Assembly: GCF_036320485.1 (NCBI RefSeq)
Contig: NZ_CP132911.1
Location: 992,001-1,056,000 of the forward strand
Length of the DNA stretch: 64,000 nucleotides
From: Dyella sp. A6
GTDB taxonomy: Bacteria; Pseudomonadota; Gammaproteobacteria; Xanthomonadales; Rhodanobacteraceae
Reading direction: 5' to 3'
Shown one piece after another: positions 1 to 64,000 of this stretch. The translations under genes and the position numbers were made by a program. Each line of letters opens with the position of its first letter. Positions within the stretch are counted from its first letter, which is position 1. Under the pieces are notes generated by a model that had not been told where the DNA came from, made no database searches, and saw only the letters and a program-made list of their open reading frames with translations.

Positions 1-202
1 TGGAGCGGATCAGCGCGCGGTCCTCGTCGGTGACATGCAGGCTGTCCTTGCGCAGGATCGGGATCACGTCGAACTGGAATGCCACGCCGAGCTGGCCGAG
101 GATTTCGCCGATCTGCGGCGCGCCGATCTTGTAGTCCGACTTGTCGTCGAAGTAGATCTTGTCGATGGTGCCGCCGGTGGTGACGATGGACAGGTGCTGC
201 AT
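1..202 (-). CDS. L-asparaginase family protein (N-terminal part, runs off window)
   Basis: The first 67 codons are visible and the rest lies outside the window. The protein begins MQHLSIVTTGGTIDK. The TTGGTID motif at residues 8-14 carries the catalytic threonine of the asparaginase/glutaminase fold, which hydrolyses L-asparagine to aspartate and ammonia. A second family-like stretch, KIGAPQIGEIL, follows. There is no signal peptide, which suggests a cytoplasmic enzyme, but the fragment is too short to assign type I or type II. I chose the ATG at 202 because the conserved beta-strand starts four residues later. Upstream on the same strand, across a 93-base gap, is the acyl-CoA dehydrogenase. 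A related Glu-tRNA(Gln) amidotransferase-type asparaginase cannot be excluded. Confidence 0.8.
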   Translation of the reverse strand, partial: MQHLSIVTTGGTIDKIYFDDKSDYKIGAPQIGEILGQLGVAFQFDVIPILRKDSLHVTDEDRALIRS

Positions 203-295
203 GGCTGGGGATCGCGTTGAAGGGGAAAGCGTGCATTCTAGCCCGCCATGCCGGCAGACCCCAGCGATGGCTGGCCGGGGCGCTGCATGACCGGC

Positions 296-1936
296 TCAGT
301 CCAGCAGCAGGCGGGTGTCGCCGGCATCCGGCAGCACCAGCCGGTCCAGTCCCAGGCCGACGAAACGGCGCAGGGCACTGGCAGGACGCCGGTCGCCACG
401 GGCGCTGGCCCAGGTCGCCTGTCGCGCCAGCAGCGCTGCCGCGGCGCAACGTGCCAGGGTGAAAGCCAGACCGCGGGCGCCGGCCTCCAGTGTCTCGCGG
501 GTACCGCTGTTGTGGTCTAGCCAGCGTGCGGCGGCCTCCAGGGTCTGGTGGATCACGCTGGCCGCGTGCATGTCGTCGCTGTCCTTCAGCCAGCCCGTCA
601 CCGCGGTGCGCAGGGCATCCGGGCCGTCGCCGGCCAGCGCGCGCAGGGTGTCCAGCGACAGTACATTGGTGGTGCCCTCCCAGATCGCATAGACCTGCGC
701 GTCGCGCAACAGCTGGGGCAGGCCGGTGTCCTCGATGTAGCCGGCACCGCCGAAGCATTCCAGCGCCTCGGAACAGGTGGCCACGGCCAGCTTGCCGGTC
801 CACAGCTTGGCCAGTGGCGTAAGCAGGCGCAGCAGGGCGGCCTCGTGCACGGCTGCGGCGCCGTGTTCGACCCGGCCGAGCAAGTGCGCGACCTCGAACG
901 ACAGTGCGAACGCCGCCTCGAAGCTGGCCTGCATGTCGGCCAGCGTGCGCGCATGCAGCGGGTGGTCGATCAGCGTGTGTCCGAACGCCTGTCGACGCGT
1001 CGCATAGTCGCGCGCAAGCCTGATCGCGCGAGCCATGCTGGCCACGGCGCAGACGGCGTTCCAGCTACGCGTCACGTTGAGCATCGGTGCCACCTGCCGC
1101 ACGCCGTGCGCCAGTTCGCCGAGCGGCCAGGCGGGCAGGCCTTCGAGATGGATTTCGGCGGTGGGCAGCTCGTGCGTGCCGAGCTTGTCCTTGAGGCGGT
1201 CGATGACCAGTTCCGGCTTGCGCTGGGTATCGTCCATGGTCTCGACATAGAACAGCGCCAGTGCGCCCGCGCCGTTGCCCGCGCCCTCGGGTCGGGCCAG
1301 TGCAAGCGCGGCCTCGCCGACCACGGCGGAGCTGAACCATTTGCGGCCGTACAGGCGCCACTGGCCTTCGGGGTCCTGCCGCGCGACGGTTTCGGTGTTG
1401 CCGACGTCGGAGCCGCCGGCAGTCTCGGTCATCCATTGTCCGCTCAGCCAGAACGTGGCCGGATCGCGGCTCAGGAAGTGCGGCAGGGCGCGCTCGATCA
1501 ATGCACGGTTGCCGGAGGCTTTCAGCGCGGTCGCGGCACCGTCGGTCATCGCCAGCGGGCAGGTATAGAACTCGCTGGCGACGTGATAGAGATAGACGCG
1601 GGCGAAGGCTTCCAGCCGCCCGTATTCGTGATCTTCATGGCCGGCGGCAAGCACCGCATGTCCGGTGGTGATCACCGGGCCTTCCTGCCAGGCGGTGGTC
1701 AGTTCGACCCGGTCGACGCGACGGCCCCAGGCATCCCAGCGGGTCAGCACCGGCTTGCGGCGGGTGGTCGAGCAGGCCCGCTGCCAGGCCATCACGGCGT
1801 AGTCGCCGAGTACATCCAGGTCGGCATCCAGCGCGGCCCTGCGCCCGGCCGGCAACACGCGGTCGAGCAGGGCCTGCAGCAGCCGGTCGCTGCGGTACGG
1901 GTGCGACAGCTGCGGCGCGGCTTGCAGGAATTCCAT
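296..1936 (-). CDS. Acyl-CoA dehydrogenase family protein, AidB-like
   Basis: This 546-residue flavoprotein belongs to the acyl-CoA dehydrogenase superfamily, which oxidises acyl-CoA thioesters to enoyl-CoA with FAD. The flavin-proximal motif WMTETAGGSDVGNTET lies near residue 170. The C-terminal signature GGAGYIEDTGLPQLLRDAQV is followed by IWEGTTNVLSLD, which resembles the IWEGSGN region of AidB more than the shorter fatty-acid enzymes. Its length also fits AidB-like proteins (about 540 residues). An AGGAG ribosome site lies about 5 bases before the ATG at 1936. AidB of E. coli is linked to the alkylation response, but whether this protein binds DNA or only degrades acyl-CoAs cannot be told from sequence. 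No beta-oxidation genes are adjacent. Confidence 0.88.
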   Translation of the reverse strand: MEFLQAAPQLSHPYRSDRLLQALLDRVLPAGRRAALDADLDVLGDYAVMAWQRACSTTRRKPVLTRWDAWGRRVDRVELTTAWQEGPVITTGHAVLAAGHEDHEYGRLEAFARVYLYHVASEFYTCPLAMTDGAATALKASGNRALIERALPHFLSRDPATFWLSGQWMTETAGGSDVGNTETVARQDPEGQWRLYGRKWFSSAVVGEAALALARPEGAGNGAGALALFYVETMDDTQRKPELVIDRLKDKLGTHELPTAEIHLEGLPAWPLGELAHGVRQVAPMLNVTRSWNAVCAVASMARAIRLARDYATRRQAFGHTLIDHPLHARTLADMQASFEAAFALSFEVAHLLGRVEHGAAAVHEAALLRLLTPLAKLWTGKLAVATCSEALECFGGAGYIEDTGLPQLLRDAQVYAIWEGTTNVLSLDTLRALAGDGPDALRTAVTGWLKDSDDMHAASVIHQTLEAAARWLDHNSGTRETLEAGARGLAFTLARCAAAALLARQATWASARGDRRPASALRRFVGLGLDRLVLPDAGDTRLLLD

Positions 1937-2011
1937 CGGTGGCTCCTGACGAACGGTGCCGCAGTATAGGCACGCCGGAGTTGTGCCTGGCGTGAAGCGT
2001 CAAGGCCGCGC

Positions 2012-2479
2012 TCAGTCGGGTTCGATGGCGTCGAAATCCACCAGGTCGCCGTGTTCGTCATGCATGTACAGGCGCTTGCGCCGGTGCGGGTAATCGCAGA
2101 TGTCCTGTGCCAGATGCTGTCCGGCGACCAGCAACACCAGCGGCGCATCGCCAGTATTGGTCAGCACGTGCGCGACACCGTCGCGGGCAAAGCCCAGGAA
2201 GTCGCCGGCCGCCACCGCATGAGTGACCTCGTCGATCAGCGCCGTACCCTGTCCCTGCAGTACGTAGACGAATTCTTCCTCGTACAGGTGGCGATGGTAT
2301 TCGCTGGAGTCGCGACCGGGCGGGATTTCGATCAGGTGCACGCCGAGCTGGCTGAGTCCGGTGGCGCTGCCCAGCGACTTGCGCAGGCGCAATGCGTTCG
2401 GGTTCAGCGGATGGGGCCGGGCGACGGCCTTCATGGCGGCGATGTCGGCAGCCTTCAGCAGTGCGGTTGGGCGGGACAT
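2012..2479 (-). CDS. Cupin-domain protein
   Basis: This is a small cytoplasmic protein of 155 residues with a single cupin beta-barrel. The metal-site motif runs HRHLYEEEFVYVLQG and the second cupin motif GDFLGFARDGVAHVLTN includes the later histidine. Such folds bind a divalent metal and serve as sugar isomerases, dioxygenases or sensors. The sequence does not say which. I chose the ATG at 2479 because a strong GGAGG lies 4 bases before it; an in-frame ATG at 2500 has no better site. It stands between the acyl-CoA dehydrogenase and the DUF2069/wrbA pair, all on the minus strand. Substrate unknown. Confidence 0.82.
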   Translation of the reverse strand: MSRPTALLKAADIAAMKAVARPHPLNPNALRLRKSLGSATGLSQLGVHLIEIPPGRDSSEYHRHLYEEEFVYVLQGQGTALIDEVTHAVAAGDFLGFARDGVAHVLTNTGDAPLVLLVAGQHLAQDICDYPHRRKRLYMHDEHGDLVDFDAIEPD

Positions 2480-2515
2480 GCGGCCTCCGGGCTCGATCAA
2501 CGGCGATGGGGCATT

Positions 2516-3486
<971 letters not shown>

Positions 3487-3528
3487 CTAGTGTACCGGTC
3501 GACATCCGCGATGGTGCCGACCCGAACC

Positions 3529-4800
3529 ATGTCCCAGCGTTTCAACCGCGATCGTGTCCAGAGCCTTGGCCGCTACCTGTGGCGCCGGTTTCTGGACGAC
3601 AAATGCTTCGAGACGGCGGGTGCGCTGTCCTACACCACGCTGGTGTCGCTGGTGCCGTTGATGGTGGCTGGCCTGGCGATGTTCTCGGTATTTCCGGTAT
3701 TTGCCGGCGCGCGCGACACCTTGCTGAATTACGTCTTCAAGAACTTCGTGCCAGCGGCTGGCGAGCATGTGCAGACCGCGCTGCAGGCATTCGCCAGCAA
3801 TGCCAGCCAGCTCACCGGCATCAGCATCCTGCTGATGCTGTTCAGCGCGATCTCGATGATGGTGAGCATCGAGGACCGGCTCAACCGGATCTGGCGGGTC
3901 AGTTGCCCGCGCCGCTGGGGCTCGCGGCTGCTGTTGTACTGGGCAGCGCTGACGCTGGGCCCGATCCTGGTGGTGGGTGGGCTGGTGGCCAGTTCGTACG
4001 TGACCGCGCTGCCGCTGTTGCACGAGACCGTCAGCCAGCTCGGCATCGGCGGCATGGTGTTGCGCATACTGCCGTTCGCGGCGACCTTCGTGACGCTGTG
4101 GCTGCTGTACGCGGTCGTGCCGAACCGGCGCGTGCCGTATCGTGAAGCGTCGATCGGCGCGTTGCTCGGCGCGATACTTTTCGAAGTCGCACGCTGGGGC
4201 TTCCGGCTGTTCGTGCAGAGCGGGCATACCTACCAGCAGATCTACGGCAAGGCACTGGCGGTGCTGCCGATCTTCCTGCTGTGGATCTACCTGTCCTGGG
4301 TCATCGTGATCCTGGGCGCGTCGATCGCGGCGTCGATCGCCTCGTTCGAATACCGCCCGGCGGCGAAGGCACTGCCGCGGGATGCCGAATTCCTGGGGCT
4401 GCTCACCGTGCTGTGGCATTTCGTGGCGGCACAGCGGGCGGGGCGCAGCACCGATCCGGCGCAAGTGCAGCTGATCGAGCCGGGCCTGCACGGTACGAAC
4501 GTGGTGGCCTGTTTCGACGTGCTGCAGCGGGCCGGGCTGATCCAGCGCAGCGAGTCCGGCGGCTGGCTGCTGTCGCGCAGTCTGGATGGCGTGGACCTGC
4601 TGCATGTCTACAACTACTGCGACTATCGGTTGCCGCTGGAGCCGGCCAAGGAGGCGGCTGCCCTCGAGCTCGATCTGCCGGCTCCGTTGCTGGCGCTGCT
4701 GGAAGAGCTGGCCCAGACGCTGCGTGAAACGCTGGGCGCGCGGCTGGATCAGGCCTATCCTGCCGGCTGTTCACCGCATTCCGTCGAGGAGTCTGTCTGA
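3529..4800 (+). CDS. yihY: YihY/UPF0761 family inner-membrane protein with C-terminal extension
   Basis: This is a 423-residue protein. Residues about 1-290 contain six predicted membrane helices and the family signature FLDDKCFETAGALSYTTL near the N-terminus. The last 130 residues are soluble and end in a helical, acidic tail. The family was once annotated as ribonuclease BN, but that activity belongs to a different protein; the true role of YihY proteins is unknown. The length matches the long form I recall from Xanthomonas, not the 290-residue E. coli protein. I picked the ATG at 3529 (MSQRFNRDRV) by homology. In-frame ATGs at 3511 and 3475 are alternatives, and 3475 has a weak AGGA upstream. 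Its stop shares one base with the next start (TGATG). Confidence 0.85.
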   Translation: MSQRFNRDRVQSLGRYLWRRFLDDKCFETAGALSYTTLVSLVPLMVAGLAMFSVFPVFAGARDTLLNYVFKNFVPAAGEHVQTALQAFASNASQLTGISILLMLFSAISMMVSIEDRLNRIWRVSCPRRWGSRLLLYWAALTLGPILVVGGLVASSYVTALPLLHETVSQLGIGGMVLRILPFAATFVTLWLLYAVVPNRRVPYREASIGALLGAILFEVARWGFRLFVQSGHTYQQIYGKALAVLPIFLLWIYLSWVIVILGASIAASIASFEYRPAAKALPRDAEFLGLLTVLWHFVAAQRAGRSTDPAQVQLIEPGLHGTNVVACFDVLQRAGLIQRSESGGWLLSRSLDGVDLLHVYNYCDYRLPLEPAKEAAALELDLPAPLLALLEELAQTLRETLGARLDQAYPAGCSPHSVEESV

Positions 4801-5276
4801 TGAAGTGGTACAAAGCATCGGCCCTGGCCGTATTCGCGTTCTTCGCCGCGGCACCGTCGTTCGCGGCCATGCCGCTGCATCCCTCGCTGAAGGTGACCAC
4901 GCTGAAGGGCGCCAACTGGAGTCTTGCCGCGCAGCGCGGGCACTGGGTGATCGTGAATTTCTGGGCGACCTGGTGCGTACCATGCATCAAGGAGATGCCT
5001 GATATTTCGTCGTTCGTGACCTCGCACCCGGCGGTGCGCGCCATCGGCCTGGCCTATGACGACAGCCCGCTGGCCAAGATCCGCACCTTCGTCGCCAAGC
5101 ACCCGGTCAGCTATCCGGTGGCGCAGGTGACGCTGGACAAGTCGCCGAAGGATTTCGACCCACCGCTCGGCCTGCCGACCACTTACCTGATCGCACCGGA
5201 TGGCACCGTGGCCAAGCGCTTCATCGGCCCGGTCGACGGCCACATCCTGGAAGCGGCGATCAAAGCCTCCAGATGA
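4800..5276 (+). CDS. TlpA-like periplasmic thiol:disulfide oxidoreductase
   Basis: This 158-residue exported thioredoxin-fold protein has a cleavable signal peptide (residues about 1-22, ending PSFA-A). The redox site FWATWCVPCIKEMP places the cysteines at residues 59 and 62. The cis-proline loop GLPTTYLI and the C-terminal strand complete the TlpA/ResA-like fold. Such proteins reduce disulfides in periplasmic targets, for instance during cytochrome c maturation. No cytochrome genes are adjacent here, so the partner is unknown. The start overlaps the yihY stop by one base, with GAGGAG 8 bases upstream, and the stop overlaps acyP (ATGA). The three genes form a tight operon. Confidence 0.88.
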   Translation: MKWYKASALAVFAFFAAAPSFAAMPLHPSLKVTTLKGANWSLAAQRGHWVIVNFWATWCVPCIKEMPDISSFVTSHPAVRAIGLAYDDSPLAKIRTFVAKHPVSYPVAQVTLDKSPKDFDPPLGLPTTYLIAPDGTVAKRFIGPVDGHILEAAIKASR

Positions 5277-5542
5277 CCCAGGCTGCGCGCTTCTTCGTCA
5301 GTGGCCGGGTGCAGGGCGTGTTCTATCGCGCGAGTACGTGCGAACAGGCGCGCGCACTGAGTCTGACCGGCTACGCGCGCAATCTTGCCGACGGTCGGGT
5401 GGAAGTGCTGGCGAGCGGCGAAGCGGCAGCGCTCGATGCACTGGAGCACTGGCTGTGGCAGGGACCGCCGGCCGCGACGGTGACGGCAGTTGCGCGTGAG
5501 CCGGCTGAAGCGCCACAGGCTCTCGGTTTCCGCACGTTCTGA
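5273..5542 (+). CDS. acyP: Acylphosphatase
   Basis: This is a complete 89-residue acylphosphatase, which hydrolyses the carboxyl-phosphate bond of acyl phosphates such as acetyl phosphate or 1,3-bisphosphoglycerate. The catalytic arginine is R19 in SGRVQGVFYRA and the catalytic asparagine is N37 in GYARNLADGRVEV. Both are in the expected places and the length is the family norm. The ATG overlaps the preceding stop by four bases, so it is translationally coupled to the TlpA-like gene. It ends 10 bases from the convergent glycosyltransferase gene. Confidence 0.93.
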   Translation: MTQAARFFVSGRVQGVFYRASTCEQARALSLTGYARNLADGRVEVLASGEAAALDALEHWLWQGPPAATVTAVAREPAEAPQALGFRTF

Positions 5543-5552
5543 CCGGGTGGCC

Positions 5553-7685
5553 TCAGAAGTCGTGGTCGGCCGGCGGACGTCCGATACGGTAACGGGCGCT
5601 CATCCACCGCACGGCACGCTGGAAGTCCGCTGCGAAGCCCTGCATGTCGAACAGCGGGCTGGCCTTGCGCTGTTGTGACAGGTAGTGCCGCAAGGCGGTC
5701 CGCGCCAGCCGGTTGTTGCCCAGCTGCACGGCGGTGGCGATGAAGCTTTCCTCGTCGTCGGTGATCAGCTCGGGCAGTCCCAGGTGCTGCAGCAGGCTGG
5801 CCGCCACGCGGCCGGCAAAGGTGTCGCCGCGCAGGGTGAGCACCGGGCAACCGGTCCACAGTGCGTCCGACGCGGTGGTGTGCGCGTTGTAGGGCAGGGT
5901 GTCGAGAAATAGATCCACGTGGGCGTAGTGCGCCAGGTAGTCGGCATGCGGCAGGCGGGGCAGGAACACCAGCCGCGCGGGGTCCATGTCTAGTGCTGCG
6001 GCTGCCTTGCGCAAGCGCTCCACACTGCCGTCCGGCCCCTGCATGAGCCATAGCACGCTGTCCGGCACCTGCTGCAGGATCAGCATGAAGCGGGCAAACG
6101 CGGCGGGATTGAGCTTGTAGCTGTTGTTGAAGCAGGCGAATACGGTATGGCTTTCGGGCAGGCCACAGGCGACGCGTGGAGGTGCTTCGGGTAGCGGGCG
6201 GGTCGGGTCGTTCGGCTGGAAGCAGCGCGGCAGGCGGACCAGCTTCTCGCTGATGTGCTGGCGCATAGTGTCGGGTACGACGACGCTGTCGGCCAGCAGG
6301 TAGTCCATCCATGGCGCGCCCGACGTACCCGGGTAGGCTAGCCAGTTGACCTGCACGGCAGCTGGGCGCAGCGACAGCAGCTCGGCGTTGTCGTGTCCGC
6401 AGTAGCCGTTGAGGTCGAACAACACTTCGATCCGCGCGTCGTTGATGCGGCGAGCGGCCTGCATCGCGGTCAGTCCGCTGATGTCGTGCAGGGTGGCCGC
6501 CGCCGCGAGGCGTTGGCGGATCGGGCCGCCGTCGTCGGCGGTGGTGGCGAACAGGTGGACATCCAGGCCGTTGCCGGCAAGCGCCTCGACCAGCGCGATC
6601 AGCAGCAGCCCGGTGGCATGTTCGCCAAAGCCGTCGGCGACGAAGCCGGTGCGGATCGCCGTGCCGACTTCGGGCGCGGGATAACCCAGGCCGAGCTGCT
6701 GGCGACGCCGCGCGTTGCTCCGCTCGACGTGCGCGGCATGGGTCGTTGCACAGAGGGCTTGCGTGGCGGCATTGCCGTCCTCCGCCAGAAAGGCGAATGG
6801 GCCGATGCCTGCGCGTCGGTCACTGACCGCCTTGTGCACCTGTGCGGCCAGGCGGTCGATGTCATGCCAGTCGCAGCAGCGCCGGTGCGCGAACAACAGC
6901 TGGCTCAAGGCCGGGGTGAGGTTCGGGGCGGCCTTGAGTGCGCGTCGCCACGCGGCCATGGCACTCGGCAGGTCGCCGGATTCGTCCAGCATCAGGCCGG
7001 CTTCGTAGGGATACTCCGGATTGCCCGGTGCCAGGCGTTCGGCCTGCAGCCAGGCATCGGCGGCCGCGCGTGGTCTGCGCTGGGCGCGCAGGGCATGCGC
7101 AAGCAAGGCATGGGCCGGGGGCATGCGGGGATGCAACTGCAGCGCCTCGCGCGCATGTTTCTCAGCTTGTGTGTAGTGGCCGAGTTCAAGCTCGGCGGCC
7201 GCCAGATTGACGCGCAGGCCGGGATGTTCGGGGGCGCCGTGGGTGGCCATCGCAAAAGCCTCGCGGGCCTGTTCGAAGCGGACGGCAAACATTAATGCGG
7301 TGCCCAGGCCATGCAGTACTGCGGGGTGACCGGGATGGTTGCGCAGCGTGGCACGCAAACGTTCGATCGCCGCATCGGGCTGGCCCTGCTGGACGGACAG
7401 CGAGGCGAGGTTGCACTGGATCTCGACGCTCTGTGGCGCCAGTTCGGCGGCACGGTTCAGTGCCATGCGTGCTTCGTCGATGCGTTGGCAATGGGTCAGC
7501 GCGATCGCGTGCAGCCGGATCAGTTCGTGCGCCACCGGGAATTGTCGCCGTGCCAGCGAGGCGAAGCGTTCCGCGCCGGCATGGTCACCCGCCTCCAGCA
7601 ACGTGACCATCCGCTGCAGGGCCTGGTTGATGTCGGTGGGGGCGGCGATGCTCATGGGCGAGTGTTCGTCGGAGGTCGCCGGCAT
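5553..7685 (-). CDS. TPR O-GlcNAc-transferase-like glycosyltransferase (GT41 family)
   Basis: The 710-residue protein joins an N-terminal tetratricopeptide superhelix (about residues 15-260) to a GT41 (SPINDLY/OGT) catalytic half. Catalytic features are visible: H356 in GFGEHATGL, the NWLAYPGTSGAPWMDYLLAD segment near 447-466, K524 in FNNSYKLNP that would contact the nucleotide-sugar phosphate, and DTLPYNAHTTASD at 595-607. The family moves a sugar, typically GlcNAc, from a UDP-sugar to Ser/Thr of target proteins; bacterial members also glycosylate flagellin or adhesins. No target gene is adjacent. The start ATG shares one base with the prfA stop (TGATG), implying co-expression. An internal ATG (codon 11) is an alternative start. 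Substrate and acceptor are unknown. Confidence 0.88.
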   Translation of the reverse strand: MPATSDEHSPMSIAAPTDINQALQRMVTLLEAGDHAGAERFASLARRQFPVAHELIRLHAIALTHCQRIDEARMALNRAAELAPQSVEIQCNLASLSVQQGQPDAAIERLRATLRNHPGHPAVLHGLGTALMFAVRFEQAREAFAMATHGAPEHPGLRVNLAAAELELGHYTQAEKHAREALQLHPRMPPAHALLAHALRAQRRPRAAADAWLQAERLAPGNPEYPYEAGLMLDESGDLPSAMAAWRRALKAAPNLTPALSQLLFAHRRCCDWHDIDRLAAQVHKAVSDRRAGIGPFAFLAEDGNAATQALCATTHAAHVERSNARRRQQLGLGYPAPEVGTAIRTGFVADGFGEHATGLLLIALVEALAGNGLDVHLFATTADDGGPIRQRLAAAATLHDISGLTAMQAARRINDARIEVLFDLNGYCGHDNAELLSLRPAAVQVNWLAYPGTSGAPWMDYLLADSVVVPDTMRQHISEKLVRLPRCFQPNDPTRPLPEAPPRVACGLPESHTVFACFNNSYKLNPAAFARFMLILQQVPDSVLWLMQGPDGSVERLRKAAAALDMDPARLVFLPRLPHADYLAHYAHVDLFLDTLPYNAHTTASDALWTGCPVLTLRGDTFAGRVAASLLQHLGLPELITDDEESFIATAVQLGNNRLARTALRHYLSQQRKASPLFDMQGFAADFQRAVRWMSARYRIGRPPADHDF

Positions 7686-8764
7686 CAGCTGCCGGCCAGC
7701 GATTTCAGCTCGTCAGCCTGGTGTTCCCGCACCAGGGCGTTGATCAGTTCGTCCAGGTCGCCTTCCATGATTTCCGGCAAGCGGTGCAGGTTCAACCCCA
7801 CCCGATGGTCGGTCACGAGGTTATCCTTGTAGCGGTAGGTGCGGATACGCTGGCTGCGGTCGCCCGAGCCTACCTGAAGTCGACGCTCCTGTGCCTGCGC
7901 GGCGGCCTGTTTTGACTGCGCCTCGTCGAGCAGGCGGGCCTTCAGCAGGCTCATCGCGCGGGCGCGGTTCTTGTGCTGGCTGCGTTCGTCCTGGCACTCC
8001 ACCACGGTGCCACTGGGCAGGTGGGTGATGCGGATGGCGGAGTCGGTCTTGTTGACGTGCTGGCCGCCGGCGCCGGAGGCGCGGAAGGTGTCGATCTTGA
8101 GGTCGGCCGGGTTGATCTCGATGTCGTCGATCTCGTCCAATTCCGGCAGCACTGCTACCGTGGCGGTGGACGTATGGATGCGGCCCTGCGACTCGGTGGC
8201 CGGCACGCGTTTGACGCAGTGCGCGCCGGACTCGAACTTCAGGCGCGAAAACGCGCCCTTGCCTTCGATGCGCGCCACGATCTCCTTGTAGCCGCCATGT
8301 TCGCCGGGGTTCTCGCTGAGGATCTCCACGTGCCAGTGCCGGCGCTCGGCATAGCGTGCGTACATGCGGAACAGGTCGCCGGCGAACAGCGCCGCTTCGT
8401 CGCCGCCGGTGCCGGCGCGCACTTCGAGGAACAGGTTGGCCTCGTCGCGCGGGTCGACCGGCAGCAGCAGGATCTGCATGCGCTCGTCCAGTGCTGCCAG
8501 CTGCGCCTGCAGCCGGGCCACGTCGTCGGCGGCCATCTCGCCAAGCTCGGGGTCGTCCAGCATGGCGCGGGCATCGGCCAGCTCCTGCTCCGCCAGGGCC
8601 TGCTCGCGCAAGGCGCCGGCGACGGGTTCCAGCTGGGCGTATTCGCGCGATAGCTCGCGGAAGCGGGTGTTGTCGGCCAGTACGTCGGGTTGGCCCAGCA
8701 GCAGGCCGACTTCTTCGTGGCGTTCGGCGAGGGTTTCGAGCTTGCGTCGGATGGAAGGCGTCAT
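7685..8764 (-). CDS. prfA: Peptide chain release factor 1
   Basis: The 359-residue class I release factor ends translation at UAA and UAG. The stop-codon recognition tripeptide PAT (188-190, in [10 protein letters not shown]) is typical of RF1. The catalytic GGQ is at 233-235 within [15 protein letters not shown]; its glutamine is the usual methylation site. The N-terminal helical domain and the full length are normal. It lies 76 bases downstream of hemA on the same strand, the hemA-prfA order common in gammaproteobacteria, but prmC (the RF methylase) does not follow. A TPR glycosyltransferase does instead. Confidence 0.97.
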
Positions 8765-8840
8765 GGTCGGGGCGATGCGGGAAGGAGGCGGGGCGGCGGC
8801 TGGCCGCGACGGATCCGGTAGCGGCAGCCAGCCGCCCTCG

Positions 8841-10115
8841 CTATGCGTCCTTCGACTCGGCCTCGCTGTCCAGTCCGTACAGGCGTTCGGCCGCGTGCAG
8901 CAGGTCGAGGTCGCCGCCCAGTGCCGCTTCGCGCAGGCGGGCGCTGGGGTGATGCAGCAATTTGTTGGTGAGCGTGTTGGCGAGAAAGGCCAGGGCTTCG
9001 TCGGCCGGCTTGCCGCGAGCGATCATCGCCTGCGCCTTGGCCAGCACTTCATCACGGTAGCGTTCGGCATGCTGGCGCAGGTCCAGCGCAGGGTTTTTCA
9101 GGGTGAGCGCGCGGCGCCAGGCCATGTAGCGCTCCACCTGCAGGTCGATGATGGCATCGGCCTCGCGCGCCGCGGCCTCGCGCGAACGACGGTTCTCGTC
9201 GATCACCTGGCGCAGGTCGTCGATGCCATACAGGAACACGTCGTTCAGTTCGCCGACCGCAGGCTCGATATCGCGCGGTACCGCAATGTCGACCAGGAAC
9301 ATCGGGCGGCGGCGGCGCGCGGCCACGGCCTGCTCGACCATTGCCCGGGTCAGCACCGGCTGCCGCGAGGCGGTCGAGGCAATCACGATGTCGGCCTCGG
9401 CCAGGTGCTGCGGCAGGTCGTGCAGGGATATCGCGTAGCCGCCATGCCGGCTGGCCAATTCCTGCGCGTTCTCCAGCGTGCGGTTGGCCACGATCAGCCG
9501 GCGTACCTGTTTGTCGACCAGGTGGCGTGCGGCCAGCTCGATGGTGTCGCCGGCACCGATCAGCAGCACGCAGGCCTGCTCCAGTTCGGTGAAGACCTGT
9601 TCGGCCAGGCGCACCGCGGTGAACGCCACCGACACGGTATGCGCGCCGATGCGGGTGTCGGTACGCACACGTTTGGCGACCGCGAAGGTGTGCTGCAGCA
9701 ACCGGTCCATCGGTGCCTTCAGCGCGTGGGCGCTGCGCGCTGTCTGGTAAGCGCCCTTCACCTGACCGAGGATCTGCGGTTCGCCCAGCACCATCGAGTC
9801 CAGTCCGGTGGCGACGCGGAACATGTGGCGGACGGCGTCGTCCTCGCGGTGCTGGTAAAGGAACTCGTCCAGTTTGCCCGGGGTCAGATGGTGATGCCGG
9901 TTGAGCCAGTCGCCAGGAACCTGTTCCGCCCCATCCGCCACGCTGACGTACAGCTCGGTGCGGTTGCAGGTGGACAGGATCATCGCCTCTTCCACGCCCG
10001 GCTCGTGGGCCAGTTCGTCCAGCGCCTGGCTGGTATCGCCGCTGTCGAACGCCACCAGTTCGCGCAGGCCGACCGGCGCGGTAAGGTGGTTGAGCCCGAG
10101 GGCGATCAGCGGCAT
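8841..10115 (-). CDS. hemA: Glutamyl-tRNA reductase
   Basis: This 424-residue enzyme carries out the first committed step of tetrapyrrole synthesis by the C5 route, reducing glutamyl-tRNA(Glu) to glutamate-1-semialdehyde with NADPH. The nucleophilic cysteine is C50 in the signature [11 protein letters not shown]. An NADPH-binding glycine loop ([16 protein letters not shown]) and the C-terminal dimerisation helix are present. It heads the minus-strand hemA-prfA-glycosyltransferase group. The 85-base space to the divergent lipoprotein gene should contain both promoters. Confidence 0.97.
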
Positions 10116-10200
10116 GGCGTGAGGGAATTCAAGGCGGCGGGCATCCGGCAGCGTAGACTTTATGATGGGGCCGACAAGGCCGAAACCGACGGATGGATGA

Positions 10201-11952
10201 GTGAATAGTGTGCTGAGCGGTGGTTATAAGTTCAAGCAACTGCGGCATTTTGCGGCGAGTGGCCTGGTGTTGCTGGGGGTGGCCGGTTGCGCCTCGCTGC
10301 CACCGGTACGGCCGGCACCCGCGACACTGCCGGCGCAGCAGCCGCTGGCGCACCTTACCGTGGCGACGCCCGATGACGCCCATAACCTGACCGAGCAGCT
10401 CCTGGCTGGCGAGATGGCGCTGGCGCGCACCGATCTCAAGGCGGCTGCACAGGCCTACGGCAAGGCCATGCTGCTTACCAGCGACCCGAGCGTGGCCGAG
10501 CAGGCCGCGGCACTGGCTGTCGCCGTGCATGACGACGCCGGCGCGCGGCGCGCACTGGACCGCTGGCAGGCACTTGGTGCGAAGCCGGCGCCGCTGGCGC
10601 AGATGCGTGCCCAGCTGGCACTGGGCGAGGGGCGAACCGCCGAAGCGCAGCATCAGCTCGAGCTGCTTACCGCCAGCGGCGACAAGGATGCCTGGCGCGA
10701 TTTCGGCCGGGTGCTGCTCGGTAGCCGCGATCCCGCCGCCGCCGGCCGGCTGCTGGTGGCGCTGGCCACGCCGGCGCGTCTGCCGGCCGACCCCAAGGCA
10801 TGGCTGGCGATGAGCGAGATGGGCGACCAGTTGGGGCGGCATGCCTATGCGCGGCAGATCGCCGATGCGGCGGTGAAGCGCTTCCACACGGCGGAAACCT
10901 ATGCCTGGGCGGCACAGCTGGCGTTCAAGGCCGGCGATCGCAAGCAGGCCATGACGCTCTTCGGAAAGGCCCGCGCGAAGGACCCGAAGAACATTCGACT
11001 GCGCCTGGCCTACGCTAGCCTGCTGCAGCACAACGGCGATGCGGCACACGCGGCCCGCGTGCTCGAGGATGGTCCACAGGACACGGCTACCTATGCCATG
11101 CGTGCCGGACTGGCGGCGCGCGCGCATGACTCCGCCGCACTGGCGCGGGTCTACGACCAGCTCAGCCACGCACCGGACGAACAACGGATCCACGGGGCCT
11201 ACCTGCTCGGCCAGCTTGCCGAAGCGCTGGGACATCCGGATGCTGCCCTGAAATGGTATGACCAGGTGGCCGACAGCGATCCGCATGCATTCGACGCCGA
11301 CCTGCGCAGCGCCGTGCTGCTGCAGGCCCAGGGCAAGTCGGCGCAGGCGCACGACCGACTCGCGCAGATGCAGGTGGACTACCTCGACGACCCGCCCGAG
11401 CTGCGCCAGGCCTACGAGGTGGATGCCGACCTGTATATGCGCGAGCAGCGCTACACCCAGGCCATCGACGCCTTCAGCCATGCGCTGCAGGTGGTGCCGG
11501 ACGATCCGGGTCTGCTGTATGGACGCGGCCTGGCCTATGCCGAAGCGGGCAAGATCGATCAGGCGGTCGCCGACTTCCGCCACCTGCTGAAGATCAAACC
11601 GGGCGACGTGGACGCCAGCAACGCCCTGGGCTTCACCCTGGCCGATGCCGACCGCGACCTGCCCGAGGCGACAAGGCTGATCGAGGTGGCGCGTGCGGCC
11701 AAGCCGCATGATCCGTCGATCGCCGACTCGTGGGGCTGGCTGCAATATCGACTCGGCCATCTGGATCAGGCGGCCCAGGTGCTGCGTGGCGCGTGGCAGG
11801 CCAGCCACAACCCGGACATCGCGGCGCATCTTGGCGAAGTGCTGTGGAAGCAGGGACATCGCCAGCAGGCACACAAGCTGTTCGACGAGGCGCACAAGCT
11901 CGATCCGCACAACGCTACCCTGCAGAGCGCGCTGCGGCGGCTGCATCCATGA
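10201..11952 (+). CDS. TPR-repeat lipoprotein
   Basis: The 583-residue protein has a lipoprotein signal (LLGVAGC, modified Cys at about residue 31 counting from the GTG) followed by at least eight tetratricopeptide-like helical pairs to the C-terminus. It is therefore probably a membrane-anchored scaffold facing the periplasm. Most residues after the lipobox are Ala, Leu, Asp and Arg in the TPR pattern; no catalytic motif is seen. I chose the GTG at 10201 because upstream ATGs at 10193 and 10197 are out of frame and stop at once. A TATGAT box at 10161-10166 is a possible -10. The stop overlaps the lolB start (ATGA), so the pair is coupled, hinting at a link with lipoprotein sorting. Confidence 0.85.
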   Translation: MNSVLSGGYKFKQLRHFAASGLVLLGVAGCASLPPVRPAPATLPAQQPLAHLTVATPDDAHNLTEQLLAGEMALARTDLKAAAQAYGKAMLLTSDPSVAEQAAALAVAVHDDAGARRALDRWQALGAKPAPLAQMRAQLALGEGRTAEAQHQLELLTASGDKDAWRDFGRVLLGSRDPAAAGRLLVALATPARLPADPKAWLAMSEMGDQLGRHAYARQIADAAVKRFHTAETYAWAAQLAFKAGDRKQAMTLFGKARAKDPKNIRLRLAYASLLQHNGDAAHAARVLEDGPQDTATYAMRAGLAARAHDSAALARVYDQLSHAPDEQRIHGAYLLGQLAEALGHPDAALKWYDQVADSDPHAFDADLRSAVLLQAQGKSAQAHDRLAQMQVDYLDDPPELRQAYEVDADLYMREQRYTQAIDAFSHALQVVPDDPGLLYGRGLAYAEAGKIDQAVADFRHLLKIKPGDVDASNALGFTLADADRDLPEATRLIEVARAAKPHDPSIADSWGWLQYRLGHLDQAAQVLRGAWQASHNPDIAAHLGEVLWKQGHRQQAHKLFDEAHKLDPHNATLQSALRRLHP

Positions 11953-12563
11953 GGCGCGCATGGCGGTGGTCGATCGCGGCGCTGCCGCTGCTGCTGCTGG
12001 TCGCCTGTGCGCCGCGTCAGCTGGTGCGGCTGCCGGGCAATGCGGCCATGCTGGCGCAGCAGCAGGCGCGCGAAAAGCAGTTGGCGGCGGTGACCCACTG
12101 GACCTTGCGGGGGCGTCTTGGCGTATCCGACGGTCATCACGGCGGCAGCGGCAGCCTGACCTGGACCCAGGATGGCGACCGCTATGCCTTCGAGTTGCAG
12201 GGGCCGGCACTGAGCGGTGTCGATTTCCGCCTGGTCGGCGGTCCGGACGGTGCCACTCTCAATGGGGTGCGTGGCGGACCGCTGCACGGTCCCGACGCCG
12301 AGACCCTGATGCAGGCCGCGCTGGGCTGGACGGTGCCGTTGCGTGACCTGCGCGCGTGGGTGCTGGGTCTGCGCGCGGACAGTGGTCCGGCCAGCTTGCG
12401 CTTCGGCGACAACCATCTGCCCTCGCTGCTGCAGCAGGACGGCTGGACGGTGGACTACCGTGCCTGGGACAGCCAGCGTCAGCCGCCGCTGCCGACCACC
12501 ATTTTCGCGTCCAAGCCGCCATACAAGGTGCGCCTGGCGGTGGAAAGCTGGAGCATCCGCTAG
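11949..12563 (+). CDS. lolB: Outer-membrane lipoprotein insertion protein LolB
   Basis: This 204-residue lipoprotein has a signal ending LLLLVAC, with Cys at about residue 20. LolB sits in the outer membrane, takes lipoproteins from the periplasmic carrier LolA and inserts them in the inner leaflet. The half-barrel pattern WTLRGRLGVSDG, GGSGSLTWTQ, YAFELQGPALSG and the later hydrophobic strands fit the family, and the C-terminal FASKPPYKVRLAVESW matches known ends. It is translationally coupled to the TPR lipoprotein before it and lies 79 bases before the GNAT-IspE gene, keeping the usual lolB-ispE neighbourhood. Confidence 0.9.
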   Translation: MRRAWRWSIAALPLLLLVACAPRQLVRLPGNAAMLAQQQAREKQLAAVTHWTLRGRLGVSDGHHGGSGSLTWTQDGDRYAFELQGPALSGVDFRLVGGPDGATLNGVRGGPLHGPDAETLMQAALGWTVPLRDLRAWVLGLRADSGPASLRFGDNHLPSLLQQDGWTVDYRAWDSQRQPPLPTTIFASKPPYKVRLAVESWSIR

Positions 12564-12642
12564 ACTGCGCAGCCCGCCCTGGCCAATCGCCTTGGCCCTC
12601 TCTGTCGCGATGACGGACACCTTACGGACCGGTTCCCAGCGC

Positions 12643-14025
12643 ATGATCTGCACCATTGTTTCCGCCCGGCCCGATCAGCTCGATGCGCTGCGCGACATCG
12701 AGCTGGCGGCGCTGGAAATGTTCCGCGGCCACCCGGCCTGGCGCGCCTATGCGGCCTCCACGCCCAGCGATGCCGATGTGCTGGCCGATGCGATCGGTCG
12801 TGGACGCGTGTGGGTGGCGCTGGATGGTGCCGGTCACGAGATGGGCTACGTCGGCGTGGGGGTCGAGGATGGCGAGGCCACCATCGCCGAGATCGACGTG
12901 CGCCCCGAGTGCGGATGCCAGGGTGTCGGTGCCCGTCTGCTGGAACATGCCTGTGCCTGGGCGGCTGAGTCCGGCTATCCGGCGATCAATCTGGGCACCT
13001 TGTCGGATGTGGCCTGGAATGCCCCGTTCTATGCGCGGCACGGCTTCGAGGTGGTGCCGCCGCGGCAGTACACGCCGGCGTTGGCGGAGCACGACCGGCA
13101 CGACCGCGAGCGCGGTTTTCCGATGGATCTGCGGGTCTACATGCGGCGCCGACTGGGGCTGTCGCCGGAGGGCTGGACCCGCTGGCCGGCGCCGGCCAAG
13201 CTGAACCTGTTCCTGCGCATTACCGGTCGCCGCGCCGATGGCTACCATGAGCTGCAGACCGTGTTCCGCCTGCTCGATCGCGGCGACGAGCTGCGCCTGC
13301 GGGTGGGCGGCGACGGCCAGATCAGGCGCGTGACCGAAGTGCTCGGAGTTGCCGAGTCGGACGATTTGACCGTGCGTGCCGCGCGCCTGCTGCGCGAGCG
13401 GGCTGGCGTCACGGCCGGAGCCGAGATCGAGGTGGTCAAGCGCATCCCGATGGGCGGCGGCCTGGGTGGCGGCAGCTCGGACGCGGCCAGCGTGCTGGTC
13501 GGCCTCAACCAGCTGTGGCATGCCGGGCTGGACGAGGATGCGCTGGCGGCACTGGGTGCCGAACTGGGCGCCGACGTGCCGGTGTTCGTGCGCGGGCGCT
13601 CGGCCTGGGCCGAAGGTATCGGCGATCGGCTGCAGCCGATCGACCTGCCGCGGCGCTGGTATGCGGTGCTCGATCCACGCGAACACGTGCCGACCGCGGC
13701 GCTTTTTCAAGCGTCTGAATTGACACGAAATGCACCGGCAGCGACAATTTCGTCCTTTGCTTCTGGCGAAACGGCGGAAAACGTCTTCGAGCCAGTCGTG
13801 CGTGCGCGTCATCCCCGGGTGGCGGCTGCGCTGGACTGGCTTGGCGCTTTCGGCCGCCCACGGCTTTCCGGCAGCGGCGGTTGCGTGTTCCTGGAGTTCG
13901 CCTCGCGCGAGCGCGCGGAGGCGGTCGTCCGGCGCTGTCCGGTACGGTTCGATGCGTGGGTGGCTGCAGGCGTGGGGCTTTCCCCGTTGTACGACGCGCT
14001 TGCCAGGCATCGTGCGGCGGCCTGA
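12643..14025 (+). CDS. ispE: GNAT acetyltransferase fused in frame to IspE (CDP-ME kinase)
   Basis: One continuous frame of 460 residues holds two domains. Residues about 1-170 are a GNAT N-acetyltransferase: MICTIVSARPDQLDALRDIE start, acetyl-CoA loop RPECGCQGVGARLLEHA near 87-103, and FYARHGFEVV near 129-138. From about residue 178 it is a complete 4-diphosphocytidyl-2-C-methyl-D-erythritol kinase of the non-mevalonate isoprenoid pathway: PAPAKLNLFL with K186, the GHMP ATP loop PMGGGLGGGSSDAAS from 269, and GADVPVF with D311. The GNAT part ends RVYMRRRLG and IspE begins LSPEGWTRWP with practically no linker. There is no stop between them. Internal ATGs at 13123 and 13141 lack good ribosome sites, so a separate IspE product is uncertain. 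I chose 12643 because the GNAT fold starts there; 12610 is an alternative. Confidence 0.88.
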   Translation: MICTIVSARPDQLDALRDIELAALEMFRGHPAWRAYAASTPSDADVLADAIGRGRVWVALDGAGHEMGYVGVGVEDGEATIAEIDVRPECGCQGVGARLLEHACAWAAESGYPAINLGTLSDVAWNAPFYARHGFEVVPPRQYTPALAEHDRHDRERGFPMDLRVYMRRRLGLSPEGWTRWPAPAKLNLFLRITGRRADGYHELQTVFRLLDRGDELRLRVGGDGQIRRVTEVLGVAESDDLTVRAARLLRERAGVTAGAEIEVVKRIPMGGGLGGGSSDAASVLVGLNQLWHAGLDEDALAALGAELGADVPVFVRGRSAWAEGIGDRLQPIDLPRRWYAVLDPREHVPTAALFQASELTRNAPAATISSFASGETAENVFEPVVRARHPRVAAALDWLGAFGRPRLSGSGGCVFLEFASRERAEAVVRRCPVRFDAWVAAGVGLSPLYDALARHRAAA

Positions 14026-14050
14026 GCCGGAAGCGGAAATGCGTTCACAT

Positions 14051-14125
14051 TGGGGCGTCGCCAAGCGGTAAGGCACCGGGTTTTGATCCCGGCATTCGCA
14101 GGTTCGAATCCTGCCGCCCCAGCCA
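14051..14125 (+). tRNA. tRNA-Gln (anticodon TTG)
   Basis: A 75-base cloverleaf with encoded CCA. The acceptor stem TGGGGCG pairs with CGCCCCA, the anticodon arm is CCGGG-TTTTGAT-CCCGG with anticodon TTG, and the T arm GCAGG-TTCGAAT-CCTGC is canonical. It lies 25 bases after ispE and 33 bases before prs on the same strand, so it is probably processed from the ispE-prs transcript. Confidence 0.97.
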
Positions 14126-14158
14126 GTTCACTCCAAATCTGCTCCAGAGGAAGTCATT

Positions 14159-15115
14159 GTGGATACGTCCGCTCCGATGCTGTTCACCGGCAACGCCCAC
14201 CGCGCGCTGGCCGAGGACGTGGCCCAGCGGCTCGGCATCCCGCTGGGCAAGGCCTTGGTGGGCCGCTTCAGCGATGGCGAGGTGCAGATCGAGATCGAGG
14301 AGAACGTGCGCCGCCAGGAAGTCTTCGTGCTGCAGCCGACCGGCGCCCCTAGCGCGGAAAACCTGTTCGAGCTGCTGACCCTGGTGGATGCGCTCAAGCG
14401 CGCCTCGGCGACCAGCGTGACCGCGGTGATGCCGTATTTCGGCTACGCCCGGCAGGATCGTCGCCCGCGCTCGGCGCGTGTGCCGATCACCGCCAAGATG
14501 GTGGCAAGGATGGTCAGCACGGCAGGCGTGGACCGCGTGCTCACGGTCGACCTGCATGCCGACCAGATCCAGGGCTTCTTCGACATTCCGGTGGATAACG
14601 TCTATGCCTCGCCGCTGCTGCTGGCGGACATCTGGCGGCACTTCTCGCTGGACGACCTGATCGTGGTCAGTCCCGACGTCGGCGGCGTGGTGCGCGCGCG
14701 TGCCATCGCCAAGCGACTGGACGATGCCGACCTCGCGATCATCGACAAGCGCCGGCCGAAGGCCAACGTGGCGACGGTGATGAACATCATCGGCGACGTG
14801 GATGGCAAGACCTGCGTGATGGTGGACGACATCGTCGATACCGCCGGCACGCTGTGCGCGGCCGCCGCGGCACTGAAGGAGCGCGGTGCGCGCAAGGTCA
14901 TCGCCTACTGCGTGCATCCGGTGCTGTCGGGTGCGGCAATCAGCAATATCGAAGGCTCGCAGCTCGACCAGCTGGTGGTCACCAACACGCTGCCGCTGCG
15001 CCCCGAGGCACAGGCGTGCGCGAAGATCCGCCAGCTCTCGGTGGCTGAGCTGCTGGCCGAAACGATCCGCCGCATCGCCTTCGGCGAGTCGGTGAGCTCG
15101 CTGTACGTGGATTGA
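14159..15115 (+). CDS. prs: Ribose-phosphate pyrophosphokinase
   Basis: The 318-residue enzyme makes PRPP from ribose 5-phosphate and ATP, feeding nucleotide, histidine and tryptophan synthesis. The flexible-loop and ATP regions ([17 protein letters not shown]), the divalent-metal motif [17 protein letters not shown] and the PRPP-binding loop [13 protein letters not shown] are all present, and the length is normal. I start it at the GTG at 14159, preceded by AGAGGAAG; the next ATG, six codons on, would cut into the first strand. It sits in the widely conserved lolB-ispE-prs-rplY-pth-ychF block. Confidence 0.96.
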
Positions 15116-15123
15116 GTTTTCCG

Positions 15124-15192
15124 TCGCGGCGGCTCCGGTCGTCGCGGCACCACGGCTTTCCTGGTCGCGGGAAAGTCGAACAGCCGCCGCGA
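15124..15192 (+). repeat. Long-range inverted repeat upstream of rplY
   Basis: TCGCGGCGGCT (15124-15134) is exactly complementary to AGCCGCCGCGA (15182-15192). Within the 47-base space a smaller hairpin, CTTTCC/GGAAAG (15156-15161 and 15170-15175), can form. The folded RNA would be branched and ends 30 bases before the rplY ATG. No T-run follows. It may be a leader structure or a transcription boundary between prs and rplY. Confidence 0.5.
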
Positions 15193-15222
15193 GGCGGTTC
15201 ATTAACCTAGGTAGTAACCGAA

Positions 15223-15873
15223 ATGTCCCAGACTCATGAAATCAAGGCCCAGAGCCGCAAGGACGAGGGGAAAGGTGCGAGCCGCCGCCTGCGTCACGCG
15301 GGCTTTGTGCCGGCCGTGGTGTACGGTGCCGGCCAGCCGCCGGAAAGCATCCAGATCGAGCACAACACCGTGCTGCTCGCCGCCAAGCACGAGTGGTTCT
15401 TCTCGTCCGTGCTCGACCTGAACGTCGACGGCAAGGTGCAGAAGGTGCTGGTGCGTGACTGGCAGAAGCATCCGTTCAAGCAGCTGATGATGCACATGGA
15501 CTTCCTGCGCATCGACGAGACCCATGCGATCCGCGTCAGCGTGCCGCTGCACTTCCTGAACCAGGAGAAGTCGCCGGCCGGCAAGACCTCCGGCGTGGTG
15601 GTTTCGCACAACCTGACCGAAGTGGAAGTCTCCTGCCTGCCGAAGGACCTGCCCGAGTTCATCGAGGTCGACCTGGCCGCGCTGAAGCCGGGCGAGATCA
15701 TTCACCTGTCGCAGCTCAAGCTGCCGGCCAGCGTGGAGATCCCGGCGCTGCACCTGGCTGGCCACGATGTCGCGGTGGTCACCGCCAATGCCGTGCAGGA
15801 AGAGGTCGAGGACGCACCGGCGGCCGAGGGCGCCGAGGGCGAGGCCAAGCCTGCCGACGAGTCCAAGAAGTAA
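15223..15873 (+). CDS. rplY: 50S ribosomal protein L25/general stress protein Ctc
   Basis: This 216-residue long-form L25 binds 5S rRNA. Residues about 1-95 form the 5S-binding L25 domain (SRKDEGKGASRRLRHAGFVP) and about 100-190 the Ctc/TL5 beta domain. An acidic Ala/Glu tail ends the protein, as in other long forms. E. coli L25 has only the first domain. It lies 107 bases after prs and is followed by a strong hairpin and then pth. Confidence 0.95.
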   Translation: MSQTHEIKAQSRKDEGKGASRRLRHAGFVPAVVYGAGQPPESIQIEHNTVLLAAKHEWFFSSVLDLNVDGKVQKVLVRDWQKHPFKQLMMHMDFLRIDETHAIRVSVPLHFLNQEKSPAGKTSGVVVSHNLTEVEVSCLPKDLPEFIEVDLAALKPGEIIHLSQLKLPASVEIPALHLAGHDVAVVTANAVQEEVEDAPAAEGAEGEAKPADESKK

Positions 15874-15879
15874 GCTGCG

Positions 15880-15910
15880 GCGGCCCGCATCCCGATGGGG
15901 TGCGGGCCGC
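15880..15910 (+). terminator. Hairpin between rplY and pth
   Basis: GCGGCCCGCA (15880-15889) pairs perfectly with TGCGGGCCGC (15901-15910). The loop can close further through a T-G wobble and CCC/GGG to a three-base GAT loop, giving about 14 pairs. No T-tract follows, so it may be a Rho-assisted terminator or an mRNA stabiliser rather than a classic intrinsic terminator. Confidence 0.55.
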
Positions 15911-15924
15911 ACGTTGTGTACCGT

Positions 15925-16515
15925 ATGGCGGGGCTTCGACTCATTGTCGGCCTGGGCAATCCCGGCGCCGAATATCTCCGGACCCGGCACAATGCCGGGT
16001 TCTGGTTTGTGGACGCGCTGGCCTCGGAGCAGGGCGAACGCTGGAGCTTCGACGGCAAGCTGCACGGCGAGTCCTGCAGGGTGCGGGTCGGTGGCGAATC
16101 GCTGTGGCTGCTCAAGCCAGCCACGTTCATGAACAAGAGCGGCATCGCGGTGGTTTCCGCGCTGCGCTATTACAAGATCACGCCGGAGGAATGCCTAGTC
16201 GCGCACGACGACCTGGATCTTCCCGCCGGCACCGTGCGGATGAAGTTCGATGGCGGCCACGGCGGCCAGAACGGTCTGCGCGACATCATGGCCCACCTGG
16301 GGCACGGCAAGTTCCATCGCCTGCGCGTCGGCATTGGCCATCCCGGACATCGCGACAAGGTGACGCCCTGGGTGCTGGGGCGACCGTCGGTGCAGGACGA
16401 GGATGCGATCATTGACGGCATCGGCCGTGCACTGGATGCGCTGCCGCTGGCGGTGGCAGGTCAGTTCGACAAGGCGATGCAGCAGCTACACACGGCGGGA
16501 ACGGCCAGGGGGTAG
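15925..16515 (+). CDS. pth: Peptidyl-tRNA hydrolase
   Basis: The 196-residue enzyme frees tRNA from peptidyl-tRNAs that drop off the ribosome. The signature IVGLGNPGAEYLRTRHNAG holds N12 and the catalytic H22. The FMNKSG segment and HDDLDLPAGTVRMKFDGGHGGQNGL segment complete the active site. I placed the start at the ATG at 15925 because the core strand begins three residues later; the frame is open further upstream through the hairpin. It lies between rplY and ychF, a common arrangement. Confidence 0.96.
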   Translation: MAGLRLIVGLGNPGAEYLRTRHNAGFWFVDALASEQGERWSFDGKLHGESCRVRVGGESLWLLKPATFMNKSGIAVVSALRYYKITPEECLVAHDDLDLPAGTVRMKFDGGHGGQNGLRDIMAHLGHGKFHRLRVGIGHPGHRDKVTPWVLGRPSVQDEDAIIDGIGRALDALPLAVAGQFDKAMQQLHTAGTARG

Positions 16516-16518
16516 TGC

Positions 16519-16534
16519 CGGGCGTGTGCGCCCG
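16519..16534 (+). other. Short hairpin downstream of pth
   Basis: CGGGCG-TGTG-CGCCCG forms a perfect six-pair stem with a four-base loop just after the pth stop. A pyrimidine-rich stretch follows only some 35 bases later, so it is a weak terminator candidate before ychF. Confidence 0.4.
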
Positions 16535-16608
16535 ACCTGGGTTGCGCCGCTCCGCGATCTCCCGGTCTGCCCGTTCCTTCTTCCCGGTTTTCTGTTTCGG
16601 AGTTTCCC

Positions 16609-17700
16609 ATGGGCATCAAATGCGGCATCGTCGGCCTGCCTAACGTCGGCAAGTCCACGCTGTTCAATGCGCTGACCAAGGCCGGCATCGCGGCCGCCAA
16701 TTTCCCGTTCTGCACGATCGAACCGAACGTGGGTGTGGTGCCGGTGCCCGATCCTCGCCTGCAGGCGCTGTCCGACATCGTCAACCCGCAGAAGGTCATT
16801 CCGACCGCGGTCGAGTTCGTTGACATCGCGGGACTGGTGGCAGGTGCTTCGAAGGGCGAGGGGCTGGGCAACAAGTTCCTGGCGCATATCCGCGAGGTGG
16901 ATGCGATCGCCCATGTGGTGCGCTGCTTCGAGCACGGCGACATCGTGCACGTTGCGGGCAAGGTGGACCCGGTGGCCGACATCGAGACCATCGATACCGA
17001 GCTGGCCCTGGCCGACCTGGATTCGGTGGAAAAGGCACTGAATCGCGCCGAGCGCGCGGCCAAGGCCAACGACAAGGATGCGCTGGCGAAGAAGCCGGTG
17101 CTGCAGAAGCTTGCCGCGGGTCTGAACGAGGGGCGTACCGCGCGCAGTCTTGGCCTCGATGACGAGGAAAAGGCGCTGGTGCGCGACCTGTTCCTGCTGA
17201 CCCTGAAGCCGCTGATGTATATCGCCAACGTCAACGAGGAAGGCTTCGAGAATAACCCGCACCTTGATGCCGTGCGTGCCCGCGCGGCCGCCGAGGGCGC
17301 CGAGGTGGTGCCGGTCTGCGCTTCGATCGAAGAGGAGCTTGCTCAGCTCGATGACGCCGACCGCGACGAATTCCTGCATGACCTGGGCCTGGACGAGCCA
17401 GGCCTGAACCGGGTCATCCGTGCCGGCTACAAGCTGCTCAACCTGCAGACCTACTTCACCGCGGGCGTGAAGGAAGTGCGCGCTTGGACGATCAAGCGCG
17501 GCTTCACCGCACCGCAGGCGGCCGGCGTGATCCATACCGATTTCGAGAAGGGCTTCATCCGTGCCGAGACGGTCGGTTTCGACGATTTCGTCCAGTACAA
17601 GGGTGAGGCGGGTGCCGCTTCGGCCGGACGCCTGCGCAAGGAAGGCAAGGACTACGTGGTGAAGGACGGCGACGTCCTGCACTTCCTGTTCAACGTCTGA
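16609..17700 (+). CDS. ychF: Redox-regulated ribosome-binding ATPase YchF
   Basis: This 363-residue Obg-family P-loop protein has loop [16 protein letters not shown] at residues 8-23. The nucleotide-specificity motif is NVNE (in [10 protein letters not shown]) instead of NKxD, the hallmark of YchF, which uses ATP rather than GTP. A coiled-coil middle and a C-terminal TGS domain ([19 protein letters not shown]) are recognisable. Known members bind the ribosome and affect stress responses. The length is the family norm. It ends 22 bases from the convergent STAS gene. Confidence 0.97.
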
Positions 17701-17722
17701 TAACCGTTTGCGCGGCGAGGGG

Positions 17723-18109
17723 TTACTCGCCGTTGCCTTCGATCATCCGCTGCTGGATGCGGTCGAGATAGGCATCGAGTTCCGCCGTGCTGGCGAACAC
17801 CTCGCTTACCGGCACCGCCTTGACGATGTCGAACACCTTGCGCACCTGCGGTTGCGGATCGAGCAGCAGGGTGTGTCCGTGCAGGGCGCGCGTGGCCTTG
17901 CGTACGCGCGCCACGCTGCGCAGACCGGCGCTGCTGATGTAGTCCAGGCCGGCGAGGTCGAGCACTACCGTGACGCCTTGCGGCAGCTCGCCCATCATCG
18001 GCAGGACGGTGGTATCGAAGTCCAGGTAGGTGACAGCGTCGAGCCGTCCATTCAGATGCAGGACCAGCCGGGCGGGCGAGGGACGTTCCGCGCGCAGTTC
18101 GATCGTCAT
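17723..18109 (-). CDS. STAS-domain anti-sigma factor antagonist
   Basis: This 128-residue protein is a single STAS domain of the SpoIIAA/RsbV type. The likely phosphorylation site is S59 or S60 in LDYISSAGLRS, the expected place for reversible control by an anti-sigma kinase. The start ATG overlaps the stop of the phosphatase/kinase gene by four bases (ATGA), so both are made together. In the usual scheme the dephosphorylated STAS protein binds the kinase domain and frees a target. No sigma factor gene is adjacent, so the output is unknown. I took the ATG at 18109 because the STAS fold starts there. Confidence 0.9.
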   Translation of the reverse strand: MTIELRAERPSPARLVLHLNGRLDAVTYLDFDTTVLPMMGELPQGVTVVLDLAGLDYISSAGLRSVARVRKATRALHGHTLLLDPQPQVRKVFDIVKAVPVSEVFASTAELDAYLDRIQQRMIEGNGE

Positions 18110-20427
18110 GTCGTCACTTCCTTCGGGTCGGGATAGATGAAGCGCAGTTGCAGGTGATTGCCGCTGTGGTCGTGGTGGTAGCTCAGGTCGCTGGCCATGG
18201 CACGCACCAGATGGATGCCCAGGCCGCCGACCTGGTCCGGGTCGGCGATGTCGCCGGTGAGGTTGGGGGCTGGGGCCTGCAGCGGGTCGAATGGCGTACC
18301 GTCGTCGTGCAGTTCGGCAAGCACTGCATCGGCGTCGGTCCGCAGGCGAAGCTGGATGCTGCCGTCGCCACCGGCATGGCCGTGCTGGGCCATGTTCACC
18401 ATCAGTTCCTCGAGCACCAGCCGGACATCCTCGCGCGTGCCGGGCGGAACGCCTGCGTCGTCCAGCAGGGTCTCGCAACGGTCCAGTGCCGCGAAAACCT
18501 GTTCGGTGGTGGGCTCGAGGGTGAGATCAAGCATCGAGAACTCCTCCATGTCGCCATCGCTCCAGTTCAGGGCCAGGATCGTGATGTCATCGGCCTGGTC
18601 GCAGCCAGCCGCGAAGGCGTCGACATCGGACAGCAGGCGCGACGTGAACGCAGCCGGGTCGGCCGGCAGTGGCTTGCGGACCAGGCTATCCAGGGCGCGT
18701 TCGATGCCGAACATGCTGCCATCGTCACGGCTGGCCTCGGTGACGCCGTCGGTATACATCAGCAGGGTGTCGCCGCTGCGCAGGGTGAGTGACTGTTCGC
18801 CGTAGATGGCGTCTTCGTCCAGCCCGATCGCCGGGCCGGTTTCCACCTGGAACAGGCGGCTGCTACCGGCGCGGCACAGTATCGGTGGTTCGTGGCCGGC
18901 GCTGGCAAAGGTGAGTCGGCCGTTGGCAATGTCGATCACGCCGCACAGCAGGGTGATGAACATGCAGCTTTCGTTGCCTTGGCACAGCTCGCGGTTGAGC
19001 TCTTCCAGTAAATGGCTGGGTTGGCGTGTGTGTGGCGCGAGTGCCTTGGCCAGCGTGATCGCACGGGCCATGAACAGTGCTGCTGGAATCCCCTTGTCCG
19101 AAACATCGCCGACCATCAGACAGAAGTGCTGCGCATCGAGCATGAAGTAGCTGTAGAGGTCACCGCCCACGGCGCGGGCCGGGCGTAGCGTGGCGTGCAG
19201 CTCGAACGTGGGCGTGCGCGCACTCAGGTAGTGCTCGCTGGGCAGCAGTGCGACCTGGATCTGATGGGCGATTTCCAGCTCGCTGCGCAGTCGTTCCTGT
19301 TCCCGTGTGGCCGCGGTGAGGCTGGCGATGTGCCTGGCCAGCTGGCGACGCATCATGTCGAAGGCGTGGGTCAGGCGGCCGACCTCGTCGGGACGTTTGA
19401 TCCGTGGCAGGGTGAACTCCAGATCGCCACGCGCGACATGCTCGGCGCGAAGGGTCAGCATGGTTAGTGGGGCCAGCGTGCGCCGGGTCACCACCAGTGT
19501 GATCACGGCGATGCCCAGCATGGCCAGCAGGCCCAAGGCCAGCACATGCAGGAACAGTCGTTGCAGGCTGTTTTCCAGCAGGGACTTCGGCACCAGCAGG
19601 CCCAGTGTCCAGTGCGTACCCTGGATGCTGGCTCGGTACAGCCAGGCACGTTCCCGTATCGCGGGATCCACGTCTGCCGGCACGCTACCGGGGCTGGAAC
19701 TGGTCACTGCCAGTGCGGACAGCAACCCGGGCGAGGCGGTTTCGCCCTGCCGAGTCATGCCGTCATGGGCCAGAAAATGTCCGCTGGGCCCGATCACGAA
19801 CATCACGGCACCGTCGGGGCGCTTGAGCGAGCCCAGAACCCCTGCGAGCCAGCTCAGGGTGACGTCGGCGTTGACGATGCCGACACTTTGCCCGTTCTGC
19901 TGGATGGCTACGGAATAGTTGATCAGTCGCTGCTGCCGCGAAAGCGAATAGAAGGGGCGTTGCCAGCAGCCGTCAGTGCAGGTCAATCCGGTCTGGAACC
20001 AGCGCTGCTTCCAGTAGGGCTTGGCGCTATCGCGGCTGAGATCGCGTTGTGCCAATGCGCCATCGGCAAGGCGGTCGATGAACGGCGCGGGCGGTGGGTG
20101 TGCGGTATCGGCAGGGGTCCAGGTGAACGCCAGTCCGGCGATGTCGTTGTCCGCCAGCAGTGTGCTTCTGGCCAGTTGCGCGACGAGCTCCGGGTGCGTC
20201 TGTGCCAGGCGTGCCAGCAGTTGGGTGGCCTCCGATGCACGGGCCAAGTGGGCTTCGATGCCGTGTGCGGCAGCCAGGGCCAGCGTGCCCCCTTCGCGGT
20301 GGGCCGAGCGCAGCCAGGTTTGGCGAAGATGTCCGAGCAGAATCCACCCGGTGGACATGACCACCAGTGCCGAACCGAGCAGGCTCCAGGCCGCCAAGCG
20401 TGAAGCGATACTGCGCAAGCCTTTCAT
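18106..20427 (-). CDS. Membrane sensor with HAMP, SpoIIE/PP2C phosphatase and RsbW-like kinase domains
   Basis: The 773-residue protein has, in order: a membrane helix (12-33), a periplasmic Cache-like sensor (about 36-285), a second helix (290-313), HAMP (314-365), a short coiled coil, a PP2C/SpoIIE phosphatase (407-622) and a GHKL ATPase of the RsbW type (635-765). Phosphatase aspartates are visible at 423 (GGDLYSY), 441 (GDVSDKG), 560 (YTDGVTEA) and 613-614. The kinase shows the N-box EELMVNMAQHG, G1 HDDGTP and G2 GGLGIHL. A single polypeptide could thus phosphorylate and dephosphorylate the neighbouring STAS protein in response to a periplasmic signal. I chose the ATG at 20427, preceded by AAGGGGGGG; an ATG seven codons upstream is possible. 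Confidence 0.88.
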   Translation of the reverse strand: MKGLRSIASRLAAWSLLGSALVVMSTGWILLGHLRQTWLRSAHREGGTLALAAAHGIEAHLARASEATQLLARLAQTHPELVAQLARSTLLADNDIAGLAFTWTPADTAHPPPAPFIDRLADGALAQRDLSRDSAKPYWKQRWFQTGLTCTDGCWQRPFYSLSRQQRLINYSVAIQQNGQSVGIVNADVTLSWLAGVLGSLKRPDGAVMFVIGPSGHFLAHDGMTRQGETASPGLLSALAVTSSSPGSVPADVDPAIRERAWLYRASIQGTHWTLGLLVPKSLLENSLQRLFLHVLALGLLAMLGIAVITLVVTRRTLAPLTMLTLRAEHVARGDLEFTLPRIKRPDEVGRLTHAFDMMRRQLARHIASLTAATREQERLRSELEIAHQIQVALLPSEHYLSARTPTFELHATLRPARAVGGDLYSYFMLDAQHFCLMVGDVSDKGIPAALFMARAITLAKALAPHTRQPSHLLEELNRELCQGNESCMFITLLCGVIDIANGRLTFASAGHEPPILCRAGSSRLFQVETGPAIGLDEDAIYGEQSLTLRSGDTLLMYTDGVTEASRDDGSMFGIERALDSLVRKPLPADPAAFTSRLLSDVDAFAAGCDQADDITILALNWSDGDMEEFSMLDLTLEPTTEQVFAALDRCETLLDDAGVPPGTREDVRLVLEELMVNMAQHGHAGGDGSIQLRLRTDADAVLAELHDDGTPFDPLQAPAPNLTGDIADPDQVGGLGIHLVRAMASDLSYHHDHSGNHLQLRFIYPDPKEVTT

Positions 20428-20536
20428 GTGCTGCGCCCCCCCTTTCATCCTGCCCTCATCTAGCCACGCCATGCGGTTGTCCGCAAGGACGTCATTGGCG
20501 GCATACTTGGCGTTTCCATTTGCGGGAGCGTCACGA

Positions 20537-21025
20537 ATGCCCGGGCAGCAGAGCGAAGTCACTTTCCGGTTCTTGGCCGAGCCGACCGACGTCAATTTCG
20601 GCGGCAAGGTCCATGGCGGCATGGTGATGAAGTGGATCGACCAGGCGGGCTACGCCTGCGCGGTGGGCTGGAGCGGGGCCTACTGTGTCACCGCTTCGGT
20701 CAGCGGGATCCAGTTCGTGAAGCCGATCCTGATTGGCGACCTGGTGACGGTGCGGGCCCGTCTGATCAATACGGGTACCTCCAGCATGCATCTGGCCGTG
20801 GATGTGCGCGCCAGCGATCTGCGCACTGGCGAAAAGCGTCTGGCGACCAGTTGCGTGATGGTGTTCGTGGCGCTGGACCGTCAGGACGGCAAGCCGACGC
20901 CAGTGCCTGCTTGGGTGCCGCGAAACGACGAGGATCGCCGTCTGCAGGAGCACGCGCGCCGGCTGATGGAAATGTCCAAGGCGATGGAGGCGCAGGTGGT
21001 CGCGATGCCACCCGACGCCCCGTAG
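20537..21025 (+). CDS. Acyl-CoA thioesterase, hotdog fold
   Basis: This 162-residue single-hotdog enzyme is of the YciA/cytosolic acyl-CoA hydrolase type, which splits acyl-CoA to free acid and CoA. Conserved features include DVNFGGKVHGGMVMKWID at the N-terminal part (central helix with the catalytic aspartate region) and the SVSGIQFVKPILIGDLV strand pair. The C-terminus is a charged helix. The start ATG at 20537 follows GGGAG; a longer open frame upstream is an artefact overlapping the phosphatase gene. It is divergent from the sensor phosphatase gene and stands alone. Confidence 0.87.
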   Translation: MPGQQSEVTFRFLAEPTDVNFGGKVHGGMVMKWIDQAGYACAVGWSGAYCVTASVSGIQFVKPILIGDLVTVRARLINTGTSSMHLAVDVRASDLRTGEKRLATSCVMVFVALDRQDGKPTPVPAWVPRNDEDRRLQEHARRLMEMSKAMEAQVVAMPPDAP

Positions 21026-21156
21026 GGAGTGTGACTTCCGGTGGCCTTGATGTGGCTGTTCGCACAAAGCGCTTGCTCTGTCGAAGCCAAGCGCGCATCA
21101 TGCGCGGCCCGTGCAGTTCGGCGCCCGATCGTGCACCGGAAAATGTCGTTTAACTG

Positions 21157-21185
21157 TTGACAGATTCCGGAGGCGTGGCGAAAAT
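21157..21185 (+). promoter_or_regulatory. Candidate sigma-70 promoter for tRNA-Tyr/Gly/Thr-tuf
   Basis: A perfect -35 TTGACA (21157-21162) is separated by 17 bases from GAAAAT (21180-21185, four of six consensus bases), followed by a GC-containing discriminator. The tRNA-Tyr gene starts 14 bases later. This is the best promoter match seen in the window and would drive the tRNA-tuf unit. Confidence 0.65.
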
Positions 21186-21199
21186 AGCCGTTCTTTGTT

Positions 21200-21285
21200 G
21201 GAGGGATACCCAAGCGGCCAACGGGGGCAGACTGTAAATCTGCTGGCTTACGCCTTCGGTGGTTCGAATCCACCTCCCTCCACCA
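21200..21285 (+). tRNA. tRNA-Tyr (anticodon GTA)
   Basis: An 86-base class II tRNA with long variable arm and encoded CCA. The acceptor stem GGAGGGA pairs with TCCCTCC and the anticodon arm GCAGA-CTGTAAA-TCTGC reads GTA. It is first in a Tyr-Gly-Thr-tuf array resembling the tyrU-glyT-thrT-tufB array of E. coli. Confidence 0.97.
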
Positions 21286-21316
21286 TGACAAGTTCCGCGC
21301 AAAAGGCTTCACCCGG

Positions 21317-21390
<74 letters not shown>

Positions 21391-21413
21391 TTGATCCCCT
21401 CGTCGTGTTTCGT

Positions 21414-21489
<76 letters not shown>

Positions 21490-21573
21490 CTTGCACGGCA
21501 AGTCGGGTGGCGTCACGCAGTCATGCGGACTGTTTTCTCTCACATCAATTGACTCCATCGGGGTTTAGCGCGT

Positions 21574-22764
<1,191 letters not shown>

Positions 22765-22805
22765 GATTGGCCGTCGCGGCAACGTGATGGCATGAAGGTC
22801 GCGAA

Positions 22806-22838
22806 GGCGAGCGGTCATGACCGCTCGCCATCGTGTTT
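22806..22838 (+). terminator. Perfect 24-base palindrome after tuf copy 1
   Basis: The sequence from 22806 to 22829 (GGCGAGCGGTCA and its exact complement) is a gapless palindrome and would form a ten-pair stem with a four-base loop. A short T-containing stretch (CGTGTTT) follows. It separates tuf from tRNA-Trp and may end or attenuate transcription before secE. Confidence 0.55.
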
Positions 22839-22854
22839 GAAGCTCAAGCAGCGT

Positions 22855-22930
<76 letters not shown>

Positions 22931-23006
22931 TCTTCTTAAGGAACGATGGCGGAACGTGGATCGATGGGTTCAGGCCTGTCCAGACAAGCGGCTCCGCACG
23001 ATGCGC

Positions 23007-23399
23007 ATGAATACCAAGGTGGAACAGACCAAGGGCGTAAGTACCGGCGATGTCGGCAAGCTGACGCTGGCAGTCGTCATTCTGGTGGCGGCCGTCGTGG
23101 CGTACACGGTGCTGGGCAACGGTGCTGTGTCGTCGTCGATCCGGCTGCTCGGCCTGGTGGTCGGTGTAGTGGTCTCGCTGGCCATTGGTGCCTTTACCGG
23201 TCCGGGCCGCCGCGTGCGCAATTTCATTGCCGAGTCGCAGTTCGAGATGCGCAAGGTGGTCTGGCCCACGCGCGATGAGACCGTGAAGACCACGGGTATC
23301 ATCATCGCCGTGGTGATCGTGCTCTCGCTGCTGCTCGGGGCGATCGACCTGATCCTGAAGTCGGTCATCCTGGACTGGCTGCTGAAACTGGGTGGATAA
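23007..23399 (+). CDS. secE: Preprotein translocase subunit SecE
   Basis: This 130-residue inner-membrane protein, with SecY and SecG, forms the protein-export channel. It has three membrane helices (about residues 17-37, 42-64 and 95-122) as in E. coli, and the conserved amphipathic segment [19 protein letters not shown] before the last helix, the part essential for SecY binding. I chose the ATG at 23007 (MNTKVEQ) by homology; one at 23001 is two codons longer and neither has a clear ribosome site. nusG starts one base after the stop, so they form the usual secE-nusG unit. Confidence 0.92.
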
Positions 23400-23400
23400 G

Positions 23401-23970
23401 ATGGAAGGCATGAGCAAACGTTGGTATGTGGTGCATGCCTATTCGGGCTTCGAGAACCAGGTCAAGCGTGCGCTTGACGAGCGCATCAAGCGCGCCGGCA
23501 TGGAAGAGAAGTTCGGCGAAGTACTGGTGCCGACCGAGGAAGTGATCGAGATGCGCGGCGGCCAGAAGCGTCGCAGTGAGCGCAAGTTCTTCCCGGGTTA
23601 CGTGCTGGTCCAGATCGAGACCGATACCAGCGGCAAGTCGCCGCGCATCGACGACGAATGCTGGCATCTGGTGAAGGAAACCCCGAAGGTCATGGGTTTC
23701 ATCGGTGGTACGGCGGATCGTCCGCTGCCGATTCGCGACAGCGAGGCCGACACCATTCTGAGTCGCGTCCGCGAAGGTGTCGAAAAGCCCAAGCCCAAGG
23801 TGCTGTTCGAGCCGGGCGAAATGGTGCGCGTCACCGATGGTCCGTTTAACGATTTCAATGGCGTGGTCGAGGAAGTCAACTACGAGAAGAGCCGTCTTCG
23901 CGTGGCTGTGCTGATTTTCGGTCGTTCGACGCCGGTCGAGCTGGAATTCGGCCAGGTCGAGAAGGCCTGA
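23401..23970 (+). CDS. nusG: Transcription termination/antitermination factor NusG
   Basis: The 189-residue factor binds RNA polymerase, increases processivity and links it to Rho or the ribosome through S10. The NGN domain begins [17 protein letters not shown] and includes [12 protein letters not shown]; the KOW domain contains [20 protein letters not shown] chose the ATG at 23401 because GGTGG precedes it at good spacing. A GTG at 23392 overlaps secE, and the ATG at 23410 has GGAAGG too close to it. Confidence 0.95.
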
Positions 23971-23990
23971 GCGCGGCCCCGGCATGGGGC

Positions 23991-24019
23991 TTGCTTAAAA
24001 ACTGATCACCCCGTAAACT
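23991..24019 (+). promoter_or_regulatory. Candidate promoter of the rplKAJL-rpoBC region
   Basis: TTGCTT (23991-23996) and TAAACT (24014-24019) are 17 bases apart, with three and four consensus bases. A GCCCC/GGGGC hairpin just before could end nusG transcription. The rplK ATG follows after 135 bases, leaving room for an L1-binding leader, which I could not identify with certainty. Confidence 0.5.
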
Positions 24020-24154
24020 GCGCGGTTCACGCCGGGATCTCATGGTCCGGCGTGTCCGTGTTTCAGGAATTCGCAGGATCGCGGGTTCCCCTCTCACGCA
24101 TGGACGGTTGCCGCGAGGAGCCGTAAGGCGTCTGGACTCGCGAGGATAATCCCG

Positions 24155-24583
24155 ATGGCAAAGAAAGTCGTAGGTTACATCAAGCTGCAGGTCAAGGCCG
24201 GTCAGGCCAACCCGTCGCCGCCCGTGGGCCCGGCCCTGGGTCAGCGCGGCCTGAACATCATGGAATTCTGCAAGGCGTTCAATGCCGCCACGCAGAAGCT
24301 GGAGCCGGGTCTGCCGATTCCGACCGTGATCACGGCGTACTCTGATCGCAGCTTCACCTTCATCACCAAGACCCCGCCTGCTTCGATCCTGATCAAGAAG
24401 GCCACCGGTGTCGCGAAGGGCTCGTCGAAGCCGAATACCGACAAGGTCGGCAAGATCACGCGCAAGCAGCTCGAAGACATCGCAAAGCAGAAGGAGCCGG
24501 ATCTGACGGCTGCCGATCTGGACGCCGCGGTGCGCACCATTGCCGGTAGCGCCCGCAGCATGGGCCTCGTGGTGGAGGGTTAA
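24155..24583 (+). CDS. rplK: 50S ribosomal protein L11
   Basis: The 142-residue protein forms, with 23S rRNA, the GTPase-associated centre and is needed for RelA-dependent stringent control. The N-terminal proline-rich linker region [19 protein letters not shown] and the C-terminal rRNA-binding domain ending RSMGLVVEG are typical. An AGGA ribosome site precedes the ATG. rplA follows after three bases. Confidence 0.98.
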
Positions 24584-24586
24584 GAC

Positions 24587-25297
24587 ATGGCAAAGCTCAC
24601 GAAGCGCATGAAGGCGGCCCAGTCCGCAGTGCAGCCCGGCAAGTTCTACGCCCTCGATGAGGCGCTGAAGCTGGTCAAGGACAACGCCAAGGCGAAGTTC
24701 GCCGAATCCGTCGATGTGGCCGTGCGCCTCGGTATCGACGCCAAGAAGTCGGACCAGGGCGTGCGTGGTTCCTCGCTGCTGCCGCACGGCACCGGCAAGA
24801 CCGTCAAGGTCGCCGTGTTCTGCCCGGCGGGCGAAAAGGCCGAGGCCGCCAAGGCTGCGGGTGCCGACGCGGTCGGCATGGACGACCTGGCCGAGCGCAT
24901 GCAGGCAGGTGATCTCGACTTCGGTCGCGTGATCGCCACCCCGGACGCCATGCGCGTGGTCGGCAAGCTCGGCCAGCTGCTGGGTCCGCGCGGCCTGATG
25001 CCGAACCCGAAGGACGGCTCGGTCACCGCCGACGTCGCCACCGCCGTCAAGAACGCCAAGGCGGGCCAGGTGAAGTTCCGCAACGACAAGGCCGGCATCA
25101 TCCACGCCACCATCGGCAAGGCCAGCTTCGATGCGGCTCAGCTCGCGGACAATCTGAACGCACTGATCGCCGACCTGCTGAAGGCCAAGCCGGCTGCGGC
25201 CAAGGGCCAGTACCTGCAGAAGGTCGCCCTGTCCAGCACGATGGGCGTCGGTGTGCCGGTTGATACCTCGTCGCTGAGCACCAGCGCAGCGAAGTAA
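24587..25297 (+). CDS. rplA: 50S ribosomal protein L1
   Basis: This 236-residue L1-stalk protein also commonly acts as the translational repressor of the L11 operon by binding its leader. The two-domain fold is recognisable from [17 protein letters not shown], the [12 protein letters not shown] motif and the C-terminal LSSTMGVGV strand. Its GGAGG ribosome site lies in the end of rplK, three bases away, so they are coupled. A strong terminator follows. Confidence 0.98.
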
Positions 25298-25309
25298 GCA
25301 GAACCAAGT

Positions 25310-25342
25310 CCTGCATGCCCCAAAGGCATGCAGGCCGTTTTT
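25310..25342 (+). terminator. Intrinsic terminator/attenuator after rplA
   Basis: CCTGCATGCC pairs exactly with GGCATGCAGG (25310-25319 and 25325-25334) and is followed by CCG and TTTTT. It lies between rplA and rplJ, where many bacteria attenuate L11-operon transcription. Confidence 0.85.
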
Positions 25343-25643
25343 GAGGGTAGCTCCGGCTCACGCCGGGGCCATCGTCAAAGACCGCAGGCGCGACCAGCGC
25401 GCGACGACGACGGGCAGGGAGCTCGCCAGTGGCAGGGAATCGCCGTCGCCGTAAAGCCGGTCGCTTAATCGACTCCCCGTGGGTCGGCCTGCGTAGATGG
25501 TGTCGTCCCTTCTGGAATCCGTTCGATTCGTTTCTGGAAAGGCCACCACCCGGGACACCCCGGTGTCCCCGGCGTCAGGGAAGGCGCTGCCCAGGACCGC
25601 AAGCGGCAGGAGCCGCAAGCGGATGTCATAGTGGAGGAGTGAT
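25343..25643 (+). promoter_or_regulatory. rplJ leader region
   Basis: The 301 bases between the rplA terminator and rplJ carry no gene. They contain hairpins such as GGGACACC/GGTGTCCC near 25552-25569 and a stretch near 25480-25525 (ACTCCCCGTGGGTCGG, GTAGATGGTG) that resembles the L10-leader region of other gammaproteobacteria, where L10-L7/L12 binds and represses translation. I cannot prove the kink-turn from inspection. A promoter for rplJ should also lie here, but I see no convincing boxes. Confidence 0.5.
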
Positions 25644-26171
25644 ATGGCTCTGAATCTCTCTCAGAAGCAAGAAGTAGTCGCCGAACTGGCCGAAGTGGCC
25701 GCGAAGGCGCACTCCTTGGTTGCCGTCGAGTACGCGGGCACCACGGTCGAACAGATGACCGCGATGCGCAAGAAGGCCCGCGAGAGCGGCGTGTTCCTGA
25801 AAGTTGTCAAGAACACGCTGGCTGCGCGCGCCATGGCCGGTACCGAGTTCGAGGTCGTCAAGGACGCCCTGACCGGTCCGCTGCTGTATGCGTTCTCGAC
25901 CGAGGAGCCCGGCGCTGCCGGTCGCCTGATCAAGGAATTCGCCAAGACCAACGACAAGCTGAAGGCCAAGGTCGTTTCCGTGGAAGGCAAGCTGCTGCCG
26001 GCTGCCCACGTGGACGTGCTGGCCTCGCTGCCGACCCGCGAAGAAGCGCTGGCCATGCTGGCCCGCGTGCTCGCCGAGCCCGCTGCGATGTTCGCCCGCG
26101 CCGTCAAGGCCGTGGCCGACAAGCAGGGCGGTGGCGAAGCGGTCGCGGAAGAAGCTGCGGCTGAAGCCTGA
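25644..26171 (+). CDS. rplJ: 50S ribosomal protein L10
   Basis: The 175-residue protein anchors L7/L12 dimers at the ribosomal stalk. The N-terminal rRNA-binding domain shows [11 protein letters not shown] strands and [19 protein letters not shown]; the C-terminal helix that binds L7/L12 ends in an Ala/Glu-rich tail. A GGAGGAG ribosome site precedes the ATG. The long leader suggests autoregulation by L10-L7/L12. Confidence 0.97.
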
Positions 26172-26217
26172 GTTCGTCGTCTATCCCATTCGATTCAATT
26201 TCCAGAGGTAAAACACA

Positions 26218-26589
26218 ATGTCCCTGACCAACGAACAGATCGTTGACGCCGTCGCCGCCAAGTCGCTGATGGAAGTGATGGAGCTGGTGAAGGCCATCGA
26301 AGAGAAGTTCGGCGTGTCCGCCGCCGCCCCGGTGATGATGGCCGCTGGCCCCGCCGCTGCCGGCCCGGCTGCCGAAGAGAAGACCGAGTTCGACGTTGTT
26401 CTGGTGAGCGCCGGCGAGAAGAAGGTCGACGTGATCAAGGCTGTCCGCGCGATCACCGGCCTGGGCCTGAAGGAAGCCAAGGACCTGACCGAGCAGGGTG
26501 GCGTCCTGAAGGAAGCCGCTTCGAAGGAAGACGCCGAGAAGTTCAAGAAGGACCTGGAAGCTGCCGGCGCCAAGGTCGAACTGAAGTAA
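26218..26589 (+). CDS. rplL: 50S ribosomal protein L7/L12
   Basis: The 123-residue stalk protein recruits translation GTPases. The N-terminal dimerisation helix is followed by an Ala/Pro/Gly hinge (about residues 36-56) and the C-terminal domain with [18 protein letters not shown], the factor-binding helices. AGAGG precedes the start. It ends the L10 operon before a strong hairpin. Confidence 0.98.
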
Positions 26590-26630
26590 TTGGCGCCCTT
26601 GCGCGCCATCAGTTTGATCCAGCGTCAAGC

Positions 26631-26668
26631 AAGCCTGGGGGCGCAAGCCCCCGGGCTTTGCCTGTTTT
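26631..26668 (+). terminator. Terminator/attenuator between rplL and rpoB
   Basis: A 12-pair stem (26631-26642 with 26647-26658, one G-T wobble) closes a GCAA tetraloop and is followed by a T-rich stretch ending GTTTTGT. In E. coli a comparable attenuator lets only part of the transcripts continue into rpoBC. Confidence 0.75.
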
Positions 26669-26679
26669 GTGAAGAAATG

Positions 26680-26750
26680 GGGTATGGAGAATAGGGAATT
26701 TCCCTCGTCGCGCGATCAGGCGCCAGAGCGATTCCGCATTCTCGATACCC
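26680..26750. repeat. Imperfect inverted repeat upstream of rpoB
   Basis: Bases 26680-26699 and 26731-26750 form arms of 20 bases with three mismatches (GGGTATGGAGAAT versus the complement of ATTCTCGATACCC at the outer part). The right side continues GATTTCCC. The degenerate ATTCCC/GATACCC units resemble the dispersed GGGAAT-type intergenic repeats that I recall in Xanthomonadaceae. It lies 64 bases before the rpoB ATG. Confidence 0.55.
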
Positions 26751-26813
26751 GATTTCCCAATTTAGCCGGTGCGTGCACCACCGGCGTCACTGCGAACCGA
26801 GGCGGTACCCACC

Positions 26814-30974
<4,161 letters not shown>

Positions 30975-30984
30975 TGGTCGGGGC

Positions 30985-31010
30985 GGGGACGGGAGCCATC
31001 TCCCGTTCCC
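30985..31010 (+). other. Hairpin in the rpoB-rpoC spacer
   Basis: GGGGACGGGAG at 30985-30995 pairs with CTCCCGTTCCC at 31000-31010 (11 pairs, one wobble) around a CCAT loop. TGTTTCCCGTTACCC follows, which repeats the TTCCCG theme of the element before rpoB. It could be a partial terminator, a processing site or the same repeat family. Confidence 0.5.
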
Positions 31011-31089
31011 TGTTTCCCGTTACCCAGACAGGGATTCGCTCGCTCGTGCGGACCCCGGCCATAGAATCAGCTCCTATCGGAGACTTGAA

Positions 31090-35304
<4,215 letters not shown>

Positions 35305-35340
35305 GCCCGTCCAGGGTGTTGCTTGCTGAACCAACGAAAT

Positions 35341-35361
35341 GAGGCGCAACGGATGCGCCTC
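35341..35361 (+). terminator. Hairpin after rpoC
   Basis: GAGGCGCA and TGCGCCTC (35341-35348 and 35354-35361) form a perfect eight-pair stem with a five-base loop, 37 bases after the rpoC stop. There is no T-run, so termination efficiency is uncertain. Confidence 0.5.
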
Positions 35362-35393
35362 GTGTTCGAGTCAAGGATGTCAAGGGCTTAGGC

Positions 35394-35422
35394 TTGCCTG
35401 TGGCAGGCCGCCCATGTTAAAT
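35394..35422 (+). promoter_or_regulatory. Candidate promoter of the str operon (rpsL)
   Basis: TTGCCT (35394-35399) and TTAAAT (35417-35422) are spaced by 17 bases, each matching four of six consensus bases. The rpsL ATG is 65 bases downstream, after a hairpin. Confidence 0.55.
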
Positions 35423-35433
35423 TCCCGCTTCTT

Positions 35434-35466
35434 GGCAGGCCGGATCGTATCGGTCTGCCTTTATGT
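35434..35466 (+). other. Hairpin with T-rich tail in the rpsL leader
   Basis: GGCAGGCCG pairs with CGGTCTGCC (35434-35442 and 35451-35459, one G-T wobble), followed by TTTATG and TTT. It lies just upstream of the rpsL ribosome site and may be an attenuator or a regulatory leader hairpin. Confidence 0.45.
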
Positions 35467-35486
35467 TTCCTCAGGAACAGCTTCGC

Positions 35487-35861
35487 ATGACGACAGTCAA
35501 CCAGCTTGTGCGCAAGAACCGCAGCCCGAAGAGCTACAAGAGCGCTTCGCCTGCCCTGCAGAGTAGCCCGCAGCGTCGCGGCGTCTGCACGCGCGTTTAC
35601 ACGACCACCCCGAAGAAGCCGAACTCGGCCCTGCGCAAGGTGGCCAAGGTCCGTCTGACCAATGGCTACGAGGTCATCAGCTATATCGGTGGCGAAGGTC
35701 ACAATCTGCAGGAGCACTCGGTGGTGCTGATCCGTGGCGGTCGTGTCAAGGATCTCCCGGGTGTGCGTTATCACACCGTGCGCGGCAGTCTCGATTGCGC
35801 CGGCGTCGCCAAGCGTCGCCAGGCCCGCTCGAAGTACGGCGCTAAGCGCCCGAAGGCCTAA
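35487..35861 (+). CDS. rpsL: 30S ribosomal protein S12
   Basis: This 124-residue decoding-centre protein has K43 in [12 protein letters not shown] and K88 in [12 protein letters not shown]. Both are the residues of streptomycin-sensitive strains. I chose the ATG at 35487, eight codons inside the open frame, because TCAGGAA lies at the right distance and [12 protein letters not shown] matches known N-termini. First gene of the str operon. Confidence 0.98.
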
Positions 35862-35879
35862 GAGTCGAGGACTGAAGAC

Positions 35880-36347
35880 ATGTCGCGTAAAGGTTCACAT
35901 CCCGCCCGTCTGATCCTGCCGGATCCCAAGCACGGCAGCCAGCTGATTGCCCGCTTCATCAACATGGTGATGAAGAGCGGCAAGAAGTCCGTGGCCGAGA
36001 GCATCGTCTACGGTGCGCTCGATCATCTGGGCGAAAAGAATGCAGAGCCGGTGGCTCTGGTCGAGAAGGCGCTCAATAACATTGCCCCGGCGGTCGAGGT
36101 GAAGTCCCGCCGCGTCGGTGGTGCCACCTATCAGGTGCCGGTTGAAGTGCGTCCGGGTCGTCGTATGGCGCTGGCCATGCGTTGGGCGATCGAGGCTGCG
36201 CGCAAGCGTGGCGAGACCTCGATGCCGCGCAAGCTTGCGGCCGAGCTTCTCGAAGCCTCCGAAAGCCGCGGTGGCGCGATCAAGAAGCGCGAAGAGACCC
36301 ATCGCATGGCGGAAGCCAACAAGGCGTTCTCGCATTACCGCTGGTAA
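35880..36347 (+). CDS. rpsG: 30S ribosomal protein S7
   Basis: The 155-residue protein nucleates assembly of the 30S head and contacts tRNA in the E site. The signature [10 protein letters not shown] and the [16 protein letters not shown] segment are typical. In other bacteria S7 is also the str-operon repressor. GAGGA precedes the ATG. It lies 18 bases after rpsL. Confidence 0.98.
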
Positions 36348-36477
36348 TCCGGGCGTTTCCCGCGTCGTTCGCGGCGCGGGAATGAGCTCGCCGGTTTGGC
36401 GAACTTCCAAAAACAGGCGCGGTTAAGAAGACCGCCTTGAGGCAGGGCAGGGTAGCCCGAAAGCAGGTATACATCCC

Positions 36478-38604
<2,127 letters not shown>

Positions 38605-38701
38605 GTTGTTGCGGTCACGGCGTGACCGTTTGATCATCATGCAGCCACCCATGGCTGCTCATCCAAAAGTTCCAATAAGGTTCATCTAGAGGTTTCCAGC
38701 C

Positions 38702-39892
<1,191 letters not shown>

Positions 39893-39977
39893 TTGCTTTG
39901 CGGGGTTCCGGCGGGATGCCGGGCTTGACCCTTGCCATCTGGAAAGGTGGCGCTAGCAGGGCTTTTGGCTAGAGAAA

Positions 39978-40001
39978 CTCGCCCCACCTAGGTGGGGCGA
40001 G
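39978..40001 (+). other. Perfect 24-base palindrome after tuf copy 2
   Basis: CTCGCCCCACCT and its exact complement follow one another without a gap, 85 bases after the tuf stop. The sequence differs from the palindrome after tuf copy 1 but has the same length and form. No T-run follows. It may terminate transcription or bind a dimeric protein. Confidence 0.5.
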
Positions 40002-40044
40002 AGTTGGGTCGAAGGGTCGGTGCCATTAGTGCCGAGCCCTTTGG

Positions 40045-40068
40045 CGGTGGCGAAAGCCACCGGTTTTT
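40045..40068 (+). terminator. Intrinsic terminator between str and S10 operons
   Basis: CGGTGGC-GAAA-GCCACCG is a seven-pair stem with a GAAA tetraloop, followed by GTTTTT. It should end the str-operon transcript from tuf. Confidence 0.85.
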
Positions 40069-40089
40069 CTGTGCGCCCATAAAAAAAGT

Positions 40090-40118
40090 GGGACATGTGC
40101 TGAAAAACCGTGTATAGT
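40090..40118 (+). promoter_or_regulatory. Candidate promoter of the S10 operon
   Basis: GGGACA (40090-40095) and TATAGT (40113-40118) are 17 bases apart, matching four and five consensus bases. The transcript would have a leader of about 105 bases before rpsJ, long enough for an L4-type control element, though none is evident by eye. The 339-base space 39893-40231 holds this promoter, the terminator and palindrome, and no gene. Confidence 0.6.
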
Positions 40119-40231
40119 TGTGAATTCACCGTGGCATAAAAGCGCGGTGTCGTGTTGTACCAGGGTTGTGCGAGGCGGTGAGAAGCCCCTCGATTCACAG
40201 TATTTGTTCTTTCGATAACAGGACACGGTTT

Positions 40232-40543
40232 ATGGCGAACCAGAAGATTCGCATCCGGCTCAAGGCGTTCGATCATCGTCTGATCGACCGTTCGGCCAGC
40301 GAGATCGTCGAGACGGCCAAGCGCACGGGCGCTACGGTGCTCGGCCCGATTCCGCTCCCGACCAAGATCGAGCGCTACACCATTCTGGTGTCGCCTCACG
40401 TCGACAAGGACGCGCGCGACCAGTACGAGACCCGTACGCACAAGCGTGTGCTCGACATCGTCGACCCCAACGACAAAACCGTGGACGCGCTCATGAAGCT
40501 TGACCTCGCCGCAGGCGTGGATGTCCAGATCAAGCTTGGCTGA
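40232..40543 (+). CDS. rpsJ: 30S ribosomal protein S10
   Basis: The 103-residue protein (also NusE) works in the 30S head and in antitermination with NusB. The motif [20 protein letters not shown] and the [19 protein letters not shown] loop are typical. The start at 40232 follows ACAGGACACGG; the open frame extends further upstream without homology. First gene of the S10 operon. Confidence 0.98.
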
Positions 40544-40563
40544 GCGATAGACAGGATACGAAG

Positions 40564-41205
40564 ATGAGTATCGGACTGGTTGGCCGCAAGTGCGGCATGA
40601 GCCGACTCTTCACTGAAGACGGACGCTCGATTCCGGTGACGCTGATTGAAGCCACCCCGAATCGCGTCACTCAGTTGAAGACGGAAGATAACGATGGCTA
40701 CAGCGCGGTGCAGGTCGCGGCGGGCGTGAAGCGCGCCAGCCTGCTGACGGCGCCGCTGAAGGGCCACTACGCCAAGGCCAAGGTTGAGCCGGGTCGCGGT
40801 CTCTGGGAGTTCCGCGTGTCTGCCGACGACCTCGGCAAGTACACGGTGGGTGCCGAGATCAAGGCTGACGAGCTGTTCGCCGTTGGTCAGATCGTGGACG
40901 TTGCCGGTGTGTCCAAGGGCAAGGGCTTCCAGGGCACCATCAAGCGCCACAACTTCAAGATGGGCGACGCGACGCACGGTAACTCGCTGTCGCACCGTGC
41001 TCCGGGTTCGATCGGTCAGCGTCAGACGCCGGGCCGCGTGTTCCCCGGCAAGAAGATGGCCGGTCACATGGGTGCGGTGAACCGCACGCAGCAGGGTCTG
41101 GAAGTGGTCAAGGTCGACGCCGAGCGTCATCTGATCGCGGTGAAGGGTGCCGTCCCCGGTGCGACCGGTGGCGACGTCGTGATCCGTCCGACCACCAAGG
41201 GTTGA
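40564..41205 (+). CDS. rplC: 50S ribosomal protein L3
   Basis: This 213-residue protein reaches toward the peptidyl-transferase centre. The [14 protein letters not shown] and [20 protein letters not shown] segments are conserved; the Gln in the latter is the PrmB methylation region. AGGA precedes the ATG, and the gene is 20 bases after rpsJ. Confidence 0.98.
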
Positions 41206-41216
41206 GGAGAGACGCC

Positions 41217-41819
41217 ATGGAACTGAATGTCATTGGCGCCAAGCCGCTCAGCGTGTCGGACGAAGTGTTCGGCGGTGAGTTCAAGCAGGCCCTGATCCAC
41301 CAGGTGGTGGTTGCGTACCAGGCCGGCGGTCGCGCCGGTACCAAGGCGCAGCTGACGCGTGGTGAGCTGTCGGGTACCACCAAGAAGTTCAAGAAGCAGA
41401 AGGGCGGCGGTGCGCGTCACGGCGACTACCGCGCCCCGATCTTCGTCGGCGGCGGTGTGGCTTTCGCGGCCAAGCCCCGCAGCTATGAGCAGAAGGTCAA
41501 CCGCAAGTCGTATCGCGTGGCGATCCGCTCGATCCTGTCCGAGCTGAACCGCCAGGGCCGCCTGAAGGTGGTCGAGGGTTTCGGCATCGAGCAGCCGAAG
41601 ACCAAGGCGATGATCGCCAAGATGAAGGATCTGGACGTTTCCGGCCGCGTGCTGCTGGTGTCCGAGGATGCCAACGAGGCGCTGTTCCTGGCCGCGCGCA
41701 ACATCCCGTACCTGCATGTGGTCGACGTGATGGCGCTGAACCCGGTCAGCCTGGTCGGGTCCGACCACGTGGTGGTGACCGTCGAGGCGGTTAAGAAGAT
41801 CGAGGAGTGGCTGGCATGA
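41217..41819 (+). CDS. rplD: 50S ribosomal protein L4
   Basis: The 200-residue protein lines the exit tunnel and in E. coli represses its own operon. The tunnel loop [20 protein letters not shown] is present. I chose the ATG at 41217, five codons inside the open frame, because GAGGAGA precedes it. Its stop overlaps the rplW start (ATGA). Confidence 0.98.
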
Positions 41820-42109
41820 GCAACGAACGCATTCTGAATACGCTGCGTGCCCCGTACATCTCCGAGAAGGCTGCGCGCCTGGCCGAGAGCAACCAGTACG
41901 TGTTCGTGGTTGCCCCCGAGGCGACCAAGGCCGATGTCCGCGCGGCGGTGGAGAAGATGTTCGACGTCAAGGTCGAGCAGGTGAACCTCGTCAACACCAA
42001 GGGCAAGGTCAAGTCCTTCCGTTTCCGCGCTGGCAACCGCCAGGGCAAGCGCAAGGCGTATGTGCGCCTCGCCGACGGTCAGACCATTGACGTGTCTGCC
42101 AAGGCCTGA
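41816..42109 (+). CDS. rplW: 50S ribosomal protein L23
   Basis: This 97-residue protein sits at the tunnel exit and docks trigger factor and SRP. The N-terminal [13 protein letters not shown] and [15 protein letters not shown] segments are typical. The start overlaps the rplD stop by four bases with GAGGAG upstream. Confidence 0.97.
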
Positions 42110-42126
42110 GCCAGGAGTTTCGTGAG

Positions 42127-42948
42127 ATGGCACTAATCAATCACAAGCCGACCTCGCCGGGCCGTCGCGACGCGGTAAGCGTCCGCACCGAAGGCCTGCA
42201 CAAGGGCGCGCCGTATGCGCCGCTGGTCGAGTCCCAGTCCAAGACCGGTGGCCGCAACCACTTCGGCCGTATCACCACGCGTCATCGCGGTGGCGGCCAC
42301 AAGCAGCATTACCGCATCATCGACTTCAAGCGCGACAAGGAAGGCGTTGCCGCCAAGGTCGAGCGCATCGAATACGATCCGAACCGCACCGCGCACATCG
42401 CGCTGCTGTGCTACGCCGATGGCGAGCGTCGTTACATCATCGCGCCGAAGGGTGTGGTGGTCGGCGATCGTCTGGTCTCGGGTCGTGATGCACCGATCAA
42501 GGCCGGCAACAGCCTTCCGCTGCGCAACATTCCGGTTGGTTCGACCATCCACTGCATCGAGATGAAGCCCGGCAAGGGCGCCCAGATCGCTCGCAGTGCC
42601 GGTGCCTCGGTCCAGTTGGTTGCGCGCGAGTCCGGTTACGCCACGCTCCGTCTGCGTTCCGGCGAAATGCGCCGGGTGCCGGTCGAGTGCCGCGCCACCA
42701 TCGGCGAAGTCGGCAATTCCGAGCACAGCCTGAAGAAGCTGGGCAAGGCTGGTGTGAAGCGCTGGATGGGTATCCGCCCGACCGTGCGCGGTGTGGTGAT
42801 GAACCCGGTCGACCATCCGCACGGCGGTGGTGAAGGCCGTACCTCCGGTGGCCGTCATCCGGTCAGCCCGTGGGGCACGCCGACCAAGGGCTACAAGACC
42901 CGCAACAACAAGCGCACGCAGCAGTTCATCGTGCGTCGTCGCAAGTAA
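42127..42948 (+). CDS. rplB: 50S ribosomal protein L2
   Basis: The 273-residue protein is needed for subunit joining and peptidyl transfer. The C-terminal signature [20 protein letters not shown] contains the conserved histidine, and [18 protein letters not shown] is in the N-terminal part. AGGAG lies upstream. Confidence 0.98.
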
Positions 42949-42960
42949 CAGGAAACCGAC

Positions 42961-43233
42961 ATGCCGCGTTCATTGAAGAAAGGTCCCTTCGTCGACCTTC
43001 ACCTCGTGAAGAAGGTGGAAGCTGCGGTTTCCGCCAACAACAAGCGCCCGATCAAGACCTGGTCGCGTCGCTCGATGATCCTGCCGGAAATGGTGGGACT
43101 CACCATCGCCATCCACAACGGTCGCCAGCACGTGCCGGTGCTCGTCAACGAGAACATGGTCGGGCACAAGCTCGGCGAGTTCGCGGTGACCCGCACCTTC
43201 AAGGGCCACGGCGGCGACAAGAAGGGCAAGTAA
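42961..43233 (+). CDS. rpsS: 30S ribosomal protein S19
   Basis: This 90-residue protein is in the 30S head near the A-site finger. The sequence begins [15 protein letters not shown] and contains the [20 protein letters not shown] stretch. AGGAAA precedes the ATG, 12 bases after rplB. Confidence 0.98.
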
Positions 43234-43234
43234 G

Positions 43235-43570
43235 ATGAGCACCGAAGCCAAAGCGATCCTGCGCAGCGCCCGCATCTCGGCGCAGAAGGCACGCCTGGTG
43301 GCTGACCTGGTCCGCGGCATGCCCGTGGGCCGCGCCAGCGACGTGCTCCAGTTCACCAACAAGAAGGCTGCCCACCTTGTCCGCAAGGTGCTGCTGTCTG
43401 CCGTCGCCAACGCCGAGAACAATCTCGGCGCCGATGTCGACGACCTGAAGGTGTCCCGCATCTTCGTGGACGAAGGTCCGGCGATGAAGCGCATGTATGC
43501 CCGTGCAAAGGGCCGCGGTTCGCGGATCCTGAAGCGCACCAGCCACATCACTGTCGTCGTTGGCGACTGA
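43235..43570 (+). CDS. rplV: 50S ribosomal protein L22
   Basis: The 111-residue protein has a beta-hairpin lining the exit tunnel. The [17 protein letters not shown] start and the tunnel hairpin tip [19 protein letters not shown] are conserved. The start lies one base after the rpsS stop, so the two are coupled. Confidence 0.98.
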
Positions 43571-43586
43571 CTGAGGATAGAAGACG

Positions 43587-44336
43587 ATGGGTCATAAAGT
43601 TCACCCCACCGGTATCCGCCTCGGCATTGCCAAGGACTGGAACTCGAAGTGGTATGCCAACAAGGGCGAGTACGCCCAGTACCTCGCGGCTGACCTGAAG
43701 GTCCGCGAGATGCTGCGCAAGAAGCTGGCCCAGGCCGGTATCTCGAAGATCCAGATCGAGCGTCCGGCCAAGACCGCCCGCGTGACGATCCACACCGCCC
43801 GTCCGGGCGTGGTGATCGGCAAGAAGGGCGAGGATATCGAGAAGCTGCGCAAGGAAGTCTCGGACATGATGGGCGTTCCGGCGCACATCAATGTCAACGA
43901 AGTGCGCAAGCCCGAGCTCGACGCGCAGCTGGTCGCCGAGTCGATCGCGCAGCAGCTGGAGCGCCGCATCATGTTCCGTCGCGCCATGAAGCGTGCGGTG
44001 GGCAATGCGATGCGTCTGGGCGCGCTGGGTATCAAGATCAACGTTTCCGGTCGTCTGAACGGTGCCGAGATCGCCCGCTCCGAATGGAGTCGCGAAGGCC
44101 GCGTGCCGCTTCACACCCTGCGTGCCGACATCGACTACGGTTTTGCCGAGGCGAAGACCACCTACGGCATCATCGGCATCAAGGTGTGGGTCTACAAGGG
44201 CGAGATCTTCGACATGGCGCAGGTTGGCCAGGAGTCGAAGGACGAGCAGTCGCAGCCGCGCCGCGAAGGTGGCGAAGGTCGTCGTGAAGCGCGTCGCGAG
44301 GGCGGTGAAGGCCGCCGCGAGCGGACGGCGAAGTAA
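43587..44336 (+). CDS. rpsC: 30S ribosomal protein S3 with repeated C-terminal tail
   Basis: The 249-residue protein forms part of the mRNA entry and helicase site. The KH domain has [17 protein letters not shown] and the C-terminal domain ends near [10 protein letters not shown]. The tail then adds a charged stretch in which [10 protein letters not shown] occurs twice, encoded by near-repeated DNA at about 44259-44320. E. coli S3 is 233 residues and lacks this repeat; similar tails occur in some relatives. GAGGATAG precedes the start. Confidence 0.97.
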
Positions 44337-44347
44337 GGAGAGTTGCC

Positions 44348-44761
44348 ATGCTGCAACCCAAGCGAACCAAATACCGCAAGCAGTTCAAGGGCCGTAACGA
44401 CGGTCTGGCGCAGTGCTCGAACCTTGTCAGCTTCGGCGAATACGGGCTGAAGGCGACCACTCACGGCCAGCTCACCGCTCGCCAGATCGAGGCCGGTCGT
44501 CGTTGCATCACCCGTTTCGTCAAGCGTGGCGGCAAGCTGTGGATCCGCGTGTTCCCGGACAAGCCGATCACCAAGAAGCCGATCGAAGTCCGAATGGGCG
44601 CCGGTAAGGGTGGCGTGGAGTTCTGGGTCGCCCCGATCCAGCCCGGCCGCATGCTTTATGAAATCGAGGGTGTCGACGAGATCACGGCGCGCGAGGCGTT
44701 CCGCCTGGCTGCCGCCAAGCTCTCGGTACAGACCCAGTTCGTGACCCGGGCGGTGATGTGA
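44348..44761 (+). CDS. rplP: 50S ribosomal protein L16
   Basis: The 137-residue protein helps place A-site t[20 protein letters not shown] and RKHGGKLWIR-like [20 protein letters not shown] are typical, as is [18 protein letters not shown] precedes the ATG. Its end is one base from rpmC. Confidence 0.98.
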
Positions 44762-44762
44762 T

Positions 44763-44948
44763 ATGGCTATCAAAGATCTGACCACCAAGTCGGCCGAAGA
44801 GCTGAAGCAGCATCTGCTGGACCTGCGCAAGGAGCAGTTCAACCTGCGCATGCAGAAAGGTTCCGGCCAGCTCAGCCAGCCGCACCAGCTGCGCCGCGTT
44901 CGGCGTGACATCGCCCGCACGAAGTTCGTGCTCGGCGGCAAGAAGTAA
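44763..44948 (+). CDS. rpmC: 50S ribosomal protein L29
   Basis: This 61-residue two-helix protein sits near the tunnel exit and contacts SRP. The core [20 protein letters not shown] and the arginine-rich second helix ([14 protein letters not shown]) are normal. It starts one base after the rplP stop. Confidence 0.97.
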
Positions 44949-44960
44949 GGGACGGCGGAC

Positions 44961-45221
44961 ATGAGCGAGAACAACAAGCAGGCACGTACCCTCGAGGGTC
45001 GTGTCATCAGCAACAAGATGGACAAGACGGTTACCGTTCTGATCGAGCGCCAGGTGCAGCACAGCCTGCTCGGCAAGATCGTTCGCCGTTCCACCAAGCT
45101 CCACGCGCAGGACGAAATGGGCGCGAACGAGGGCGACGTGGTACGCATTGCGGAGTGCCGTCCGCTGTCCAAGACCAAGCATCACCGCGTGATCGAGATC
45201 ATCACGCGCGCGAACGTCTAA
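44961..45221 (+). CDS. rpsQ: 30S ribosomal protein S17
   Basis: The 86-residue OB-fold protein stabilises early 30S assembly. [20 protein letters not shown] and the [20 protein letters not shown] motif are conserved. It lies 12 bases after rpmC in the S10 operon, whose last gene it is. Confidence 0.98.
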
Positions 45222-45237
45222 CGGAGAGGGTGCAGAC

Positions 45238-45606
45238 ATGATCCAGATGCAAAGCACGCTTTCCGCAGCGGACAACAGCGGTGCCAAGGAACTGATGTGC
45301 ATCAAGGTGCTCGGTGGCTCCAAGCGCCGTTACGCCGCGATCGGTGACGTGATCAAGGTCGCCGTGAAGGATGCCATTCCCCGTGGCAAGGTGAAGAAGG
45401 GCGAGGTCTACAACGCCGTGGTGGTTCGTACTGCCAAGGGTGTACGTCGTCCCGATGGCTCGCTGATCCGTTTCGACGGCAATGCAGCGGTGCTCCTCAA
45501 CAACAAGCTCGAGCCGATCGGCACCCGTATCTTCGGGCCGGTGACGCGTGAGCTGCGCAGCGAGAAGTTCATGAAGATCGTCTCGCTCGCGCCCGAAGTG
45601 CTCTGA
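45238..45606 (+). CDS. rplN: 50S ribosomal protein L14
   Basis: The 122-residue protein forms an intersubunit bridge and is the docking site of silencing factor Rsf[21 protein letters not shown] and [13 protein letters not shown] are family hallmarks. GGAGAGG precedes the ATG. It is the first gene of the spc group, 16 bases after rpsQ, without an evident promoter. Confidence 0.98.
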
Positions 45607-45622
45607 AGCGGAGACTGAACCC

Positions 45623-45937
45623 ATGAACCGTATCCGCAAGGGCGATCAGGTCATCGTGATCGCCGGCAAGAACAAGGGCCAGCGTGGTGACGTGCTCCGC
45701 GTTGCAGGCGAGCGTGTGTTCGTCGCAAACGTGAACCTGGTCAAGCGCCACACCAAGGCCAATCCGCAAGCCAACCAGCCCGGCGGAATCGTCGAGCGTG
45801 AGGCTTCGATCCATATCTCCAATGTACAGCTGTTCAACTCCGCCACCGGCAAGGGTGAGCGCGTGGGTGCCAAGACGCTTGAAGATGGGCGCAAGGTCCG
45901 CGTGTTCCGCTCCAGTGGCGAAGTGGTGGACGCGTAA
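45623..45937 (+). CDS. rplX: 50S ribosomal protein L24
   Basis: This 104-residue protein has the KOW motif [19 protein letters not shown] at its start and starts folding of 23S rRNA. The remaining sequence, including [19 protein letters not shown], is typical. GGAG precedes the ATG. Confidence 0.98.
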
Positions 45938-45948
45938 GGAACACGATC

Positions 45949-46488
45949 ATGACGCGCCTTGAAAAATTCTACAAAGACCAGGTAGTTGCGAAGCTCACCG
46001 AGAAATTCGGCTACCAGAACGTGATGCAGGTTCCCCGCATCACCAAGATCACGCTGAACATGGGCGTGGGCGAAGCCGCGGGCAACAAGAAGGTGCTCGA
46101 GAACGCCGTTGCCGACATGGCCAAGATCTCCGGCCAGAAGCCGGTGACGACCAAGGCGCGCGTGTCTGTCGCCTCGTTCAAGATCCGTGACGGCTGGCCG
46201 ATCGGCTGCAAGGTGACCCTGCGCCGTGCCCAGATGTGGGAATTTCTGGATCGCCTGATCAACATCTCGCTGCCCCGCGTCCGCGACTTCCGCGGCGTGT
46301 CGGGTCGCGCCTTCGACGGCCGCGGTAACTACAACTTCGGCGTGAAGGAACAGATCATCTTCCCGGAAATTGATTTCGACGCCGTCGACGCGATGCGTGG
46401 TATGGATATCGCCATTACCACCACCGCGAAGAGCGACGAAGAAGCCAAGGCGTTGCTGGAAGCCTTCAGCTTCCCGTTCCGCAACTGA
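45949..46488 (+). CDS. rplE: 50S ribosomal protein L5
   Basis: The 179-residue protein binds 5S rRNA in the central protuberance. [19 protein letters not shown] and the region [20 protein letters not shown] are conserved. AAGGA precedes the start. Confidence 0.98.
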
Positions 46489-46506
46489 TTACGCGAGAGA
46501 GAAACC

Positions 46507-46812
46507 ATGGCAAAGACCTCGATGGTCAACCGCGATATCAAGCGGACCAAGCTCGTCAAGAAGTACGCTGCCAAGCGTGCCGAACTGAAGGCGATCGTGC
46601 TGAGCGCCACCGCTTCGTATGACGAAAAGATGGACGCGCAGGGCAAGCTGCAGAAGCTGCCGCGTGATGCCAGCCCGGTGCGTCAGCGCAACCGTTGCGC
46701 CCTGACCGGTCGTCCGCGCGGTGTCTACAGCAAGTTCGGCCTTGGCCGCAACAAGCTGCGCGAAGCCACTATGCGTGGCGACGTGCCCGGCCTGCGCAAG
46801 GCCAGCTGGTAA
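46507..46812 (+). CDS. rpsN: 30S ribosomal protein S14 (zinc-independent form)
   Basis: The 101-residue protein belongs to the long S14 form, without the CXXC zinc pairs of the short type. The C-terminal part [20 protein letters not shown] is the rRNA-binding signature. It is followed by an unusually long 222-base space before rpsH. Confidence 0.97.
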
Positions 46813-46829
46813 CAAACCTGTCCCGGTGC

Positions 46830-46887
46830 CGGACAGACTCCGTTCTGTCCGATCCTGGCCCACCGACGGACCGCGGTCCGTCGGTGG
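46830..46887 (+). other. Two hairpins in the rpsN-rpsH spacer, one a 28-base perfect palindrome
   Basis: CGGACAGA and TCTGTCCG (46830-46837 and 46844-46851) form an eight-pair stem with a six-base loop. Directly after, 46860-46887 is a gapless 28-base palindrome (CCACCGACGGACCG and its complement). Neither has a T-run. They interrupt the spc operon, where rpsN and rpsH normally lie close together, and may be a processing or termination site or a REP-like insertion. Confidence 0.6.
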
Positions 46888-46909
46888 AAGCAATCGCAAG
46901 CCCCGGTAT

Positions 46910-46938
46910 TCGCCAAAACCCGGAAAGCCTGTTATAGT
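46910..46938 (+). promoter_or_regulatory. Candidate internal promoter before rpsH
   Basis: TCGCCA (46910-46915) and TATAGT (46933-46938) are 17 bases apart, with four and five consensus bases. The -10 box is the same as at the rpsJ promoter. The transcript would have a leader of about 90 bases before rpsH. Confidence 0.45.
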
Positions 46939-47034
46939 CGTCCGTCTGCGTAAGGCGGGTACGTCGTCTTGCGGGCATACAATCCAATTGATCTCCGGTT
47001 TTTCGGATATCGGTGCACTCTGAAGGATGTTTTC

Positions 47035-47430
47035 ATGAGCATGACTGATCCCATCGCCGACATGTTTACGCGCGTCCGCAATGCCCAGCTCACGGGCAAG
47101 AAGACCGTAAGCATGCCGTCCTCGAAGCTGAAGCTGGCCATCGCCAGCCTGCTGAAGAACGAGGGCTATATTCTCGACGCCCAAGCCTCCGACCTGGAAG
47201 GCAAGCCGGTGCTCGAAATCAAGCTGAAGTACTTCGAAGGCCGTCCGGCCATCGAGAGCATTTCCCGTGTTTCCCGCTCGGGCCTGCGCGTCTACCGCGG
47301 CAAGGACGAGCTGCCGAAGGTGCTCGGCGGTCTGGGTATCTCGATCATCTCGACTTCCGCCGGTCTGCTGACCGATGCGCAGGCCCGTGCCAAGGGTCTG
47401 GGCGGCGAAGTCATCGGCCAGGTCGCTTAA
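47035..47430 (+). CDS. rpsH: 30S ribosomal protein S8
   Basis: The 131-residue protein binds 16S helix 21 and in E. coli represses the spc operon. [15 protein letters not shown] and the C-terminal [17 protein letters not shown] strand are typical. I use the ATG at 47035, with GAAGGA upstream; a second ATG two codons on is possible. Confidence 0.97.
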
Positions 47431-47440
47431 GGAGTCGACG

Positions 47441-47968
47441 ATGTCTCGTGTTGCCAAAATGCCGATTTCCCTGCCCAAGGGCGTGGAACTCAAGGTCGCC
47501 GACGATGGCATTACCGTGAAGGGCCCGAAGGGCGCGCTGTCGACGCATGTCCTGCCGGGCGTGTCGGTTGTCGTGAATGATGGTGTCGCCAGCATTTCGC
47601 TCGCCGAAGGTGCCGATGACAAGTTCGGTGGTACCGCGCGTGCGCTGATCGCCAACATGGTCAAGGGCGTGTCCGACGGCTACGAGCGCAAGCTCGAGCT
47701 GGTGGGCGTCGGTTACCGTGCTTCCATGCAGGGCAAGGCGCTGAACCTGAGCCTGGGCTATTCGCACCCGGTGGTGTTCGATGCGCCGGAAGGGATCAGC
47801 CTGGAAACCCCGACGCAGACCGAAGTGCTTATCAAGGGTGCCGACAAGCAGCGCGTGGGCGAAGTGGCGGCGAAGATCCGCAGCTTCCGTCCGCCGGAGC
47901 CCTACAAGGGCAAGGGCGTGCGCTACGCCGGCGAGAAGATCTCCCTGAAGGAAGCCAAGAAGGCCTAA
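47441..47968 (+). CDS. rplF: 50S ribosomal protein L6
   Basis: The 175-residue protein supports the sarcin-ricin loop region. [15 protein letters not shown] starts it, and the C-terminal [19 protein letters not shown] is the L6 signature. AAGGAG precedes the ATG at 47441, ten bases after rpsH. Confidence 0.98.
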
Positions 47969-47992
47969 CGGTCGATCCGCTTCGAGGAATTT

Positions 47993-48352
47993 ATGACGAT
48001 GAACAAGAACGAATCCCGTCTGCGCCGCGCCAAGGCCACCCGTTCCCACATCCGCAAGCTCGGTGTGGCCCGTCTGTCGGTGCATCGCACCGGTCAGCAT
48101 CTTTACGCCCAGGTGTTCGACGCCGCTGGCGAAAAGGTGGTTGCCGCTGCCTCGACCGTGCAGAAGTCGATCTCCGACGGCCTCAAGGGCACCAAGAACC
48201 TGACCGCGGCCGCGGCCGTGGGCAAGGCGGTGGCCGAGCGTGCGCTGGCTGCCGGTGTCGAATCCGTGGCGTTCGACCGCTCCGGTTTCCGCTATCACGG
48301 TCGCATCAAGGCTCTGGCCGACGCGGCTCGTGAAGCCGGCCTGAAGTTCTGA
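47993..48352 (+). CDS. rplR: 50S ribosomal protein L18
   Basis: This 119-residue 5S rRNA-binding protein has [16 protein letters not shown] and the C-terminal [20 protein letters not shown] signature. GAGGAA is well placed for the ATG at 47993; a second ATG two codons on is less well spaced. A TGGCGCCC/GGGCGCCA hairpin (48358-48377) follows. Confidence 0.97.
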
Positions 48353-48357
48353 TGCTG

Positions 48358-48377
48358 TGGCGCCCTGTGGGGCGCCA
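48358..48377 (+). other. Hairpin between rplR and rpsE
   Basis: TGGCGCCC-TGTG-GGGCGCCA is a perfect eight-pair stem with a four-base loop, five bases after the rplR stop. No T-run follows. The spacer to rpsE (87 bases) also contains GCGGC/GCCGC. Confidence 0.5.
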
Positions 48378-48439
48378 ACTGAAATACCTACAACTCCAAG
48401 CGGCTCAGCCGCAAGCAAAGTCCCGGGCTGTCCGGGCAC

Positions 48440-48961
48440 ATGGAAAAAAGCATGTCCTCTAACGATCGCGAAAATTCGGACGGCCTGCTCGAGAAGCTGA
48501 TTGCCGTCAACCGCGTGGCCAAGACCGTGAAGGGTGGCCGCCAGATGAGTTTCACCGCGCTGACCGTGGTCGGCGATGGCGAAGGCAAAGTTGGCTTTGG
48601 CTATGGCAAGGCACGTGAAGTGCCGGTTGCCATCTCCAAGGCGATGGAGCGTGCGCGCCGCAACATGGTGAACATCGATCTCAACAACGGCACCCTGTGG
48701 TACGCCATCAAGGCCAACCACGGTGCGGCCCGCGTCTACATGCAGCCGGCTGCCGAAGGTACCGGCGTGATCGCTGGCGGTGCCATGCGCGCCGTGCTGG
48801 AAGTGGTCGGCGTGAAGAACGTGCTGGCCAAGGCCGTCGGTTCGCGCAACCCGATCAACCTGGTGCGCGCCACCATCAAGGGCCTGCAGGCGATCGCCTC
48901 GCCGAAGCAGATCGCCGCCAAGCGTGGCAAGACCGTGGAAGAGGTGCTGGGCCATGGCTAA
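48440..48961 (+). CDS. rpsE: 30S ribosomal protein S5
   Basis: The 173-residue protein works in translational accuracy and mRNA unwinding. [20 protein letters not shown] and [20 protein letters not shown] form the dsRNA-binding half; [17 protein letters not shown] is in the C-terminal half. The start is uncertain: 48440 ([12 protein letters not shown]) or 48452. I keep the longer because related S5 proteins have a similar charged lead. Its end overlaps rpmD by eight bases. Confidence 0.95.
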
Positions 48962-49148
48962 GCAGAACGAAGCCGCCACCGTGCGCGTGCGCCTGGTCAA
49001 GGGCCTGCGCGGTGTGCAGAACCGTCATCGTCTCAGCGTCAAGGCGCTGGGTCTGAACAAGCTCAACGACGTCCGTGAACTGAAGGACAGCCCGCAGGTG
49101 CGTGGCCTGATCAACACGGTCTACTACCTGGTCCGGGTCGAGGAGTAA
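48954..49148 (+). CDS. rpmD: 50S ribosomal protein L30
   Basis: This 64-residue short protein has [20 protein letters not shown] and the [14 protein letters not shown] motif. The ATG at 48954 lies inside the end of rpsE (eight-base overlap), so the two are coupled. A few upstream codons of the open frame are rpsE sequence in another frame. Confidence 0.97.
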
Positions 49149-49153
49149 GCATC

Positions 49154-49585
49154 ATGCGTCTGAATGACATCAAGCCGGCCGAAGGTTCGCGCAAGTCGCG
49201 TCTGCGCGTCGGTCGCGGTATTGGCTCGGGCCTGGGCAAGACGGCCGGTCGCGGCCACAAGGGTCAGCATGCCCGTGCCGGCGGTACCCACAAGTTCGGT
49301 TTCGAAGGCGGTCAGATGCCGCTGCAGCGTCGTCTGCCGAAGGTCGGCTTCCGCTCCAAGAAGAAAGCCGAGAGCCAGCAGGTATTCCTGTACCAGCTTG
49401 CCAACCTGAAGGCCGACGTGATCGACGTGGTCGTGCTGCATCAGGCTGGCCTGATCGACAGCCATGCCAAGAAGGTCAAGGTCGTCGCCAAGGGCGAGAT
49501 CGGCCGTGCGGTGAAGCTTTCCGGCCTGCTTGCGACGGTCGGCGCCAAGGCGGCCATCGAGGCTGCCGGCGGCAGCGTGGAGTAA
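49154..49585 (+). CDS. rplO: 50S ribosomal protein L15
   Basis: The 143-residue protein has the glycine-rich start [20 protein letters not shown] and a C-terminal globular domain. GAGGAG precedes the ATG; it lies five bases after rpmD and six before secY. Confidence 0.98.
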
Positions 49586-49591
49586 TCGGCG

Positions 49592-50914
49592 GTGCCGGCA
49601 GCCAAGGGCAAGTTGCCTGGAACCACCGGAAAGCTGACGGAGCTTCGTCAGCGCATCCTGTTCGTGATCGGTGCACTGATCGTGTACCGGCTCGGCTCGT
49701 TCATTCCGGTGCCGGGTGTCAACCCGGACGCGATGACCCGACTCGTCGGACAGAGCGGTGGCCTGCTGGACATGTTCAACATGTTCTCGGGTGGTTCGCT
49801 GGGGCGTTTCTCGGTCTTCGCGCTGGGCGTGGTGCCTTACATCTCCGCGTCGATCGTGGTGCAGATGATGGGGTCGGTGATCCCGAGTCTGCAGGCTCTC
49901 AAGAAAGAGGGTCAGGCTGGCCAGCGTACGCTGACCATGTACACCCGCTTCGGCACGGTGGGGTTGTCGGCCTTCCAGGCTTTCGGCATCTCGATGGCGC
50001 TGATGAAGCAGTCCACTGGCGGCATGCCGGTCGTCTACATGCCCGGTTATGGCTTCGTGCTGTCGGCGGTGGTGGGTCTGACTGCCGGCTCCATGTTCCT
50101 GATGTGGCTGGGTGAGCAGATGACCGAGCGCGGTATCGGCAACGGTATCTCGCTGCTGATCTTCGCCGGTATCGTGGCGGGTCTTCCCGGTGCGGTTGCC
50201 CATACTCTGGGCATGGCGAACAACGGCGAGCTTTCGGTGCTGATGCTGATCATGGTCGTGGCTGCGGTGCTGGTGGTGACGGCGTTCGTGGTCTTCGTGG
50301 AGCGCGCGCAGCGACGCATCACGGTGAACTACGCGCGGCGTTCCGGCGGCCAGCGGGCCTACATGAACCAGACATCGCACCTGCCGCTCAAGATCAACAT
50401 GTCGGGCGTGATCCCGCCGATCTTCGCATCGAGCCTGTTGATGTTCCCGGCGACCGCGGCCACCTGGTTCGGTGCCGGTCATCAGGCGCGCTGGCTTCAG
50501 GACATGACCCAGATGCTGTCTCCCGGTGAGCCGGTCTGGGCGCTGATCTATGCAGTACTGGTGATCACGTTTGCCTTCTTCTACACCGCGATTGTGTTCA
50601 ATTCGGAAGAGACGGCAGACAACCTCAAGCGTTCGGGTGCGCTGATTCCGGGTATCCGACCAGGCCGTTCCACGGCGGAGTACATCGATGCCGTGATGAC
50701 GCGTCTGACCGGGGTCGGGGCACTGTATCTGGTGCTGGTCTGCCTGGTGCCGACGTTCATGCAGAGCTACTGGCATGTTCCGTTCTATTTCGGTGGCACC
50801 TCATTGCTGATCGTGGTTGTGGTGGTGATGGACTTCACGGCGCAGATCCAGGCGCATTTGGTCAGTCATCAGTACGAAGGTCTGCTCAAGAAGGCCAATC
50901 TGCGCCGCGGTTGA
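49592..50914 (+). CDS. secY: Preprotein translocase subunit SecY
   Basis: The 440-residue channel protein has ten membrane helices, beginning about residue 20. Typical segments are the plug region GGSLGRFSVFALGVVPYISASI, shown here in part as GRFSVFALGVVPYISASI, and the cytoplasmic loop ARRSGGQRAYMNQTSHLPLK. The start is a GTG at 49592, with GTGGAG upstream; no in-frame ATG is near. It closes the spc group; rpmJ, which often follows, is absent here. Confidence 0.97.
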   Translation: MPAAKGKLPGTTGKLTELRQRILFVIGALIVYRLGSFIPVPGVNPDAMTRLVGQSGGLLDMFNMFSGGSLGRFSVFALGVVPYISASIVVQMMGSVIPSLQALKKEGQAGQRTLTMYTRFGTVGLSAFQAFGISMALMKQSTGGMPVVYMPGYGFVLSAVVGLTAGSMFLMWLGEQMTERGIGNGISLLIFAGIVAGLPGAVAHTLGMANNGELSVLMLIMVVAAVLVVTAFVVFVERAQRRITVNYARRSGGQRAYMNQTSHLPLKINMSGVIPPIFASSLLMFPATAATWFGAGHQARWLQDMTQMLSPGEPVWALIYAVLVITFAFFYTAIVFNSEETADNLKRSGALIPGIRPGRSTAEYIDAVMTRLTGVGALYLVLVCLVPTFMQSYWHVPFYFGGTSLLIVVVVVMDFTAQIQAHLVSHQYEGLLKKANLRRG

Positions 50915-51040
50915 ATGGCGGACGGCTAGGCCAAATCGGGGAGTACGCGGTGCCTGGGTACCGCAGGGCTTTCCTGTCAAGGTAATTCAGGTTAAAATTG
51001 CGCGTTTACCGCGCACGAAACGCATCGGAGAAAGTACATC

Positions 51041-51397
51041 ATGGCGCGCATCGCGGGTGTCAATTTGCCGGTCCACAAGCATGTGTGGGTTGGCCTGCAA
51101 AGCATTTACGGCATTGGCCGTAGCCGGGCCAAGAAGGTCTGTGTGGACGCTGGCGTGGTTCCCACCACGCCGATCAAGTCGCTTAGCGAAGGCGAGGTGG
51201 AGAAGATCCGCCACGAAATCGCCAAGTATGTCGTCGAAGGTGACCTGCGCCGTGAAGTGGGCATGGCCATCAAGCGCCTGATGGATCTGGGGTGCTATCG
51301 GGGCCTGCGTCATCGTCGCGGCCTGCCGGTGCGCGGCCAGCGCACGAAGACGAACGCACGTACCCGCAAGGGTCCGCGTCGCGCCATCAAGAAGTAA
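51041..51397 (+). CDS. rpsM: 30S ribosomal protein S13
   Basis: The 118-residue head protein contacts P-site t[22 protein letters not shown] and the C-terminal [19 protein letters not shown] are typical. GGAGAAAG precedes the ATG. The 126 bases between secY and rpsM contain no rpmJ; a TAAAAT box at 50993-50998 might be part of an alpha-operon promoter, without a clear -35. Confidence 0.98.
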
Positions 51398-51412
51398 CAG
51401 GTATTTATTCTC

Positions 51413-51799
51413 ATGGCTAAGCCGGTCAAGACCAAGAAGAAGATCAAGCGCGTTGTCACGGATGCCGTGGCCCACGTGCAGGCCTCCTTCAACAACACCA
51501 TCGTCACCATCACCGACCGTCAGGGCAACGCTCTGTCGTGGGCGACTGCGGGCGGCGCGGGTTTCCGCGGTTCGCGCAAGTCGACCCCGTTCGCAGCCCA
51601 GGTGGCCGCCGAGAAGGCTGGCCGTGCTGCGGGCGACTACGGTGTGAAGACCGTGGAAGTGCGTATCAAGGGCCCGGGTCCGGGTCGCGAGTCGGCGGTT
51701 CGTTCGCTGAACGCACTGGGCTACAAGGTCCTCAACATCATTGACGTCACGCCGATTCCGCATAACGGCTGCCGTCCCCCCAAGAAGCGTCGAGTCTAA
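51413..51799 (+). CDS. rpsK: 30S ribosomal protein S11
   Basis: The 128-residue platform protein lines the mRNA exit path. [20 protein letters not shown] and the C-terminal [18 protein letters not shown] are conserved. It starts 16 bases after rpsM. Confidence 0.98.
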
Positions 51800-51809
51800 G
51801 GAGTTACCC

Positions 51810-52436
51810 ATGGCCCGTTATCGTGGAGCTACCTGCAAGCTCGCCCGCCGCGAGGGTGCTGACCTCAGCCTGAAGAGCCCGGCCCGCGCGCTGGACTCCA
51901 AGTGCAAGCTGGAAAACAAGCCCGGACAGCATGGCGTCAACAAGCGCATGCGCTTGTCCGACTACGCCGTGCAGCTGCGTGAAAAGCAGAAGGTCAAGCG
52001 TATCTACGGCGTGCTCGAGCGTCAGTTCAGCAACTACTACGCCAAGGCGTCGACCCTCAAGGGCAACACTGGTGAAAACCTGCTGCGCCTGCTCGAAAGC
52101 CGTCTGGACAACGTCGTCTATCGCATGGGCTTTGCGGTCACCCGCGCCCAGGCTCGCCAGCTGGTTGCCCACAAGGCAGTGCTGGTCAATGGCAAGAAGG
52201 TGAACATTCCGTCGTACCAGGTCAAGCCGGGTGACGAGATTGCACTCACCGAGCGCGCCCGCACCCAGCTGCGCGTGCAGGAAGCAGCGACCGTGTTCGA
52301 CACCATGGACCTTCGTCCGTCGTGGGTGGAAGTCGACGCCAAGAAGTTCGCCGGTACGTTCAAGGCCCTGCCTGATCGTGGCGACCTGCCGTCCGACATC
52401 AATGAAGCCCTGATCGTCGAGCTTTACTCGAAGTAA
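51810..52436 (+). CDS. rpsD: 30S ribosomal protein S4
   Basis: The 208-residue protein starts 16S assembly, helps decoding, and represses the alpha operon in E. coli. [19 protein letters not shown] begins it, and the S4 RNA-binding domain is seen in [20 protein letters not shown] with [21 protein letters not shown] after it (quoted in part: [14 protein letters not shown]). AAGGAG precedes the ATG at 51810; the open frame upstream is rpsK in another frame. Confidence 0.98.
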
Positions 52437-52452
52437 TCTACCGGAGCCTTGC

Positions 52453-53451
52453 ATGGCAGTTTCGTCAACTAGCGTGCTGCGGCCTCGCGGCCTCAGCGTC
52501 GAGCAGCTTGGAGCCAACCATGCACGGGTGGTGGTCGAGCCGCTTGAGCGTGGCTTTGGCCACACCCTGGGCAACGCGCTGCGTCGCGTGCTGCTCTCGT
52601 CGATCCCCGGCAGCGCCATCATCGAAGTTGAAATCGATGGCGTGCTGCATGAGTACACCACGCTCGAGGGTCTTCAGGAGGACGTCATCGAAGTCCTGTT
52701 GAACCTCAAGGACGTGGCTATCCGCCAGCACACCGGCGATGAAGTCACCCTGACTCTTTCGAAGAAGGGCAAGGGTGTGGTCACCGCTGGCGACATCACC
52801 GTGGATCACACGGTCGAGATCATCAATCCCGAGCACGTGATCTGCCACCTGACCAAGGACATCGCCCTCAACATGCGTCTGCGTGTGCGTCGCGGCGTCG
52901 GCTACCAGCCGGCCAGCGCGCGTCAGCACCCCGACGACGAGGCTCGCCCGATCGGTCGTCTGCAGCTGGATGCGTCGTTCGCTCCGGTGCGCCGCGTGGC
53001 CTACGAGGTGGATGCGGCCCGTGTGGAACAGCGCACCAACCTCGACAAGCTGGTGCTGGACATCGAGACCAACGGCACCATCGGTGCGGAAGACGCAGTA
53101 CGCAAGGCTGCCGAGATCCTCAACGATCAGCTGTCGGTGTTCGGTGACTTCTCGCGCCGCGAGAGCGCCACCGAGAAGGCGGAGAAGAGCGGTTTCGATC
53201 CGCTGCTGCTGCGCCCGATCGACGACCTGGAACTCACAGTTCGTTCGGCGAACTGCCTCAAGGCCGAGAGCATCTACTACATCGGCGATCTGGTGCAGAA
53301 GACCGAGGTCGAGCTGCTGAAGACGCCGAACCTCGGCAAGAAGTCCCTGACCGAAATCAAGGACGTTCTGGGCAGTCGCGGCCTGGCACTGGGCATGAAG
53401 CTGGAGAATTGGCCGCCGCCGGGTCTCTCGCACGGCATGCAGCTGGGTTGA
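52453..53451 (+). CDS. rpoA: DNA-directed RNA polymerase subunit alpha
   Basis: The 332-residue subunit starts polymerase assembly and contacts activators. The N-terminal domain contains [20 protein letters not shown], and the C-terminal domain, which binds UP elements, has [20 protein letters not shown] and [14 protein letters not shown] precedes the start. Two hairpins follow before rplQ. Confidence 0.98.
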
Positions 53452-53458
53452 TCAAGCC

Positions 53459-53584
53459 GGGTCGCGCTCCCATTGGGGCACGACCCAAGCAAGACAGCGG
53501 TCCGGGCGCCCATGGTGTCCGGATCGTGCAACAGGCGGCCCCTCCGGGCTGCGCTCTTCACAGAGCCCGTTCTGACAGGGCTCT
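53459..53584 (+). other. Hairpins in the rpoA-rplQ spacer
   Basis: The 205-base space carries two stems: GGGTCG with CGACCC (53459-53464 and 53481-53486), and AGAGCCC with GGGCTCT (53562-53568 and 53578-53584). A less regular GGTCCGGGC/GTGTCCGGATC structure lies between. No strong T-run follows, so partial termination or processing between rpoA and rplQ is possible. I see no gene here. Confidence 0.45.
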
Positions 53585-53656
53585 TACAAGCGGGTAACCG
53601 CGGAAGGCCGGACACATGAGCCGGTCTTTCATAACAACAGACAGAGAGTATTTGCC

Positions 53657-54043
53657 ATGCGCCACATGAAATCCGGACGCAAGTTCAACCGGACCAGCAG
53701 CCACCGCGAAGCGATGTTCAAGAACATGGCCTCGTCGCTGTTCAAGCACGAACTGATCCGCACCACGCTGCCGAAGGCCAAGGAACTGCGCCGCATCGCC
53801 GAGCCGCTGATCACCCTGGCCAAGACCGATGGCGTTGCCAATCGTCGCCTTGCCTTTGCGCGTCTGCGCGACAAGGAAGCCGTGGGCAAGCTGTTCGTCG
53901 AGCTGGGGCCGCGCTACCGCGAGCGTCCCGGTGGTTACCTGCGCATCCTCAAGTGCGGCTACCGCGTCGGTGACAATGCGCCGATGGCCTATGTCGAACT
54001 GGTCGATCGTCCGCAGGCTGCCGAAGCCGTCGACGCCGAGTAA
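53657..54043 (+). CDS. rplQ: 50S ribosomal protein L17
   Basis: This 128-residue protein near the tunnel exit begins [20 protein letters not shown] and contains [26 protein letters not shown] precedes the ATG. It is the last gene of the alpha operon and is followed by a strong terminator. Confidence 0.98.
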
Positions 54044-54095
54044 GTCGGCCGAGTAAATCGGCATTGCGCCGGATGCCTCATTGCATCCAGACAAG

Positions 54096-54125
54096 ACCCC
54101 GCCAGGGCAACCGGGCGGGGTTTTT
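54096..54125 (+). terminator. Intrinsic terminator after rplQ
   Basis: ACCCCGCC pairs exactly with GGCGGGGT (54096-54103 and 54114-54121), and TTTTT follows. It should end the alpha operon and with it the whole ribosomal cluster. Confidence 0.9.
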
Positions 54126-54154
54126 GCTTTCACGACGGTAGCGCACGTGTGATG

Positions 54155-54183
54155 CTGACAGCGTTGTGGCAAGCGGTTAATGT
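54155..54183 (+). promoter_or_regulatory. Candidate promoter of dsbB
   Basis: CTGACA (54155-54160, five of six consensus bases) and TAATGT (54178-54183, three of six) are 17 bases apart. The dsbB ATG is 31 bases downstream. Confidence 0.4.
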
Positions 54184-54213
54184 CGTGTTTTCCACCAAGC
54201 AAGTCGTTACCCG

Positions 54214-54735
54214 ATGAATCCTCTGCGCTGGTCGTACCGTGTCAGTTTCCTCGCCGGTTTCCTGGTCTGTGCCGGGCTGATCGGGTTCGCACTCTACGCC
54301 CAGTACGTGATGATGATGGACCCGTGTCCGCTCTGTATCCTCCAGCGCGTCGCATTCATCGCACTGGGTCTGGTGTTCCTGGTGGGGGGGCTGCACGCAC
54401 CGCGTAACTGGGGGCGCTGGGTATACGTGGGGCTGCTGGTGCTGGTCGCGCTGGTTGGCGTGGGCATTGCCAGCCGCCACCTGTGGATACAGTCGCTGCC
54501 GCCGGACCAGGTGCCCAGCTGCGGAGCGCCGCTCGGCTACATGCTGGAGACGCGTGCCAGCAACGGCGGGTTGATCGGGGTGCTGGCCAAGGTGCTGACC
54601 GGTTCGGGCGAGTGCGCACGGGTGCAGTCGATCCTTGGCCTGCCGATGCCGCTGTGGTCGCTGATCTGGTTCGTGCTGCTAGGGTTGTGGTCGCTGCGTG
54701 CCGGATGGCGCCGTTCGACAGGGACGCGGACATGA
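54214..54735 (+). CDS. dsbB: Disulfide bond formation protein B
   Basis: The 173-residue inner-membrane protein re-oxidises DsbA and passes electrons to quinone. Four membrane helices are visible. The first cysteine pair is C38-x-x-C41 in DPCPLCILQR, and the second is C103 (PSCGAP) with C134 (GSGECAR), as required for activity. Its stop overlaps the next start (ATGA), coupling it to a DAHP synthase, with which no functional link is obvious. Confidence 0.94.
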   Translation: MNPLRWSYRVSFLAGFLVCAGLIGFALYAQYVMMMDPCPLCILQRVAFIALGLVFLVGGLHAPRNWGRWVYVGLLVLVALVGVGIASRHLWIQSLPPDQVPSCGAPLGYMLETRASNGGLIGVLAKVLTGSGECARVQSILGLPMPLWSLIWFVLLGLWSLRAGWRRSTGTRT

Positions 54736-56090
54736 GTACGTCAGTGCAGGACCAAAGCTGGTCGCCATCGTCCTGGCAGCGCCGCGAGGCCTTGCAACAG
54801 CCGCGATACGAAGATGCGCAGGAGCTGGCTGAAGCCACCGCGCGCCTGGCCGAGCTGCCGCCACTGGTGACGTCCTGGGAAGTGCTGGCACTGAAGCAGG
54901 CACTGGCGGAAGCACAGGATGGGCGGCGCTTCCTGCTGCAGGGTGGGGATTGCGCGGAAAGTTTTGCCGACTGTTCCAGCCCGGTCATTTCCAACCGTCT
55001 CAAGGTGCTGCTGCAAATGAGCCTGGTGCTGGTGCACGGGCTGAAGAAACCGGTGCTGCGCGTCGGCCGTTTCGCCGGCCAGTACGCCAAGCCGCGTTCG
55101 GCCGATACCGAGACCCGCGATGGCGTGACCTTGCCCAGCTTCCGTGGCGACGTGGTCAATGGTCCCGATTTCACGCCGGCCGCGCGCCGTGCCGATCCTC
55201 AGCGCTTGCTGCGCGCGCATTCACATTCCGCACTCACGATGAACTTCGTGCGTGCGCTGATCGACGGTGGCTTCGCCGACCTGCATCACCCCGAGTATTG
55301 GGACCTGGCCTGGGTCGAGCACTCGCCGCTGGCGGCCGAGTACCGGCACATGGTCACCGGCATCAGCGATTCGCTGCGCTTCATGGAGACCCTGGCGGGC
55401 TCGGTCGCGGGCTTCAGCAAGGTGGATTTCTTCACCTCGCACGAGGCGCTATTGCTGCACTACGAGCAGGCCCTGACCCGGCAGGTGCCGCGTCATGAGG
55501 GCTGGTTCAACCTGTCCACCCATTTTCCGTGGATCGGCATGCGCACGGCGGCTCTTGACGGTGCCCATGTGGAGTACTTCCGCGGCATCCGCAACCCGAT
55601 CGCGGTGAAGGTAGGACCGTCGGTGACGCCGGACCAGTTGCTGCCGCTGATCGAGGCCCTCAACCCCGACGACGAGCCTGGTCGGTTGACCCTGATCCAC
55701 CGGATGGGCAATGCCGGCGTTGCCAAGGCGCTGCCGCCGCTGCTGGAGGCGGTGAAGCGCGAGGGGCGCCGGGTGCTGTGGGTCGCCGACCCGATGCACG
55801 GCAATACCGAGAGCACGTCGAACGGCTTCAAGACACGCCGCTTCGACAATATCCGCGGCGAGCTGGACCAGGCTTTCGACATCCATGCAGCTGCCGGCAC
55901 GCGTCTCGGCGGCGTTCATCTGGAGCTGACCGGCGAGAACGTCACCGAATGCCTGGGCGGTGCACGTGATCTGTCCGAGGCGGACCTGCAACGTGCCTAC
56001 AAGTCGATGGTCGACCCCCGCCTGAACTATGAGCAGTCACTCGAGCTGGCCATGCTGATCGTGCGCAAGTCGAGCGCGACCGGTCACTGA
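54732..56090 (+). CDS. 3-deoxy-7-phosphoheptulonate synthase, class II
   Basis: The 452-residue enzyme joins phosphoenolpyruvate and erythrose 4-phosphate in the first step of the shikimate route to aromatic amino acids. The class II (plant and Mycobacterium type) motifs are clear: FLLQGGDCAESF near residue 60, KPVLRVGRFAGQYAKPRS near 102, VKVGPSVTPDQL near 290, and WVADPMHGNTESTSNGFKTR near 350. The metal-binding Cys in GGDCAES and His in DPMHGNT are present. It overlaps the dsbB stop by four bases. No tyrosine or phenylalanine regulatory domain is attached. Confidence 0.94.
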   Translation: MSTSVQDQSWSPSSWQRREALQQPRYEDAQELAEATARLAELPPLVTSWEVLALKQALAEAQDGRRFLLQGGDCAESFADCSSPVISNRLKVLLQMSLVLVHGLKKPVLRVGRFAGQYAKPRSADTETRDGVTLPSFRGDVVNGPDFTPAARRADPQRLLRAHSHSALTMNFVRALIDGGFADLHHPEYWDLAWVEHSPLAAEYRHMVTGISDSLRFMETLAGSVAGFSKVDFFTSHEALLLHYEQALTRQVPRHEGWFNLSTHFPWIGMRTAALDGAHVEYFRGIRNPIAVKVGPSVTPDQLLPLIEALNPDDEPGRLTLIHRMGNAGVAKALPPLLEAVKREGRRVLWVADPMHGNTESTSNGFKTRRFDNIRGELDQAFDIHAAAGTRLGGVHLELTGENVTECLGGARDLSEADLQRAYKSMVDPRLNYEQSLELAMLIVRKSSATGH

Positions 56091-56178
56091 CCGCGCATGG
56101 GCCAGGCCCGGAACGCGACCCGGCGTGGTGTTGAGCGATACGAACGGCCACCGTCCTGCCGGCCACTCTCGGTAGCGG

Positions 56179-56715
56179 TTACCCCGTGTGTGACTGCTCA
56201 GTGCGTGCGGCAATATACGCGTCGGCCAGCGCGCGCCATGGCTCAAGGCTCCAGTGCCCGCGCGCCTGGCCCGATGGCGAGGGCAGCACGAACAGGCGGG
56301 TGTCGCCGATACGCTCGTCCTGCTGGCCGTAGCGCGATACGTGGCGGCCGAGTGCGGTCCGTGCCGCGTTCTTGCTGGTGAAGGCCAGCAGGCGCGGTGC
56401 GAAGCGCTCGATCTTGGCGACGAGTGCGGGCACGTCGAAGGCGTCGCGGGGCAGCTCGTTGTCGTTGCCGCTGTGGCGCTTGGCCAGGTCGGTCAGCCCG
56501 ATGCCGTGTTCGGGTAGCCGCGGAAACTCCAGCGGGACGAACAGCCGCGGAGTCAGTCCCGCCTCGAACAATGCGCGCCAGAACAGGTTGCCTGGATGGG
56601 CGTAGTAGGCGTGTTCGGCGGCGGAGCGCCTGCCGGCAGCGGTGCCGCAGAAGACCAGTGCCAACCCCGGACACAGCACGTCCGGCAGAATCGGCGCCTC
56701 AGTTGTGCGTGGCAT
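56179..56715 (-). CDS. Mug-like mismatch-specific DNA glycosylase
   Basis: The 178-residue uracil-DNA-glycosylase-fold protein would remove uracil or thymine from G mismatches. The family stretch VFCGTAAGRRSAAEHAYYAH aligns with CGINPG of E. coli Mug, but the catalytic asparagine position holds alanine. GIGLTDLAKRHSG near 71 and the C-terminal loop FVLPSPSGQARGHW are conserved. This GTAAG variant is known in other bacteria, so the reaction may differ. The start at 56715 lies 17 bases inside the upstream DUF71 gene; the in-frame ATG at 56754 is an alternative. Confidence 0.8.
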   Translation of the reverse strand: MPRTTEAPILPDVLCPGLALVFCGTAAGRRSAAEHAYYAHPGNLFWRALFEAGLTPRLFVPLEFPRLPEHGIGLTDLAKRHSGNDNELPRDAFDVPALVAKIERFAPRLLAFTSKNAARTALGRHVSRYGQQDERIGDTRLFVLPSPSGQARGHWSLEPWRALADAYIAARTEQSHTG

Positions 56716-57394
56716 CGCCGGCAAGCAGGAAGTCGGTGAACTGGAAGCGGTCATCTCGCAATACCGATTCACCCCGCAGCAGGTCCAGGGGGCGACGGAA
56801 CATCGGGCCGCCGAAGCTCAGTGTATGGAATTCGCCGCGTTCGCCGCAGGGATCGACACCGGCAGGCAAAGTGTCGAGCAGCGTGTTGTCGAATTCACGT
56901 CCGCAGTAACTGGCGTCGAGCTGCTGGGTGTCCACGCAGCACAGGTGGGCACGGTGACCTTCGCGGGCGAAGCGGCGGGCCAGCGCAGCCGTATCCTCGC
57001 CCCACAGCGGGAACACCGCATGCCAGTCGGCACGGCCGAGCTGGCGGATCCGATAGTCGCGCACGTCTTCCAGAAACAGGTCGCCGAAGGCGCAGTGCCG
57101 CAGGCCGGGCCAGCGCTGTTCGGCCTCCTGCAGCGCAGCGGCATGTGCCGCCTCGTAGGCTTCGTTGCTGCCGGGCCAGTCCATCCCGACCTCGATCAGC
57201 GGCAAGCCCAGTTCGGTGGCCTGGGCCAGCAGGATGTCGTGGCGCACGCCGTGCATGGCGATGCGTCCGTAGGTACGGTTCACCGTGGTGAGCAGGCCCA
57301 CCAGGTGCCATTGCGGATCGGCCTGCAGGCGTTGCAAGGCCATCAGGCAGTCCTTGCCGCCGCTCCAGGCAAGGAGGATAGGTGTTGGGTTCAT
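56699..57394 (-). CDS. DUF71 ATP-pyrophosphatase (diphthine-ammonia-ligase-like)
   Basis: The 231-residue protein belongs to the N-type ATP pyrophosphatase fold. The P-loop SGGKDC is at residues 11-16, and later motifs GDLFLEDVRDYR (about 105) and GERGEFHTL (about 190) match the DUF71/Dph6-like family. Eukaryotic members amidate diphthine on EF2; bacteria lack diphthamide, so the bacterial role is unknown, perhaps another amide-forming reaction. Its 3' end overlaps the Mug-like gene by 17 bases, suggesting co-expression. Confidence 0.85.
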   Translation of the reverse strand: MNPTPILLAWSGGKDCLMALQRLQADPQWHLVGLLTTVNRTYGRIAMHGVRHDILLAQATELGLPLIEVGMDWPGSNEAYEAAHAAALQEAEQRWPGLRHCAFGDLFLEDVRDYRIRQLGRADWHAVFPLWGEDTAALARRFAREGHRAHLCCVDTQQLDASYCGREFDNTLLDTLPAGVDPCGERGEFHTLSFGGPMFRRPLDLLRGESVLRDDRFQFTDFLLAGDATHN

Positions 57395-57426
57395 CGCTGC
57401 ACTCTAACCCGAGCGACGCACGGGAT

Positions 57427-58866
57427 TCAGTAGTCGCCGTCCATATGGCGCACGCGGCGCAGGATCGACTGCAGGCGCCCCTCGGACAATTGGTACTCCA
57501 GTTGCAGCTGCATGGCCTGCGCGGCGGCACGGGCCAGCGCGAGGCCGAGGCCGGCATGCCCCGAGTGCGTGGGTTGCTTGCGCCAGAAGCGCTGGCCGAA
57601 ATGGACGAGGTCGCTTTCGTCCAGATTGGGGGCGGCGTTGTCGACCGTGATGGAGGTTTCGTCGATACGCACGACCACGGTGTCGCCGGCGCTGGCGTAA
57701 TGGCAGGCGTTGCCGAGCAGGTTGCCGAGCACGACCTCGAGCAGGGCCGGGTCGATCTGCCATGCCGCGGTGACCTTCGTGATGCGTTCCAGACGCAGGG
57801 TGATGTCGCGTTCGCGCGCGACGCTTTCGTGGCGCTGCAGCAGGCGTTCGATCTGGGCGGTCGGGTCCTGCGCCTTGAAGTGCGCCTGTTCCAGTCCGGA
57901 CTGCAGACGGGTCAGCAGCAGCAGCGCATTGACCGTGTTCTCCAGTTCGGTACCGATGGTGCCCAGTTCGGTCAGCAGGTCGGGTAGGGGGCGGCCGCTG
58001 GGGTAGCGTGTTTCCACCTCGCACATCACGCGCAGTTCGGCCAGCCGGGTGCGCGTTTCGTGCGCCAGTCCGCTGGCGAACTGGCGCTCGCGTGCGAGGC
58101 CGTCGTCCATGCGTGCCAGCACCTCGTTGAAGCGGGCGACCAGCGGATCCAGCTCGTACATGCCGGTGGGAGCCAGTCGTCGCCCCGGTTCGTGCGGGCC
58201 GATGTCGCCCATGCGGTCGCCGAGACGGCCGAGCGGGCGGAGTCCGCGCCGCACGATGAGCGGGACCGCGAGCAAGGCGATCAGCAGAGCCAGCAGCGGG
58301 CCGACGACGAGAATCCCGTCGACGCTCAGCATGATGTCGTCGAGCCGACCGCGGTCCTGCATCAGCAGCAGGCGGCAGTCGCGCGAGATGATGTGCTTGC
58401 TGGTGCGCCAGCGCTGCTCGCGCTCCGCGCGGGTATGCCCCCAGCCTTCGCCCAGTGGCATGCGGAAGGCACGCATGGTCCAGCCCATGTGCCGGCCGTC
58501 GGCCAGTAGCAGTTCGCCGATCTGCGGCTGCATGCCGGCGGCGGCCGGCCAGCCGGGCGGATAGCCGGGGGGCGGGTTGCGGCTCTGGTCGAGTTCGCGG
58601 CCGCCGCAACGGATGTCGTAATGGATGGCCGCGTCGCCCAGCAGTCCGGCGGACAGCCAGGCGGCATTGTCGGGCTCGACGTGCCAGGGCTCGAGTTCCA
58701 TCGAGGCGGCCAACGCCTGCGATTGCAGCTCCAGCCCCTGATAGAAGCGCAGCTTCAGCTGGTGGTCCACCAGGTGGTCCATCACCAGCGAGCCACCGGC
58801 AAACACCAGCAGGCTGGTCGCCAGCAGTAGCAGCGTGATCCGCCAGGACAGCGATCGCCACTTCAT
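57427..58866 (-). CDS. Sensor histidine kinase of an OmpR-type system
   Basis: The 479-residue membrane kinase has helices at about 10-30 and 186-206, with a periplasmic domain of about 155 residues between that includes a proline-rich stretch (NPPPGYPPGWP). A HAMP-like segment is followed by the H-box with H269 (FASGLAHETRTRLAELR). The ATPase part has N-box NLLGNACHYA (382-391), a G1 region VDNAAPNL that lacks the usual DxGxG, and G2 GHAGLGLAL. It is co-encoded with its regulator (ATGA overlap). The signal is unknown; no target operon is adjacent. Confidence 0.9.
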   Translation of the reverse strand: MKWRSLSWRITLLLLATSLLVFAGGSLVMDHLVDHQLKLRFYQGLELQSQALAASMELEPWHVEPDNAAWLSAGLLGDAAIHYDIRCGGRELDQSRNPPPGYPPGWPAAAGMQPQIGELLLADGRHMGWTMRAFRMPLGEGWGHTRAEREQRWRTSKHIISRDCRLLLMQDRGRLDDIMLSVDGILVVGPLLALLIALLAVPLIVRRGLRPLGRLGDRMGDIGPHEPGRRLAPTGMYELDPLVARFNEVLARMDDGLARERQFASGLAHETRTRLAELRVMCEVETRYPSGRPLPDLLTELGTIGTELENTVNALLLLTRLQSGLEQAHFKAQDPTAQIERLLQRHESVARERDITLRLERITKVTAAWQIDPALLEVVLGNLLGNACHYASAGDTVVVRIDETSITVDNAAPNLDESDLVHFGQRFWRKQPTHSGHAGLGLALARAAAQAMQLQLEYQLSEGRLQSILRRVRHMDGDY

Positions 58867-59528
58867 GGAATCAGGTAGCCGGCGCCGCGGCGCGTCTCGA
58901 TGAGTCCGTCCATGTCGACGGCATCGAGTTTGCGACGCAGGCCATGTACCAGCACTTCCACGCTGCGGTCGGAGGCCTCGCTGTCGCTGCCGGCCAGGCG
59001 TTCCAGGATGGCGACCCGGCTGAATACGTGGCCCCGGTGGCGTAGCAGCAGCGTCAGCAGGGCGAATTCGCGCGGCGTCAGCGGGATCGGCTGGCCATGG
59101 GCGGTGGCTTCGTGTGCGCTCTGGTTCAGGCTGAGCGCTCCGGCTTCGATGATGTCGGGCTGGGTTTCCGGTGGCCGGCGCGCCAGGGCCTGCAGCCGGG
59201 CTACCAGTTCGTCGAACGAGAATGGCTTGACCAGATAGTCGTCGGCGCCGGTATTCAGGGCCTCGATGCGGTCGCTGACCTGGTCGCGGGCCGACAGCAC
59301 CAGCACACGGGGGCGCGGGCCATGCGCGGGCAGGCTGCGCAGCACGCCGATACCGTCCAGTCGCGGCAGCATCAGGTCGAGCACGACCAAGTCGTACGCA
59401 TAGGTTTGCAGCAGGCCACGGGCCTCGATGCCGTCGGCGCAGGCATCCACCGTGAAACCGGCGCCACGCAGACCGTGCTGCAGCGTGTCACGCAGGCGTT
59501 TCGAGTCCTCGACCAGCAGCAATTTCAT
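58863..59528 (-). CDS. OmpR/PhoB-family response regulator
   Basis: The 221-residue regulator has a receiver domain (1-115) with phospho-acceptor D51 (VVLDLMLP), acid pocket E7-D8, S79 in the switch position and K101 (DYLVKPFSF). The C-terminal winged helix (about 125-221) includes LTPREFALLTLLLRHRGHVF and VEVLVHGLRRKLD, the DNA-contact helix. It precedes the kinase gene, with a four-base overlap. The regulon cannot be predicted. Confidence 0.94.
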   Translation of the reverse strand: MKLLLVEDSKRLRDTLQHGLRGAGFTVDACADGIEARGLLQTYAYDLVVLDLMLPRLDGIGVLRSLPAHGPRPRVLVLSARDQVSDRIEALNTGADDYLVKPFSFDELVARLQALARRPPETQPDIIEAGALSLNQSAHEATAHGQPIPLTPREFALLTLLLRHRGHVFSRVAILERLAGSDSEASDRSVEVLVHGLRRKLDAVDMDGLIETRRGAGYLIP

Positions 59529-59599
59529 CGCGCTACTTTACGTGATCACGGACCGCTTCCGGCAGAGGGGGGCCAACGGTGTCGGCTGTGCGCTGCGCA

Positions 59600-59629
59600 T
59601 CGACAGTCCGCTCGCCCAGCCGCTATAAA
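59600..59629 (+). promoter_or_regulatory. Candidate promoter of rng
   Basis: TCGACA (59600-59605) and TATAAA (59624-59629) are 18 bases apart, each matching five of six consensus bases. The rng GTG is 25 bases downstream. The 126-base space is shared with the divergent response-regulator gene. Confidence 0.6.
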
Positions 59630-59654
59630 GGTCGTTATCGATTTGGAGTAGCCG

Positions 59655-61139
59655 GTGAGTGAAGAGATCCTGATCAATGTCACGCCGCGTGAGACGCGCG
59701 TAGGAGTGGTCGAAAACGGCATGCTGCAGGAAGTGCACGTCGAACGTGCCTCCCGTCGCGGTTATGTCGGCAACGTCTACAAGGGGCGCGTGCAACGGGT
59801 GATGCCGGGCATGCAGGCGGTGTTCGTGGATATCGGCCTGGAGCGGGCGGCCTTCCTGCACGCGTCGGATATCGTGCGGCCGCCGCAGCCGGAAGGCACC
59901 GACGGCAATGGCCATGGCAACGGCAACGGGCACGTGCCTTCGATCAGCGAGCTGGTGCACGAGGGCCAGGAAATCGTCGTGCAGGTGGTCAAGGACCCGA
60001 TCGGCACCAAGGGCGCGCGGCTGTCGGCACACCTGTCGATTCCGTCGCGCTACCTGGTGCTGCTGCCGTACGCGCGCACGCTCGGCATCTCGGCGAGGAT
60101 CGAGGACGAGGACGAGCGGCAGCGCCTGAAGGACGTACTGACGCCGCTGGTCGGGGACAACCCGCTGGGCTACATCGTTCGCACCAATGCCGAAGGACAG
60201 AGCGCCGAATCGCTGGCCTTCGACGTGACCTACCTGGGCAAGGTATGGCGGGTGGTGCAGGAAAACATCGCCAGGGCGAGCGTGGGCGAGCGCGTGTACG
60301 AAGAGCTCTCGCTGCCGCTGCGCAGCCTGCGCGACCTGCTCACCGACGGCATCGAGAAGGTGCGCGTGGATTCGCGCGAAACCTGGGAAAAGGTCACCAA
60401 GTTCGTGCACAAGTTCATGCCGAGCCTGGACGACCGCGTCGAGCACTACGACGGCGAGCGCCCGATCTTCGACCTGTACGGTGCCGAGGACGAGATGCAG
60501 CGCGCACTGCGCAAGGAAGTGCCGCTGAAGTCCGGTGGCTACCTGATCGTCGACCAGACCGAGGCGATGACCACCATCGACGTCAACACCGGCGGCTATG
60601 TGGGGTCGCGCAACCTGGAAGAGACTGTCTACCGCACCAATCTGGAGGCCGCGCAGGCCGCCTCTCGGCAGCTGCGCCTGCGCAACCTGGGCGGCATCGT
60701 CATCATCGACTTCATCGACATGGTCGACGAGGAGCACCGGCGCCAGGTCCTGCGCATGCTGGAAAAAGGCCTGGCACGGGACCATGCCAAGACCACGGTC
60801 TACCCGATGTCGGCGCTGGGCCTGGTCGAGATGACCCGCAAGCGCACCACCGAGAGTCTGGAGCGCCAGCTGTGTGAGCCGTGTCCGGCCTGTTCCGGCC
60901 GCGGCACGCTGAAGACCGCCGAAACGGTCACGTACGAGATTTTCCGCGAGATTACCCGGGCCGTGCGCCAGTTCGACGCCGAGCAGCTGCTGGTGATGGC
61001 CAGCCCCAGCGTGGTCAACCGCATCCTCGAGGAAGAGTCGGCCGCGGTCGCCGAACTGGAAGAGTTCATCTCCAAAAGCATACGCTTCCAGGCCGAAGAG
61101 CATTATTCACAGGAACAGTTTGATGTTGTCCTGCTTTGA
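59655..61139 (+). CDS. rng: Ribonuclease G
   Basis: This 494-residue endoribonuclease matures 16S rRNA 5' ends and degrades mRNA. The S1 RNA-binding domain (about 37-125) starts RRGYVGNVYKGRV and contains an inserted Gly/Asn/His run (GNGHGNGNGH, about 84-93). Catalytic aspartates are in TIDVNTGGYVG and IDFIDMVDEEHR, and the CPACSGRGTLK zinc-link region follows. Start is a GTG at 59655, with TTGGAG upstream. Length is the RNase G norm, not RNase E. The YhdP-like gene follows 21 bases later. Confidence 0.95.
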   Translation: MSEEILINVTPRETRVGVVENGMLQEVHVERASRRGYVGNVYKGRVQRVMPGMQAVFVDIGLERAAFLHASDIVRPPQPEGTDGNGHGNGNGHVPSISELVHEGQEIVVQVVKDPIGTKGARLSAHLSIPSRYLVLLPYARTLGISARIEDEDERQRLKDVLTPLVGDNPLGYIVRTNAEGQSAESLAFDVTYLGKVWRVVQENIARASVGERVYEELSLPLRSLRDLLTDGIEKVRVDSRETWEKVTKFVHKFMPSLDDRVEHYDGERPIFDLYGAEDEMQRALRKEVPLKSGGYLIVDQTEAMTTIDVNTGGYVGSRNLEETVYRTNLEAAQAASRQLRLRNLGGIVIIDFIDMVDEEHRRQVLRMLEKGLARDHAKTTVYPMSALGLVEMTRKRTTESLERQLCEPCPACSGRGTLKTAETVTYEIFREITRAVRQFDAEQLLVMASPSVVNRILEEESAAVAELEEFISKSIRFQAEEHYSQEQFDVVLL

Positions 61140-61160
61140 ACCCGGCGGGGATGGTCGGGC

Positions 61161-64000
61161 GTGACCCCCACATGGCGACGCCGCCTGCATCGCGGCATGC
61201 GGGCGCTGGGCTGGATGGCCGGCGTGATGGTGATCATGCTGGCCCTTTCTGCTGCGCTGGCCCAGCTGCTGCTGCCATTGCTGGCGCGTCACCCGCAGTG
61301 GGTGGCGAAGCAGCTCAGCGAACGGCTTCATCGTCCGGTCAGCTTCAGTGCGCTGGACGGGCGCTGGCAGCCCTCGGGACCGTTGTTCGTGATGCGCAAC
61401 CTCACCGTGGGAGTGGCGAAGGGACAGGGCGGCAACCCGCTGCATATTCCCGAGGCCGGACTCAAGCTTGATTTCGGCGGCTGGCTGCTGCCGTCGCGGC
61501 ACTTCCTCAACCTGCGCGCACGCGGCCTGCAGCTCGACATCAGTCACGATGCCGACGGTTCCTGGCACGTCAACGGCATCGGCGTGGCCGGTGGTCATGG
61601 CCGTCAGCCGACGTCATTCGGAAACCTGTCGCTGGGCGTGCGGCTGGACGACCTGCGGCTGGACATCGCCGACGCGCGGACCGGCAAGCATTACGCACTG
61701 ATCGCCGATGCGCTCCGGTTGAGCCGCCAGGGTGATCATGTCCGCGTCGGTGCTTTGCTGCATCGCGAAGACGCGGCGGGCATTGTTCATGGTGCCGGTG
61801 ATTTTCGCGACGACGGCAGCGCCGGACGGCTCTGGCTTTCCGCCAGCAAGGCCGACCTGCACCAGCTTCTGGACGGCATCGACCTGGGCGGTTACGCGGT
61901 GCAGGCCGGCTACGGCAGCGTGTCCGCTTGGCTGGACTGGCGGCACGACAAGGTGGTGCGCAGTGTCGCCACGCTGGAATTGACCGACGTGGTGGTGCGC
62001 ACGCCGTCGGGCAGCCGCGCCAGTGTGCCGTCGGTACACGGCGAGGCCGAGCTGAGTGGTCTCGAAGACGGCTATGCGGTGCGCTGGGTTGGCGACGACG
62101 GTGCAGCCCTGGTGCTGGACATGCATCGCGCAGGTTCGCCGCAGGCCAATGTCCAGGCGGCCGGCCGTAATGTGCGGCTCGCGCCTCTGGTGCCCTGGCT
62201 GGCACTGGTCCCCAGATTGCCGACGGCGCTGGCGGCCTGGCTGGGCGAAGGGCATCCGCATGGCCTGATCCAGGACGTGACGCTGCGCTGGAATCGTGCC
62301 GACGGCCTGCAGGCGTTGCATGCCGATTTCAACGACCTGGGCATCGACCCAGTCGGCACCCTGCCTGGGGTGGACCATCTGCAGGGTACCTTGCGGGGCG
62401 ATGCCGAGGCGGTCTCGCTGGAGTTGCCGGACCAGGCCGTCACGCTGAGTTTTCCGCACATGTTCCGCAAGCCGTTCGTGATGGCGAAGCTTGGGGGCAC
62501 GTTGGCATCCTGGCACACCGGTGGCAACCGGCATATCGGCATCGCTGGACTGGACTTTCAGGGCGAAGGATTTGCCGGCAACGCACGCGGCCAGATCGAG
62601 CTGCATGATGCCGGCGGCCCGCCATTCCTCGATCTGTACGCCAACGTGACCCATGCCGATATCACCGCCGCCAAGCTGTTCTGGCCGGTCGACAAGATGT
62701 CGCCCGGCGCCGTGAAATGGCTGGATGATGCGCTGGTCAGCGGCACGCTGGACCATGCCGATGTGCTGGTGCATGGCGATCTGAAGGACTGGCCGTTCCG
62801 CCACAACGAAGGGCGTTTCGAGGCGCATGCGGAAGTCAGCAACCTGGTCTTCGACTACGGCAAGGAGTGGCCGCAGGCGCAGGGCGTGCATGCCACGGTC
62901 GACTTCATCGATAGCGGCATGCTGGTGCAGGCCGATGCGGGGCAGTCGCTCGGCGTCAAGACGAGCAAAGTCATTGCGCTGATTCCAGATTTTTCGCACG
63001 GCACGCTGGACCTGAATGTCAGCGGCGGCGGACCGGCTTCCAGCCTGCTCAACTTCGCGCGCAAGAGCCCGATCGCCAGCCGTGAGGCCGACGTGCTTTC
63101 CAAGCTGAAGCTGGGGGGCAGCGGCCGCTTCGATTTCCATCTTTCGATGCCGCTGCATGACGTGAAGGATTTCATCCTCAATGGCGAGGCGACGCTCAGT
63201 CACGTCGATGCCTCGAATGCCGACTGGGGTCTGCAGCTCGGGCAGATGAGCGGGCCAGCCACGTTCGACGGACATGGTTTTCACGCCGGCCCGCTGAGCG
63301 GCAGCTTCCGCGGCGAACCGTCCACGCTCGACTTGGCGGTCGCCGGGGCCACCGGTGACCCCTCGACCTTGTTCGCCGCCAGCTTGAGCGGAAACTACAG
63401 CGTGGACGAACTGCTGCAGGGCTACCCGCAGCTGACCTGGCTGGGCAAGGTGGCACACGGCCGCAGTGCGTTCACCATCGGCTACGACATTGCGCGGCCG
63501 GCGACCGGTAGCGGGCCCGATACGCAGACCATGACGATCGACTCGCCGTTGATCGGGGTCGCGCTGGATTTCCCGGCGCCGCTGAAGAAGGCCGCGTCCG
63601 CTATCGACATGCCGATGCATCTGTCGATGAGCCTGCCGGTGGCCGGTAGCGATCTGCAGCTGGCGCTGGGCGACGTGCTGCGGGCGCGTATCCGCCTGCC
63701 GGCGAACCAGCAGCCCAACCAGCAGCCCTTGGCTGCAAACCTCGCTTTCGGCACCCAGATGCCGACGGTCGACAGCCTGCCAGCCAGCGGGCTGCGCATC
63801 CGCGGTCGGGCCGAACGGCTGGACGTGACTGGTTGGGTGCAGTACGCCGCATCTGGCCATGGCGGCAACGGGCCCGCGCTGGAAACCCTCGATATCGATG
63901 CGGCGAATGCGGACATTTTCGAGCGTGATTTCGGCAACATGCACATCCATGCCAGCCCGAAGGGCGACACGCTGGCGATCGATGCGCAGAGCAAGACGCT
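61161..64000 (+). CDS. YhdP/AsmA-like envelope protein (partial, runs off window)
   Basis: 946 codons are visible and the frame is open to the window end. The GTG at 61161 starts MTPTWRRRLHRGMRALGW, followed by one membrane helix (about 15-40) and a long periplasmic region rich in alternating beta strands, beginning RHPQWVAKQLSERLHRPVSF. This fits the YhdP family (TIGR02099/DUF3971) of AsmA-like proteins, thought to form bridges that move phospholipids to the outer membrane. Position after rng is shared with E. coli, where yhdP follows rng. A large antisense frame over the same bases is not a gene. The true start could be another codon near 61197. Confidence 0.9.
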   Translation, partial: MTPTWRRRLHRGMRALGWMAGVMVIMLALSAALAQLLLPLLARHPQWVAKQLSERLHRPVSFSALDGRWQPSGPLFVMRNLTVGVAKGQGGNPLHIPEAGLKLDFGGWLLPSRHFLNLRARGLQLDISHDADGSWHVNGIGVAGGHGRQPTSFGNLSLGVRLDDLRLDIADARTGKHYALIADALRLSRQGDHVRVGALLHREDAAGIVHGAGDFRDDGSAGRLWLSASKADLHQLLDGIDLGGYAVQAGYGSVSAWLDWRHDKVVRSVATLELTDVVVRTPSGSRASVPSVHGEAELSGLEDGYAVRWVGDDGAALVLDMHRAGSPQANVQAAGRNVRLAPLVPWLALVPRLPTALAAWLGEGHPHGLIQDVTLRWNRADGLQALHADFNDLGIDPVGTLPGVDHLQGTLRGDAEAVSLELPDQAVTLSFPHMFRKPFVMAKLGGTLASWHTGGNRHIGIAGLDFQGEGFAGNARGQIELHDAGGPPFLDLYANVTHADITAAKLFWPVDKMSPGAVKWLDDALVSGTLDHADVLVHGDLKDWPFRHNEGRFEAHAEVSNLVFDYGKEWPQAQGVHATVDFIDSGMLVQADAGQSLGVKTSKVIALIPDFSHGTLDLNVSGGGPASSLLNFARKSPIASREADVLSKLKLGGSGRFDFHLSMPLHDVKDFILNGEATLSHVDASNADWGLQLGQMSGPATFDGHGFHAGPLSGSFRGEPSTLDLAVAGATGDPSTLFAASLSGNYSVDELLQGYPQLTWLGKVAHGRSAFTIGYDIARPATGSGPDTQTMTIDSPLIGVALDFPAPLKKAASAIDMPMHLSMSLPVAGSDLQLALGDVLRARIRLPANQQPNQQPLAANLAFGTQMPTVDSLPASGLRIRGRAERLDVTGWVQYAASGHGGNGPALETLDIDAANADIFERDFGNMHIHASPKGDTLAIDAQSKT

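Follow-up and report, generated by a model that had tools for sequence, protein, structure and literature searches.

Why is IspE, an essential enzyme and antibacterial target, encoded in one frame with a GNAT acetyltransferase in Dyella sp. A6, and what does each half of the product do? The window, a stretch of 64,000 nucleotides, holds the gene between lolB and a tRNA-Gln gene followed by prs, with the following features (positions are those of the window).

11949..12563, + strand: lolB, upstream neighbour (PF03550, 131.5 bits)
12643..14025, + strand: fused GNAT-IspE coding sequence, 460 aa (open frame; one match across both halves in 136/233 genomes of family f1)
12643..13158, + strand: GNAT half, residues 1-172 (PF13508/PF00583; Foldseek match to PA2271, 9cr5, TMt 0.93)
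12910..12933, + strand: acetyl-CoA pyrophosphate-loop region CGCQGVGA, residues 90-97 (alignment of 93 sequences)
13177..14022, + strand: IspE half, residues 179-460 (TIGR00154, 255.2 bits; Foldseek match to 1oj4, TMt 0.95)
13198..13200, + strand: codon of K186 (alignment)
13453..13488, + strand: ATP-binding loop GGGLGGGSSDAA, residues 271-282 (alignment)
13573..13575, + strand: codon of D311 (alignment)
13720..13748, + strand: promoter-like site TTGACA-N17-GACAAT within ispE, candidate promoter for tRNA-Gln and prs
14051..14125, + strand: tRNA-Gln(TTG) (ARAGORN)
14159..15115, + strand: open frame, presumably prs (ribose-phosphate diphosphokinase), downstream neighbour; the tree relatives other than G068 carry it at the same place

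Architecture of the fused protein

The frame runs for 460 stop-free codons to a TGA, and the two domains that the sequence-only reading had recognised in it, a GNAT domain and a complete IspE, both score above the Pfam and TIGR00154 cut-offs. In the 460-residue protein, Pfam assigns residues 53-137 to Acetyltransf_7 (48.9 bits, with 27 as the cut-off) and residues 242-318 and 377-432 to the N- and C-terminal GHMP kinase domains, and the NCBIfam ispE model covers residues 179-452 with 255.2 bits (curated cut-off, 138.7). The IspE motifs named in that reading are likewise seen in the alignment: K186 and D311, which we take to be the counterparts of the catalytic K10 and D141 of E. coli, and the loop at 271-282, which agrees with the GGGLGGGSS pattern, are all intact, and the CTG codon at 13159 does encode L173. 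In the GNAT half, the acetyl-CoA loop motif of the superfamily, (Q/R)xxGx(G/A), keeps its GxG part (G94 is invariant and G96 is conserved in at least 90% of the 93 aligned sequences), and its first position, variable among relatives, is G91 in the window protein instead of Q/R. This half scores below the RimI cut-off (TIGR01575, 35.5 versus 86.4 bits) and below the curated cut-offs of ArsN2 (23.7 versus 125 bits) and WecD (28 versus 195.1 bits).

An AlphaFold2 model of the fusion built from a 93-sequence alignment (mean pLDDT 93.2, pTM 0.91) ends the GNAT half with a strand at 164-170 and opens the IspE half with one at 179-196, leaving a linker of about 8 residues, and the high pTM suggests that the halves pack in a fixed arrangement, with room left for cross-talk. 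Foldseek aligned the IspE half with the E. coli and Klebsiella enzymes (1oj4 and 8ckh; TMt 0.93-0.95, 50-51% identity), with which it shares the whole TIGR00154 domain, the catalytic Lys/Asp and the GHMP loop, and the GNAT half with PA2271 of Pseudomonas aeruginosa over its whole length (9cr5; TMt 0.92-0.93, E 6e-19, 35% identity). However, the known IspE chains among the matches listed are single-domain proteins of ~268-318 residues, to which the window protein adds an N-terminal GNAT, and PA2271 is a free-standing chain of 174 aa. The single paper listed under the name PA2271, an asthma trial, is unrelated. The window gene is a genuine two-domain protein, one of the two possibilities that the sequence-only reading had raised, and neither half is unusual within its own known family (IspE, and GNATs of the PA2271 kind). 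The window genome has IspG and IspH and lacks HMG-CoA reductase (HMGR), and the IspE half is predicted to perform the essential kinase reaction of the MEP pathway there.

IspDF is a bifunctional MEP enzyme that combines two steps within one pathway; GNAT-IspE is also a fusion involving an MEP enzyme, but its GNAT does not seem to belong to that pathway. In the N-acetylglutamate synthase-kinase, the acetyltransferase is reportedly of GNAT-type fold and the kinase is said to belong to a family other than that of IspE. This bifunctional enzyme of Xanthomonas campestris, from a related order, likewise pairs acetyltransferase with kinase activity in a single polypeptide, but both activities serve one pathway (arginine), unlike those of GNAT-IspE (PMC1865377). 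Relative to the papers searched, the IspE-GNAT combination appears to be new, whereas its halves, acetyltransferase-kinase fusions and MEP-enzyme fusions were already known; the extracts of the matches listed contained neither an IspE-GNAT fusion, nor a function for PA2271, nor the promoter-like site, nor the Dyella pathway swap described below.

Distribution and origin of the fusion

A whole-protein search of the window's family (f1) found a match in 214 of 233 genomes, and in 136 of the 233, as counted from the listed rows and representing 17 of 26 genera, one match extends over both halves. The other 78 matched genomes comprise G230, five with GNAT only, G031 with GNAT and an IspE fragment, and 71 with IspE only, this last number being a count by subtraction for genomes listed in part. 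In G230, two overlapping match pieces lie inside one frame of 528 codons (C2:650340-651770), probably a fused gene with an in-frame insertion within IspE. No match was found in 19 of the 233 genomes (14 of the unfused lineage g42, plus G012, G094, G208, G242 and G246), and within the 17 fused genera IspE matches were always accompanied by GNAT (G012 and G208 having no match whatever), from which the halves could be mutually dependent in MEP species. G208 (g19, a Rhodanobacter group; 99% complete, 90 contigs) has IspH, lacks HMGR and yields no IspE match, likely because of an assembly gap.

A protein database search with the GNAT half returned 245 proteins, and 119 of the best 120 carry both GNAT and GHMP kinase domains (452-491 aa), the single GNAT-only protein among them being P0089 (301 aa). 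The genus names in these best 120 of 245 are Rhodanobacter, Dyella, Frateuria and Fulvimonas, and the source names are mostly plain IspE, which hides a conserved second enzyme. A collection of named genomes, in which 79 loci were kept of 321 confirmed stretches, contains 69 family loci (L142-L210), 64 fused and five GNAT-only, together with 10 stand-alone GNATs from other taxa; it overlaps the family genomes, and all 14 named loci compared were identical in sequence to one of them. One of its loci (L147, the same as G138) lies on a contig labelled Candidatus Eremiobacteraeota and is of Dyella type with an intact ATP loop, and it is probably mis-binned. In a class-wide sample of 369 genomes, the GNAT half matched in seven: in the window genome, and in six others whose matching frames have 178-231 codons. 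Among these seven no fusion was found outside the family. In an order sample of 299 genomes, the frames that carry GNAT matches outside the family are 174-653 codons long; of the longer ones, those examined (L128 and L130) were judged by glmU context alone.

The ispE gene directly follows lolB, with no GNAT between them, in all 12 unfused relatives examined and in the single outgroup. In a LolB+Prs tree of 54 genomes (one outgroup, 12 unfused genomes and a choice of 41 from the ~142 of the fused lineage), a branch of support 99 parts the fused lineage from the unfused. Given this split and the adjacency of lolB and ispE in the unfused genomes, a single and old event of insertion and fusion is likely. 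The sequence-only reading had allowed for a recent loss of the stop/start junction or a base error in the window genome, and had asked how many genomes share the fusion. Its recurrence in the 136 family genomes and 64 of 69 named loci excludes a sequencing or assembly error as its source, and its wide spread in the family and confinement to one clade of the LolB+Prs tree dispose of a recent junction loss, so the chance that an error or a recent mutation joined two neighbouring genes is close to nil.

In a GNAT tree, the fused GNATs group together (support 99) and adjoin a glmU-linked clade from sister family f2 (support 100), with a branch of 81 to the rest. These f2 proteins, such as those of Luteimonas aquatica and [Pseudomonas] boreopolis, form the nearest clade to the fused GNATs (~41-49% identity), but they are encoded by separate genes downstream of glmU in all 11 distinct loci examined (L089, L090, L127-L133, L135 and L214; L130 and L213 are one locus, counted once). 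The spacing is mostly ~30 bases or less, or the genes overlap, and two of the 11 loci have gaps of ~550 and ~830 bases; in the order sample, 19 f2 genomes have a GNAT match. Within the window's family, none of 15 glmU loci has a GNAT within ~1.5 kb, and G185, which lies outside the fused clade, carries a stand-alone GNAT of ~40% identity with no glmU nearby. A relocation of the GNAT from glmU to ispE is plausible from these arrangements, and we propose that, most likely once, a GNAT gene of the PA2271 type inserted between lolB and ispE and was then joined in frame to ispE. Two Bordetella GNATs (L211 and P0134) are nested in the f2 glmU-linked clade with support 97-100, and L211 has no glmU, a placement that suggests lateral transfer.

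Fate of the two halves in Dyella

The genus-level Dyella group g18 comprises 16 genomes, all of which have HMGR, none of which has IspG, and one of which has IspH (G138, a MAG with 4% contamination). With HMGR present and IspG and mostly IspH absent, IspE should be expendable in this group. The GNAT is kept in 16/16 genomes and the full-length fused frame in 10/16; IspE is deleted in five, giving the order lolB-GNAT-tRNA-prs, and in G031 the frame ends after the GNAT and an IspE fragment alone follows. By sequence identity to these genomes, the IspE frame is kept in Dyella psychrodurans, acidiphila, flava, mobilis, dinghuensis and lipolytica, and it is gone in Dyella acidisoli, nitratireducens, monticola, choica and flagellata; the tree suggests two separate IspE deletions (support 83) and one truncation. 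In seven of the 10 full-length genes (G135, G128, G130, G137, G132, G124 and G126) IspE is decayed, with the ATP loop and the YHEL region altered (mildly in G135), whereas in G131, G136 and G138 it is near-normal (252.6-286.2 bits) despite the absence of IspG. A separate case is G005, a MAG from the window's own genus (g1), which has HMGR, lacks IspH and IspG, and carries an intact-looking GNAT; its IspE is decayed and, at 130.6 bits, misses the cut-off of 138.7. With IspE intact-looking, decaying, truncated or deleted beside a constant GNAT, the Dyella series catches a pathway swap in stages and allows the roles of the fusion halves to be asked about without mutants.

The GNAT half is under purifying selection throughout, with a maximum-likelihood omega of 0.04-0.14 across the seven groups tested (0.09-0.10 in the Dyella groups) and a pN/pS of 0.12 among the five IspE-deleted genomes. 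For IspE residues 180-355, omega is 0.06-0.12 in four MEP groups and early Dyella versus 0.27-0.29 in decayed Dyella, where neutrality is rejected by 47 and 106 lnL units; this estimate mixes in time before the decay and is compatible with later neutrality. The chance that drift would leave a decayed gene without a stop is, per gene, 0.12-0.18 when half of the differences are taken as neutral and 0.03-0.06 when every difference is, and the seven genes share a history. Because the GNAT is under purifying selection where IspE is decayed or deleted, it appears to function without need of IspE, and this pattern indicates a role of its own, independent of IspE, and speaks against MEP-pathway control as the principal role of the GNAT. 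The GNAT of Dyella could also have acquired a new role after the pathway swap.

The promoter-like site and competing readings of the fusion

A scan of positions 12400-14300 found the promoter-like site at 13720-13748 and no other, with 0.1 expected. Every one of the 54 fused genes contains GAATTGACAC; 53 of them (G036 differs) have the complete pattern TTGACA-17-NACAAT, which recurs in 68 of 69 named loci (all except L202) and 11/11 unfused family loci scanned, and a weaker form is found at the f2 locus. All five IspE-deleted genomes retain the site between the GNAT stop and tRNA-Gln, although no coding constraint is left there, and G031 retains it too; a promoter-like site within a coding gene has thus outlived the gene. 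The site would act as a promoter for tRNA-Gln and prs, and part of the 3' end of ispE may persist because it lies there. In decayed Dyella, pS of IspE residues 356-456 is 0.37 versus 0.66 for the GNAT, and low pN accompanies this low pS, so that constraint at the DNA level, such as the promoter-like site would impose, is a simpler account of the C-terminus than retention at the protein level, which we also considered. Residues 356-384 have low pS in MEP pairs as well. For residues 385-456, downstream of the site, pS is 0.42 in Dyella g18 and not low in MEP pairs, which could reflect a role as leader sequence or recombination involving the conserved prs side.

The reading that we consider probable combines these observations: a two-domain protein of single origin, in which IspE is the MEP kinase in the window genome and the GNAT is predicted to be an active acyltransferase acting on a substrate of its own outside the MEP pathway, to which it would transfer acetyl groups. 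The fusion would chiefly tie expression and folding of the GNAT to an essential housekeeping gene, and the 3' third of ispE would double as carrier of the promoter-like site for tRNA-Gln/prs, as DNA kept where IspE is dispensable. The sequence-only reading had speculated instead on metabolic control; in that case the MEP pathway would be regulated through the GNAT half, either by its sensing of acetyl-CoA or by its acetylation of IspE (or of CDP-ME). The persistence of the join across 17 genera and the compact, confident two-domain model (pTM 0.91) would fit such control, but the GNAT is under strong selection in relatives without IspG and, in all but one, without IspH, where IspE is decayed or, in five genomes, deleted, and its f2 relatives stand alone beside glmU; we set this control aside as the main role on the Dyella g18 series, and regard regulation of the pathway as improbable. 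Slightly less probable still is that the fused frame exists on paper only, with translation restarting near the junction and free IspE as the working product. Most of 54 fused genes do have a Met 14-20 codons before WPAP, but the Met of RVYM/RVFM is a residue of the GNAT end motif that is kept in GNAT-only genes too, ribosome-site energies at it are mostly weak (a few reach -5.9 to -6.6), five of the 54 have no ATG in the 25 codons before WPAP, and G014 has no ATG, GTG or TTG within 31 codons; in some species an internal start could nonetheless yield IspE by itself.

For the Dyella species that use the MVA pathway, a further and unlikely, though less remote, account is that the dead IspE half is a folded pseudokinase needed by the GNAT, which is now the main enzyme. 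All seven decayed genes stay open with in-frame indels only, neutrality is rejected at omega 0.27-0.29, and AlphaFold2 folds the D. acidiphila protein with a mean pLDDT of 88.6 and a pTM of 0.89. However, five genomes have no IspE half and the frame of G031 is broken after the GNAT; omega, as computed on this tree, also reflects the time before decay; retention of part of the 3' end is explained by the promoter-like site and by reduced synonymous divergence; genes sharing one history could each have stayed free of stops under neutrality, at the chance given above for half of the differences; and the D. acidiphila alignment includes intact homologues, with pLDDT of 62-70 in parts of the IspE half. 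The corresponding history, in which a lineage-specific GNAT captured an essential kinase as carrier and the kinase half became, after pathway replacement, a catalytically dead scaffold for the acetyltransferase and was then shed in some species, has a similarly small chance of being right; if true, it would offer a traceable stepwise origin of a pseudoenzyme.

Across the family, HMGR occurs in 44 of 233 genomes, in six genera. In the unfused lineage g42, nine of 11 genomes tested carry HMGR but neither IspE nor IspH, and G094 shows the same pattern; by gene content these are further MEP-to-MVA swaps with loss of IspE. Ten of the 44 belong to the Rhodanobacter group g19 and have a full-length fused match, suggesting that both isoprenoid pathways are present in one cell.
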